Source: Owenia fusiformis
Taxonomy: Eukaryota; Annelida; Polychaeta; Sabellida; Oweniidae
Direction: 5' to 3'
Assembly (NCBI GenBank): GCA_903813345.2
Contig: CAIIXF020000008.1
Span: 22,120,822-22,184,821 of the forward strand
DNA length: 64,000 bases
The translations under genes were made by a program, and so were the position numbers. The notes below the pieces were generated by a model that saw nothing but the letters and a program-made list of their open reading frames with translations, had not been told where the DNA came from and did no database searches. Of the stretch, positions 1 to 64,000 are shown one piece after another. The first letter of the stretch is position 1. Every line of letters begins with the position of its first letter.

Positions 1-500
1 AACAAAATATAAAATTTAAATGTCAATTCCTAACCAAACTGACTATAATATACCTATTAAATACTTAGTGCAAAACAAATGGATCAATCTCATGTTAACC
101 ATGATTTTAAATCAGAATTATGACCTTCAACAAAAAGAGCCAATAACATGAATTTTCAATAGAGTTGTGGCCATTTTGGAAACAGACAAGCTTTTCAACC
201 ATGAGCCAAAGGCAAATAGCTAGATGATGGAAGTGAGTGATAGCAATAGCTCTAAGCTCACCATGTGAAATGAATACAGACAAAATTACTGGAAAATACA
301 ATTTTTATACATGGAAACAGTTGGAATATTCCTCAAAACAAAAGACAATACTGATATAAATAAAATAAAACAACTGGAGAAAATCGCCTGTTGGTTGCTG
401 CTCATGAGTGACTATAAATTTTTGCAAGTAATTGCATTGTACATGTACTTGAAATCTAATTTGTCATAAAAATCTTGATTATATTAATTGTAGTACTTAC

Positions 501-3500
501 TGGGAAACCTAATTTCTGTACAATTCTGGCATATTTTCTGGCAGCAAGTTTGGCTTGTTCTTCACTGTAAAATGAGAAAAAATATTGTTAAGAATTAGAT
601 GTACAGTATCATGTAATTCACCAAAGGAATTGAGTCAATACATGAAAGCTTTTCGATATATGAAACTTAAGACTTCTATATTTTGAAATCTATGTTTTTG
701 TTTTTTATTAAAATAATGACAAAATAACACTTTGAAAAAGTGTGAGAAAATGAGGAGAAAATTTCAAAGTACACTGAAATTAATTATTTGACACGTATTG
801 ATATATTAATCCAACTCCTTCGAGTTTCATACTGTAACAAACAGAACATTACAGCACTTTACAAAAAATAAAGAGCTGAAAAAATGTAGTTACAAATAAT
901 GTGCAGTTATAATCATGTACAACTATAATACATGTTACACAGCAAAGCAAGCTACAGTTAGAAAAAGTGCCTGGTTAATTTTTCTTTTTTTTATTTAAGA
1001 AAATAAAATATTGTATTATAAACCTTTTCCCTAGTGATTCATTTATTTAACCCAGTTCAATACTAGATTGAATTAAAGAATGGAGTTGTTTATATTTACA
1101 GTGTACTTTTGCAAGAGGAATCCAGCATATTATGTATTCACTACTGTACAGTAAAGCCTTTTTAAAATAAATACTATTTGTGAACTCTAAATAATGTGAT
1201 CTATCCAAAGGTGATCATGTACTGAAGAAAGGTGCTCAAATACACATGTTTAACCGATTTAAGGTGCAGTAGTACTTAACAGGAAATGAAAAAACAGGAA
1301 GTGACAAAACCATGCTGGATTTCAAACATTTTTTGCACCAAGATAACACAGTTCTGTTTTGACCTCCAGTCAGTTTAACATAACATTTACATGACCAGGA
1401 TCCCAATGTACATGGTTAGAATGACCCTAAACATGATGAAATAACTTTTTCAGCCCTCTGAAAATGTAACTGAAAAATAGCTAAAAGTAGGACCTTAGGA
1501 AAGGTCACTGAACAGAATCTTTTTAATTTTTCAGAAAATGTGCCCGATAAATTGCTCTAAATGATACAATCTTTGAAATTTAAGAATATTGTCTGAAACA
1601 ATCATATCATTCTAATATGACACATTAACACATTAGCACCTTAACACATTACCTTTTGGCACCAGTGCAGACCATCTTTCCAGAGCTGAATATCAAAGCT
1701 GTTGTTCTGGGTTCTCTTATTCGCATGATTACAGCAGCGAAACGTTTGGGATTGTATTCTGCATTTCTGGCGTGGAGAGCAATACGTTTGAGATCTAGTT
1801 TACAGTTCAGGTTCACTGTACAGACGATATTCCTGTAACAAAAGAGAGCTAGGGATTAGTGTTTAATAAGTTATGTGTCAACCTTCAGGTATATCATATT
1901 ATATTATTATAACATACCTATGATGATGTATAGTGTAACCTGTTCACAAGACAGCGGGCCAATATAGCTTTTGAAAAGCCAGCGCCTGCTAACTTTCTGA
2001 TTGGTCAAGCGCTGGGACTACGTCATACATTAGGCCTAGGTCAAATTGACTCGTACATTCGTAAGATACAAACATGGGAATAAATCATCATTTCCGAACC
2101 ATTGCTAGTCAATAAGATAAGAAAACAGTACTCTCTGACTAGACTAGATCATCATAGGTATGTTATAAATCGTTTATGTCACTATAGTTACACATATGCC
2201 CTCAGTTCTCAGTGATCAATGTCCCTCCCAAGGTCGGGCCATATATCACTGAAACCCTCGGGCATATATGCAACGATAGTGACATAACCTCTAAATATAG
2301 ATTTCACTGAAATTAAATTTTTTGAAAAATAACAGACTGGTTTACTTCTTGTAAAAACTAAAAGGCATTAGAATTCTGTTTTACTAGCAAAATAAAAAAG
2401 CATGAAAAGCAAAAATTAAGAGAAATACTCACTGCAGTTGAGGCACAATACCAGAACCTTCAGAGGCAGGTGTGGCAGGGGTCATAGGGGTCATTGGACC
2501 CCCAGGAGTCTGTGGGAACATACTGGCATTAGACCCAGGAAGCATGGTTGTCGTAGTCGTCCCAGAATATGAGGGCATTGGTGAGAACAGACTCGACTAC
2601 AAAATAATATAGAAATATAAGTTTTGGAAAAAGATATCAATACATATCATAATTTTAGAGACCTGCTATTGATACAGCTATATGACACACAGATCCATTT
2701 TTTGGTTTCCATGAATCAAATGTTAAAACTGTACCAATATAGATCCTGACATCATTGAGCAAGAAACTGACATAGAGATGTTAAATGTGAAGAGATTACA
2801 AACATGGCTGTTTATCTATGGTTAGCATTTGAATGTTCAATGAGTTACAATATTAGTGTATTAACAGAAGACTTTGACACAAAGGAAGAGTAGTTATCAT
2901 GATAGATCAGATGAGTTAATGCAGCGATCTCCCCTGCACCCTTCCAAATTTTTGAAAAGTATATACTATCCTGTCAAAAATCTGTTTGCACCCAGTTGAA
3001 TAGGCGAAATATTTAGATTTTTAATCAAAACAAGTAAAATAAGAATTTAGTACCCTGTTTAGGAAAACCTAGCTAGGGAGATCGCTATAATGACTATAGA
3101 ACATACGAGTCTGGGGAGAATAATATGTGATTACTCTGAACATTTAAATCTGAAACAAAAAATTATAAAAATACATGTATGTACTCCAATCACCTCAGAA
3201 TGGAAGATCTAAATTACAGAATATACCATGACAGCCATCCTTTAAAACAACAGTACATGTAGTATATTGAAAACAAATATCAGAGAATCAGATATTTCAT
3301 TCAAGTGGAGGGCTGTAATGACACATTAAGTAAGGCCAAAATGCATATACTGGCACCCAGAGTTTTAAAGTTGGTGAATTCTGAAAAATTATATCCACGT
3401 TCCTTGCATTTTTAAAATCTGTATATTGTTGAAATTAAATTTCTTGTTGAAAGTTAAACCCAATACTACTGTTCCACAACTAGTTACTTTGACGGAACAT

Positions 3501-6500
3501 CAATGCAACAAAATGGATGAACTTCCTGGATACGAGTGTTTTGTTTTCTCGATTTAAACTTATGTATAAGTCATGTTGCGAAGTATCATTTGGCAAAAAG
3601 TTAGACAATATAGTCTAGCTTTTAGAAATGCTCTCTGTTTGGAATTTTTTTTAATAAAGCTGTAATTCATGCATTTAGACCACTGCTTTTGTTACATTGA
3701 CGTAAGTCGTCAAAGTAACATATATTGGTAATATAACGGACTTTCGTCAATGAAACAAAAGTGAGGGGCTAAATATATGAATTGCAACTTCATTTGCGAA
3801 ACAAATTCCAAATCGACGAAACTTATTAAAAGTACACTATATTTTCTAGCTTTGTGCCAAATTATAATCTGCAACTTGACTTATAAGTAGGTTTAAATCG
3901 AGAAAACAAAAAACTTGTAACCAGGAAGTTCATCCATTTTGTTACATTGACGTTCCGTTAAAGTAACAAGTTGAGGAACAGTGAAAACTATCTGTAAAAT
4001 TGATTAACCAAACTAGAGCACATCAACATCTAGTGTTTTAATGGAATGTATTATAAAATACAGCAAATACAGCAAATTAGGAGAGAACATGTAACTTGAC
4101 CATTCTAAATAATTGTCAAGAATTCACCAGTAAAAACTTCCGGGGTGCTTGAAAAGTTGAGAATTTAAAGAATAAGAATTTTAAATACCATTAATTAATA
4201 TACAGAAACATACAAACACCACTACCAGTATTATCCAACATCAAATTGTTATATCAAAACATTTTTATCAAATCTTATACTACATATTTCACCAAACATA
4301 TAGTCCCTTTGAAAACACTGTCCCCTACAACATAAAATTCATTAGATCACCATCATCTTATATATTCAAACAAATATAAAGTAAACCCAATCCTCACCCA
4401 AGGTGGTTTTAATTAAATATTCCATCAAGTGATGCGATTTTCACTAAAATGACCACTTTGGCATTTTGGATGGGTTATTATGTGATAAATGCAGGTCGCC
4501 ATTGCCAAAACCATCACCATATATCCCGTTACATGCACCATGATGCCATAGACCTAATATAACATGAATAACCTCTTGAAATGTAGGCGGACCCGACTGA
4601 GAGTTTCCTGGTCCAGAATCAGATTTCCCTGTCTCCTTCATTGAAGAGTTCCTGATTTCATCGGTGTGATTCCCATTAGATGAATCTGACACTAAGTTAG
4701 AGAGGTTCTTTTGGGCAATAGAGTTTAGATCTGTGCTCAAAGAATTATGATCGCTAGTAGGGGTATCTTGGAATCCATTTCCATGTTCTTTTTTACCTTC
4801 TGAATGGAAGGGAGCGCTTGTTGTATTAATAGGTGAAAACATTGACTGCTTTCCTTGTGTGTAAGGGGCTGAACTTGTAGCTACAGGTGAAAACATAGAG
4901 GACTGTTTCCCAATACTTTTATAAGGCAAAGGGTATGTGTTACCAGAATCTGTGAATGGGTTAGTATTCCCTTGTTTTCCAATGCCTTTATAAGAGACAG
5001 AGCTATCTGAATCTGCAATAGGGTTATTACTGGAGAGTTTACCAAGACTTGAATGTGCCCTAGGAGCAGGACCTGTAGGTTCTAAGAATGGGGTAGAATC
5101 TGATGGCCTAATATTACCAGACATCATAAAATTTTTACCAGCAAGTCCCTTTGACGGTCCAGTATAGGAGCCTATTTCTGACTCTCTATGCTCTAAGTAC
5201 ATACTATGGGGAGACAATTTGCCTTTGAAGCAGGAGGGAGGACCATGAGGCCCACCTTGACTAGAGAATGGGTTTCCTGCAGTCATAGCAGTAGGAGAGT
5301 TGTACAGGGGATTATGGGCAGGAGGTGGCTGTGGGGATGATCTCAATGGAGGTGGGGTCCCAGGGTGCTGAAAAGGGCTTTTACTTTTACGATGTTGTAG
5401 AGGCATTCCTTGATTCTGCGACACCATCGTCATTCCTTGACTGGTCATTTTCATGCTTACTGGTCCTGGACTTGGAGAACTCATGTTAGCAATTCTGCTA
5501 AGATGATTTGGAGGGCTCATAGACATGCCACGCTGGTATGGTGCTCCTGCTTGATTATCACCTGGTGTTCCAGGAGTGTGAAGCATTTGTGATAGATGAT
5601 GGTCAGGTGAGTGAGTGGGAAGGGGACCTGGATTTTGCCCCATGGTTGGTATACCAGGGCTATTTGCAGAAGTGGGTGAGGCTACGTTATTTGGTGACTG
5701 CATCCATGGAGACATTGACCAGTTCTTGTAGTAAGGACTGGACCTTGGCTAAAACAATGTTATAAATTAGAGCTCTCTTTCTAAAAATTAGACACAAATA
5801 TTGAAGCCTATTCTGTTCCCTAATGCATTTAATAACAATTATGTAAAGGCCATTTTTCACTTTTTGCACAGCTAAAACTTCAAAGCTGTAACTTTTCAAA
5901 AACACACATGGTGCACTGTTTTTAATGCTCTGGGAACACAATATCAAACCACTGTAGGGAACCCTTCAAGGAGGTTACAAAAATGGATCTGTTTCAGAAA
6001 AAATTATTTTACGAGGTATAGGTATGATGATGATTTGGCATAAAATGTCTCAGCATCATTTGTTTAGGAACATCTAACCATCTACAAATAGACTTTCAAC
6101 TGAAAGCCCTTGATTAACATTTTAATATGCGAGGAATTGTTTTGATCATTCAGGCGTCTCATATATATTTGTCCGCAAAGGTTTAAGAAAAATCAAACCT
6201 CTGAGGTTGCATCATTTTTTTACTGAGGCAGATCTATTTTCATAACCAGTTTGAAAAGTCCCGCCACTGTGCAAACGTTACATTTATCTATATTATATAA
6301 AGACTATAGTAGCATAGGTATTAGGTAAGTGTTACAAGCGGACTGATATTGAGCTTGGTTACATGTACATGTAAAAATACTTTCTTAAAAAAACACTCTT
6401 GTTCGAATTAATTGATACAATGCCTAAATTACTATAAATAATCCCATAGAACTCTGGGCCTCATCACTAAAAATTACACTTACCTGTTGTCCATATGATG

Positions 6501-6516
6501 AGAATTGATTGTCCAT
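501..6516 (-). CDS. TBP: TATA-box-binding protein, 5' part (partial at left edge)
   Basis: General transcription factor that binds the TATA box in TFIID, TFIIIB and SL1. Five exons can be joined in frame: 6484-6516 (start codon, 11 residues), 5461-5748, 2433-2596, 1653-1832 and 501-564, all with GT-AG borders and matching phases. The first three give a Ser/Pro/Met/Gly-rich N-terminus of about 160 residues. The last two give the start of the conserved core, including [20 protein letters not shown], the [20 protein letters not shown] segment and the [12 protein letters not shown] motif, i.e. the first of the two saddle repeats. The second repeat must lie left of position 1. The donor at 5460/5461 (CCA|GTAAGC) is my choice because it is phase 0 and gives a normal total length (about 340 aa); an open frame continues past it (separate entry). 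UBXN1 starts about 550 bp away on the other strand. Confidence 0.93.
1907..2168. mobile_element. MITE with perfect 21-bp terminal inverted repeats
   Basis: The 21 bases at 1907-1927 (TTATAACATACCTATGATGAT is the sense of the repeat; key core ACATACCTATGATGAT) are exactly complementary to 2148-2168. The interior has no coding capacity. It lies in a TBP intron. Confidence 0.75.
3468..3982. mobile_element. Fold-back MITE with ~110-bp imperfect arms
   Basis: The left arm (3468 to about 3585) and right arm (about 3878-3982) are inverted copies. Shared landmarks are ACTGTTCC at the tip, the block around CAAAATGGATGAACTTCC, and GTTTTCTCGATTTAAACTTA. No coding capacity. It lies in the TBP intron between exons 2 and 3. 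Confidence 0.75.
4444..5460 (-). other. Open frame continuing past the TBP exon 2 donor (possible long isoform)
   Basis: The reading frame of TBP exon 2 stays open for 338 more codons beyond the candidate donor and ends at 4444. The predicted peptide is rich in Ser, Pro, Gly and Asn. It contains two similar blocks ([16 protein letters not shown] and [15 protein letters not shown]) that resemble the [11 protein letters not shown] segment of TBP exon 3. So long an open frame in AT-rich intron sequence is unlikely by chance, so it may be a retained coding segment giving a truncated or long TBP variant. It could also be fossil coding sequence. I see no strong phase-0 donor near its end. Confidence 0.5.
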
Positions 6517-7072
6517 CTTGATTCTTCTTGTCTCAAAGTAAAAGACAAAATTCACTTGCTTCTAACAACAGCACTTTAGAACTAGTGGCAACAGTTTTTT
6601 GAATGCAGGCTTTGAAGTTAAACAAGAGTTCTAGAATTCCAAATATAATCTTTTATGGAGGTTAGATCTCGAAGATAGCCTAATATCTAGGTCTCTTTCA
6701 TTTTATTTTGAAAAGTTGCAAAAATATTAAAAATGAAAAATAGACACTGTACGTCCAGTTTACGTCTACTAATTCGGCCTTATTAATAAGCACATAGAAT
6801 GAACCGAAAGCAGTTAATCATCACAGATAGTGTAGTTCAAGAGTGGCTTAATCGTATAGACAGTAAAGTTAGGTGCAAGCGATAATCGTAGAAAACATCA
6901 CGTTGCAGTATTTTCGCCGCCAGTATTCCAAAATGGCGTGTAATAGATGGCGCAGTCAGATTTCCGGCTTTCTACTTCCGGTCGAAAATTTTTGAAAAAA
7001 AGATTTTTGTGATAGAAACTTATTATTTCTCCCTAACCACGTTGTTGACGTCTTCGTAATCATATCACAACT
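6517..7072. promoter_or_regulatory. Probable bidirectional promoter TBP/UBXN1
   Basis: The two start codons are divergent and 556 bp apart, so this stretch must hold both 5' UTRs and both start sites. It carries two ATGGCG cores in YY1-like settings (CAAAATGGCG near 6930-6938 and AGATGGCGC near 6946-6953). No TATA box is obvious. This fits a housekeeping divergent promoter; the exact start sites are not visible. Confidence 0.55.
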
Positions 7073-10000
7073 ATGCCTACCGATGTCGAGACACTAATGG
7101 AAATGGGATTCCCAAAGAATAGAGCGTAAGAAACTAATTGAGATCTTTTCATTGAAAATTTCAAAGCCTTTTCAGATTTCACTTTACAGTTGGGGACAAA
7201 AGTAAATGACAGGTCGATTTTCGATCACCATTTCCTAATTATGGTGGTCTGAAAGCCCATAATTTCCAATATTGTCTAGATACATATCCCTTAAAATGTG
7301 TATATTTTACATTTTGTATAATCTCATCCACTGATTTATGGCCTCTTGTAAATTCTCTTATTTTTAACATGGGAAATCCTCACTTCAGCAAATCCACCTG
7401 TCATTTATTTATGTCCCCAACTGTAGTTCACTTCAACTTAGCCTTGTAGAAGGCTTTAGCATTTGTTGATTTAAAAATCAACAAATGCTAAAGCCTTCTA
7501 CAAGGCTAACTTCAACTTGACTGACTGACTTTACTCGAGTCTCTAGCCAATACTTGGCTAGAGGGGATTTCATCTGGAATACTGTGAACTCCTTTTGAAA
7601 AACGTAAAGGCTAGAGTACCGACAATTGTCGGTACTCTAGACTCTGATGTGGTGGCACGCTAGAGGACCGACAAATAAATTGTCGGTACGGGAGATATGC
7701 TGTGTTTACACGCTAGAGGACCGACAAATATTGATTTTCGAATTTTCTGGCGCATGCGCAATGCGCGGGGGGATATTTCAGATATCATACGGATATTTTG
7801 GGAACAAGTGCAAAACCCGGGGAGGGCAATAGCCCCGGTTACCCGGGGATTACCAAACCCAGTCAAAAAATGGTAGCCCGGGAACAGGGAATGGTAGTAA
7901 ACGTTGAAAACCCAATAAAAAACATGAACAACTAAGACGTTAGAGAGCTATTAATGCAGAGTAAACGGCTATATATATTTTAAACAGACAGGATATTTCT
8001 CCTGAGCTGATCAGGCGTAAAAACGGGCGTTTGCTACCCATTAGATAGAAGAAAATAGCTAGAATGTTTTTTATTTGAAGCTTATAGTATGAGGTTCCAT
8101 ATCCATCCGCCAAAAGGTATGACCCCTATATAGTCCATTTTAAAACCTGTGGTATCGTTCCCATAGTTGGCTTCTAGGGTACCTAGTATGCCACTATTTG
8201 GTATCAAAATAAAGAGGAGTTCAACTTTCATATGAATTACGAAAATAGCGATGTAGGTCAAAATAGTTCCGAACGTGAGCATGTTCACTACGCATTTGCC
8301 CGTCATATCAGAATTGAGGAAGTGGTAGCAAACGCGAGTTACAATAAACGGACGCTGATATCTCAAAAAGTAACCTGACTCCCTATAATTTGATGTAGGT
8401 CAATCGAACCCCTATATGGACAGGTGCATTTTGATATATAACACTATGGGGGGTAAGCGTTTCATAGTTGGTCACGAATGCCATATGTTCAAAGTATTGT
8501 TATGAATTTTCGAATTTGGTGTTGGATTACGGTACTCATACCCTATAGCACAATTTTTGATGGAAGTTGCATTTGGCTCCCTTAGTTAATGGCCACGATT
8601 CCATCTCGCATGAGAGAGCTACCAAACGCAAAGTAAACAGTGATATATTCCAAATGAGATATTTCTCCTGTGCCATGGCGTAGTAAGGGTAGAGAGCGAC
8701 GGGGGTGAAAGCATCCCCTCCCCTAACTGTATATAGACCCATTAGATAGAACAAGAAAAGAGCTTTAATATGTTTTTTAATTGAAGCTTGTAGGACAATT
8801 TTGATGGCAGTTGAATCAATTTTTGTCGAAATAAATTATGGCTCACTACAAGTTAATGCCTGTGCGATTCCATACTGCAAAAGAAGCACTATGCCCCCCT
8901 CTCAAAAGAAAAAAGTAGGTCCTGCTGGGATTCGAACTTGGGACCGAGTGTGTTTGAGTCGTGCTCGCTAACCACGAGGCTACCAGTGATGAAGTTATTA
9001 CTAAGAGTAAAAGTAGTCTATTTATTTATGAAATTGTCGGCTCTCTAGCAAAAACACGTAGCAGCCACTTGCGTACCGACAATTGTCGGTTCTCTATCTG
9101 GCACTACTAGGTGACGATAGAGTGCCGACAATTGTCGGTACCCCAGCAAATACCCCTGGACAGTCTCCAGTACCGACAATTGTCGGTTCTGGAGCCACTC
9201 CGTTTGAAAAAAGCTGGCCGCCGTGTCATAAATTTATTGAATATTTTAAAAATCGCCAGATAAATAAATCATTAATCAAAACGGACCCCGCTCGGCTCCT
9301 TGATGAGATATGACATGATTTCATCAGGATTTCGTCTAAAATTAAAACAAAATGACTCCCAAGAAAAATGGCGATGTTCGAAAACTGGACGAAATGTCGT
9401 AACGTCTGACATTAGTAACTGGCTGTAAATTCTAAGTTAGCCAGAAGATGTGAACTAATACACTGATCACTTTATGTGTGTTTTGGAATTTTTGGTGAGG
9501 TAATAAGACCAAAACTCGCAATTCAAATTGTGATGTGGAAAAATGGGGACATATAATTTCAAATTTTATGATTACGACATGACCAGTTGTTCATGCAGAA
9601 ATATATCTTTACTGGAAGGCCACGATACAGTGGCTTTAGAAGAAGGTAAGACTGACTGACTGACTGAGGAATCAATTTCCCTTGTCCCTTGTCACATACG
9701 AGGGGTGATCAATAAGTAATGGACGCTTTTTTACACAGATACTTTTTATTGACCAATCCCTTTGATTTTCCTACCAGTGATACATCATTCAATTATCTAT
9801 CAATTCTGAAGATTTGAAGACAAAATATATAATACATGTTGATATATCCTTATTTCCGTGAAGGAGGTACAGGTACCCTGGGACCGACATTTACGTCACA
9901 TATTCAGTTTTTAGCCAGTTTGGTAGATTTGAACTTTTTATATGCAACAAGTGTTGTATTGGTTGAATTTTTTTGCTGACTGGTAACACATAAACAGAAA

Positions 10001-13000
10001 GTATTGTAATGTCAGAGTGTTGTATGGAAGGGGTTTGCAGGTCAATTTGAGAAAGCATTGTGGAATAAAGGGGTGGTGAGAGTAGGGAAAACCCTACTCC
10101 ATATGGTCAATGCATCTGCCCATAGATCTCAAAATGTTCAGAAAACAATATCCCTGGACCTCAAAATTGAGCCCTTGGCCAATGCACTATATTGCCCACA
10201 TCTGCTCACATGTGACTTGTTTATTTCTATATACTACTTATTTCTATAGAGAAAGAGAGGTTTGAGACATATAGAGACGCAGGTTTATTAACATTGATTA
10301 AATAAAACAACCCATGCAACTGTATCTTGCAACCATTGTCAGAGAATGGATTCAGCCTTGTCTTACAATCTTGAGTTAAGAGGATGAGGAATTGTGTACA
10401 TGTAGCACTTGATGGAACCTATTTAGAGGGCCCTGTGGAATAAATGTGGCATGAATACCACATAGTGATGATAAAATATTCAAAATCAACTATGGCATAA
10501 CAAAATGGGGTAATTCATGACCATAATGGTTTGTTTTGTTCAGCCTGCATTCAACTGCATTGCATGTTAAACACGCTAAAATATCTTCAGAATATGTGAC
10601 GTAAATGTCGGTCCCGGGGTACCCGTACCTCCTTCACAGAAATGAGGATATATCAACATGTATTATAAATTTTGTCTTCAAATCTTCAGAGTTGATAGAT
10701 AATTGAATGATGAATCACTGGTAAGAAAATCGAAGGGATTGGTCTATAAAAAGCATCTGTGTAAAAAAGCGTCCATTACTTATTGATCACCCCTCGTACA
10801 TATGATCTATGAATTATGCTGAACTATGAAACATCATTAGACTTCGTCTATGGCAGGCCTGTCAACTTGTGGACACCTTGGGGGTGTAGGTACAAATAAT
10901 TTTGAAGCAAATGCGTGACATATAGACTACACAAATTCGGAGCAAATACGTGACATTTGACATATGTACATGTACTGTATAAGGAATTCCCGTGAAGTTT
11001 CTGAATGAAATACACACGTTTTACAGTGGGTAACATAAAGAATTACAATAGCTATGAAAAATACATGCTGACAAAATGATGTATAGAGGGGTCAGTTTTC
11101 TCATACCTAGGTACCTTTTTCTGTACCGTTTTGGGGTTATTTTACTCTATGGCATTGCAATCCATTCACATCATTAGCTACATGATTGATAAACTTAAAT
11201 ATATGATATGTAAATAAGGGTTAATACAAACAGAATAAACAGGGAAGTGCAAATTACGTGGCGATTGTGTTTTCTGCCACTGTGTGTCACCCTGCTTCGG
11301 AAATCCTGGTAACAGTCTATGGCTCATGTGATTATGCAGATGAGAAGACCCCATTGGTTTCCAGGCAGAACAATCAAAACAGACACGGACAATCTTCGTT
11401 TTACTTTTAACTATTGTTTCTGAACGGTTTGTTCACTCAACTACGGAGAGATTGTTTTTACTTACCAATCATCAACATGTGCTGACATATTCTGCTCTGG
11501 ACTTTATGTCCAAAGGGGGGTGGGTAACACACACTGTCAGGATAAATTTAAAGTTCTCTCACCCCTATGTTTAATTGGCTAATTCAAATCAGATGCGGTA
11601 AAAAAACCGAACACCAATTTGCGAACATTCCGGGTATTACGTTGGCCCTTGTTGAAACCTGTAACGAGTAAATAAGGTTAAGGACCTCTTACCAGATATA
11701 AACCTGAACCTTAACTGATGTTGCATTCTGGGAGTCAATCCTCCTTGGATTGCGAATACGGTATCTATTTTGGGGGTTTTGTCTTAGTTTTTGAATACGT
11801 TTTGTTAAATCAACCACAATTTCCTTCGTATAACTATAATATTGAGAAGTCTAAGAAAATAATGTATATGCTATTTTGTTCCAACAAGGTTTCGGAAAGA
11901 CAGTTTATTTCATTCTCAAGAATTGGTAGAAAGAAACAAAAACAATCGCACTAAAAAACAAAAAACGTTAACAAAACAGTTAATATAAAATATGTATAAA
12001 TAAGGACCATGATTTTTACAGAATGAAAGGTTTCACCAAATTTACCAACACTCCAAATATTTTTTGCGCAAAATATTCGAACCCCATTCTGTCACTGTTC
12101 CACTCAGGTAATCATGTATTACCACTCAAGCTTCAAGTTTGTGGATGATACAATGTTACCTTTCATGGAATATTTCCTGTATCACATGCTGAAATGTGTG
12201 ATAACTGAAAGTATCAATATTTATTTCTAGATATTTTTTATACAATGAACATTAGTGCAAGTGCTATTGAGAAACATGAATAAAATATCGCTTTCTTCAA
12301 TCAAAAATGGTTTGGGCAACCTAGGAGGCCTGCTTAGAAACTAACATGTCATTTTATTTTTCAGTGAAAAAGCCTTAGCCAAGACAAATTTCAAAGGTGT
12401 TCAAAATGCAATGGACTGGTAAGTTTAATAAAGTCAGTGTATGTATTAAAGAGCAGTGATCTCCCCAGGATTTTACTTGAAATATAATCATTCAAATACC
12501 CTGAGAAAAATCCCCTTTCCACTTCGAAAAACTCGGAAGATCCCTGAAAAGTTTTACTGAAAGAGGTACTATACTTAGTTTAGAAAAAGATCAAATAATC
12601 ATTGAAACATGTTACTCAATACTCAAACAAATATGATACTAAGCTTGATTTGCATTAACATTGAAGCTAGAAAAAATACTCACATAGGAAACGTAATTAA
12701 AGTTCAGAAATTGTTAGTTGTGCATGTACATGTATATTCTCACTTTACAACATATTTTTGTTTTCGCAGGTTGTTCAACCATATGGATGATGCTGACATA
12801 GATGACCCCTATGAGGCACCTAAAGGCCACACACTGGGGGAGGAGAGTAAACCAGCAGGTATCTAGAAGCCACATCTGAGAATATAAACCATAACTACTC
12901 CATTTCAGCATATTTCAGAATATATTGAATTGGGAAGGGGAAGACACAGGGTTTAATACTGTACTTCCAGTTAAAAAACATTGTAACAATTGTCACGGTT

Positions 13001-16000
13001 ACACCATTTTATCAGTTACAAAATTTTCAAAAAATTCCTTTAAAGAATATTTCTTCAAATTATACAATGACACACTATATTTCATAATGCAAGTCAATAC
13101 TTCTATGCTTTCTCATATAACCATATTTTCTCGTTTTACTTTTGATGATATTAGGAGATGTGCCTGGCATCCATCAACAAATATGGTATTTTCTCTGATT
13201 TTGCAACTAGAAAAGTATAATTCTTTTCAGTTATATTCTTGGGTTTTGTATTCCCAGAATTTAAAGACACAACGCTGATGATGTCATTCAGTTAAATGCC
13301 TATGGAGTTTAATATGAATTCAGTAGGAATAATTCCAGCATTGAATAACTTTTTTATAATAGCCATGCATTCCCCATACAGTTATGCATATAGTTCCATT
13401 AAAAGCACTACTGTCATCTATCTGTACTCATTTCAAAAAGCCTTATATAGTATGGAATCAAATGGACAAGAGATTTAACATGGACTTGTGTTTTCTTAGA
13501 TGACAGCAGTCAACAAGGTCAGGGGATAAGTGGTGACAATGCAAGTCCAGGGGCACCAGCTGAAGGAGATGCATCAACAGGGGAGGTTCAACAGCCAAAA
13601 TCTCTAAAATGTGATGAGTATGTTCTATTCCCCATTTCAGTTGTTTAACTAATAGTTTGCACTTAGCAATGGATACAGTTGGACATGCAATTATTTTTGC
13701 ATTCAGACTGATTTGTATAAAAAACAATCGCACGTGTATGTTTATGGATGAATGTTTGCCACTGATTATGTACCTCAATGGTTCATACTATATGTTAAAT
13801 GATGTTTGTTTTCACAAGAACCATTTGGGTGTTCTCCTTAGTGCTACAGGAGAATAGTGCAACATCCTAAATGACTGTCAAGCAGTTTACAGCACAAGAG
13901 TACAGATCAAAGCCCTGTGATTTCATAAAGTCAGAGGTCCCTGTTTCATATTGTATTTAATATATCTGCAACATCACAACACAATTATTAGTTAACTAAT
14001 GATCATCTTGTTACATTACAGATGTGGTAAACTGCTGTCTAGCGAGAATGCTGTCCAGATGCATGCAGCCAGGAGTGGACATCAAAGCTTCTCTGAGTCC
14101 ACTGAGGAGATAAAACCTTTAACTGAGGAAGAAAAGAAAGCTCAATTAGAAAAGTAGGTTAAAGGAATATTCCTTGCCAAACCATCTCTCTCCTCATATG
14201 GTAGCTATAACCATATATATGCTTGCCATGTTTAGCAAAACACGCAAAAATGTTTTGATATGGTCAAATTTGATCACTTAGAAATGTGATGCTCAATTCC
14301 AGTAAGCTGCCATCTTTTAAAATTTCACACAGGAAGTGATGTCATCGATTCTCAACTTTGCATATAGCATTAGGTGAGGAGCTATTAAGAATTACAAAAC
14401 CACCTAAATATTCTTTTTCAACTTTGTATCTTATTTAATCTTTCTGAAAATCTCTTCTTTTATTCTAAGTTGACAAGCCCTGAAAATATTTTTGCACAGA
14501 AAGTAATGATCACTTGTCTAGAAGTGATTTTGTGCTACTTTCCTATACTGTTATGGGCAAGGTTATAGAAGTTGAGAGTTGATGACATCACTTCCTGCAA
14601 GAAATCTTAAAAGATGGCAGCTCACTGGAAATAAGCACTAGATTTTTAAATGATCAATATTGACCATATTAAAACATTTTCCCATGTTTTGCTAAATATG
14701 GAAACTATATATATGATTATAGCTACCATATCAAGAGAGAAAGGGTCTGGCAAGGAATATTCCTTTAACATTAGTGAGCTCTGTGGAATATGGAGCTGTG
14801 TAGCCAGTAAATGCAAGATTATACCACTCCCTGATCAGGCTTAATGCTACAGTGTTCAAAAGTAGTCTTTTATATCCAGTTGAAAACTCATTAACCACAA
14901 TAGATAAAACTTTTGAAAATGAAAAATTTCAATCTTTCCATTATCAGTTATCAATTTTTTTATTGAATTCAGAACACTGTTGCAATATTCATCAATAAAT
15001 AAACATCGGAAAGTACATGTTCATCTTTCATGTCATACATTTTTTTCAAACTGCTTTTCTTATTTTAGACTTCAGGAGATACGAAAGCAAAAAAGGCTCG
15101 AAAAGCAAGAAAAGGAAAAGAGAGATCAGCTTGAAAGAGAAATCCAGAGGAGAAAATTTGGTAAAGAAGTCCAGACTGCAAAACAAACGTAGGTTATTAA
15201 AGGGGCTCAGTCTCTAAAAATGATTCTAACATTCTAAAGTATGTAATACGAGTAAATATTATAAACAAACTCTATCTTGAACTATCAGTAGGCTTCGATA
15301 CAAACTATTAATTTAATTTTAATTAAAAATAGAAATCATCTCTTAAAGAGGTGCATGCACCTCTTATAACTTGCTATTGTCACGTCATATTTAAATTTTC
15401 TAAGGCTGGCATAATAACGCAGATGCAAGTAGGTAGTTACCAGTTTCGCCACCAGGTGGCTCGTTCGGGTCAGATAACATGGCGGGTATAGTAGAAAGTT
15501 CCCTTTAACTTAAATTACATCTGTTTTAGTGGTTCAATTTTTATATAACCCTTATGTATCTAATAGTTATGCAAATTAAGATATGCCCAGTAAAAGAAAA
15601 TGTTATCTGTCCAATACAAGAAAAGGTATTTCACTTCTTGTGATTTTGTAACATGGGGTCTATGAGGAATCAACCCGAGCTAGAAGTCACATTTTCAAAA
15701 AAAATAAAATTTTCAAAGTGAATTTTGAATATTTAATGACGTAAATCAAGATTATTTCTATTCGCATCTAGTCTATTAGTTCACATTAAGGTCCATTCTG
15801 AATAAAGTGTATTTTACATTGTCAGAAGTATACTGTATTATAGTGCAGTCAGAATGTGGGTTTTGGCGTGCGTTCAGAGGGATTTTATGAGACATAATTT
15901 TTCATGTTACTACTATAATTATACATATTTTTATGGATTATTAGATCTTAGTTTTTCAGCTTTTAGATTTCTTGGCCATTTAACCCCCCATGGGCTAAAA

Positions 16001-19000
16001 TTTGGACCCCTACTATAAAATTGGGCAAGAACTCAAAAAATACTCAGTGGAATATTTCCAAATTACTAAGTTATATTGGTATAGACTAATTGAATATATG
16101 ATAAAAATTTCATGTCACATGGTTAAGTGGTTGCCATGGAAATGGATAAAACATGCCCTTCGGGTGTCAATTTTCAGGCCAATTTTTCAGGACTGACAGA
16201 GTCATTTAATGCATATTTTGTCCCCAATGTGTTAGGAAGGGTTAAAATGTAAATAGAAAACTTCTATAATATATTAGCAACAATTGTATGTAAAGATCAG
16301 TCCACAAAACCTCAGATTTTGGCCTTGTATTGGTCCATGACTTATACAGGGGTCTATTTCATAGACTCGAGCTCCCACATTGGATGGATGCTATAACTTT
16401 TGAAATAATGGAGATACAGGTCTCATTTTTTCAGATCTTCATAAATGGTTAGTTTTAAGTATTTTAATATACTTTGGGAGCTGACATGTGATTGGTTGCC
16501 ATGGTAACCAGGGTTTTAGGGAAATTCTGGCCCCAACATTGGATGGATGCTATAACTTTTGAAATAAGGGAGATACATTTCTCATTATTTCAGATCTTAG
16601 ACAATGATTGATTATTAATACTAAATTAGACTTTGGGAGCTGAAATTTGATTGGTTACCATGGTAACTAGTTTTTATTGAAATTTGGACCTCCTCAATTG
16701 ATAAATGCTTAACGTTTGAATTTAAGCAGATACAGATATCATCATTTCAGGTCTTAAAAATTAATTAGGTTTGTGTATTGAATTTGACTTTGTAGCTTAG
16801 CATTTACTTGATTGCCATGGTAACCATGTTTCGTCGTCATGGTACCCTTAATTTTTTATTTCATTTTTACCTTCATTTGAGAATGGTCAATTCACAACAT
16901 GTTATACCAAAAAATTATCATTTTGCTCTTAAATTCAGCAATTTATCCTGTATGTCTGACAGTATAGCCTCATTCCATTCTACTAGTTCTCACACATATT
17001 CTGACTCTCAACTTGTTTTTACTCATCATTATCGTTTTCATCTTCCACAATTACCTCTTAATTAAAAATATCAACAATTTCTATTGGAAAGAAGAATTCT
17101 TTTGACCATTCTTGTTTTAAAGATTTGTCAGGGAATTCACAGTTCATTCATGCAGTGTTGGGCATAATGGTAGAGCTGGGTTTAGGCTGGTGGGAATGTG
17201 TCCATTCATAGGTTTGATAATTTACCTTCTTCAAATGTGAAAGAAAATGTCAACACCTTCATAAGTGAGGGCAGCACTGTTCTGTTTTGTTCTGTATCTC
17301 ATGGGAAACAGCTCATCTTGTAATCTATTAGTGGCAGTTATTTTTCTATTTCTGCTGTATTTTTGCAGGTGAACAATTCAACTTTCGATATTATGGTAGC
17401 GAGAATTCCTATATTGTTTCCTATAGAAGAAAACAACTTTAAGAATTGTTTGTCTTCCGTTTCAGTTGATTTACTTTTCCTTTGTTCTGATCCAGTAAAC
17501 GCATTGAAGGCTAATATGGCTTCACACAGGACTTAGTCCTAGGTTTGCATCGCTACATGGGTTGGGTTGAGCTTCTGACATCTAATGGGACTTTTGAGGT
17601 TCTTAAGGTTGTTTTCTTCATAATAGGAATCAATATAGAAATTTCTGACACAAAGAAATCCAAAGTTGAATTGTTCACCAGTAAAAGTACAGCAGAATTA
17701 CAAAAATATGTTTGTAACTTACATCAATAGATAACGATATGAGCTGTTTCACATAAGATATTCTCCAAAGCAGAACAGTGCTGCCCTCACTTATGGAGGT
17801 TTTGACATTTCAACTCTTCCCATCTTTCAAGACTGGTCCTTCACTGCTTTCATTGCAACTAATATAATGCAATGAATTAAATGATGAACTCTTCCACCTT
17901 GTAATGATTGCTCATTATAACATTTGAAGAGGATGGATGATAAAACTTATATTTGGAAGTGGAAACATTACCCCCCCCCCCATCGTCTCCCATCGAGTTC
18001 ACTGTATATAAACCTTGAGGGGATCCTCAGCTCAGGTGGGGTACTTTTGACATTTGATATGGCAATGGACCCAAATTTTAGGATCTGGTATGAGAATGCT
18101 CTCCAAATTATGACTTGAGAGGTATGGCAATGGTCGGATTTGGGAATGGTTGTGAAAAATATGTTGCCCCGCACTTGTTTTACATGTATGGCATTGATCT
18201 AGTATATTCTTAATGTGAAGTTGTTTTTGGTTGTTTTCCTCAATGATCTGCCTTCTTCTCGAGGCATTAGAAATTTTGAATGGCCATGTTTTCATATTTG
18301 GTATGGCACTGGTCCTATATTTGGGCATTTGGTATGGCTTTTGGGCATTATTTTGGTTGATATCGGAACACATTCAAATTTGACAGATTGGATGGGAACA
18401 TATTGATATTTGAGGGTTCAGCCAAGGATCCCAACCACATTTTATATACAGTGAACCCACAGGGACCAGTCTTAACCCATTCTACCAAGTCCAATACTGC
18501 ATGACTATATCCCCTAAGGATCCTTATCTCCAGAATGGTCAAAACAATCCTTCATTCCAACAGAAATTGATGATAAGAGGAAATTGTGCTAAATGAAAAC
18601 AGTAATGATGAGTACATGTACAAATGAACAAATTAGGAGTCAGAGCTTTTGTAAGAACTAGTCCTATGGAATAAGGCAATATTGTCAGACATACATGTAT
18701 TGTTTACTAGTATTTGATATTTTATGAGCCAAACAATGTTTGCATCTCTAGTATTATTGAGTCATGAGCATGTATATCATATAAAATAGAAAAAAATCCC
18801 AAAATTAAGAATAAAATGCTAACTTTGAGCAACTTGGTATTTTAGAATAAAGGTGAATCTGAAAACGAAAACAGCAGTTACCATGACAATGAAACATGGT
18901 TACCATGGCAGACAAATAAATCCTAGCTTCCAAAGTCTAATACAATACACACATATTATTATTATCTTACATCCGAAAAGATTATATCTTATCTGGCTGT

Positions 19001-22000
19001 ATTTAAGAGTTATAGTGTTCATCAATTGTGGAGGTCTGAATTTCAACAAAACCCTGGTTTCCATGGTAACCAATCAAATTTCAGCTCCCAAAGTCTAAAT
19101 CAATACTTTAGATCCATCATTGTCAAAAATCTGAAAAAATGAGACATGAATCTCCCTTATTTCAAAAGTTATAACATCCATTCAATGTCGGGGTCAGGAT
19201 TTCCTTAAAACCCTGGTTACCATGGCAACCAATCATATACCAGCTCCAAACTTATATTAAAATACTTAAAACCAACCATTTATGAAGATCTGAAAAAATG
19301 AGACCTGTATCACCCTTATTTCAAAAGTTATAGCATCCATCCAATGTGGGAGCTCGAGTCTATGAAATAGACCCCTGTATAAGTCATGGACCAATAAAAG
19401 GCCAAAATCTGAGGTTTTGTGGACTGATCTTTACATACAATTGTAGCTAATATATTATAGGAGTTTTCTATTTACATTTTAACCCTTCCCAACACATTGG
19501 GGACAAAATATGCATTAAATGACTCTGTCAGTCCTGAAAAATTGGCCTGAAAATTGACACCCGAAGGGCATGTTTTATCCATTTCCATGGCAACCACTTA
19601 AGCATGTGACATGAAATTTTTATCATATATTCAATTAGTCTATACCAATATAACTTAGTAATTTGGAAACATTCCACTGAGTATTTTTTGAGTTCTTGCC
19701 CAATTTTATAGTAGGGGTCCAAATTTTAGCCCATGGGGGGTTAAATGGCCACAAAATCTAAAAGCTGAAAAACTAAGATCTAATAATCCATAAAAATATG
19801 TATAATCATAGTAGTAACATGAAAAATTATGTCTCATAAAATCCCTCTGAACGCACGCCGAAACCCACATTCTGACTGCACTATTATATGTTTTCTTGCC
19901 GTAAAGCTCACACGTGCATATTTTATGTACTCGCTGTATATCGTATTATTAGTCTGTTGGTATATCAAAACATACTAGGCCTTTATGAGAATACCTGTAT
20001 CACATTGTACTGTCAATATTGTAGCATGGCTGAGAAAGAGATGAAGAAATTAGCTGAAGAAAGAAGAAGAGAGAAGATGGAAGAAAAAATAGCAAGACAA
20101 AAAGTGAAAGAACAAATTGAAAAAGACAAACGAGATAGAGCAGCAAAAGTAGGTGTTATGAATCTTAGGGGTGAATCTAAGGGATAAATTCTGAAAGAGT
20201 CATATTACTAGCCACAAACCATGTATGTAACAAAAATAAAATATTATGTGTTATTACAGTATAATGTATATCCTGTTGTCTGTAAACAAAATATAACTGC
20301 CTCCTTACGAAGGATCATATTTAATTTGATCCTACTGATTACAGAAGTCGAGTATAAAGTCTGGTATAAAGAACAACATTATTAATACATGTATTACTAT
20401 AGTATAGCATGCATCAATTTTATTTCTAGTTTGCTAAGACAGATCCCTCAGTGAACACTGCAGCTCCAGCAACAGCTACTGCGGCACCCCCTGTGCAAGT
20501 TGAGAAGAAAGAATATGACACATGTAGAATACAGGTTGGTTATTACCATGATCTGTCTCTTGATTCTTGATATATTCTTAGACTTAGAAATCATGTCAGG
20601 AGTATATTGTGATTCATTGGGCTTTGCATAAAAAACCTCGTACCCTTGTACATGGGTCGTGATACAGACTTTGAAGGGTTCAAATTTTAAAATTCTTAAT
20701 TTGTTAATTTGAGTTTTTTTTTTATTGTTTGTCAAAATAGCACGCTCAAATTAAAAATCTACGCTTTAGTTTTAAATACGAAGATTTGCTAGGCCTGAAT
20801 GGAATTCTGTTTCATTTTATTTAATCACAGCATGAGTAACAGTGATTTTAGTCTCAGGGATCGTAAGTTCAGCCCAACACACAACTGTAATTGTTTGCTT
20901 AACTGTGGTCATGGATGATGATTCGCCATCTGGTTCCAAATTAAATGATGGGGAGAGTAGGCCTAGTGCACCCATAAAAACAAGGATGTATTACAATCTA
21001 AATGTCAAATTATAGTCAATTCAATTCAATTCAATTTATTATTCAATTCTAGTTTTCATACAATATTAATTTACAAGTGATATGAAAAGGACACCCCGAG
21101 GGGTGTATGGATTTCATGTTTTGAAAAAATAAAATGTGTTATACATAAAGCATGTCATGTTAGAACAGTTATTGTAATGTACAAATTTACAAAGCATACA
21201 TTTTTAATTATCTTGATGTAACATAGTGGAAGTATGGTTCAAACAGCTTTTAGGGTATACTTCCTTGAATTGCCCAGCAAGTGAAAAAACAATTTCAGTG
21301 AAGATTGCTTCTATAGTGAACGAGCCTTTCAATTGCATAATTTTGATGAAGGTAAAATAGCAAAGATAAACAATTCTGGCTTTATTTTATGACTAGACAA
21401 ATGCTAGATCTATAGGACATACACATTGGCCTACAAGTGCATTAATACATCTACAGCACAGGAGATAATATTTTAAAATTTGAGCCCTTCAAAGACTGTA
21501 TCATGCCCCTCCCTAGGTACAAGGTTTTTTATACAAAGCCGATTAATTATTCTTAATGTGTTATATTCTGAAATATAATACAAAACATGGATGTTGGGCT
21601 TAAAATGAGCGGATTTATTTTTAATTAATAAATCTTATTACAAAACACATCTTCTTACAAAACATATTGATTCATTTTACGTATCGGGCAATATTAATAT
21701 TAATGACTTCTGGCGGTTAGTTAAAACTAAACGAAGGGGAATGGGAAAAATGTGTTACAATTGAGGGGTGACAATGGTAGTATTTTAGACACGGAAGTAG
21801 ATATTTGTAACGAGTGGAAAGCGTACTTTCAAAAACTTTATACACCTGCAAATAATCCTGTTTTTGATAACGGCTTTAAGCAAGAGGTCGAAGGCACAAT
21901 TCATAGAATTGATCAATTAACGCGCACCCAAACTGACGATAATTTACAGGAACCGTTTTCGGAAGTCGAAGTTATCGCTGCTATAGATAGATTGAGATTA

Positions 22001-25000
22001 AATAAAGCACCGGGGCACGATCTTGTCACCCCAGAGCATATAAGGTACGGTGGTACAAGGTTAATCTCGGTCTTAACGTATCTATTCAATGCTATAATCG
22101 AAAATGAGTTCTTTCCGGATTCTTTTAAAATAGGGGTCTTAATAACGTTATTCAAAGGAGGGAACAAAGATATTTTAGAAAAAGATAACCATAGGGGTAT
22201 CACGTTAATGACCATATTTAGCAAACTATTTGAAAATTTATACATAGCACGAGTTAAGGCCGATAATAACATTGAACCGATACATTGTCTGCAAGGGGCA
22301 GCAATAGATGGTACTTCTTGTATCCACACATCGATGGTCGTGCGGGAGACTGTCGCGCATAATGCGGACAGGGGTAGTGATACATATATAGCATCATTGG
22401 ACATTAAAAAATGTTACGATTCTGTCTGGATAGATGGGTTGTTGTATACACTCTTTAACCAAGGTTTCAAGGGGAAAATATGGAGAATTTTGAAAATTTG
22501 GTATTCGGATTATCAATGCAGGGTTAGAGTGGGAAAAACTATGTCTGATCCTTTCTTCATTAACCAGGGAGTCCATCAGGGGGGTGTCTGTAGTTTGATG
22601 CTCTATATGCGTTTCACAAATAGCCTCTTAAAGGAACTCGAACAAAGCAATGCTGGATGCAGAATCGGCAATATTAATGTAACCTCACCCACATACGCCG
22701 ATGACCTGATCCTCATGGCTGTGTTCCCAAGGTCCTTACAAACATTACTGGACATAGCATATCGTTTCAGTACGCGATGGCGTTTCACCTTCCACCCTGG
22801 GAAGTCAAAAACGTTGATGGTTTGCACTAAAGAGAGACAGGGCCGCAAAGACTTGTGTTTTTACCTTGGACCAGATAAAATGGATCATGTCAGAGAATGT
22901 ACACATGTGGGTCTCATTTTAAATACAAATGGTAACTTGAAACAACATATTGATAATGCAATGGGAAAGGCTAGAAGGGCTATCAACGCGGGGGTGGGGC
23001 TTCTCAGCAGTGACTCCTTCGAATACAATCCACTGACGGCCTCTATTTTATATTGGTCCATATCGGTACCATCCATGACATACGGTATGGATATCCTGCC
23101 ATTGAAACAATGTGATTATGATACCCTTGAATTGACACATAGACAAATAGCAAAACGTATTCAACAATTGCCATGTAATGTGCATAACGAAGCTTCCTTG
23201 GCACAACTGGGCTGGTCGAGGATTCGTGCGGTCATAGATACAAAAAAGTTAATGTTTCTGTGGTGTATCCTAAATCTACCAACCACATGTGTGTATAAAA
23301 TGATTTTTATAATTGAGTTCTTTAGATGGAAGTCAATTTCTGAACACTCAAAGTTGTATAGCAACTATTCAGTAATAAATGCAGTTTTGAACCTTGTGAC
23401 AAGATACAATTTATGGCGATATATTGATGAATATTTTTTGAATTATGACCTGATGCCCAAATGTGCGTGGAAACGGATTGTTAAAGCACGCATAATGCAG
23501 TATGAAGAAGACAGATGGCACCTGTTATGTAACATATCTAACAGACTTAGCGTTTATAGAACGATACAAGTTACGATAAAACCATGCGTATGGTGGAGAA
23601 TCTGTCAATCGAATTGTAAATATATAGGGATGTGTAGGGATATGGTAAAACTGCTAACAGGTGCTTTCCCACTCAACTATGACACCATTTGTCCTCTGTG
23701 TGGGATGACAAATGAAACGACAAGGCATTTTCTCTTAGATTGCCTTGAACTTCATGAAAGTAGGAGTGACTTGTTGGCAGTTTTAAGTGACAGGATATTT
23801 GATGGATATAATATGGTTGAAAAAATGGAGATCTTACTAGGAAAAAATGAAGCATTAGACTACAGAATGTATGTGAAGATAATGTTAAGTGTCAAACACA
23901 TGTTAAAAACAAGAGCTGCAGCTATAGCTCTATAAACTATTAAATCAACACAGGTTGCGTTGTAAATATATATATTTTTATTTTTATATTTTTAATATTG
24001 CCACATTAACTTTATAATTATTATGTACTCATCTGCATAGGTGGAAATAAAGATACATAAACATAAACATAAACATTTTGCCAATGCAAGTTGTTTACAA
24101 TGCAAGGCAATATATAAAAACCGCCCTATGATAAACGTATATACATTGAATAAAATACATGATGTTTAAGTCATAAAACGTACCCCTCTAAATTTGGGAG
24201 GGTGGGAGAGGAATATTCAATTTTTTCAAGACCCCCAGCGAACTTCTGCCCAGAGTACTATTTTACACTGAACGAAAGTTGATCCCCAGCCCCGGGGATA
24301 TTTCATATATTGCTTACATTAAAATTAATTTATAAAATGAATATTCAATAATTTGGGATTCACAAATTCAGTTGTACATATAATATCTATTTTAGAATTA
24401 TAAAAATTCATATACAGTAAAACCTGCGAACAGGGAATGCTCTTGGGACTGAAGGAAAGTTTCCTTGTTCAGAGGTTTTCCCTATAGAGAGGGGCCGCAC
24501 TTTAAGCAAACTCAAACTTGCCGAATAAGCATATTTGTATATATATTGATTAATTGTACAAATGCCGGCTCCATACTTGGTTACATTCTCCCAATGTTGA
24601 TTTTAGCTGCTGCTAGTGTCTGATGATGTCTAGTTGATGTAATTATTGATATGATGTGTAGAGATATAGTGCTAAGAACTGAATTTCAAGTTTCATCAAC
24701 CCCATTTTATATCATTGATAATCTAGAAGTTGGACCAGTAAAAGATTTAAATAGATTTGGCTCAACATGACCATGTACTTACTATCTGTTATCTCCATAA
24801 AACAATTGTGTCAGTCTCTAGATTATCACAACTGATTTGATGCAATTAGGTTTTTGAAGGGAAGAATTAGTGTCATGATGATGAGTAACAAACAGATTAG
24901 TACTAGTTTTAAAACAAATCAGGGTAATTAACAGTGGGTGGGATGCTACATCATGTAAACAATTGGCTTATCTTAATCTCAATCATATTAATCCAAGCTT

Positions 25001-26687
25001 TCTTTATTCAGATATTGGCTTAAGACTTTCACACCTCTGAAAAATAATGGAATATACAGTGTCACCAATATTCCATATTCCTTGTTCACAGGTGAATTTT
25101 CATAATTTGCCCCAAAATAGTGTTCCTTGTTCCCTGTTCACAGGTTTTCCCTACAGAAAGGGTCCGTTAACATGTAAGTCAATGGAAAAATATTCGGTTC
25201 TTTTGAAAAGCATTCCTTGTTCAAAGGTTTTCCCTACAGAGAGGTATTCCATCGGACAGGTTTTACTGTAGTATTACTTTTTTCCATCTTGGTCCAATTC
25301 TTGGGCAAATTTTATTAAGAGTATTATTAAAATGGTATGGAATTTTTTCAATTTCATGTCTTGCCATGAGTCGTGTGCTTTAATTCTTTTCACACATTGC
25401 AAAAGAATTTGAACATTATCGCTAAAAAGATTGAAATTCAACCAGACATTCAACATTTTTGCAAGCCTATTGCTGTCATAGTTTTTTCTCAACTGCCAAC
25501 TTGCTGTGTGTTAATATTATTTATGTTTTTTTTATAGATTCGATTAACAAATGGGACATCAATAACACAATCATTCCAAGCTAAAGAATCGCTAGCAGCT
25601 GTCAGGTTGTTTGTAGAAATGAATAGGACTGATGAAAAAGGCCCTTTCACTCTTATGACATCCTTTCCTAAAAAAGTATTTACAGACGATGATATGGAAA
25701 AGCCTTTACAGTTATTAGGTAAGTGTTTTTTCCAGTTCTTCCAAATTCTGGGATGTGTCTACAGGTCCGTAGCCAGGATTTGCCAAGGGGGGGTTCAAAA
25801 ATTTCCAGGGGGGTTCACATTTGACAATTTTGGCCCAAATATGGCTAAAATCACTTGAGAAGTGCTCAAAATGGTGAAAAACTGCATGATTTTGAAAGAA
25901 TATTTGGCCAGGGGGGGGGGGTTCGCCTGAACCCTGCGAACCCCCCTCTGGCTACAGGCCTGTGTCTAACACATTCAGTAGAAGTTGTGAACACATTTCC
26001 AAAGTGAATACCTTGTAATGTGAAAATGAGTGTCTTTCAGAATTCATTTTTAGAAACTTAAAGGTAATTGCTGGATTTATCAAGCAGACTTAATAAGCAT
26101 CCTTTTCTAAGATAAAATTCTGAGATAAAATCTGTAAGCTGATAAAAATATTCTGTTTGCCAAATTTCTATTTTGATACTTGAATGTTATGTCACTCATA
26201 ATCAAGTTTAATACATTGATGTCCAGATACAAAAATAATTAAGTGTTTGAGGGAGGGGGAAAATTTTACCTTTATTTATACCTTTATTTTTTAAAAGAAG
26301 CAACTCAGTTCGAAAAAGAAACTCAATGAATGTATATTACGTGTAATAAGTAAAGCCTCAGTCAGTCACATATGTTCAACAGTAGGGGTATGCGGCCATA
26401 ACTCCACAAAAGCGATATAGAAAATCGACATCATACTGCTAATCCCTGTATTTTATGCTGCATATTCCTATCGACTTTGGGAAGCTACAGTCACTGTATG
26501 ATAAATCAATTAATGTGACTGAGGCATTAAACCTTTAGAGGAGGAAGAGGAGTCAGTGTGAAATATAATTGATTAGGTTTTTGGACAGCTTGAAGTTCCC
26601 AGTCATAAAATATTGACATACTATGTGTATTGTAATATACTTCCAGGTCTAGTGCCATCTGCAGTTCTTATTGTCACAAAAAAGTAG
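7073..26687 (+). CDS. UBXN1: UBX domain-containing protein 1 (SAKS1-like), complete, 10 exons
   Basis: UBA-UBX adaptor of the p97/VCP ATPase in ubiquitin-dependent protein quality control. Coding exons are 7073-7125, 12365-12418, 12770-12858, 13500-13617, 14022-14153, 15069-15188, 20025-20148, 20430-20534, 25538-25718 and 26647-26687. All have GT-AG borders and consistent phases, giving 338 aa. The N-terminal UBA domain (about residues 1-40, with MEMGFP and an NAMDWLFNH helix) is followed by an acidic linker. Next comes a C2H2-like finger with C103, C106, H119 and H125, then a long charged coiled coil (about 138-232). A C-terminal UBX domain (about 258-338) ends in GLVPSAVLIVTKK. Length and order match human UBXN1 apart from the added finger segment. 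The gene spans about 19.6 kb because the introns are full of transposons. Confidence 0.96.
7187..7423. mobile_element. Mariner-type MITE (TA target duplication)
   Basis: The inverted ends CAGTTGGGGACA and TGTCCCCAACTG are flanked by TA at 7185-7186 and 7424-7425. Further in, AAATGACAGGT on the left pairs with ACCTGTCATTT on the right. A related but diverged element sits at about 40166-40323, so this is a family. It lies in UBXN1 intron 1. Confidence 0.75.
7438..7509. repeat. Perfect 72-bp palindrome
   Basis: The 35 bases at 7438-7472 are exactly complementary to 7475-7509, with a 2-base centre. It lies just right of the 7187 MITE in UBXN1 intron 1. Confidence 0.85.
7611..9195. mobile_element. 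Element bounded by clusters of a CCGACAATTGTCGG palindrome
   Basis: A perfect 30-bp palindrome lies at 7611-7640. Variants of its core follow at about 7662-7690 and 7712-7735 on the left. On the right, copies lie at about 9036-9055 (half site), 9073-9094, 9123-9142 and 9170-9195. The 1.3 kb between the clusters has no intact gene. This resembles subterminal repeats at the ends of a DNA transposon derivative. Class and exact ends are not clear. Confidence 0.5.
8915..8992 (-). repeat. tRNA-derived SINE head (tRNA-like)
   Basis: On the minus strand, TAGCCTCGTGGTTAGCGAG resembles an A box, and about 40 bases later AGTTCGAATCC is a B box, followed by GGACC and a T run. The acceptor stem does not pair, so it is a SINE-like or decayed tRNA sequence rather than a functional tRNA. 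Confidence 0.5.
9699..10796 (+). mobile_element. Mariner-derived non-autonomous element, copy A
   Basis: Long inverted ends (about 190 bp) begin CGAGGGGTGATCAATAAGTA and end with the complement, flanked by TA at 9697-9698 and 10797-10798. Around 10058-10249 it retains a decayed piece of mariner transposase (a degenerate form of the DNAPAHRSQ motif and a SPDL-like PHLLTCDLF segment). The full catalytic domain is absent. It lies in UBXN1 intron 1. Confidence 0.85.
11520..11650. repeat. Dispersed repeat, also inverted at 55785-55915
   Basis: The block with TTCTCACACCCCTAT-like, TTGGCTAATTCAAAT and CGAACATTCCGGGTATTACG phrases recurs in inverse orientation at about 55785-55915. It has no coding potential. 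The rest of 10.8-12.3 kb shows nothing I recognise. Confidence 0.5.
14159..14768. mobile_element. Fold-back element with TTAA ends next to a splice donor
   Basis: The ends TTAAAGGAATATTCCTTGCC and its exact complement form inverted arms of about 190 bp (to about 14345 and from about 14560). TTAA at both borders suggests a piggyBac- or Kolobok-type target. The left end lies 5 bases after the UBXN1 exon 5 donor at 14153. Confidence 0.75.
15410..15780. mobile_element. Short dispersed element, copy A
   Basis: The ends GCAGATGCAAGTAGGTA and the complement of GATGCGAATAG form short inverted repeats. A second, inverted copy lies at 47187-47636. Shared interior phrases include GTATAGTAGAAAGTTCCC, GGACAGATAACATTTTC and CATGGGGTCT in either sense. 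It lies in UBXN1 intron 6. Confidence 0.65.
15843..19882. mobile_element. 4.0-kb element with ~1-kb terminal inverted repeats
   Basis: The left arm (15843 to about 16845) is repeated in inverse orientation at about 18880-19882. The ends are AGTGCAGTCAGAATG and its complement. ATTAT at 15838-15842 and 19883-19887 looks like a 5-bp target duplication. The arms even carry mirror copies of the same chance open frame (16002-16196 plus, 19528-19722 minus). A second, inner inverted pair lies at about 17246-17290 and 17769-17815. The centre holds a further insertion (17998-18456). No transposase is visible. Confidence 0.75.
17998..18456. mobile_element. GGTATGGCA-repeat element, copy 1
   Basis: The ends GTTCACTGTATATAAA and TTTATATACAGTGAAC are exact inverted repeats. 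The interior is made of imperfect repeats of GGTATGGCAATGG or GGTATGGCACTGG type. It is the same family as 44953-45519. Confidence 0.75.
20623..21546. repeat. Inverted repeat pair upstream of the LINE
   Basis: About 75 bp at 20623-20700 recurs inverted at 21470-21546. Landmarks are GGCTTTG(C/T)ATAAAAAACC, GATACAG(A/T)CTTTGAAGGG and CAAATTTTAAAAT. This may mark the ends of a small element in UBXN1 intron 8. Confidence 0.5.
21602..24077 (+). mobile_element. 5'-truncated LINE with reverse transcriptase
   Basis: A non-LTR retrotransposon in UBXN1 intron 8. The main open frame (about 21731-23935) encodes reverse transcriptase. Recognisable blocks are NKAPGHDLVTPEH, SLDIKKCYDSVW (first catalytic Asp), QGVHQGGVCS and TYADDLILM (catalytic DD). 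A C-terminal CPLCG...H...C zinc-like motif follows. The 5' endonuclease is missing. The frame continues upstream (to about 21602, with FWRLVKTKRRG) only through a one-base frameshift near 21740. The 3' end is a run of ATAAAC repeats at about 24054-24077, typical of LINE tails. The clade is not certain. Confidence 0.88.
24415..25268. mobile_element. Pogo/mariner-type MITE with internal repeats
   Basis: The ends CAGTAAAACCTG and CAGGTTTTACTG are flanked by TA (24413-24414, 25269-25270). Inside, the phrase TTCCTTGTTCA(C/G)AGGTTTTCCCTA recurs near each end. It lies in UBXN1 intron 8. Confidence 0.75.
25762..25960. mobile_element. hAT-type MITE with 8-bp target duplication
   Basis: The ends CAGGTCCGTAGCCAG and CTGGCTACAGGCC are near-inverted. 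TGTGTCTA stands on both sides (25754-25761 and 25961-25968). The interior is G-rich and C-rich near the ends. It lies in the last UBXN1 intron, 44 bp after exon 9. Confidence 0.82.
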
Positions 26688-29201
26688 TTTTGGAAAGGAC
26701 CGCAAGATTTCTGATACAATTGAACAACCATACACGGCAGACAGACACTATTATAAAGAACCCTTTTTACATTGACTGGCTGTAAAGTTAACAGGGCTTG
26801 ACTACAGCATTGACCAATGGATAGTATTCATTAGATCAATCAAACCAATCAAAACAAGAAAACTGTAGAATTGAATTATTTCTGTTAAAAATGTAAAACT
26901 ATTATGTTTAACGCTCCAAATACCTGTTGGATGAAGCTTGTCTCAGTTGTGTATATTATGATGTCATTGATGACATATTCTCATTCACATTGAACACATC
27001 AAATTCAATATTAGAAATAAAAAATTGTTTTTCCAAACATTCATTTTATTTATTCTAATATATAAGCTACACTCAAATCAGAACTCAAATTATGAACAGT
27101 AGGAGTCTTGCATCAAGTATGCAGAACACATGGAATCTATACACTTTAGTGCTAAGATCTCCATTGTATGTTGTTGAAAACAGAGACCACAGCAAAGTGA
27201 ACACAGACTTGATGGAAGACTACTATGAACTCACACACATATTACTTTGTTGCAATGTCATATCAGCAGCTGTAAATAAATTATGAATTCATTCATTTTC
27301 ACATAAAGTATCCTGTAAGAGCTAAGTAGAGATTCTTAGAATGCCAATTGTTTGCTGAGATTCTTAGAATGTAAAAGTGTACATTAGCCCCAAGACAGAT
27401 ATGTCCCAAAGATATTACATGGCCTTGACTGTCCATATGCCCCTCCCCCCAATATTATTTTGAATAATCATTCATTCTTCACAATATTATTTACAACTGG
27501 TGACATGTTCAAACAGTCAATTTAACAAATCATCATCTTTTATTCAAACATCCTGTTAATTGCTAAAATCTCAAATTCAATATTTGCAATTGAGCTTGAG
27601 AAGTACACCAATCTATTGCTCAGGCTCAAGATGTGCAAGATGGAGGATCAAAAATCTTATATCTCCTTGCTGAACATTAAACTCTTGCACATCAGAAACT
27701 CTTATAATAAATAAACTTAAATTACTGATTGTCTTTAAATTACATTTCCCTTATAATTATAATAGTCTTGCATCAAGCCTTCATCCCATCCCCCAAAATC
27801 CACTTCCTAACTTGTTAGAGAAGGGGGACAAGAATGGGAGGACACAGGGGTTTGATGCATGGTATGCCAATTGCCAAATAAGGCTGTAAAGGCTAAAACT
27901 GTTATTCAAAAGTTTCGAATAAAAATGTATATATTTATAAGCCAGATCTCTTAATGTATATTCTACATCATATTAATTGTAAATACATGTACCTCTCTAA
28001 CAAGCTTTAGGTCTCATGATTGGCTTTGAACCAAGTGTTTTACAAGCATCTTTAACCTAAATTAACTCAATGACTAAAAGCCCAGTAACACCAGTAGTAA
28101 AGAGGATGTCAGTAGCTTATCGGTTCAACATGGTTTTGAGTTTGAAAAAATGTGAATACAGTGAATAAAATATTAAAATATTGTGGACATGTACTAAATA
28201 GTAATGTTACATCTAGCGATAAATTAAATGGCCTTTGGAAATGCTATTGTTAAATACTAAATCTAACTACATGTAATACTATAACTATAAATTCTAGTAC
28301 ATCTAATATTAAATATATAAAATTAAAATTATCCTGTACTTAGCTCCAGGTCTATTGTGACCAGCCATATTTAACGTAAAACAATTTCTTTTCATTTGCA
28401 TCTTTACTATATATCACTAATGTATGCACCATTTGAGGACATCAATAGTTTGTCCAATTACATTTATATATTCAATTTGAAAACGTCAAAAAGTACATGC
28501 TCTGAATAATTATCAGATAATACATTAAATAACATAACACAATAATTAAAAGTTGAATACAGTAACACTACATCCAGTGACGCATCAACTTAGAATCTAC
28601 ACTCATTTTCAAGAATTGCCCCAATATACACATGTAATTGTTCATGTAAAATCTCTAGATTCTTTCAATTAAATGGACTCTATATACTATTCTGGACTAA
28701 AAATACCCCTAATTTGATAAAAATCAGCCTGCAATTAGCACCACATATTTATTTTAATAAAATACTAAGTTTCTGTAAATAAAAAAATTTAGGTCTGGAG
28801 TTTAACTCTTGAAGGTGGAAGCTATAAGTTGTTTTGATTTTTATTAAAATTAGTGTTTATAGTTCGAAATTGAGGCCTGATTAAATTGATTCTCTTAAAT
28901 AATTATAACTTACATGTGTAACACTTACAGGTTGAGTTTCTGAAAAAAAAAAACAATGAAGCCTTTTGTTCAATGAAGATTTCAAGTAAAATCAATATTT
29001 AAGATGCAAAAGTGACCAAAGGAAGAATAGAAAAAGAGGACTTCCTCCTTTTCAATTTGTCCTATCAAATGATAATCCTGAAATTACTCAAAACTTTATG
29101 GAAAAAGACATGCCACGGAATGATAAGTGAAGAAAATTGTAAAATTGGAACAAGTTTTTCAAAACTCTCCTCTAGGCCTATATTAGAGTGTAAGTTGATT
29201 G
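26688..29201. other. Gene-free stretch between UBXN1 and the DHHC gene
   Basis: It should contain the 3' UTRs of two convergent genes. AATAAA-like signals are frequent in this AT-rich sequence, so I cannot choose the real ones. I see no coding exon and no clear element. Confidence 0.5.
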
Positions 29202-30149
29202 TTACTCTGCTCTTTGGTTTGTTTCCCAAAGGTAAGGGTTGCCCTCTTGAAATGTAGGTATGGGGAATATAAAGTTAAACAGCCACCAGGATCCAAAAAC
29301 AGTTCGGAAATTCACCTCAGGGGATATGTTGTATTTCTTGCTTCCTTTGAATCCTTCGTATGTTGTTTGTCCATGCCAGATCAGGGTTATCTGCCAGAAA
29401 AAGAACCAAGTAGTTACTAATAAAGATGCCCCGGAGAAGTACAGTTGAAGCATACAATAGCAGAACCACCATGATGTCTGTCCCATAAATGCTTGTATCA
29501 AAGTAATTGGTGGTATGTATGATATGATATGTCCCGAAAAGATTGGTTTCTCAATGTCCATGTATAGAAGACCAACTGCAATGAATATACTTAAGCCAAT
29601 GGAGGTGTAGAACAGCCATACAATGAAATAACGCTGGTTGTAGTAGGAGATGCAGTTACCAGTAAAGAAACAGTGATGATCTCTTTTGAACTGGCATATT
29701 TTGCAATGTTTGCAATGGAACGCACGTGGAGGAATGTTCACTTGACACTTGATACAAGTATCCCAGCCATCTTGCATTTGCTCCTCGGTTAGTGGCAATG
29801 GTGATGTTCCACGTACTTGAGACATCTGCTTTACGGAACACAATACCCAGTTGATAATGATCTGAATAAGGAGGAAGACTACAAGCGCAGCGAATCCATA
29901 GTAAAAGTGCATACTGTAGTCGTAACTGTATCTAGCAAGGATTTTCGGCACTTCAATTAAAACTTTCGTAAGTGATAATGAAAAGACCAAGTACCAGAAA
30001 AATGATACTCCATAAGCATTGGCGACTGCATGCTTCACACTAAAATCTCTTTCATCGTAATGGTCCTTTAACTTTTGCTTCAATGAAGGGCCTGTATACT
30101 TTCGTTCAGGGTATTCTTCGGAAGATAAGGCCCGCCTCAGATGTTCCAT
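29202..30149 (-). CDS. DHHC-type palmitoyltransferase
   Basis: Predicted S-acyltransferase that transfers palmitate to cysteines of target proteins in Golgi or other membranes. The 315-residue frame has no introns. Two membrane helices lie at about 48-66 and 83-104. The cysteine-rich zinc domain runs about 132-166 (CIKC, HCKHCKIC, then DHHC at 157-160 and FFTGNC). Further hydrophobic segments lie at about 174-196 and 226-258. DHHCFFTGNC followed by NQRYF is like the ZDHHC22/24 branch. The frame stays open 35 codons upstream, but without an ATG, so I start at 30149. The gene starts head to head with a plus-strand transcription unit beginning near 30300. Confidence 0.92.
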   Translation of the reverse strand: MEHLRRALSSEEYPERKYTGPSLKQKLKDHYDERDFSVKHAVANAYGVSFFWYLVFSLSLTKVLIEVPKILARYSYDYSMHFYYGFAALVVFLLIQIIINWVLCSVKQMSQVRGTSPLPLTEEQMQDGWDTCIKCQVNIPPRAFHCKHCKICQFKRDHHCFFTGNCISYYNQRYFIVWLFYTSIGLSIFIAVGLLYMDIEKPIFSGHIISYIPPITLIQAFMGQTSWWFCYCMLQLYFSGASLLVTTWFFFWQITLIWHGQTTYEGFKGSKKYNISPEVNFRTVFGSWWLFNFIFPIPTFQEGNPYLWETNQRAE

Positions 30150-30320
30150 TGTTGTAGTTTTACAAGATATTTTCCTCAAATATGTGTATTTCCTAGCTAA
30201 TTGGGTGGATTTGTAACGTGTTTGTAATTCAAAATCCGTCTCGAATGTAAACAAGATTATCTCGCGAGATTTGGGCCCCGAGATTTTAACGTGATCGAGA
30301 TTTAAGATGGCGGTACCGGG
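30150..30320. promoter_or_regulatory. Probable bidirectional promoter with TCTCGCGAGA
   Basis: TCTCGCGAGA near 30261 is a known motif of divergent housekeeping promoters. AAGATGGCGG near 30305 is YY1-like. The stretch is locally GC-rich and lies between the DHHC gene and a plus-strand exon with a donor at 30393. Confidence 0.5.
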
Positions 30321-30393
30321 AACTTTGAATCGAATTTATCGCGGTTTTCGACACGATTTCGAAGCAATAAAGTGTAGAGAAGACTAAACATAT
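30300..30393 (+). other. Candidate non-coding first exon of the LRR gene
   Basis: A good donor (GTAAGTA) follows 30393, and a good acceptor (TTGTAATTGTAG) precedes 34354, just upstream of the LRR start codon. The exon contains a 26-codon frame (30307-30387) closed before the donor, so it would be a 5' UTR exon with a small upstream ORF. The link is inferred and needs transcript data. Confidence 0.4.
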
Positions 30394-30886
30394 GTAAGTA
30401 TATCAACAATATGTGAAATGATTGTAGTCTAATGCAACTTTGGTCATAGACAGTGTAATTTCAGTTGAATCATGGACTTTTCAATATTTCACCATGAACC
30501 GAACAGTCTGATCGAGACCCTATCTGTTGTAGTATGTATCCAACAGACTGACTAGAAGTCAGTCTGTTAGGATGTACTACTTTCCTGTGGAAATTGCAGT
30601 GAAATTTTTTGCACAAAATTATCAATTAGAGGAACCATTTCTTCAATAAAATAAATATTACAAAATTTCAACTAATTAGTAAGGTACAATTAAATGCAAT
30701 AAAAAGTAACACAGCATATTGTCAAGTGGAAATAAAGCTAGTTGAAGTAAAAATGTGCAAATTAATTATACCCAATCGGCCATTTTGAATAGCACTTCCT
30801 ATGTAAACAAATATTTGGAATTACCAAACTTTAACATAGGTGCCTTATAGTCTGAATATAATTCAGACTAAATAGGATATAGTCTA

Positions 30887-32622
30887 CTATCTGTTGCAAG
30901 ACTAACGCCTGGCGTAACCGTCACCATGTTATTCATGTGTTTTTAAGTAGCGCAAGGATCCTGCCATGACCGTGGTATCGTGAAAGCCTGGTATAACCGC
31001 CACAATGCTGTATTATCACATGCTATCTGTTGCAAGACTAACGCCTGGTGTAACCGTCACCATGTTATTCGGTGTTTTTTAAGTAGCGCAAGGATCCTGC
31101 CATGACCGTGGCAGTGTTATTTTGTAAGCCTGGTATAACCGTGACAATGCTGTATTATATTGCAAGGCCTGTCATGACCGTGGTAATGTTAAAGCCTAAT
31201 ATGACCGTGACAATGCTTATAAGGCCTGTCATGACCGTGGTTGTATTTAAAGTAGCATGGGAACACTGTAATGACAATTTTTCTTCGTGTTTAACTACCT
31301 TAAATATGTAAATAAAGACTTCTAAAAATGTGTATTAATTTCACAACGAAAACCTAATTTTTACTCATAAATAATTTGCGAACAAACTATATCTCTACTC
31401 TCATTCAAGGAGCTTCGATTCGAAAGCATATACTTTCTATAATGATCAATAAATAAGATTTATCCATAAAAAATACCAACAGCAACGGGCGAAACATGAA
31501 GGTCATTAATGTCATATAAAGGTCGCGCCAGGCTTACACGATTACACTAGCACGGTCATGGCAGGCATTTAATATAATACAGCATTGTCGCGGTTATACC
31601 AGGCTTTCACGATAACATTACCACGGTCATGGCAGGATCCTTGTGCTACTTAAAAAACACCGAATAACATGGTGACGGTTACGCCAGGCGTTAGTCTTGC
31701 AACAGATAGGGTCTCTGTATTATATTGAAAATGCCTGCCATGACCGTGTTAATGTAATATAGTTCTGCAAGGCTTGACATGACCGTGACAATGTAGTATA
31801 GTATTGCAAGTTCAGATATGAGAGTGGTAATGTAGAAATTTACGATTAGGACTGCTATAACCGTGACAATGTGTATTGCAAAGCCTGGTATGACCGTGGC
31901 AACGTAATATAGTACTGCAAGGCCTGACATGGCCGTGACAATGTAATATAGTATTGCAAGGCTTGGTATGACCGCCGTGGCAATGTGATATAGTATTCCA
32001 AGTTCGGGTATGAGAGTGGTAATGTAGAAATTTATGATTGCTATAAGTGACCGTGACAATGTGTATTTCAAAACCTGGCATGACCGTGACAATGTATTAT
32101 GGGATCGCAAAGCCTGGTATGACCTTGACAATGTAATATAGTATTGCAAGGCCAGGTATGAGGGTGGTAATGTAGAAATTTAGGCTTAGTCCTACTATGA
32201 CTGTTATAATGTATTGCAATGACTAGTAAATATGTATGACATTAATGCCAGGAATATCCTTAACAATTTTAAGTGATCGGCATTACAATTAAACAGTTTA
32301 ATACTATGATCATGGTGTTTAACTACCTTAATCATGTCAAAATCAAAATTACTACAATACATTAATACATTAATATTCACATTCGCTTATAAACCACAAT
32401 AAAGGCTACGGTCGTGCCAGGCTTCCAGGGAAACACTTCCAGGGTCATGACAGGCCTTGCAATATACTACAGCATTGTCACGGTTATACCAGCCTGTCAC
32501 GGTTATACCAGGCTTACACGATAAAACTACCACGGTCATGGCAGGATCCTTGCGCTACTTAAAAACACTGATTAACATGGCGACGGTTGTGGCAGGCGTA
32601 AGTCTTGCAATAGATAGCATGT
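30887..32622. repeat. Complex TGACCGTG minisatellite with inverted ends
   Basis: Dozens of imperfect units of about 35-40 bp share the phrases GCAAGGCCTG(G/A)(T/C)ATGACCGTG and ACAATGTAATATAGTATT. Runs at 30.9-31.25 kb and 31.7-32.2 kb read one way. Runs at 31.53-31.71 kb and 32.4-32.6 kb read the other way. A CTATCTGTTGCAAGACTAACGCC block occurs at about 30890 and 31023, and its complement at about 31670 and 32590. The open frames inside are by-products of the repeat. Confidence 0.8.
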
Positions 32623-32942
32623 GGTCTGATCACAGATCCGGAGCCAGATCCAGCCCCTATTGGTACAATGGTAGTAGGCTCAATGAATAAATAAGAAAAT
32701 CGGACACAGCCAAAAATGGTACATCCAAAAATGACTACCCAAAAATATGAGCCTCGTACTCCCGGCTCGTACTGACCTTTATCAATCAGGCTATCAATCA
32801 TTGAGTGATCAATTTACATGTACCACTGGGTATTTTATTTACCCTGTAATCTCTTCTTCATATATTAGTTTGAATGGTTACATGATATTAATTATTGACG
32901 CTGTAAATCAAGTATTCCCGGGACAATTATTTCAGATTTTCT

Positions 32943-33307
32943 GAGCATAAAGATAATGGAGTGTTTCGGTCATAGGCCCCGGGAACATGTACAAAATAGC
33001 GAGTCGACATCTGTATTACAGTATTTTATACATGTTCCCGGGGCCTATGGTTTCGGTAATTTCTGGCAGTGTCCGATGTTGTTCGTCTCTCAAATTACGT
33101 CACATCGCAACAAACAGCCAATGGATTGCGGAGCCTAACAAACTGTTTTTATTGTTTCTACAGGAGTTTAAGAAACAACATGGAGTTTCTCGGTAATCTC
33201 TGATGTGACGTCATCCGGAGTTGCGTCACATTCTCAGAAAAGACATTTGATTTTGGGAATAAACATGAGAATAACAGAAATAGCCGAAACACTCCATTAT
33301 GTACGCT
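32943..33307. mobile_element. MITE containing a nested 27-bp hairpin
   Basis: The ends GAGCATAAAGATAATGGAGT and the complement near 33283-33307 (AACACTCCATTATGTACGCTC) form inverted repeats. Just inside lies a hairpin whose arms are 32971-32998 and 33024-33050 (CATAGGCCCCGGGAACATGT core). Confidence 0.65.
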
Positions 33308-33674
33308 CGGTTATTTTATGCTTTTATCAACAGACGCTTTCTTAATTATGTGGCTTTAGTGATTGCATGTGCTTTCAATTAGACTAGTTGAAAAATAGAT
33401 TTTCCAAAGATTTTGTGTCTTGTCCTTTTGTATACTAGTATTCATTGAGCCTAGACATCAAGAACAGGTACCTGGCAGAGGTCAGTGCCAATGATGAAGA
33501 TGAAGTTGCATTTTTATAAGTGGCTAGCCTGGAAGAATAGGCAATCTGTAACCTGACAATGTTCTCTTAGATTACCTTAGTAAGTTCAACAAGTTAAACC
33601 TAGTTTGGGTCTTATTTCCTATCTGACATATTTTGTGGCCCGTGACTATAGATAAACCGGATTGGGTTTAACTC

Positions 33675-33726
33675 GTTGAACCATGGGCTTTCAACTAGAA
33701 TTCTTATTGAAAGCCCATGGTTGAAC
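33675..33726. repeat. 20-bp perfect hairpin, 12-base loop
   Basis: 33675-33694 (GTTGAACCATGGGCTTTCAA) is exactly complementary to 33707-33726. A smaller palindrome around AGACTCTGGAGA lies at about 33895-33919. No function is visible. Confidence 0.7.
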
Positions 33727-34447
33727 TAAGATTACCCCATAAATATACTTGGCACTCACAAAATTGTCTGTATTTCAACGACGAACTCTGATTGGGTGGT
33801 GAGTTCAGAGATATATTGTAAATTGAAAGAGTGAAGAGAGTTAAAGGTACCATTAATAAGGGGTTGACTCTGGAGCAAGAAGGTCTAAAGACAGTAGACT
33901 CTGGAGAATCTCCAGAGTCTAAAAGCCAAGTGAGCATAGAAATCACTGAACACATACAAACTCAGATTGGTACATGGTTCCTTGATTGAATGCACATTTC
34001 AGAGTTCTGTGATTCTTGGATATTTAGGTCTCAATATTAAAGCACCACTTCTTGATCTTATTTACATGCGTACTACAGTATTAGTAATGGTGAACTCTCC
34101 TGGGTGAACTCTTCCCTACTCTCCTAGACTTGTTCACAAATGAGCACAAAAAATCCAATATATTTTTTTGGGCTCCTTTCCCAATGAATTTGGATACGCC
34201 TGGTTTCATGTTAAACATACACTTTACATTTTGAAGGGATTTGGTTTAGCGTGGAAATTTTTTATGTGTGGGTGGGGGGTAGATCCCCCCATCTAGAACT
34301 AATTACGGGCATGTCATAATTATGTTAATTTTATTAAACCTTTGTAATTGTAGGCTTGAAAGAATTGATATGCAGGACTACAGGATCTGACAATTTAACA
34401 CAAAAAGGACTTCTCCAAAAGAAATTTAATCTCATACAAGTGTGTTA

Positions 34448-35218
34448 ATGTACAAGATGACTGACGCTGATCAACGCAGCATTATCCGAATGAAAGTGAG
34501 AGAAGCCAGAGTATCAAAATGTCTCTCTCTAAATAAAATCAAACTTCATGTCATACCTGAAGAGGTTTTTGAGAAGCTTCGGAATTTGGAACATTTATAT
34601 ATGAGCAAATGTAAACTTGAGGGGTGCGTGTCATATAACCTATGTAAGCTACGGAAACTAACAACTATAGATTTTTCATCAAACAAGCTGATAGCAGTGC
34701 CAGAGGAACTATTTTCACATGTGAAACTACTACGTATATTGGATTTAAGTGCAAATAAACTGACGGTTATTCCAAGTAATATTTCTGAGCTAGAATACCT
34801 TATGGAATTAAACTTATCGCATAACCAAATTGTGCGATTGCCCGACCAGTTATGCAATTTACAGAGTCTTACTCATCTGGATGTTTCTTCAAATCTTTTA
34901 AGAGACATTGATGGAAGAATATTCACAGGTGATATATGCAATTCATTGTTGATTCTTAAACTATCAAATAACCTCCTGTATGAACTACCACGAGAAATGG
35001 GTCTCCTTAAACACCTAGAGGAATTGGATATTTCTAAGAATAATTTAAAGCATGTTCCATCTACATGTAAGTCATTATTAAAACTTCAAGTGCTGATTTA
35101 TCACGAGAATCCTTGGACAGTTGACCTAAAGAAATCTATGCGTAGGAAATATCAAATGCTTGAAGCAAGTTATGGTGCAGATGCAATAGAAACATTGTTT
35201 TCTTTGGTAACAAGATAG
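34448..35218 (+). CDS. Leucine-rich-repeat protein
   Basis: A 256-residue protein of about eight tandem LRR units of 22-24 residues (about 22-215), each with the LxxLxLSxNxLxxLP pattern, for example LRILDLSANKLTVIP and LEELDISKNNLKHVP. A short capping-like tail (NPWTVDLKKSMRRKYQML) resembles the end of small intracellular LRR proteins. There is no signal peptide and no membrane helix, so it is probably a cytosolic or nuclear scaffold. I cannot place it in a named family. The coding part is one exon. An acceptor just upstream (34353) suggests a 5' non-coding exon, perhaps at 30300-30393. The alternative start at 34457 would lose three residues. Confidence 0.85.
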   Translation: MYKMTDADQRSIIRMKVREARVSKCLSLNKIKLHVIPEEVFEKLRNLEHLYMSKCKLEGCVSYNLCKLRKLTTIDFSSNKLIAVPEELFSHVKLLRILDLSANKLTVIPSNISELEYLMELNLSHNQIVRLPDQLCNLQSLTHLDVSSNLLRDIDGRIFTGDICNSLLILKLSNNLLYELPREMGLLKHLEELDISKNNLKHVPSTCKSLLKLQVLIYHENPWTVDLKKSMRRKYQMLEASYGADAIETLFSLVTR

Positions 35219-35421
35219 TAGGCAGATGTTCTTTGTAAAAATGATACAAATCAAAATAATATAGATAGAATGTATAATCAGTCAAGATAATATTGGCCAA
35301 ATAGACCTAAAATAAATGTTTTCCAAGATTTTGTGGCTAGGCAACAAAAATGCATTTAGTGAATATTACCTCCAACGAGCATGGAGTGCTGGATATAATA
35401 TAACTATTGTATCATTTGTAG

Positions 35422-35845
35422 CGAACTCCAATGCAGTGTCTCGGTATAGACACTGCGGCGGGCAGACGAAGAAAATCCCCAAAATTTGGGGAAAATAGTT
35501 CCCTTTTTCATCAAATATGTGGTCAATTTTCACACAACTTATAAAATATGTACTCATAAATGTTCCCCAAACATTATTTTGTCAAAATATTTCAAAATTA
35601 TTGAAATATGAGAAGAAATCACCGCGGAAGGAATTCTGAGTAAAAGTTGTGTTGATAATAGTTTACCGCACGTGTTGTTTATCAGTTAATACGCGCAATT
35701 CAACCAATGAAATTGTCTAAATTTAACAATCACGCGACCTGAGCATGGGACTAGAACCAATCACGTCAGTTGTTTATTAGAAGTTACCATGCTTACGGTG
35801 AGATACCTGCCCGCCGCAGTGATATTATCACTGCACGGGAGTTCG
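35422..35845. mobile_element. MITE with 9-bp target duplication (Mutator-like)
   Basis: The ends CGAACTCC(A/C)(A/G)TGCAGTG and the complement GCACGGGAGTTCG, with an inner CACTGCGGCGGGCAG pair, form inverted repeats of about 45 bp. CATTTGTAG occurs on both sides (35413-35421 and 35846-35854). A 9-bp duplication suggests MULE-type transposition. No coding capacity. Confidence 0.75.
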
Positions 35846-36139
35846 CATTTGTAGAAGTAATATGATCAAGACTAGACATTTAGTGACGTAATAAGTGCTC
35901 TGTCTAGAACCATGGGACAAAATCAAAATGTACATGTATATGATAAAATTAACTATTTGTATTCTTGAAACTTTGTATGTGCACGCATTATTAATCCTTG
36001 GTGATATTTGCAAAATATAGAAAAATTGGTTTCAAACTGTAAAATGGGAGACTGAGCCACTACTTAATGAACACTGTAATTCAGATTTGAGAACTACTTA
36101 GGCTATGACTCAAATTTCACGAGTAATTTACTGCATTTA

Positions 36140-37175
36140 TTATCCCATCGAACGAAGTTCGGAGGGATATAGGGAACGCCTCCGTCCGTCCGTCCGTCCG
36201 TACGTACGTCCGTCCGTACGTACGTCTGTCCGTACGTACGTCCGTACGTCCGTCTGTCCGTCCGTCCGGGCAATAACTCAAATACCGTTGGCCCGATTTT
36301 GTTCATATTTTGTACACATATACCTTATTGGGGTAGAAGTTCTGCTCAAAAGCCGATTTTCAAAATGGCCGCTCATTTCAAAATGGCGGCCATTTTAGTG
36401 CCGATTTTACAGTAATTTAGGTGCAATATGTAAAACTGTTATATCAATATGTTTTAAATGTAAAAAAATTATAAAGGACATTAATAATGCTACAAATGTA
36501 GATATTAAAGAAGCACATGGCAGCCATCTTGAAAAATGGCGGCCTTTACTCGTCATTTTACGATCTTTGCTATAACTCAAAAAATAGTGGAGTGATTTTG
36601 TTCATATTTGGTATGTGAATACTATAAGCATTGTACACTGTCTAAAGACACTTTTGGTAGAAGGCGGCCATTTTGAAAAATGGCCGCCATTTTAACGTAT
36701 TTTACTATAACTCGAAAAGTAGTGGAGCGATTTTGTTCATATTTGGTATGTGAATACTATTAGCATGGCACACTGTCCTATGACACTTTTGGTAGAAGGC
36801 GGCCATTTTGAAAAATTTTATGAAAAATGGCCGCCATTTTAACGTATTTTACTATAACTCGAAAAGTAGTGGAGCAATTTTGTTCATATTTGATATGTGA
36901 ATACTTTAAGCATGGCACATTGTCTAATAAAACTTTGGGGAGTAGTCGGCCATTTTGAAAAATGGCCACCATTTTTATGTGTGTTATTTTACAAGTATGT
37001 GTGCGATTTTTCAAAAATTTTAGAGGTGGCTACTGAAAAGCATATTATTTCTTCTGATGACAACTTGGCTAGTGAGCAACCATTTTGAAAATGGTGGCCT
37101 TTCTGGTGTGTTGTTTTATGATATTTGCTATTCGTTTGTAAAAATGCCAGCCATTTCTGTTCGATGGGATTCGCT
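36140..37175. mobile_element. Element with CCGT microsatellite and ATGGCCGCCATTTT arrays
   Basis: It starts ATCCCATCGAACGAAGTTCG, runs through a (CCGT/ACGT)n tract (36178-36268), then carries imperfect units of about 130 bp. These contain TTTTGTTCATATTTGGTATG and GCGGCCATTTTGAAAAATGG. It ends GTTCGATGGGATTCGCTACG. The tips ATCCCATCGAAC and GTTCGATGGGA are inverted. Partial relatives lie at about 55900-56140 and from about 63875 to the window end. Confidence 0.7.
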
Positions 37176-37504
37176 ACGCTTTGGCGTTGCCGTTGTTCTG
37201 GTTTATTTTTTATTACAAATTGTATACTATTCCAATGTTAGTTTTTTTGTATTTTCAACTTATCTTTGTGTAGGCATTTATTATATAATGTGATATCGTA
37301 CCTCTATTTTAATTAAAAGTAATATTCTCATTTATAAAAAGCATTAGGCTTTAATATGTTCAACTAGTAAGGTTCAATGAATACAAAGTTTATAATGCTG
37401 TACACAAAGCAATAGCCTTTAAGCATCAGTGTTGATTGCCAAGTTTTAGCTGATAGAAGGTTTAATACGCTTGAGTGAATACCAGTACAGAATCATGTTA
37501 TTCA

Positions 37505-37682
37505 GAAATCATACACTAATCCCACTTTTTATTGTGTTCGATTTGCACATTTTCAGCCAATGACAACTTTGTAATAACTTGTATTTGAATATACACCAAT
37601 CCCACTTTACATTGTGTTCAATTTGCACAATTTCAGCCAATGACAAGTTTGTAATAATTTGTATTTGAATATAAACCAATCG
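37505..37682 (+). repeat. Two-copy tandem repeat (~90 bp)
   Basis: The block CCAATCCCACTTT...GTGTTCRATTTGCAC...CAGCCAATGACAA...TTGTATTTGAATATA occurs twice in direct order. Nothing coding. A 16-bp hairpin (ATACCAATGTGCAGTT) lies further on at about 37865-37900. Confidence 0.7.
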
Positions 37683-38939
37683 TAATTTGTGAGCTCCTAA
37701 AGGGACATATTCCTTTTAGCATGAGTGTAATACTTGATTTCCAATATAAAAGCTACACCTAGATTTATTTCAATCAGTCCCAACATTTTGATACAAAGTT
37801 TTGCTGCAGTAGGAGTTACAACAAAAACAGTGTGAGATGAACATGTAAAGCTGCCAACATAAAATACCAATGTGCAGTTATCAACTGCACATTGGTATAT
37901 TTAACAATAAAGACAATTTTAAACCTACAATACGTGTTATTGATCTATACGCACATACGTCCACCTTCCAAGTGTGCTACAAAAATTTATTACTTGAATT
38001 AGTTGTTATCAACAAATTATGCATAATAATATGCATATACATTGTAGCATTATTTTTCCACATTGTAATGTTTGTATTTTTATGATTATTGACTTATCTT
38101 TGTGGAGGTATGGAAAGAAACACATTGTACCAGTTAAATGGTATTAATATCTAGTGCCAACCCTATTATTTAATGTTAGACAATTATGGTAAAAATAAAT
38201 AAATATTAAAAACAATTAAGAATGCTCAAATTTTTATCCTCATATGCCCTATGGGAAAACAAGTTCTGCTCAATAATCACATTTCAAAATACCGGCCGCC
38301 ACTTGAAGTAGCCATTATATTATATGTTCCATCCTGAAAACTTGTCTGTAGTCCTGTCATTTCATTGATTGAAGTTATATTAAGGGATGTTTCTTGGTAT
38401 GAAAACTGATTTTTCTCTAGCCTAAAGCTGACTGTTTTACCTATACTTCTGTATTTTAGGTACAATATTGTTAACCCTGTGTCTTGCTTCTATATAAATG
38501 AAGTGACTCATTTGGTTATTTTAGCCTATTTCATTCACCCACAAAAAATTAATTAGAAGATATCATGCAATGTTCAAGTCAATGGCAGCGAGCAAAACTA
38601 TGAATTGAGAAATGCCAGTTACAAGCACAATTGTCAATAACAGGAGAGGGCCTTGAAAGTTAATACAAAATTTGGACAGTCAAATGCCAAAGTCTATATC
38701 GAGGTCAAATCTTTGTTGATCCTGATTTTACAATCCTTACTGTTTGAAATTAGGTCAAAAAGAAAGTAGGTCAACAAAAAAGTTCACCAAATTCAATGAT
38801 ATGGGTATAGCGTAACAATAAGAAATTTTCACAGGGTTCTAAATCTAAAATGAATATTGAAGGTCAAAATCATCCCAAAGGCCAAGGTCAAAATCTAGGT
38901 CATTACCTTTGACTATAAGCGAATACTTTCCCCACGAGA

Positions 38940-39500
38940 AGTATCTAATGTAAACCCTACATAGAGTAATACATAGTAGTTTGAGACAAAAAACCATGCA
39001 CAAAAATAGAGTGATAAGGAGTTCATAAACTCAAGAGCGACATGTAGGAGCTGACCACAATGGACTTCATGCACAAACACTAGAGTACAGTAGTTGGAAT
39101 GATAGGTGCTGAGCACAAAGAGTGACCAACACAAGCTGGACACAATGGACCTCATATGCCTGTATGCATAAAGTGACCAGTAGGAGCTGAACACAGTGAA
39201 CCTCATACACACATGGCATGAACTTGAGTTGCTAGCCAATTACTTGCAACATCAGTGAAGCCCTTGGAAGAAGGTAAGTGTGAATGATAGGGGTTGGGCA
39301 CAATTAACCTCATACTTTTAAAGTGACCAAAGAGGCTATGCACTGGCAGGTGCTGGGCACAATGTACCTCATATACATATAGAGTGACCGATTGGAGCTG
39401 AACACCATAGACCTCACAGACATCAAGTGTCTGATAAACCTGAACACAATGGACCTCGGATGCATAGTGTGAGTTGTAGGAACTGAACAGAATGAAACAC
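38940..39500. repeat. Degenerate minisatellite AGCTGAACACAATGGACCTCAT
   Basis: About seven to nine diverged units of roughly 55-65 bp, built from AGTGACCAATAGGAGCTGA and ACACAATGGACCTCATA phrases. The open frames on the minus strand here follow the repeat and are not genes. It ends about 200 bp before the XPO5 start codon. Confidence 0.65.
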
Positions 39501-39708
39501 ATTGAGGTTTAGCCATGTTGGACATTAACACCATTTTCTAGAGATTTTGAATTCAAAATTAATTGACAAATTAAAATGGTACAAAAAAATTTTCGACTTC
39601 GTATTTCGTGATTCATGAAACGCCATTATTGATAAAAAAAATTTAAAAAAATGTGAGTTTCATTTCTTTTTTATTTAAACAAACGGTGTGTCACCAAGTT
39701 TCGACGGT

Positions 39709-42700
39709 ATGTCTTCTGAACTGGAAATAGTTTCACAACAACTTGTAGCAGCAGTTGAAGCTGTAATGAATCCGATATCACCACAGGATGTAAGATTGGA
39801 AGCTCACAAGGTTAGTCCATTTTACTGTGCTCAATTATCACCCACTTGATATAAAATACATTATTTACGTCTCTAATTGCTTATATTCTCTTCTATGTTG
39901 TATGTTTGGTTTGGCTTTGTTGATCCCCTATTTCCCAATCCCATCTTGCAAGACCTCAACTTTGTGTGCATGATTTCAGACTTAGACTTCAAGGATATGT
40001 AGTCTCTTAGGCATTTGTCATTGATCTCAGAATGTGTTGCTTTCATTATAATCTGAATTTTCTTGGAGCTGTTGTTGGGTTTAAATTCCATGCTATAAAT
40101 TTATGAATCACAAATTCTGGATTGATTGAAACCAATTTTTCTCGATAATGTCCGACAGATAAAGTGGTCACCATAAATAAATGACACCTGGATTTTCTAT
40201 CACCATTTCCAGATCATATTGATTTGAGACCAAATCATCCACTGATGTATAGCCTCTTGAAAATTCTCTTCTTTTGACATGGGAAACTTCAGCGAATCCA
40301 GGTGTCATTTATTTATGGTGAGCATTGTACTTGACAGTAATGTGAAGACACCTTACCTCAAACGATTCAACATTTTGTGCTAAATCTTCATTTAGCGATG
40401 AACGTGGCTAATCTGATCGATTTCTGAAATTTATTTTTGCATTTGCCATTTGTGTCTGTGTCTTTTTGTCAAAATTGTGGTTGAATAAATTGATAATGAA
40501 TATAAAATAATGATAATATTAAATAGAGAATAACATACTGTATGAGTCCTTTAGTGTACTTGTCAATGTCGTTTTGTTCAGTGTCTTCAATGGAGGATTA
40601 TTCATTAACACGATTTTCCATTTCGATGTAACTGCAATCTGAACAAAACTGGTGCATGTAAACAATGTTATAAAATTGTGGTTGAATAAATTGATAATGT
40701 ATAATTAATAAATAATGATAATATTAAAGGCCCACTTTGTGTATTTTCAACATTTTTTGGCAAATTTAAGACTTACATTTGAATTTCATAGTATGTCCAG
40801 TGTATTGATAAGAACCTTAACTTTCATTTGACACCAACAACAGCTCAAATGGACCACATCAAAGCTTACAATAAATTATCAAAAATTATTTATGATCTTT
40901 CAAGCTTTATACAAGTTTTTATCAATGTCATTGAAAGATGGCAAAGTTGTTTGTATTAATTTTACATGATACATTCATTTTTATAAAAGTGTCGCCCTCT
41001 TTTAAATCAACAGTAATCTAAAACATGCACTTTGTTTAACATGTGCATGCATGTCTAATGATCTCTAAACTTCAAATGCTTTTTTCTATGTGAGTTTTTT
41101 TCCTGGTTCAATATTAAAGCAAATCAAACTTTGTGTCATATTTGAGCGAGTGTGTGAGTAACATGTTTCAATGATTTTTTTTAAAATTAAGCATAACATA
41201 CTGTATGACTCGTTTAGTGTACTTGTCAATGGCGTTTTGTTCAGTGTCTTCAATGGTCCGGAGGATTATTCATGAACACAGTTTGCCATTTAGATGTCAC
41301 CGTAATCTGAACGAAACTGGTGCAATGTAAACAACTTTATATACTTTGTAGGCATCTGTAAAGGTTGCATGTTAATCCTTCAGTTGATTTCTTAATACTA
41401 ATATCCCCTTGAATTTATTCAATAACAGTTTTGTCAAAAGTTATTCTATATTTAGTATTGTTAGATACATGTAGATGTTAATTTACATTAATTATATAGA
41501 GGTTATTTAATGGGAGGTTTTTGATACAGGGTATATCTGAGGGTAATACAAGATAGGGACCGGGGGTTGATATATTGTATTTACCGAGGGATATACCCTG
41601 TTTCAAGAATCGAACATTTGATAACTGATTTATCCTATACTTAAGTCAAGTAATAATTACAAAGTATAATTACAATCAAAACATGAATATTTAATCTCAA
41701 TTTGAAGTTCTTAACATTTATTGTTTTATTTAAATCTACAGCTTTTAATATTTAACAGTATATGAAATTAATCTCTCCAATTGAGCCAAAAAGCAACGAA
41801 CAAAATTCTTGGGGATTGCTGATGAGCAGGTGATATATATATATCTCCCGCTCACCTCAGTGGGAGATATATATATTTTCACTTGCTTCAGATATCAATT
41901 TGTTATTACCTATAACACTACTAAGTATAGGATAAATAATGATTTAAAGATTTCATAGTGTCATATTAATTTCCAGTTTATAGAGGAGTTCAAGGACACA
42001 TCCCCACATTGTGCACCATGCAGTCTGTTGCTGGCAGACAAGTCTAGGGCACCTGTTATACGTCATATTGGTCTGCAGCTCTTGGAGCATTGCATAAAGT
42101 AAGTGTCCACATGCATGTATTGTTTTATTGTAGAGTCGAAGAGTTTGGCCTTTTTTCTGAGAAACTTTATTTCCCTGCGCAACATTCAGTCTGCCTCTTC
42201 GACCCACTGCTTTGACCCCTGTTGATTGTAAAATGTGAGTTGCCACTATGACTCTTCATGAAATGAATCTGATGTTGTAGCATTCCTAAGTTATATGTCA
42301 ATGTTTATTGATTTGATGGTTTTATTGAGTTAAACACTTTGTGTTCTTTGTGCTTTTGTGTTCTTCAACTCAATTTTTTGATGAGTTTTTTTATGAGTCT
42401 GTCATGCCAAAATTAACATTTCATGGTATAATATTAAGAGTACTGTTCATTGAAGCATCTTAAGCATGGATCCACTTGTCACTCTTTCCTACTGTTATTT
42501 TGGTTATTTGAGGAAGTTTTGCATTTTCTTGAAGCTGTTGATTAGTTCAAACCAATCCATCTGTTATCAAGAACATAGGGAGTAGCAGCCATGGCCTTTA
42601 ATGGGGTTTCATTCTGAAATGAATCCCAGGTGCTCATAAAAGCGTTATATCCTACTCATTTAAACTCAATGCCCAAGTGCAGTTAGAAGTGTCTCAATAT

Positions 42701-44240
42701 ACAGTTACTCAAGATCCCACTCAAGATAGACAGTACAAGTACTTTACTCCAAGCATAAAAAATATTTTGTAATATTCAAATGTAAATCTGAATTTTCAAG
42801 TCATAAAATCCTGTTTCTCATTTTAGGTTCAAGTGGAACAGCCTTAGCAATGAAGATAAATTAGCTATTAAAGATAATGCCATGCAGCTTATAGCAACAG
42901 TGAGTATACTTCACTAAACTACAATATCATCAGATTTGGTGCTTTCTGTATTTTGGGATGTACTTGGAGATGTAAATTACAAATTATTTCATGATGGAGA
43001 TCATATCATCTTGCTATCAATGAGTGCATATTTCCATTCCCCATGATTGGATATAACGTGATCTGTAATATTCTACTTCAGATTGAATTTCATTGAATTT
43101 TCTATGTTTTAATTTTTAATCCAACCTGTATTGTAGGGAATGTCAGTCTGGTTGATGACATCACTTCATTGTGACATCAATGGGTGAGAGAAAAGGCTGA
43201 AACTTATTGCCTGCATATTCACTACATGCTTCTGTAGTATAATTATGTAATATTGCATATTTGTATTTCATCCAGGGCACCCACAATATTCTCGTAGAAG
43301 AGGCACATATCAAAGATGTGTTGTCACGCATCATGGTAGAGATGATCAAGAGAGAATGGCCCCAACAATGGCCTACCTTACTACAAGAGCTTGACAAACT
43401 CTCACAGATGGGGGTAAATAATTTGTCTTCTGTACAATATGTTAATTATAATCACATGTTATTTGTACTGAAATTTGGTAATAGTTCTTGAATAATGGAC
43501 AAACTTCTGATATTGTGAACTTACTGTTATGATGCAAAATATTTGGAAATTCTCAATTTGTGCAATTTCGTGTGAAGAAAATAATGTTTTGTAATGGGAA
43601 CATCTAGCAAAATATGAATATGTTTTGTATAGTTCCATTTCCCATGTATTTGTTAATGCATTGTTTACAATACATGTAGAATACATATTTACAATAATAT
43701 GTGTACATGACTATTCATCACTGTTTAAATCACTAATTTCATTTTAGGACACACAAAAAGAGCTAGTTCTTTTGGTTTTGTTACGGCTTGCGGAAGATGT
43801 TGTGACGTTTCAGAATCTACAGGGACAACGGAGGCGTGAAATTCATCAAACTTTAACATCTTCTATGCAAGAATTTTACACATTTTTCATTGGGATTTTA
43901 CAAAGCAGTGTAAAAAGCTACATGGATTTGGTATGTATTAAACCTGGGAGAAAAAATAAATATTTTTTTCAAATTAATTTATATTCACACATTTTTTAAT
44001 CTTTTAGCAAATATTATCGAAAGATATTATGGAGCATTATAAGCATAAAGTTTGAAAACCTATTTCCTGAGCTAAATAATTGTCAAGAACAGAAGTTGCC
44101 TATAGTGCATGAAAATAGTGCATGAATTTTAAATCATTTTAAATGCTGGAATGGGATGTTTGCTCTTTTTGAATCCCGATACTCTGTATGTCTCATTTTA
44201 AAAACTATGGTCTTGCATACTGCATTTAGACTGAGCATAC

Positions 44241-44273
<33 letters not shown>

Positions 44274-47200
44274 TTTAAATTCATTTATTCATTCTTCATA
44301 CATAACACAGCAAATCATACAAAGAAAAGCTTGACAAGGCAAGAGGATCTTCTGATATGCCTAAAATGAGAATTTTTGAATGAAGTTGATTTGATTCAAT
44401 TACTCAACACCACTGGATTTCCAGATAGATAGAGTCCTATATAATCGTCACAGTCTCAAAAAACATAGTCATTTAAACAAAAATCATTTGTATCCCTTAA
44501 TTCATCTTGCTTGTTTCTTGTCATGAATTTGAAGGTTTGGCACATATTGTTAATTGTTTGTTCTAGAGTTTGTCCATTATTTGTCCATCTCCATCACATA
44601 ATCATAGGCATCCGAATCATACATATGATCCACTCCCAATCCATCAATGAGGCGCATATATCTTTCCCTACATGTTGCAAGGTTGAAGTTGGTAATAGCT
44701 GCTACATCATGTGTTGAAATAGAATCAGTGTTTGTGAGTTTGGAATATTTTTCATTTTCGCATTGTGTTGATTTGTTGTCGGATTGTTTCTTGATGTTGA
44801 CACTGCAACCTCTGTGTTTTTTATCCAAATTGTTTGTTTTAGTGGCGACATGTTGTACTTTTATTTCAGTTGCACTTGATTGGTGTCTTTTTTGTTTCAC
44901 ATCTGTTTGCATCCCAACATTCACTTTTTTTATTCTGTCTCCAGCATTCCGCCCCAGGGGGTTCACTATATATAAACCTTGACGGGGATCCTCGGCGCAT
45001 GTGGGGTACCTTTTTCAACGTTTGGTATGGCAATGGACCCATATTTTAGGATTTGGTATGGGAATGCCCGGAAATTTCTGACTTCTGAGGTATGGCAATG
45101 GTCGGACTTTTGCTCTTCTGGTATGAGAATGGTTGTTGTAGATACGTTAACTAACATTCGTGGTATGGCATTGGTCCAGTAGTTGCAAATTTGAAGTTGT
45201 TTTGGATCGTTTCCCGAAGTATCTTCTTTTCCAGGGCCTTCTTCACTTTTGAATTTTATATGGTATGGCATTGGTCCTACATTTTGACATTTGGTATGGC
45301 ATTGGTCCCATAATTGGGCATTTGGTATGGCATTGGTCCTATATTTGGACATTTGGTATGGCATTGGTCCTATATTTGGACATTTGGTATGGCCTTTGGG
45401 CGTTATTTTGGTTGGTATGGGAACATATTGAAATTTGACAGATTGGTATGGGAACATATTGATATTTGAGGCTTCAGCCTAGGACCCCCGTCGAGTTTCA
45501 TATACAGTGAACCCCCCGGGCATTCCGCAATTGCAATATTGAAGAAAATCCACTGTCATAGTCAGCTTTTTTTGCTGTGTCAGTTTCATTGTTATTGTTA
45601 TTGTTTACAATTTCACTGTTTTCATTAGTTCTGTTTTTAAACAAGTTTCTATTTAGTACAGGCGTAACAGGTGTTGACTGTTCATATGATCCTAGTACAT
45701 TTTGTTCATGGTGTTTAGGTTCACTCAATAGTTTTTTGTTAGAGTTGTAATCACTAATCCTATTAGCATCTCTTATAAGTCTACTTGGTGACTTGGTACT
45801 GGTTTGTGACCTTGGATTGCCAAAATGGTGTGCTTTATATTCCAATGTAATAGTAGTTCCATTGTTTGTTGAATTTATCTTGTATCCTCCTAGAATGCAC
45901 CCTTCCTCTTGTAACTCACTAATTAGATGCTCAACAATCTTGGGAATCATTGTTTCTTTTTATTTTCTGCAATGTTCAATATATTTCACTGATTTTTACC
46001 TTTTTTCACGAGCACTTTTTTCCCCTGTTTCTTTGTTGCTTGACCTACCTACCTTCCTGAGCATACATATATGATTCTGAGAAGTATACACATGAAAATG
46101 AATTTACAGTGACTTTCGAACACAAAATGAGTATTTTGAAATAAAATTCTTATTTCACATATCTATATTTCACTCTGTATTTCAAAAAAGTATATAGGCA
46201 TGCTCCTATAACTATTGTTATAGCCTCCAACCTTTTTTGTGGACAGCGTTCAGTGTCTCTGTAACATGGCATCTATAACAAATTACAATGTAGGTGGTGA
46301 GATTTTGCATGTTAATGCCTTGTATTATTCTATGATGGTATACTTTTTGAATTGCAGAAATCAAATGGTGGAGCAACTGAAGAATGGAAGAGTCACTGTA
46401 AGGTTGGTCACGCTGCATTGAATACTCTAACAGGGTATGTGGAGTGGATCAGTATGACCTACATTATGGAGAATGGTGGTCTATTATTACAATTGCTCTG
46501 TCTCTTACTAAATGATGAGTTTCTGCACCTCCCAGCAGCTGAGTGCCTACTGCTTATTGTTAGTAGAAAGGTAAGTGGCTTTAAATTGAAATTGAAATAG
46601 CTCCTACTTGTTAAACATGATTGTGGTACACATATTATTGAAGAATAATTTACATAGTAATTATGGCAATAATCTACATCATAGGGACTAGGCAAGTTCA
46701 ACTGTTCTATGTAGTCTCATTGGAGATTTCTGGCATCTAGCTGAGAAATGTTTTCATAATTTAAATTTTTCATTTCTGTAATTCAGTGTATGATTACTGT
46801 TTGTCTCATCAGGGCAAGGTTGAGGAGAGGCAGCCCTTGTTGATTCTGTTCAGTGAAGATGCAATGGAAACTATCCTTAAAGCTGTGACGTAAGTTCCCT
46901 CTACATATTTGTTTATTGTATATATTAAGTTGGTGTCATCAGGATACTTTGGAAAATGTATATTTTTTCTACTGTACATGATAAAGTCAATGATCTGTTT
47001 TTGTGAAATTTATATGTTTATATAGTTTATCATGATGGCTAGCTCATTTTATAGAAATCGTTCACTCATTAATGTTATTAGTTATTTTTTAAACATTGTA
47101 AACTTCATGAGGGTTTAAATAACTTTTTCATTTCAACTTACATGTGTAATAAACCTAATGGATGAGACGATAGCTGATATGCTTTCAATAGACTAGATGC

Positions 47201-48900
47201 GAGTAGAAATAATCTTTATTTACATCATTAAATATTCAAAATTCAGTCAAAGTGATGTCATATTTGAAATCTACATGTAAAAGTACATCTAGAAATATGG
47301 TTTTGAAAATTGTTTATCAACTTTGAAAATTTAATTTTTTTTGAAAATGTGACTTCTAGTTCGGGGAGATTCCCCAGAGACCCCATGTTACAAAATCACA
47401 AAAAGTGAAACATCTTTTCTTGTATTGGACAGATAACATTTTCTTTTACTGGAGATATTTTAATTTGCATAACTATTAGATACATAAGGGTGATATGAAA
47501 ATTGAACCACTAAAACAGATGCAATTTACATATGTAAGTTAAAGGGAACTTTCTACTATACCCGTCATGCTATCTGACCCAAACAAGCCTCCTGGTGGTG
47601 AAACTGGTAACTACCTACTCGCATCTGCATTATTAGTTAATAAGAGAACCCAAGATTGTTGTGTCACAATTGATATAGGAACAATATTAGTGTTAACTTT
47701 TAAATTACTAATTGGCCTGATAACAAGCCATACTAGCCTTCACATCCAATTATCCAATTATAAAATGAATCAATCAAGGATGACTAAAACTATTTTTGCT
47801 TGAGAAAGATGATTTCATTAATCAACCTTGTCAGTTAATTAAAATACAATGTATGGTAAAGATAACAGCCAACAGCATCTTGTATACCAGACGACAAACC
47901 TTAAATTAGATAATATTAGAACCCATGATAATAACAGTAATTTCAACATTGGTTGGATTTTAGATCACTAATTGGCCGCACAAATAAATCTGATCACACC
48001 CTTATGCTTTTGTGTCTAATTATAATATGAACTAATGAGTACTAAAGTCATAATTGCCTGAGAAAGATGAACTTGTAACATAAGATATCTTAATAATTGG
48101 CAAGACAACCATTAGAAACTGCAAAAATAGATATTAGTTTATATATGATCTCCCCAGCATCTTCTTTCGTGGCGCAGTGTCCACTTCAACAGCAACACTT
48201 TAGCAGCAATCTTTATAATGACACCCACATACATGTATTCAAATTAATACCAGTGAAATTGTCCAAGTTGATAAATAGGTGCCTGGATGCAAGTACAGTA
48301 CATTGATATTAGAATATTCTGAATTTCAGCCTTGACTTTGATATGGGATTGAAGTAAGCGGCAAATATTTTGAAAATGTTATTACTGCGAGCGTAGCAAG
48401 CGGCGAGTATTTTGCACAAAAAATTGCACCCACCTGAGAAAAAACCCGGGGTTATAATTTATTGGAGTTTATTTTTCATTATTTGTAGGAATGCAGCTTC
48501 ACGACCACTTAATGAACATTTCTATCTGTTTCTGAAGCGACTATGTCAAGTTCTCACTTCACTAGGGATGCAGCTTTGTGCATTATGGGTAATATATTTA
48601 TCTACTAATTTTTCTGTAAAAGAGAGGTATCATCACTGTGATTCTTCCCCAAACCCTGTATTCTAAGGCTCGTACTATACAACAAATAATTGACAATTAA
48701 TACCTTTTTATTATCATTATAAGAACTACAATATTAGTCGCATTAGAACTACAGCACATAATATATATATATATTTGAAAAAAAAAATGCTGTACATGTA
48801 GGTTTTTTTTACATATTAGGGCAAAGAAAATACAGAGCAGCCAGTGTGTTTTGCCAAGTTCCTTGAGTCCATGTTGAAATTCTCTCAGCATGACAGTCAG
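39709..48900 (+). CDS. XPO5: Exportin-5, N-terminal third (nine exons, 3' part not in window)
   Basis: Karyopherin that exports pre-miRNA and other structured RNAs with RanGTP. Exons are 39709-39810, 41977-42098, 42827-42899, 43276-43413, 43748-43930, 46358-46570, 46812-46889, 48489-48588 and 48820-48900, giving about 363 residues. All have GT-AG borders and consistent phases; the exon at 46812 is within one base, to be checked. Matches to the family include EEFKDTSPHCAPCSLLLADK, IRHIGLQLLEHCIKFKWNS, AHIKDVLSRIMVEMIKREWP, RLAEDVVTFQNLQGQRRREI, VGHAALNTLTGYVEWISM and LNEHFYLFLKRLCQVL. Human XPO5 is about 1200 aa, so two thirds are missing. A donor after 48900 is intact, so the gene should continue. 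No further exon is visible in the 15 kb to the right edge, where the cyclase gene lies on the other strand. Confidence 0.93.
40166..40323. mobile_element. MITE related to the one at 7187
   Basis: The ends CACCATAAATAAATGACACC and its complement form terminal inverted repeats of about 27 bp. The interior shares phrases with the 7187 element (CCACTGAT, TAGCCTCTTG, AAATTCTCTT, CATGGGAAA). It lies in XPO5 intron 1. Confidence 0.65.
40528..41340 (+). repeat. Duplicated blocks in XPO5 intron 1
   Basis: About 145 bp at 40528-40672 recur at 41196-41340 (ACATACTGTATGA, GTTTTGTTCAGTGTCTTCAATGG, CTGGTGCA...TGTAAACAA). AATTGTGGTTGAATAAATTG occurs at about 40471 and 40675. This looks like local segmental duplication. 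Confidence 0.65.
41515..41885. repeat. Hairpins in XPO5 intron 1
   Basis: An inverted pair ACAGGGTATATC...GATATACCCTGT lies at about 41526-41605. A second pair, around ATATATATCTCCC and GGGAGATATATAT, lies at about 41833-41873. No function is visible. Confidence 0.55.
44257..46056 (-). pseudogene. Processed retrocopy of an unrecognised gene, interrupted by a MITE
   Basis: On the minus strand it has a 5' leader, a start codon at 45950 and an open frame to about 45520. The 44953-45519 insertion follows, then the same frame continues to a stop at 44577-44579. A 3' UTR, AATAAA near 44285 and a 20-base A run (T run at about 44257-44277) complete it. The 16 bases CTGAGCATACATATAT flank it (44231-44246 and 46057-46072), the signature of LINE-mediated insertion of an mRNA. 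Without the insertion the frame would be about 265 residues and otherwise unbroken. The protein has an Asn-rich stretch, a DSGFSS motif (DSGxxS phosphodegron type) and a MQTDV segment. I do not recognise the parent. It lies in an XPO5 intron, antisense. Confidence 0.8.
44953..45519. mobile_element. GGTATGGCA-repeat element, copy 2, with 9-bp target duplication
   Basis: It has the same ends and internal GGTATGGCATTGGTCC tandem repeats (about 26-bp spacing) as copy 1. The 9 bases GCATTCCGC occur on both sides (44944-44952 and 45520-45528). It interrupts the open frame of the retrocopy described at 44257-46056. Confidence 0.85.
47187..47636. mobile_element. Short dispersed element, copy B
   Basis: Inverted relative to the copy at 15410-15780, with the ends AGATGCGAGTAG and its complement. 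It is internally similar over most of its length. It lies in an XPO5 intron. Confidence 0.65.
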
Positions 48901-49637
48901 GTATGTGAATATAACAAAATTAAAATCAACAATTCCAGTTAATAGTGAGAATGGTGTGATGAAAAGTGGGTGCAGCTTAGTGAAACATGAAAAACTTTCA
49001 TGTAATTCCACCTTTTTGAAAAATACCTAAAACTTAGAACCAAGAAATGATGATTAAAATAAAATAAATTTAAACTTTAGATGGAGCCTCTAACAATGTC
49101 CCCACAGCTTTTGCATCACTTTATTAACTGATAGTACCACTAATGGCTGTACCTTTGGTTTGGAAAATAGGGATGTCTGTGCCCATGAAAATTGGAAATT
49201 ATTATATCACTGTCATATTCCTCACTCTCTGATTGGTCCATCTCCACGTGACTAAAAACAACAAGTGATATTCAACCAAAGTCACATGACTTCCGTTGAA
49301 TACCAAATGATATTCCCAAGTCACGACTTTGTCCAGTGTAATCTTAATTTTATATATATTACATGACTTCCGTTGAATACCAAATGATATTCCCAGTGTA
49401 ATCTTAATTTTATATATATTACATTAATTATGATTAATTAGACATCAATGATTTGTTATTTCATTAATTTGAGTGAAGAATAATATACACAAACACAAAC
49501 AAAATCATTGAAAGGATCATAAAACAAATGCGACATGTATTCCAACCAATATATTTTTTGCATGATTTGTAAAAGTATGATTGATTACTTATTTGCTCTG
49601 GTATGTGGTATAAGGTTTTGTTAGGATCCATGTTTTA

Positions 49638-50723
49638 CGAGGGGTGATCAATAAGTAATGGACGCTTTTTTACACAGATGCTTTTTATAGACCAATCCCT
49701 TCGATTTTCTTACCAGTGATACATCATTCAATTATCTATCAACTCTGAAGATTTGAAGACAAAATATATAATACATGTTGATATATCCTTATTTCCGTGA
49801 AGGAGGTACAGGTACCCCGGGACCGACATTTACGTCACATATTCTGAAGCTATTATAGCTTGTTTAACATGCAATGCAGTTGAATGCAGGCTGAACAAAA
49901 CAAACCATTATGGTCATGAATTACCCCATTTTGTTTTCCCATAGTTAATTTGGAATATTTTATCATCACTATGTGGTATTCATGCCACATTCATTCCACA
50001 GGGCCTTCTAAATAGGTTCCATCAAGTGCTACATGTACACAATTCCTCATCCTCTTAACTCAGGATTGTGAGACAAGGCTGAATCCATTCTCTGACATGG
50101 TAGCAAGATGCAGTTGCACTGGTTGTTTTATTTCATCAATGTCAATAAACCTGCGTCCTTTCTCTATAGAAATAAGTAGTATAGAAATAAACAAGTCACA
50201 TGTAAGCAGATCTGGACAATATGGTGCATTGGCCAAAGGCTCAATTTTGAGGTCCAGGGATATTGTTTTCTGAACATTTTGAGATCTGTGGGCAGGTGCA
50301 TTGTCCATATGGAGTAGGGTGTTCCCTTCTCTCACCACCCTTTTCATCCACAATGCTTTCTCAAATTGACCTGCAAACCCCTTCCATACAACACTCTGAC
50401 ATCACAATACTTTCTGTTTATGTGTTACCAGTCAGCAAAAAAATTCAAAAAACACAACACTTGTTGCATATAAAAAGTTCAAATCTAACTGAAATTTACC
50501 AAACTGGCTAAAAACTGAATATGTGACGTAAATGTCGGTCCCGGGGTACCTGTACCTCCTGCACTGAAAAAAGGATATATCAATATGTATTATATATTTT
50601 GTCTTCAAATCTTCAGAATTGATAGATAATTGAATGATGTATCACTGGTAGGAAAATCAAAGGGATTAGTCTATAAAAAGTATCTGTGTAAAAAAGCGTC
50701 CATTACTTATTGATCACCCCTCG
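49638..50723 (-). mobile_element. Mariner-derived non-autonomous element, copy B
   Basis: Same family as 9699-10796 but inverted, with the same ends and TA at 49636-49637 and 50724-50725. The transposase remnant is better preserved (HMDNAPAHRSQ, CPDLLTCDLFIS at 50060-50353, minus). It lies downstream of the last visible XPO5 exon. Confidence 0.85.
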
Positions 50724-51425
50724 TATAGCATGCACCTGTTCTTATAATTGCTTTCATCTTAATTTATACATATGCAACTTTGTGCATTGATAATACATAA
50801 GCTCAACAGTGTCCAAATGAGACACTGGGACAGGCCTGCAAAACACAGATCCAGAGCCAGATTCATTGGGCCTAGACCCCAAGAAGAGGTATCTGGCAGA
50901 GGTCGGTGCTGCAAGATGGGGGAATGGTCGTGTGCGGTCACACTACCCTAAAAATTTGGGAACAAATGTCAAACTGCAGCAATCAGTTTCTTTTTTTGTA
51001 AAATGTACAATGATAGCATAACTGCTATTCTTACTGCATTTTGTCTCATTCAGATGAAAATGATAAATAATCAATCATAATGGATCTGAAATTTGTGAAA
51101 CCACAACCCCCTTTTGGAAAATTGCCTGGTGGGCCTATGGAAACATGCATACTTAACAAAACAAACAACAATGTATGTTGTTCCCAAATGTAATATGAAC
51201 ATTAATAATTACATTACATTAACATTTACATGTAATAATAATTCAGATTGACCCCCTCCCAATTTTTTAAAAATTGAAAGTGACTTTCTTCTCAAATATA
51301 ACAGACTTGTACACACCCTCTACCCAAAGATATTTCTGTGAGGGTACATCAATATATTGAGCTGTTTTCTTGGTACCTCCTAAAATGTCCATCAATCCAT
51401 AATTCAGTGATAATCATACATACAA

Positions 51426-51837
51426 AGGAGCATGTAGGTTATTGCAAACAATTTCAAATTATTCTAACTTGGATTATGAATATTTCCTGATCATGAACAT
51501 GGGTGTATCTTTTAGATCCATTCATTATCTTCAAGAAAAGTATGTATAATGATAATTTAGATAATCAGACCTAAGTGATATTAAAGGGGCAATGGATGAC
51601 CAAAATTAACTGAAACCAATGAATAGCATGAGATTTTTCAATGGAGAAATAACATGGGGAACACTTATCTTAAAGCAATTAAGTTTTTCTTTCAAGAAAT
51701 ATTTGATACTTCAAATCAAAGAATAGTAATGCATTACAATTTTCTTTGAGATAATGAATAGATATAAAAGATATACCTGTCTTCAAAATCCAAGATATAA
51801 CTGTCTGAAATTGTTTGCGATAACCTACATGCTCCTT
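51426..51837. mobile_element. MITE with ~30-bp inverted ends
   Basis: AGGAGCATGTAGGTTATTGC and the following CAAACAATTTCA at 51427-51457 have their complement at about 51805-51836 (TGAAATTGTTTGCGATAACC, TACATGCTCCT). The interior is non-coding. Confidence 0.7.
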
Positions 51838-51904
51838 TCCCTCTTTTTCAAAATCCCAGATATTTCAGATAATATCTGCAAGTGATAAAAAGTATACATG
51901 ATTG

Positions 51905-53232
51905 CACTGAAGGAATTGCAAAAAGAAAGAAGGAAATGAAAAATGAGACTATCCCCCTTGAGGTGATTAGATACAGATGAACTAACATTTCATTCATTCC
52001 TTTGCACTCGTTTGACTTCACTTATTCTTAAAAGAGAGCTTCGTCTTCACTCTTTCAGTTTACAATAAATCTCTGATCTCACCGAGCCAATCAGTGTTCG
52101 TCGTCGAAATACAGACGACTTTCTATATGGTAATTTCCTATTTAGCACGTGTTCCTTCTATTTCGCTGATTGGTTGAGAAAGGGTCAGCATGGTAGATTT
52201 GAAATGAGAGAATGAGAAGTTTTAGCACATTTGAGTAATTGGTTGCTACACCCTGTTGAAAATCTCTTTACATCCAGATATATTGTATATCCCACTGATA
52301 AAATCACCTGATGAAACCACAACTTCTATAATCTACTGTTATACTACATGTAAGTATACTATAATGCTGTTTATTTCAATAAGTCGAATCTGGCAATTGA
52401 ATGTAAGAACATACTTACACAAGCTTCCTTCAAGTTTTTGAATTCTAGTGATCAATGAATAAGTTATCTAAGGCTATTATCTGTAAAAAATGAATCCATG
52501 AATGAATAAAAATAGATTGCTTTGGCTTACATCCAAAGAAATATATACCCACTCTTGACTATCTTTGCACTTTTTTATACTTTTATATATAACTGATGAC
52601 TGTGTTACATACTATAGACAAAAAACATGTAAAAAACTGTATAGTGACCCATATGTCGGAGAAACTGACATGTTTCAAAGTCAATAAAAAGATATGTAAT
52701 CACATTTTTATCACACCCTTGGGTATTATATTATGATCAGTTTGCTGGGCGGGCATCCTGATTAACCTTGTCCATAGGTTTCCAGCTAAACCATTCATCT
52801 GAAATTTTCAGGGATGATGCTATGTATGAAAGCCTAGAACTGATCAGTTTTTGGGCATTCTTGGTAAATGTTAAGGTGGCCATTTTGGATTACATGCATT
52901 AACTATTTGTTAATATGCAAACAACTGAGCTCTATTATTCAGTTCAACTTCCTGAAACCGACCTAGATTCAGTAATACAATCTAGCAAAAAGAAAGAAGG
53001 AAATGAAAAATGAGATTATCCCCTTTAGGTGATTAGATACAGATGCACTAACATTTCACAATGTCTTGAAAAAGCCATTCTACTTAAGATAGTGTAAGCT
53101 CCATCTTCACAGGTTTCTCAATAAATTGATTTTAATTAGCAAATTGAACTTGAAACACAGTCCTCTGTTAATAAGATTCTATTAACGCTTTTATTGTTCA
53201 TGAGCACATTTGAGTAATTGGTTGCTACACCT
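51905..53232 (+). repeat. Duplicated ~340-bp / ~250-bp blocks
   Basis: GCAAAAAGAAAGAAGGAAAT...GATTAGATACAGATG at about 51912-51985 recurs at 52984-53055. GCACATTTGAGTAATTGGTTG at about 52223 recurs at about 53204. The second copy is shortened in the middle. The palindromic array begins right after the second copy. Confidence 0.65.
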
Positions 53233-53240
53233 ACATACCA

Positions 53241-53482
53241 ATGGTACTGTACAGTGTTGTTTAAACGGTGTTGTACAACACTGTTTTAGAAATAGTGTTG
53301 TACAGTATTGTTAAACAATACCACTCAACACTGTTCAAAACAATGTTGTATGTCACTGTTTAAACAACGTTGTACAACACTGTTTCTAAAACAGTGTTGT
53401 ACAGCACCATTGAAACAACACTGGACAATACCGTTTTAAACAATATTGTACAGTACTGGTAAAACAGTACCGTACCATGCCG
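53241..53482. repeat. Array of ACAACACTGTT palindromes
   Basis: About ten variants of GTTGTACAACACTGTTT and its complement AAACAGTGTTGTACAAC alternate every 20-25 bases. The outer ends (GGTACTGTACAG and CAGTACCGTACC) are also inverted. No coding capacity. Confidence 0.75.
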
Positions 53483-53559
53483 TTTCCAAGTTTTATAATG
53501 AAAAGTACTCTTGTAGGTTATGCTATTCACACCCCCTTAAATGTGATATAGTACTAGTA

Positions 53560-54070
53560 TTGTAGGTATAGAGGTTCTTATATAAGTACCTGTGCAATAT
53601 CGTCTATTCTCGATGAGCTTTGATAATTCTTGCCTGCGACTCGATAAAGAAACATTATCAAAGCGAGTCAAGAATGAACGATATTGCACAGGTACGAGTA
53701 CAAGAAAGTTTTACTCATATGACTCTGTATTATGCTTTATTTTCAAGTTTTCATGATTAATGGAACTTCATCTTTCAATTGTTATGGATACACGGGGCAA
53801 CAAAGCTCCATTGTTATGACGTCACAGCTTAGTTTTGTAGAATGAGCATGGATACTCATAGTAACGGTGTATCCGTTGCTATGTTGTTGATGTTTATAGA
53901 CCAGTGATGTCACAAGTAAATCTCATCTTGCACGTGTGACTTTTTAGGATGAAAGATGGCAATATCTTGCATGGGGTAAAGATGGCTGTATCTTGGTTAG
54001 TCATATGAGAAAATGCTATTCACACACCCTTAAATGTGTCTAGTATTGTAGGTAATGCTATTCACACCAC
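53560..54070. repeat. Insertion flanked by direct repeats, with a hairpin
   Basis: TGCTATTCACAC...CCTTAAATGTG...TAGTATTGTAGGTA occurs at about 53521-53570, again at about 54013-54053, and partly at 54056-54072. Inside, 53587-53610 and 53672-53695 (ACCTGTGCAATATCGT core) form a hairpin. The cyclase stop codon lies in the last of these repeats. Confidence 0.55.
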
Positions 54071-57000
54071 CTTAATTGTTCATCTTTCACATCTCTTGTT
54101 CCATGCAGCCAGTACGTCTTCAGTGCTCCCTTTCCCTGCAATAAAAATTGATATCATTTACTTTGAAATACATTAAGGGAGATGAAGTAGAATGTATCTC
54201 TTTGTCTCACATATTGATTAATATGCACATAGCTTCCTGAGTAATCCCATTCCACCTTCCTTAAAATACAGGTTATGCACTACTGGTGGTAGGCTCAATA
54301 TTTTGTGTGTCACTTGACCCATTCAATCAAAAAAAGTGGGTCAAACTTGGAAAATGGGGGTCAAATTGAATTATGATAATTAAGCTCATTTTGGATAATT
54401 CTAGAGTACAAAAATAAATGTGCTGCAATGAGACTTAATGTCTGGTAAAATTGGAACGCTGCAATTCCAAGCAACCCCCTTTTGTAGCAAAACTTTTTTT
54501 TATGATGCAAGTGACTTTTGCCACGATTTAAGTATCGCAAAAATGAAACATAAACCAAATCAATGGAAAATGACCAAATAAAAACCAAAGTGTAAACCGG
54601 AAGTCATGAGTGTTACGCACTTTCAGTCTAATAATGGTATTAAGTGGGAAAAGTGTGCATATGATGCCGATTCAGCGTGATTATAGCATCGTTCTGAAGA
54701 ACATTTTGAATGAGTTGATGCTTTAAGGAATTTTTTCACATTTTGAGAATTGCAAACAATGTACACAATGAATTCAGTTTCGTTGTTTTTGTTTGGATTA
54801 AACTCGATCGGCATGAGATTTTAAATCAATGAAAGACCGCGTGACATAATTTGATCGGTAAGATATAGGTCAAAACTTTTGTCATTTTGTCGTGTGGAGC
54901 TAATTCCCTTGAAATAACCTTAGTCTGTCTGGGGATAAAAGTGCATCAGTGAAACGCAATGAGTTGAAAATTCTGCGTCAGACTTGATCAAATATGCATA
55001 AAAATGGTAAAATCAACGTTAACACCAGCTCTGTTATGTATTTATATCAATAAATGACAAGCTTTCCAGCTGTAATAATAATACATATATACAGTAGTTT
55101 GTTAATGAGATCTTGTGTCAATGATGTCAGTAATATTAAATTTGATCTGTGTTCATTTATACTCAATTTGTAATACTGCCTTCAAACTAATCTACTGACT
55201 ATATCATTGTATCACAAAGCAACATTTTCTCTGATATGACATAATTTTTATTTTCGCTCAGTTTACTTCATCTCTCCTCCTGAAAACATTTGTCCTAAAA
55301 TATATATGTGAAACGAGTCAACTTAGTTTTTATGCCACCTTGTCAGGCAAAGTCATCAAAAAGATTAATCGTCATTTTTTTATCAAGCCAATAACCAAAA
55401 TCTGAATAGAACATAACTAGATAATTATGTCCATAACTTTTTTGTTGATGGTGTTTGGCAGTTGGTGTTCAGTCTCCAGCATTCCGTGTATGGTGGTTGG
55501 CAACTGTAATAAATGGTAGGTGGTGATATTTTGCATGTTAATGCCTTGTTTAATATTAAAGGCAGTGCTGCTGGTGTTATGTTTAAAAAGCTGATGTCTT
55601 ATAAATTTTTTTATTATATAATTCTATATTTAGCTCATTTATCATTCATTCAAAAATTAGAATGATATATTGGGCAAAGGATTAATTTCACTGATTTTAA
55701 TACATTTTGTCATGCTGTATTTTACAATTGACTTATTTTTGTATTTTTTAGTGAGTTTTTTATAATCTAGTTTGGTCAAGGGCGAACGTAATACCCGGAT
55801 CGTTCGCAAATTGGCGTTCACTTTTTTACCGCATTCGATTTGAATTAGCCAATAAAAATGATAGGGGTGTGAGAACTTGAAATTTTTTCTGACGATGTGT
55901 CATACCCCCATTTGACACATTTGGTAGAAGGCAACCATTTTGAAAAATGGCCACCATTTTAACATATTTTACTATTTTTACGACTTGAAAAGTAAGGGAG
56001 CTATTTTGTTCATATTTGGTATGCGAATACTATAAGCATGGCATTTTGAAAAATGGCTGCCATTTTTGCTATATACATGTACATTGTTTGTAAAAATGCC
56101 AGCCATGGCTGTTTGATGGGATTTGCTACGCTTTGACGTTGCTGTTGTCTAGCTCTAACTCGTTTATTTTAGGATCGGAAATGGGAACTGAGCCCCTGTA
56201 GTATGTGTATTATAGTTCAACATTATCTAGCAATTTCTAGAACATATTATTTTGTGTAATTATTTGATTAATTGATATGCATACCTTGACAGTAGTTTCT
56301 CCCCTTAGTTGCATTACAAATCCTCCAAGCTGTTCGAGTAGCACATGCGTCTTCTCTGATACCTGGATGTGCTCTGCTTGTGACGTACTTTCCATTCTTG
56401 AGGCAGTGTTCACAGTGTCACCGAATATACAATACCGAGGCATTTTTAGCCCTACAACGCCAGTAACAACTGGTCCTGAGTGTATACCAGCACGCATCTG
56501 TAATGATTTCTCTTCCATGTGCCTTATTTTAAAGCTAGTTGCTGATTTTGTAAAATCCAAAGCCATATTTGCGATATGTCTAGCATGTTGGATTCCATTT
56601 CTTTGTGGGAGTCCTGATACAACCAAATATGCATCACCAATGGTTTCAACTTTGTAAACATCATAGTTGTCTATGATATCATCAAATATGGAGTAGAGGT
56701 CATTCAACATTGTAACAATCTGAAGAGGAGCAGAGGCAGCACAAAGTTCAGTGAATCCCACAATATCGGAGAAGAAAACTGAGACCGAGTTGAATGTTTC
56801 TGGAGGGACTGGTTCACCTCTGGAAAGGGCACTAGCAACCATTGGTGGTAAAATTCTGTGCAGTAAGCCTTCCATATTGGCCATTGCCACAGAGAGTTCC
56901 TGTGTCCTCTCTTCGATCCTGGATTCTAATGAGGCTACATAGGTCTCTAAAGTTTCCATCATACATTCAACTACACTAGTTCTTCCTCTTTTGTTGCTCG

Positions 57001-60000
57001 CTTCCAATAACTTCACAATGTTTTGAAATGTTGGTCTCTTTGAAGGCACAACCTGAGAGGCTTTTTTCATAATTTTTTTTACGCTTTCTGGTACCTCTGG
57101 TGAGATTTGTGGACATATTGTATTTTCCATTATCATTTGTATTACCTCTTTTGGTTCTTTCATCTCACCACTTGTGAGTTCAGTATATGGGTCCTCTTTG
57201 GTGAAAATCTCTAAAAGGATGACACTAAAACTATAGATATCCCCCTCCAGTGTGTATCTAATAGGAACTGTGCTGTTTTTTCGACAGTATTTCTGTTTGA
57301 GGATCTCAGGAGCCATCCAATAGTCTAAAGCTGCCAATACATTTTCATCATCAAGGATTTCAGCATCGATCTCTTCTGGTGTTTTACTGGCACTATTGCT
57401 CTGCTGATTCACAGCTAATGAATTATACTCCCAGTCTGCAACCTTTACGTTCCATTTTCCATCCAGGTAGCATGATGTTGTTCTTAAGTTACCATGGATA
57501 TTATTTAAACTATGCAGGTGTGCCATACCCATTGCTACATCAGTTGCCATGGCATACATCAGATTAACTTTAATTGTAAATTTTTCATTTTGAAGAACAT
57601 CTCTTAAACACCTTTGGAAAACATTCTCACTAACTATAAACATTGTATTATCTATTTCAGTCACTCCCATTAATTGTACAATGTTTGAATGTTTTAAACT
57701 TTGAAACGTTAAAATTTGTCTTTTTGTCTTTTTATTCAAATCCAGTATGTTCAGCTTGCTTTTGCGGAGGCATATGGTGTTTCCATTCCAAATTGCTATG
57801 TTGGGTTTCGATCCCTCAAGTTGACTTGTTGAATAAGATCCTGTCTTTAAGGAAATGGATTTAGTAACAGATACTGCTCCTGTGTTTAAAAAATGAATAT
57901 CGGTGTTTAGGATCTTCCAATGTTCTAACCAAATGGCCCTGTTAACCTTATAGCGGGTGTATGATACATAAAGACAAAACAAAAGAATGATAGCAGTCAA
58001 TATGGGTATCATGATGTAAACGGGAAGTCGCCATGTTTGCAGTGAGCGTTCTTCATCCTTAATTTGCTTCTGCTTTAGATCATAAACATTCTGGCCATTA
58101 CTACATGTCATTTCTTTAAAAATGTTATCAACTCTGGTTTTTATAAAATCTTGCTTCATTATCACCATACCCAATCTATCAGCCTCTTGTTCGGGAATCT
58201 TCTCTGTGTGTATCCATTTGATATATCTCTGTAGTTCAATAGCTGTGTTGCAATTTTCCATTCCAGATTTATATATGATTAAATAAGTTACTCCTACTAT
58301 GGGATATGCAAATTGGGCTGTTTTGTCAATCAGATTAATGGTAAATTCTGGTGTTATGGTCTGAAGAGATGACTCGAGGGCAGCATTTATTGTGTCAGTA
58401 GTTGGCCTAACTGTTGTTCCTCTTTGATTAATGATACTGGCATATGTAAAGCCATACTGAACTGCTTCACTGACAGATATATACCCGATTGAGTAGGATG
58501 TAGTTTGGACCAACCCTGATATTCCTGATGTCAAATGTCCGTAAGAAAATATTGCGCTTTTGTTCCAATGGACTGGCTCTTCGTTGTCACCCAGTCCTTC
58601 CTTAAATGACCCATAATCTGAGTCCCATGATGCATCAAAGCTGGACAATGCACTTGTAAATAAATACGTTGTACCTGACTTATCAGCTCTAGCCATTGGT
58701 TTGATTCTTGTGTGTTTGAGTGATATATTTGGGTTTGTCAGTTGTATTTCAGGGGCATCCCAAAATTCAAAAGTTCCATTATATATGCCAACGATAGCTG
58801 CTCGGGAAAGTGTAAGAGACTTGATGCCTGGTATGTTAAAGGCGAGAACAACAGCTCTGGAATTAAAGGAAAAGCATAGTATTAATTTAATCATGTTCTG
58901 TAGTTATAGGACCTGTACACTAGTCACTTCATACATGTAGATTTTGCCAACAGGGAGCAAATACCACTAACTGATTATTTCTATTATGTAATGTTTAAAC
59001 TGATGAGTGCCTTGATAAAATATGTTTTGGTTGTTGGATTATAACTTCTCCACGAGTTTTTCTAATTGACTTTGAATCCTAATCATTAGCCCTTAAATAT
59101 GTCTGGATGTTATTTAATTAAAAAACAAATGAGGAATGAATAAAATACACTGGTGATCCACTCGATTACGTTCGTTTTGGTAACAAAATGTCGGATAGTC
59201 GAAGGTTCGATTTTTCTTTTCTCCTTATTTCACGTGTTGTAGGCAGAATTCCCACGACATTTTTATCACAAACGTGTGTCAGTATCACATTTTTAAGAAA
59301 ATGTACATATTTGCGAACAAATAGTTCAGAAGCCAACAGAATCGTCGATTTAATTCTTCACTTAAGTTACATAAATGGTATTTCGAAAAACAGTTAAGAT
59401 AAGCACTTTTAACCCATACCATTTATGTAACTTAGTCGAGCGGATCACCAGTGAAAATATATATATTTCAAAAATATATATTGCAATTGAATTTGATGTA
59501 CATGTATTCTTGAAAATGAATAATAAAAATGAATAATCCTATACGCAAGTATATGGCATTATTTTTGCTTCTTTATTCATTAAATTCAAATATATTCGAT
59601 ATATGAAATATTAATACTCGCTAAATCATTTTCCATTCGGTAAAAACGTTTATATGTTTGTTACAGCAAATTAAGTTTTCAAAATAGCCAATCACTTAAT
59701 ACTATGTGCATTAAATTACATATTTCATTCGCTAAATGATATGTTTTTGCGTAAATTGTTAAGGTAAGGTTAAGAGTAACACATTTCTATTTGAACCCTA
59801 CCAAAATAAGTTTGCCTATATTTACCGAATGGTTTATTTTTCTATGACATAGTTAATGCATTTTACCGAAAGCTAATTTGCTATTTACCGAATGCAATAA
59901 AGTAATATTCGATAACTTTCGTTGTTGTTCAATATTTTGTCACGTGACCTCGAGATTTGCAAAATGGCCGCGCAGCTATTCTACATCGTTCAAATATATC

Positions 60001-61522
60001 ACGTGACTGAAAGTCTCGTAAAGTATCGAAAAATAACGAAATTTATCGAATGTGGCATTCGGTATTTACCGAATATAAATAATTTAAATACCGAATGTAC
60101 AAATAATTAATTGAAATATACGTGCGTTAAGGAAAACAAATAGATTCGCTGCATCACACAAATACATGTACACTGTGTATAAATATCAAATGTGAATGCC
60201 AACACAAAGAACAAGTGAAACTATTTAGCGAATATAAATTGTATAGATTATTACATTCGATAAAATAAAAAACATTCGATAGATTTGGTAAATGTTTGGT
60301 AAATTGTTTGTTTTATTTGGTATTTATGGAATATTTAATGTACCAAATGAAGAAGCAGTTTAAACACCATACAAGTACATGTAATGTGTTAATGTGTTTG
60401 TCACATATCAAATGTAAAACATCTTTAGAATGTTATGTACTACTGTGTCGTTATATTATTTTTCTAAAAATTAAATAATGTTAGTTTGTTTACTGTTATA
60501 AATAACCATTATACTGTATTTAAAAACTGAATTAAAATTGGAATAGTCTATGTATTAGATTTGATAATTGAGAATACTTTTCATATCAACCAAATATTTA
60601 AAATATTACATTAAAAACTAATTTATCAAGTAAACTCATGTCTGAATGAAAAAAAACATTCAAAATCATTATGAAAATAAAAGCAAATAATATTATCTTA
60701 CAAATCAAAGAATTTATGAAAAACTAAAAACCAAACAATCTGAAAATACATGTTATTTATGAAAAAGAAATATAATTATATGAATTTCTTTATCTTAACA
60801 TTGAAACCAATACAATGAAATTAACTCACAAAACTTTTGTTTTATATGTTTACCTTTTCCAGAGCTAAATATAACATATATCTTGTAAATATTAGGTTCC
60901 ACTTGCAATGTTTATCACACTGAAATTTTGAATCATTGAACCATTTGTTTGATATAAAAAATTCATTCAAAAATTCAGCAGTATTGTAAAATTCAATTAT
61001 GAAAGTAGTGTTTTAAAATATGTGCAAAAATGTATCTTAAAACCCAAAATTACAGTTGTTAAAATTATAGTTGAAATATTGAAATAAAACTACATTTTGA
61101 AGAACAAAACTTTTCCTGAATACAACAAGGTTTTATTGAATTTGTATAGATGAATGAAGAAGAATAAGAAAGTATTACACTTAGATTATCAACAAATAAA
61201 CACCTTACCCAGCAAGAATTGGTATCATTTGTAAATTAGGGTATTCCCGTGAATCTTCATCTGTCAATACTGTATCAGATCCCACATAATCTACATCCTT
61301 CCCATCTAATCCTTTGATATGTTTTTTCCCTACTGAGCTACCCACACTCTCATAGATCATGTTTAAGTTGACAAAGTTTTGTCTGTATGTCTTGTATATA
61401 GCAATCCAGACATTATAAACTCTTGCTGGAAAAGAGGCTCCTGATCCTTGAAGATTAACATTCAGTTTTGATTCAATATCAAACAAGCAAAGCAAAAATA
61501 TGAAGCAGTGTGTGAGTCTCAT
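54058..61522 (-). CDS. Receptor guanylate cyclase with PstS-like phosphate-binding ectodomain
   Basis: Three exons (61209-61522, 56285-58856, 54058-54135) join with GT-AG borders and matching phases into 987 residues. Residues 1-18 are a signal peptide. Residues 24 to about 375 are homologous to bacterial PstS (GSGASFPARVY, YESVGSSVG, VDYVGSD, VVLAFNIPGIKS, RADKSGTTYLFTS, IGYISVSEAVQYG). The positions that contact phosphate in E. coli PstS are kept: S30 (Thr there), F31, S62, D83, R161, S165, G166, T167. One membrane helix lies at about 382-404. The kinase-homology domain (about 435-724) has HGNL and DWE instead of HRDL and DFG, so it is a pseudokinase. The coiled linker is about 737-772. The cyclase domain (about 795-975) has metal D802 and D846, guanine-selecting E842 and C914, and N921/R925; the last exon adds GKGALKTYWL. 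Inferred role: extracellular ligand binding (perhaps phosphate) raising cGMP. Confidence 0.9.
55900..56140. mobile_element. Truncated copy of the CCGT/ATGGCC element
   Basis: Shares GGCAACCATTTTGAAAAATGG-like and TTTTGTTCATATTTGGTATG phrases and the end TTTGATGGGATTTGCTACG with 36140-37175. The 5' part is missing. Confidence 0.6.
59150..59453. mobile_element. MITE with CACTGGTGATCC ends
   Basis: CACTGGTGATCCACTCGA at the left and TCGAGCGGATCACCAGTG at the right are near-exact complements. AAAATA flanks both sides. An inner inverted pair (AAGTTACATAAATGGTAT) lies at about 59362 and 59414. It lies in the cyclase intron 1. Confidence 0.7.
59575..60310. repeat. Stretch rich in TTACCGAAT / ATTCGGTAA
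   Basis: TACCGAA, ATTCGGTA, ATTCGATA and related words occur more than a dozen times in both senses over about 700 bp of the cyclase intron. This suggests a decayed palindrome-rich element. No coding capacity. The rest of the intron to 61200 is plain AT-rich sequence. Confidence 0.45.
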
Positions 61523-61576
61523 TGTTTCTATTGCTCTGTCCAATGTTTTACTTTATGAATGTTGTGTTGAATGTGT

Positions 61577-61607
61577 TTATATATAATTGCCTATCGCTGT
61601 GACGTCA
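61577..61607 (-). promoter_or_regulatory. TATA box and CRE before exon copy 1
   Basis: On the minus strand TGACGTCA (61600-61607) is followed by TATATAAA (61577-61584), about 55 bases before the ATG at 61522. The geometry fits a core promoter with a CREB/ATF site. Confidence 0.5.
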
Positions 61608-62288
61608 TTTTGAGTGAGAGTAATGTGATCTTTGGGTCTAATATATATTTTCCTTCTGATTTGTTAATTAGATCTTATTTCATAAATATTATATTTATTT
61701 ACCATTTACTGCTTCGTGTATCAATCTTCATTTGTGTAGTTTGGAGTAAAACCATGCCAATTTTACTTCCTGTAAATTGTCCCTAGGTTTAAAAAACTGG
61801 CATTGATTAACCGCCACCTACAGGTTCACACTTCATACAATAGGTAACAATAAGAAACAGCAAACAATTCAAATTTGAATGTGGAATCATCTTCGCTTTT
61901 ATTGAATAATTATGATTATAAATATTAAAAAGCCAGCAAAAAGTTCTAAATCTTTTTTTAGTCATACCTTCCCCAAACTTATGTAGGCGGCAAAGTATGC
62001 GTGAGAGTGCAGAACTGTAAGTCCTGGTGTTTGATAAGCAATATCTTTGATCTTACTTCTGAATCAACCTGTATATTTGTGTAAATTATCTTTTGTTTCA
62101 AGTGAAAGCAAAGGATATTTACAGTGAAGTATTCAACATTTACCCAAATTTGATAAGGCTTTATAAACATTCATTCAATATTCAATTACAGGTTAGAATA
62201 ATAAAATACATAACAAAACCTCTAAATGAAAGGAGAACAAGAATAAGAATGAATTATTTTGAAATCATGAAAGGAATGAACATCTTAC

Positions 62289-62602
62289 CCAGCAAGAATT
62301 GGTATCAATTGTAAATTGGGATGTTCCTGTAGTTCTATGTCTGTCAACTCCGAGTCAGATCCCGCATAATCTACATCCTTCCCATCTAATCCTTTGATAT
62401 GTTTTTTCCCTACTGAGCTACCCACACTCTCATAGATCATGTTTAAGTTGACAAAGTTTTGTCTGTATGTCTTGTATATAGCAATCCAGACATTATAAAC
62501 TCTTGCTGGAAAAGAGGCTCCTGATCCATGAAGATTAACATTCAGTTTTGATTCAATATCACACAAGCAAAGCAAAAATATGAAGCAGTTTGTAAGTCTC
62601 AT
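62289..62602 (-). CDS. Second copy of the PstS-cyclase first exon
   Basis: A 314-bp copy of the exon at 61209-61522 with an intact start codon, signal peptide (MRLTNCFIFLLCLCDIES) and phase-2 donor (GG|GTAAGA). All ligand positions in this half are kept (S30, F31, S62, D83). Changes from copy 1 cluster after the ligand Asp: SELTDIELQEHPNLQL replaces TVLTDEDSREYPNLQM. No second copy of the downstream exons follows it before copy 1. It is therefore either an alternative first exon of the 54058-61522 gene or a partial duplicate. Confidence 0.75.
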
Positions 62603-62733
62603 TGTTTCTATTGCTCAGTACAATGTTTTTGTTGTGTCTGATCGGCTATGAAGCAGTTTGTGAATTTCATCGTTTCTATTGCTCAGTACAATGTTTTACT
62701 TTATGAATGTGGTGTGAGATATGTGCTTATGTG

Positions 62734-62761
62734 TTTATATATGCCTATTGCTGTGACGTCA
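62734..62761 (-). promoter_or_regulatory. TATA box and CRE before exon copy 2
   Basis: The same block as before copy 1: TGACGTCA at 62754-62761 and TATATAAA at 62734-62741. It is about 130 bases before the ATG at 62602, because a duplicated scrap of about 70 bp of exon start lies between. Confidence 0.48.
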
Positions 62762-63441
62762 TTTTGAGTGAGAGTAATGTGATCTTTGGGTCTAATATAT
62801 AGTTTCCTTCTGATTTGTTAATTAGATTTTATTTCATAAATATTATATTTATTTACCATTTACTGCTTCGTGTATCAATCTTCATTTGTGTAGTTTGGAG
62901 TAAAACCATGCCAATTTTACTTCCTGTAAATTGTCCCTAGGTTTAAAAACTGGCTTTGATTAACCGCCACCTACAGGTTCACACTTCATACAATAGGTAA
63001 CAATAAGAAACAGCAAACAATTCAAATTTGAATGTGGAATCATCTTCGCTTTTATTGAATAATTATGATTATAGATATTAAAAAGCCAGCAAAAAGTTCT
63101 AAATCTTTTTTTAGTCATACCTTCCCCAAACTTATGTAGGCGGCAAAGTATGCGTGAGAGTGCAGAACTGTAAGTCCTGGTGTTTGATAAGCAATATCTT
63201 TGATCTTACTTCTGAATCAACCTGTATATTTGTGTAAATTATCTTTTGTTTCAAGTGAAAGCAAAGGATATTTACAGTGAAGTATTCAACATTTACCCAA
63301 ATCTGATAAGGCTTTATAAACATTCATTCGATATTCAATTACAGGTTAGAATAATAAAACACATAACAAAACCTCTAAATGAAAGGAGAACAAGAATAAG
63401 AATGAATTATTTTGAAATCATGAAAGGAATGAACATCTTAC

Positions 63442-63755
63442 CCAGCAAGAATTGGTATCAATTGTAAATTGGGATGTTCCTGTAGTTCTATGTCTGTCAA
63501 CTCCGAGTCAGATCCCGCATAATCTACATCCTTCCCATCTAATCCTTTGATATGTTTTTTCCCTACTGAGCTACCCACACTCTCATAGATCATGTTTAAG
63601 TTGACAAAGTTTTGTCTGTATGTCTTGTATATAGCAATCCAGACATTATAAACTCTTGCTGGAAAAGAGGCTCCTGATCCTTGAAGATTAACATTCAGTT
63701 TTGATTCAATATCACACAAGCAAAGCAAAAATATGAAGCAGTTTGTAAGTCTCAT
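63442..63755 (-). CDS. Third copy of the PstS-cyclase first exon
   Basis: Again 314 bp with an intact ATG and donor. The protein differs from copy 2 at one visible site (NLQGSG instead of NLHGSG). It lies in a repeat unit of about 1.15 kb that also carries identical intergenic sequence. Upstream it lacks the TATA/CRE block seen before copies 1 and 2; a CCGT-type element begins about 120 bp away. Confidence 0.72.
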
Positions 63756-63874
63756 TGTTTCTATTGTTTAGTACATTGTTGTTTCTGATCGGCTATGTTG
63801 ATATATGACTGTCTTGACTGATGTTATCCATATTAGAAACACTGAATTTGTTTATTTGATGGATTGTGCAAATT

Positions 63875-64000
63875 ATTATGCCATCCAATGAAGTTTGTGG
63901 GGATATGGAGAACAGCTCTATCCGTCTGTCTGTCTATCTGTATGTCCATCCGTACGCCTGTCTGTCCATGCAGCAATAACTCAAATATAGTTGGAGCAAT
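63875..64000. mobile_element. Start of another CCGT/ATGGCC element at the window edge
   Basis: GCCATCCAATGAAGTTTGTGG, a CTGTCTGTC/CCATCCGT tract and GCAATAACTCAAATA match the start of the element at 36140. It lies just upstream of the third copy of the cyclase first exon and runs off the window. Confidence 0.6.

Follow-up and report, generated by a model that had tools for sequence, protein, structure and literature searches.

The window, that is, the whole stretch of 64,000 nucleotides of Owenia fusiformis DNA that was analysed, carries a gene joining a domain akin to the bacterial phosphate-binding protein to an animal signalling protein. We give a probability of roughly 0.68 to the view that its product is an animal single-pass receptor guanylate cyclase with a PstS-type sensor that binds phosphate or a very similar oxyanion. 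PstS is the phosphate-binding protein of the bacterial PstSCAB transporters (E. coli structures 1IXH and 2ABH, Yersinia 2Z22). On the best reading of the sequence, the protein would sense phosphate (or a similar oxyanion) outside the cell and signal through cGMP, which would make it a new ectodomain type of receptor cyclase. The initial annotation had come to this same interpretation, and it is supported by what follows, phosphate sensing being what the sequence suggests.

The gene lies on the minus strand and consists of three exons (61522-61209, 58856-56285 and 54135-54058) which, once spliced, give 987 codons and a stop. Both introns are of the GT-AG type, with phase 2 for the first and phase 0 for the second, and the span first proposed, 54058-61522, runs exactly from the stop codon to the start codon of the spliced gene. 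Exon 2 is open over 857 codons, the probability of meeting no stop at its own base composition being about 2e-27. A paralogue on the same chromosome, 13.7 Mb distant, matches this gene in architecture, intron positions and phases, with 47% identity in the ectodomain and 64% in the cyclase, and it is the strongest support for the gene model. The three exons had been claimed to form one spliced frame, with an intron dividing the PstS domain: the paralogue keeps the same joins, and intron 1 does fall inside PstS lobe 1. An Rfam search of the window gave no match, nor did a search of the genome for COX1. The order of domains is signal peptide, full-length PstS-type domain, one membrane helix, pseudokinase, S-helix and guanylate cyclase, with the following features:

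61209..61522, minus strand: exon 1 (copy 1), with the signal peptide (residues 1 to ~19) and the N-terminal part of PstS lobe 1 (splice, frame, PDB alignment), and the equivalents of Thr10 (as Ser), Phe11, Ser38 and Asp56 (pocket alignment)
58857..61208, minus strand: intron 1, GT-AG, phase 2, within PstS lobe 1; identical position and phase in the paralogue
56285..58856, minus strand: exon 2, with the remaining PstS domain, membrane helix, pseudokinase, S-helix and most of the cyclase
58103..58855, minus strand: PstS domain, residues 106-356, with the equivalents of Arg135, Ser139, Gly140 and Thr141 (AlphaFold, Foldseek, VIA-align)
57965..58021, minus strand: single transmembrane helix, residues 384-402 (Kyte-Doolittle peak 2.64)
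56966..57808, minus strand: kinase homology domain, ~residues 455-735, with HGNL for HRD and ADW for DFG (Pfam PF07714 3.7e-31, motifs, ANP receptor 1 alignment)
56786..56965, minus strand: S-helix or dimerisation linker, ~residues 736-795, with ERTQEL (ANP receptor 1 alignment, motif)
56285..56806, minus strand: guanylate cyclase catalytic domain, exon 2 part, with FFSDIVGFT, KVETIGDAY and FGDTVNTASRME (Pfam PF00211)
54136..56284, minus strand: intron 2, GT-AG, phase 0; identical position and phase in the paralogue
54058..54135, minus strand: exon 3, with the C-terminal cyclase motif GKGALKTYWL and the stop codon
53736..53741, minus strand: polyadenylation signal of the AATAAA/ATTAAA type, ~320 bases past the stop

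A full-length PstS-like domain had been proposed for the ectodomain, and profile searches bear this out. Its best match in the PDB is the PstS 2z22 (2.1e-36), the spliced ectodomain matches Pfam PBP_like_2 at 2.4e-20, and the PstS equivalog TIGR00975 is found at 5.3e-59 in this gene and 6.3e-61 in its paralogue. In bits, the two genes score 199.8 and 206.2 against a curated cut-off of 205; as TIGR00975 matched in 12 of 14 named genomes used as a control and only 4 of the 14 passed the cut-off, the score of the present gene is not unusual. An AlphaFold model was obtained for residues 106-356 (pLDDT 86.4, pTM 0.86), residues 20-105 being assigned to PstS by their sequence alone. Foldseek gives PstS as the best match of this model (3.4e-18), and the overlay that had been suggested, carried out with VIA-align on this exon-2 part, yields a predicted PstS fold (Z 27.4, rmsd 1.8, 235 residues), a resemblance partly built in because the model was made with PstS rows. 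In a Pfam scan of both ectodomains PBP_like_2 was the only match and the ANF_receptor domain (type I periplasmic-binding protein, PBP) was absent; Pfam gave no match to the NIT domain (PF08376) in this gene. Kinship with DING or the human phosphate-binding protein was considered and rejected: the ectodomain begins with KLNVNLQGSGASFP, not DINGGG, and the PDB search placed DING chains at E 0.0038 against 2.1e-36 for PstS.

The rest of the protein follows a familiar plan. Its N-terminus, MRLTHCFIFLLCLF, is hydrophobic by eye and signal-peptide-like, the hydropathy over a 19-residue window being below 1.6 here and 1.66 in the paralogue. After the peak that marks the membrane helix, the second one (1.74, residues 98-116) falls inside the PstS domain, and no other exceeds 1.6. 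At the position of HRD the kinase homology domain has HGNL, and the paralogue HHSL, so that the catalytic Asp is missing, while PF00211 (Guanylate_cyc) is matched at 6.4e-63 on exon 2 and at 7.7e-62 in the genome search. The best PDB match of the intracellular part is ANP receptor 1 (2.9e-113), colinear over query residues 54-575 of 585. FSDIVGF, KVETIGDAY and RYCIFGDTVNTASRME are the same in that receptor, and we take their residues to be those to which guanylate-specific and metal-binding roles are assigned. All this agrees with the signal peptide, the one membrane helix and the pseudokinase and cyclase in the same frame that had been noticed at the outset. In having a single helix, then pseudokinase, S-helix and cyclase, the protein is like the ANP receptor and the particulate receptor guanylate cyclases in general (NPR1, GC-C), but its ectodomain is of the type II PstS kind, not ANF_receptor (type I).

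The argument for phosphate lies in the binding pocket. The phosphate contacts of E. coli PstS, which we take to be Thr10, Phe11, Ser38, Asp56, Arg135, Ser139, Gly140 and Thr141, are identical at seven of eight positions both here and in the paralogue, Ser standing for Thr10; the claim that they are conserved or conservatively replaced is correct for these eight. Over the whole domain the two animal ectodomains share the prokaryote majority residue at 94/283 and 95/283 positions, about 33%. In bacterial PstS, Asp56 favours protonated phosphate over sulfate, and since its equivalent is retained phosphate would be the likeliest ligand. Ser is present at position 10 in 13 of the 79 informative prokaryote rows, and the phosphate-bound structure of PhoX has Ser34 at this place, by numbering offset (PMC5439949). 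Asn201 of PhoX also contacts phosphate (PMC5439949) and corresponds, by a constant offset of 24, to Asn177, which is Asn in 79 of 80 prokaryote rows and in the paralogue, but Thr in this gene: it is a supporting contact, not a family-defining one. The equivalent of Gly138, a residue conserved in 79 of the 80 prokaryote rows, has become Lys in this gene and Ser in its paralogue, and these changes imply that affinity or specificity may have been modified. The change of Asn177 to Thr, the paralogue and the tandem copies of exon 1 described below go beyond the initial annotation.

As for the origin of the domain, bacterial PstS homology is by itself the one feature that might evoke contamination, an assembly error or a reading frame running by chance from a bacterial into an animal gene, and this we hold to be vanishingly improbable. 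The locus lies on a 39 Mb chromosome and has eukaryotic introns, one 857-codon open exon spans PstS and cyclase, and identity to the ectodomain is no more than 35% in the top-scoring prokaryote relative (among the best 80 of at least 579). Furthermore, both a wrong join and contamination, the latter dismissed at the outset because an intron splits the PstS domain, are already ruled out by the diverged paralogue, whose architecture and whose introns, in position and phase, are those of this gene. The paralogue's best prokaryote relative is a different locus, 34% identical (again among the best 80 of at least 579), the scan of prokaryote genomes having covered at least 596 stretches. A quick, midpoint-rooted tree was made from 105 rows: the 2 animal ones, 79 of the 80 from prokaryotes, and 24 viral-contig rows chosen by hand out of 80. 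In it the two animal ectodomains, both flagged for length and composition, form one clade with support 100 and a branch of 2.31; no supported prokaryote sister to it appears among these rows. A recent transfer from some named bacterial group was also considered, and these figures point to no particular donor (best relative only 35% identical among the best 80 of at least 579, no supported sister in the quick tree). A TIGR00975 search of the genome found six matches, all of them exons of the two PstS genes or extra copies of exon 1, and detected no free-standing PstS, a search that weak matches can escape. Both paralogues retain the fusion, the core contacts and the two introns.

How might such a protein work? 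The sensor would be a type II periplasmic-binding-protein Venus flytrap, exposed outside the cell. In a homodimer, phosphate would bind in the clefts of both ectodomains, closure of the cleft would move the membrane-proximal ends, and this movement might travel via the helix, the pseudokinase and the S-helix so as to alter cGMP output. A role in transport, with PstC, PstA or PstB as partner, is unlikely because the PstS domain is fused to a membrane cyclase. It might be proposed that the domain was co-opted for another small molecule, for a peptide or as a dimerisation scaffold, phosphate not being the physiological ligand. The Thr at the Asn177 equivalent and the Lys at Gly138 in this gene point that way, as do the long ectodomain branch (2.31) and the ANP receptors, where peptides are the ligands of the type I PBP ectodomain. 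Yet we find co-option rather improbable: the eight core contacts are kept, with one Ser for Thr, in both paralogues, whose ectodomains are otherwise different at 53% of positions, and a pocket no longer in use should have drifted.

A more restricted version of the phosphate-receptor explanation, conceivable though with the odds somewhat against it, makes the protein an outward-facing detector, for taste or for microbes and food, that would respond to phosphate or to metabolites containing it and would not regulate the phosphate balance of the animal itself. Large phosphate esters are excluded by the classical PstS pocket, which weighs against this. In its favour, receptor cyclases act in the taste of particular ions in C. 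elegans (extracts of PMC5225109), and dilute environments fit the sub- to low-micromolar affinities of bacterial PstS, 0.11 uM for one from SAR11 and 0.4-4.3 uM in Synechococcus (extracts of PMC12421899). By analogy, an affinity of this order would suit dilute external phosphate, not millimolar body fluid.

Exon 1 exists in three tandem copies, with frame and donor site intact in all three. The CRE-like and TATA sites upstream are exact motif matches and remain putative:

61600..61607, minus strand: TGACGTCA (CRE-like), 5' of exon 1 copy 1
61576-61583, minus strand: TATATAAA (TATA box), 5' of exon 1 copy 1
62289..62602, minus strand: exon 1 copy 2, intact frame and donor
62754-62761 and 62734-62741, minus strand: TGACGTCA and TATATAAA, respectively, of exon 1 copy 2
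63442..63755, minus strand: exon 1 copy 3, intact frame and donor

Less certainly, alternative N-terminal lobes may come from these three first exons. It is an even bet that copies 2 and 3 are unused relics of unequal crossing-over. Over the 314 exon bases copies 2 and 3 are distinguished by 1 base only; upstream, between -900 and -100, 719 of 726 aligned bases are shared by copies 1 and 2 (74 gap columns aside); of the 21 differences between copies 1 and 2, 16 are clustered within the last 74 bases, a mosaic pattern; and copy 3 has no exact TGACGTCA or TATATAAA in the 5 kb searched upstream, all of which fits relics. Against them stand the three intact frames and donor sites, the CRE-like site and TATA box at both copies 1 and 2, and a dN of 0.057 below a dS of 0.124 (copies 1 vs 2); moreover, no acceptor precedes a first exon, so that one lying further upstream would skip the rest automatically. 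A bolder proposal, which we consider doubtful, combines these elements into a new class of receptor guanylate cyclases dedicated to inorganic phosphate at the animal cell surface, old enough for its two paralogues to have diverged to 47% identity in the ectodomain, where promoter-linked alternative first exons would swap a part of the phosphate-binding lobe (around and just after the Asp56 equivalent), thereby tuning affinity. A possible fourth, decayed copy of exon 1 upstream (L183 1120-1148; 29 bases at 83%, E 0.015) was too weak to claim.

The candidate phosphate receptor can be set beside several known systems. With bacterial PstS it shares the fold of the modelled part, the full-length domain by sequence and the eight core contacts; it differs in being anchored in the membrane outside an animal cell, fused to a cyclase and split by an intron, with an ectodomain 33-35% identical to the two aligned PDB PstS rows and Thr at the Asn177 equivalent. 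The calcium-sensing receptor is a class C GPCR, mainly for calcium, and is not of the PstS type; we know of no PstS-type ectodomain among C. elegans GCY receptors, and the prefix SPPG presumably denotes Spizellomyces. The first of these is alike in that it sits on the surface of animal cells and phosphate binding has been reported for it (cited in PMC10104895, in the portion available). The GCY receptors are alike as receptor cyclases acting as ion sensors, with GCY-1 for K+, GCY-4 for Br- and I- and GCY-22 for nearly all salts (PMC5225109, same extracts), and SPPG_06488 carries PBP_like_2 on a eukaryotic receptor, a fungal class C one coupled to G proteins, compared here by its description only (extracts of PMC3251606). 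Animal NIT-domain guanylate cyclases likewise bear a bacterial-type anion-sensing domain (PMC1592074, PMC7400543 and PMC10584369, all in extract). In placozoan cyclases this domain is helical and lies between two membrane helices, followed by the cyclase (PMC7400543, in extract), whereas the present protein has a PstS flytrap and a pseudokinase, with a single helix through the membrane.

Among titles, abstract starts and top-ranked results, we found no paper on a PstS-type receptor cyclase, a prior description being possible, and none naming both Owenia fusiformis and guanylate cyclase. Kidney glycolysis has been proposed as a phosphate sensor (PMC10104895, in the portion available). If a bacterial-type phosphate pocket is wired to cGMP, this protein is a candidate animal phosphate sensor that is directly testable. 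For biosensor work it would offer a natural converter of phosphate into cGMP, and together with the NIT cyclases it would be another example of a bacterial-type anion sensor on an animal cyclase, showing how freely receptor-cyclase ectodomains were exchanged.

Within the genome, NIT (PF08376) has 12 matches, none on C8, the chromosome of this gene. Three C3 loci adjoining NIT matches are the next-ranked cyclase relatives (46-48% identity), and shorter cyclase exons elsewhere reach 62% and more; as ranking by score favours long exons, no sister group is drawn beyond the paralogue. Among the PF00211 matches listed, at least 150 of the 183 positions are covered in one stretch only at the two PstS genes and at three places on C2. 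Two of these places (L021 and L022) look by eye like membrane adenylate cyclases, without PstS, and the third has internal stops.

On the minus strand at 54058-61522 lies a gene for a receptor guanylate cyclase whose ectodomain is of the PstS type. Its three exons, joined through GT-AG introns of phases 2 and 0, give a single frame of 987 codons and a stop, in exact agreement with the gene limits proposed in the initial annotation. Exon 2 runs for 857 codons without a stop (by chance, p ~2e-27 at its composition). The parts are as follows:

61522-61209, minus strand, exon 1
58856-56285, minus strand, exon 2
54135-54058, minus strand, exon 3
N-terminus, signal peptide, judged by eye
about residues 20-356, PstS-type domain (the ectodomain)
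residues 384-402, single membrane helix
after the helix, kinase homology domain, with HGNL replacing HRD and ADW replacing DFG
between kinase homology domain and cyclase, S-helix
C-terminus, guanylate cyclase, last motif GKGALKTYWL

The ectodomain, which carries three N-glycosylation sequons (131, 148 and 203), had been assigned to PstS from sequence alone, and profiles uphold this: once spliced, it matches PBP_like_2 of Pfam at 2.4e-20, and TIGR00975, the NCBI equivalog model for PstS, at 5.3e-59 (199.8 bits for a cut-off of 205). Its best PDB match is a solved PstS (2.1e-36), first of 21 sequences at E <=0.01, the last two of which are DING-type (both 0.0038). Pfam finds no ANF_receptor match there, which sets this ectodomain apart from that of ANF_receptor-type cyclases. 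By its intracellular half, in contrast, the protein belongs with the receptor guanylate cyclases, and would work alike: Guanylate_cyc matches exon 2 at 6.4e-63, and this half matches ANP receptor 1 at 2.9e-113. Its cyclase part is that of a receptor cyclase. Of the cyclase matches listed for this genome, those that span at least 150 of the profile's 183 positions without a break fall only in the two PstS genes and at three places on sequence C2; two of these places resemble adenylate cyclases and the third has internal stops.

The second PstS gene lies on the same chromosome (C8, of which the window is 22120822-22184821, in a genome of 498 Mb), 13.7 Mb away:

C8 35919880-35919525, 35918746-35916103 and 35915794-35915696, exons of the paralogue, 1,032 residues

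It shares domain order and both intron positions and phases with the window gene, and its cysteines 320 and 369 correspond to ectodomain cysteines 307 and 356; the PstS domains of the two genes are 47% identical, their kinase homology domains 34% and their cyclases 64%. Its ectodomain exceeds the TIGR00975 cut-off (206.2 bits). That two diverged genes share both the fusion and the arrangement of introns rules out contamination, already dismissed in the initial annotation, and also a wrong join. All six genome-wide matches to TIGR00975 (E <=10) are exons of these two genes or extra copies of exon 1, and PBP_like_2, whose search succeeds in 13 of the 14 genomes used as controls, matches their two large exons only; genome-wide, neither model detected a PstS domain outside the two cyclases, although weak matches can escape.

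To map the pocket, both ectodomains were aligned with two PDB PstS rows and with 80 relatives from prokaryotes. Of the E. coli phosphate contacts, which we take to be Thr10, Phe11, Ser38, Asp56, Arg135, Ser139, Gly140 and Thr141, seven of eight are identical in both genes; the Thr10 position is Ser in both, as in 13 of 79 informative prokaryote rows. Since overall only 94/283 and 95/283 residues agree with the prokaryote majority, the pocket is, on this alignment, preserved far better than the remainder of the ectodomain. The claim that all contacts are conserved stands for the E. coli list; it has to be qualified at Asn177 (Asn in 79/80 prokaryote rows and in the paralogue, Thr in the window gene), equated through a constant offset of 24 with Asn201, a phosphate contact in X. 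citri PhoX according to PMC5439949. Gly138 (Gly in 79/80 rows) likewise speaks against full conservation, being Lys in the window gene and Ser in the paralogue. An AlphaFold model restricted to residues 106-356 (pLDDT 86.4, pTM 0.86) finds PstS as its best solved matches in Foldseek (3.4e-18) and superposes on PstS with Z 27.4 and rmsd 1.8 over 235 residues; because its input rows, from 39 of the 80 prokaryote loci, were PstS proteins, it confirms compatibility with PstS and is not independent proof.

Where did such an ectodomain come from? In a quick tree of 105 rows, made up of the 2 from the animal, 79 of the 80 from prokaryotes and 24 of the 80 from viral contigs, the two animal ectodomains form one clade (support 100, branch 2.31) for which no supported prokaryote sister appears. 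With this long branch, and with the best-scoring prokaryote relative among the matches listed only 35% identical to the window ectodomain, the domain was probably acquired, or diverged, long ago. It may have come from bacteria by transfer; equally it may descend from an old eukaryotic PstS lineage, an option kept alive by the PBP_like_2 domain that PMC3251606 reports on SPPG_06488, a fungal class C receptor.

Exon 1 of the window gene is present three times, the two upstream copies having frame and splice donor intact:

61209-61522, minus strand, exon-1 copy 1
62289-62602, minus strand, exon-1 copy 2
63442-63755, minus strand, exon-1 copy 3

From -900 to -100, copies 1 and 2 share 719 of 726 aligned bases, and 86 of the last 100 ahead of the ATG (74 gap columns in each case); both are preceded by TGACGTCA and TATATAAA, which are missing from the different upstream sequence of copy 3. 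Copies 2 and 3 agree at 313/314 exon bases, at 494/499 in the 500 intron bases that follow and at 257/276 beyond; the intron of copy 1 is unlike theirs (57/94 over the first 100 bases). Differences between the exons of copies 1 and 2 (dN 0.057, dS 0.124) cluster as a mosaic, 5 in the first 240 bases and 16 in the last 74, which suggests crossing-over or conversion. Among the copies 12 residues vary, nine of them at 80 and 84-99, around residue 83, the equivalent of Asp56; the phosphate contacts in exon 1 are identical in all three. The copies may be alternative first exons or, equally possibly, relics; an upstream copy in use would skip the others by no special mechanism, as first exons have no acceptor site.

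Anatomy, homology, pocket core and catalytic motifs of the window gene are established. In operation, phosphate would close the PstS flytrap, the two membrane-proximal ends of a dimer would move, and S-helix and cyclase would respond. Work on E. coli PstS reportedly has Asp56 favouring protonated phosphate over sulfate. Bacterial PstS Kd values quoted in PMC12421899 are 0.11 uM (SAR11) and 0.4-4.3 uM (Synechococcus). At a similar affinity, body fluid with its millimolar phosphate would saturate the receptor, and it is in dilute surroundings that it would be informative, which makes an outward-facing sensory role the more likely one; receptor cyclases serve ion taste in C. elegans, as noted in PMC5225109.

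As precedents the NIT cyclases come nearest: there too an animal cyclase carries an anion-sensor domain of bacterial type. Descriptions of them from animals go back to 2006 (PMC1592074, PMC7400543), and a commentary concerns an annelid (PMC10584369). The ectodomain described here is not of the NIT type: the genome search found no NIT domain on C8, and 12 matches on C1, C3, C5 and C7 (best 5.4e-24), several near cyclase matches; judging from these, the same animal has a sizeable NIT-cyclase set. Among top-ranked literature search results we found no PstS-type receptor cyclase, and earlier database annotation is possible. The receptor is of high interest, since PMC10104895, which also cites phosphate binding to the calcium-sensing receptor, treats a dedicated sensor of extracellular phosphate in animals as an open question, and both genes allow a direct test of such sensing.

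Other features of the window are:

21731-23935, plus strand, open frame of 734 residues that contains a reverse transcriptase domain (PF00078, 9.7e-27), probably a non-LTR retrotransposon
29202-30335, minus strand, open frame for a DHHC palmitoyltransferase (PF01529, 1.6e-26)
34430-35218, plus strand, leucine-rich-repeat protein in a single open frame (PF13855, 2.9e-32)
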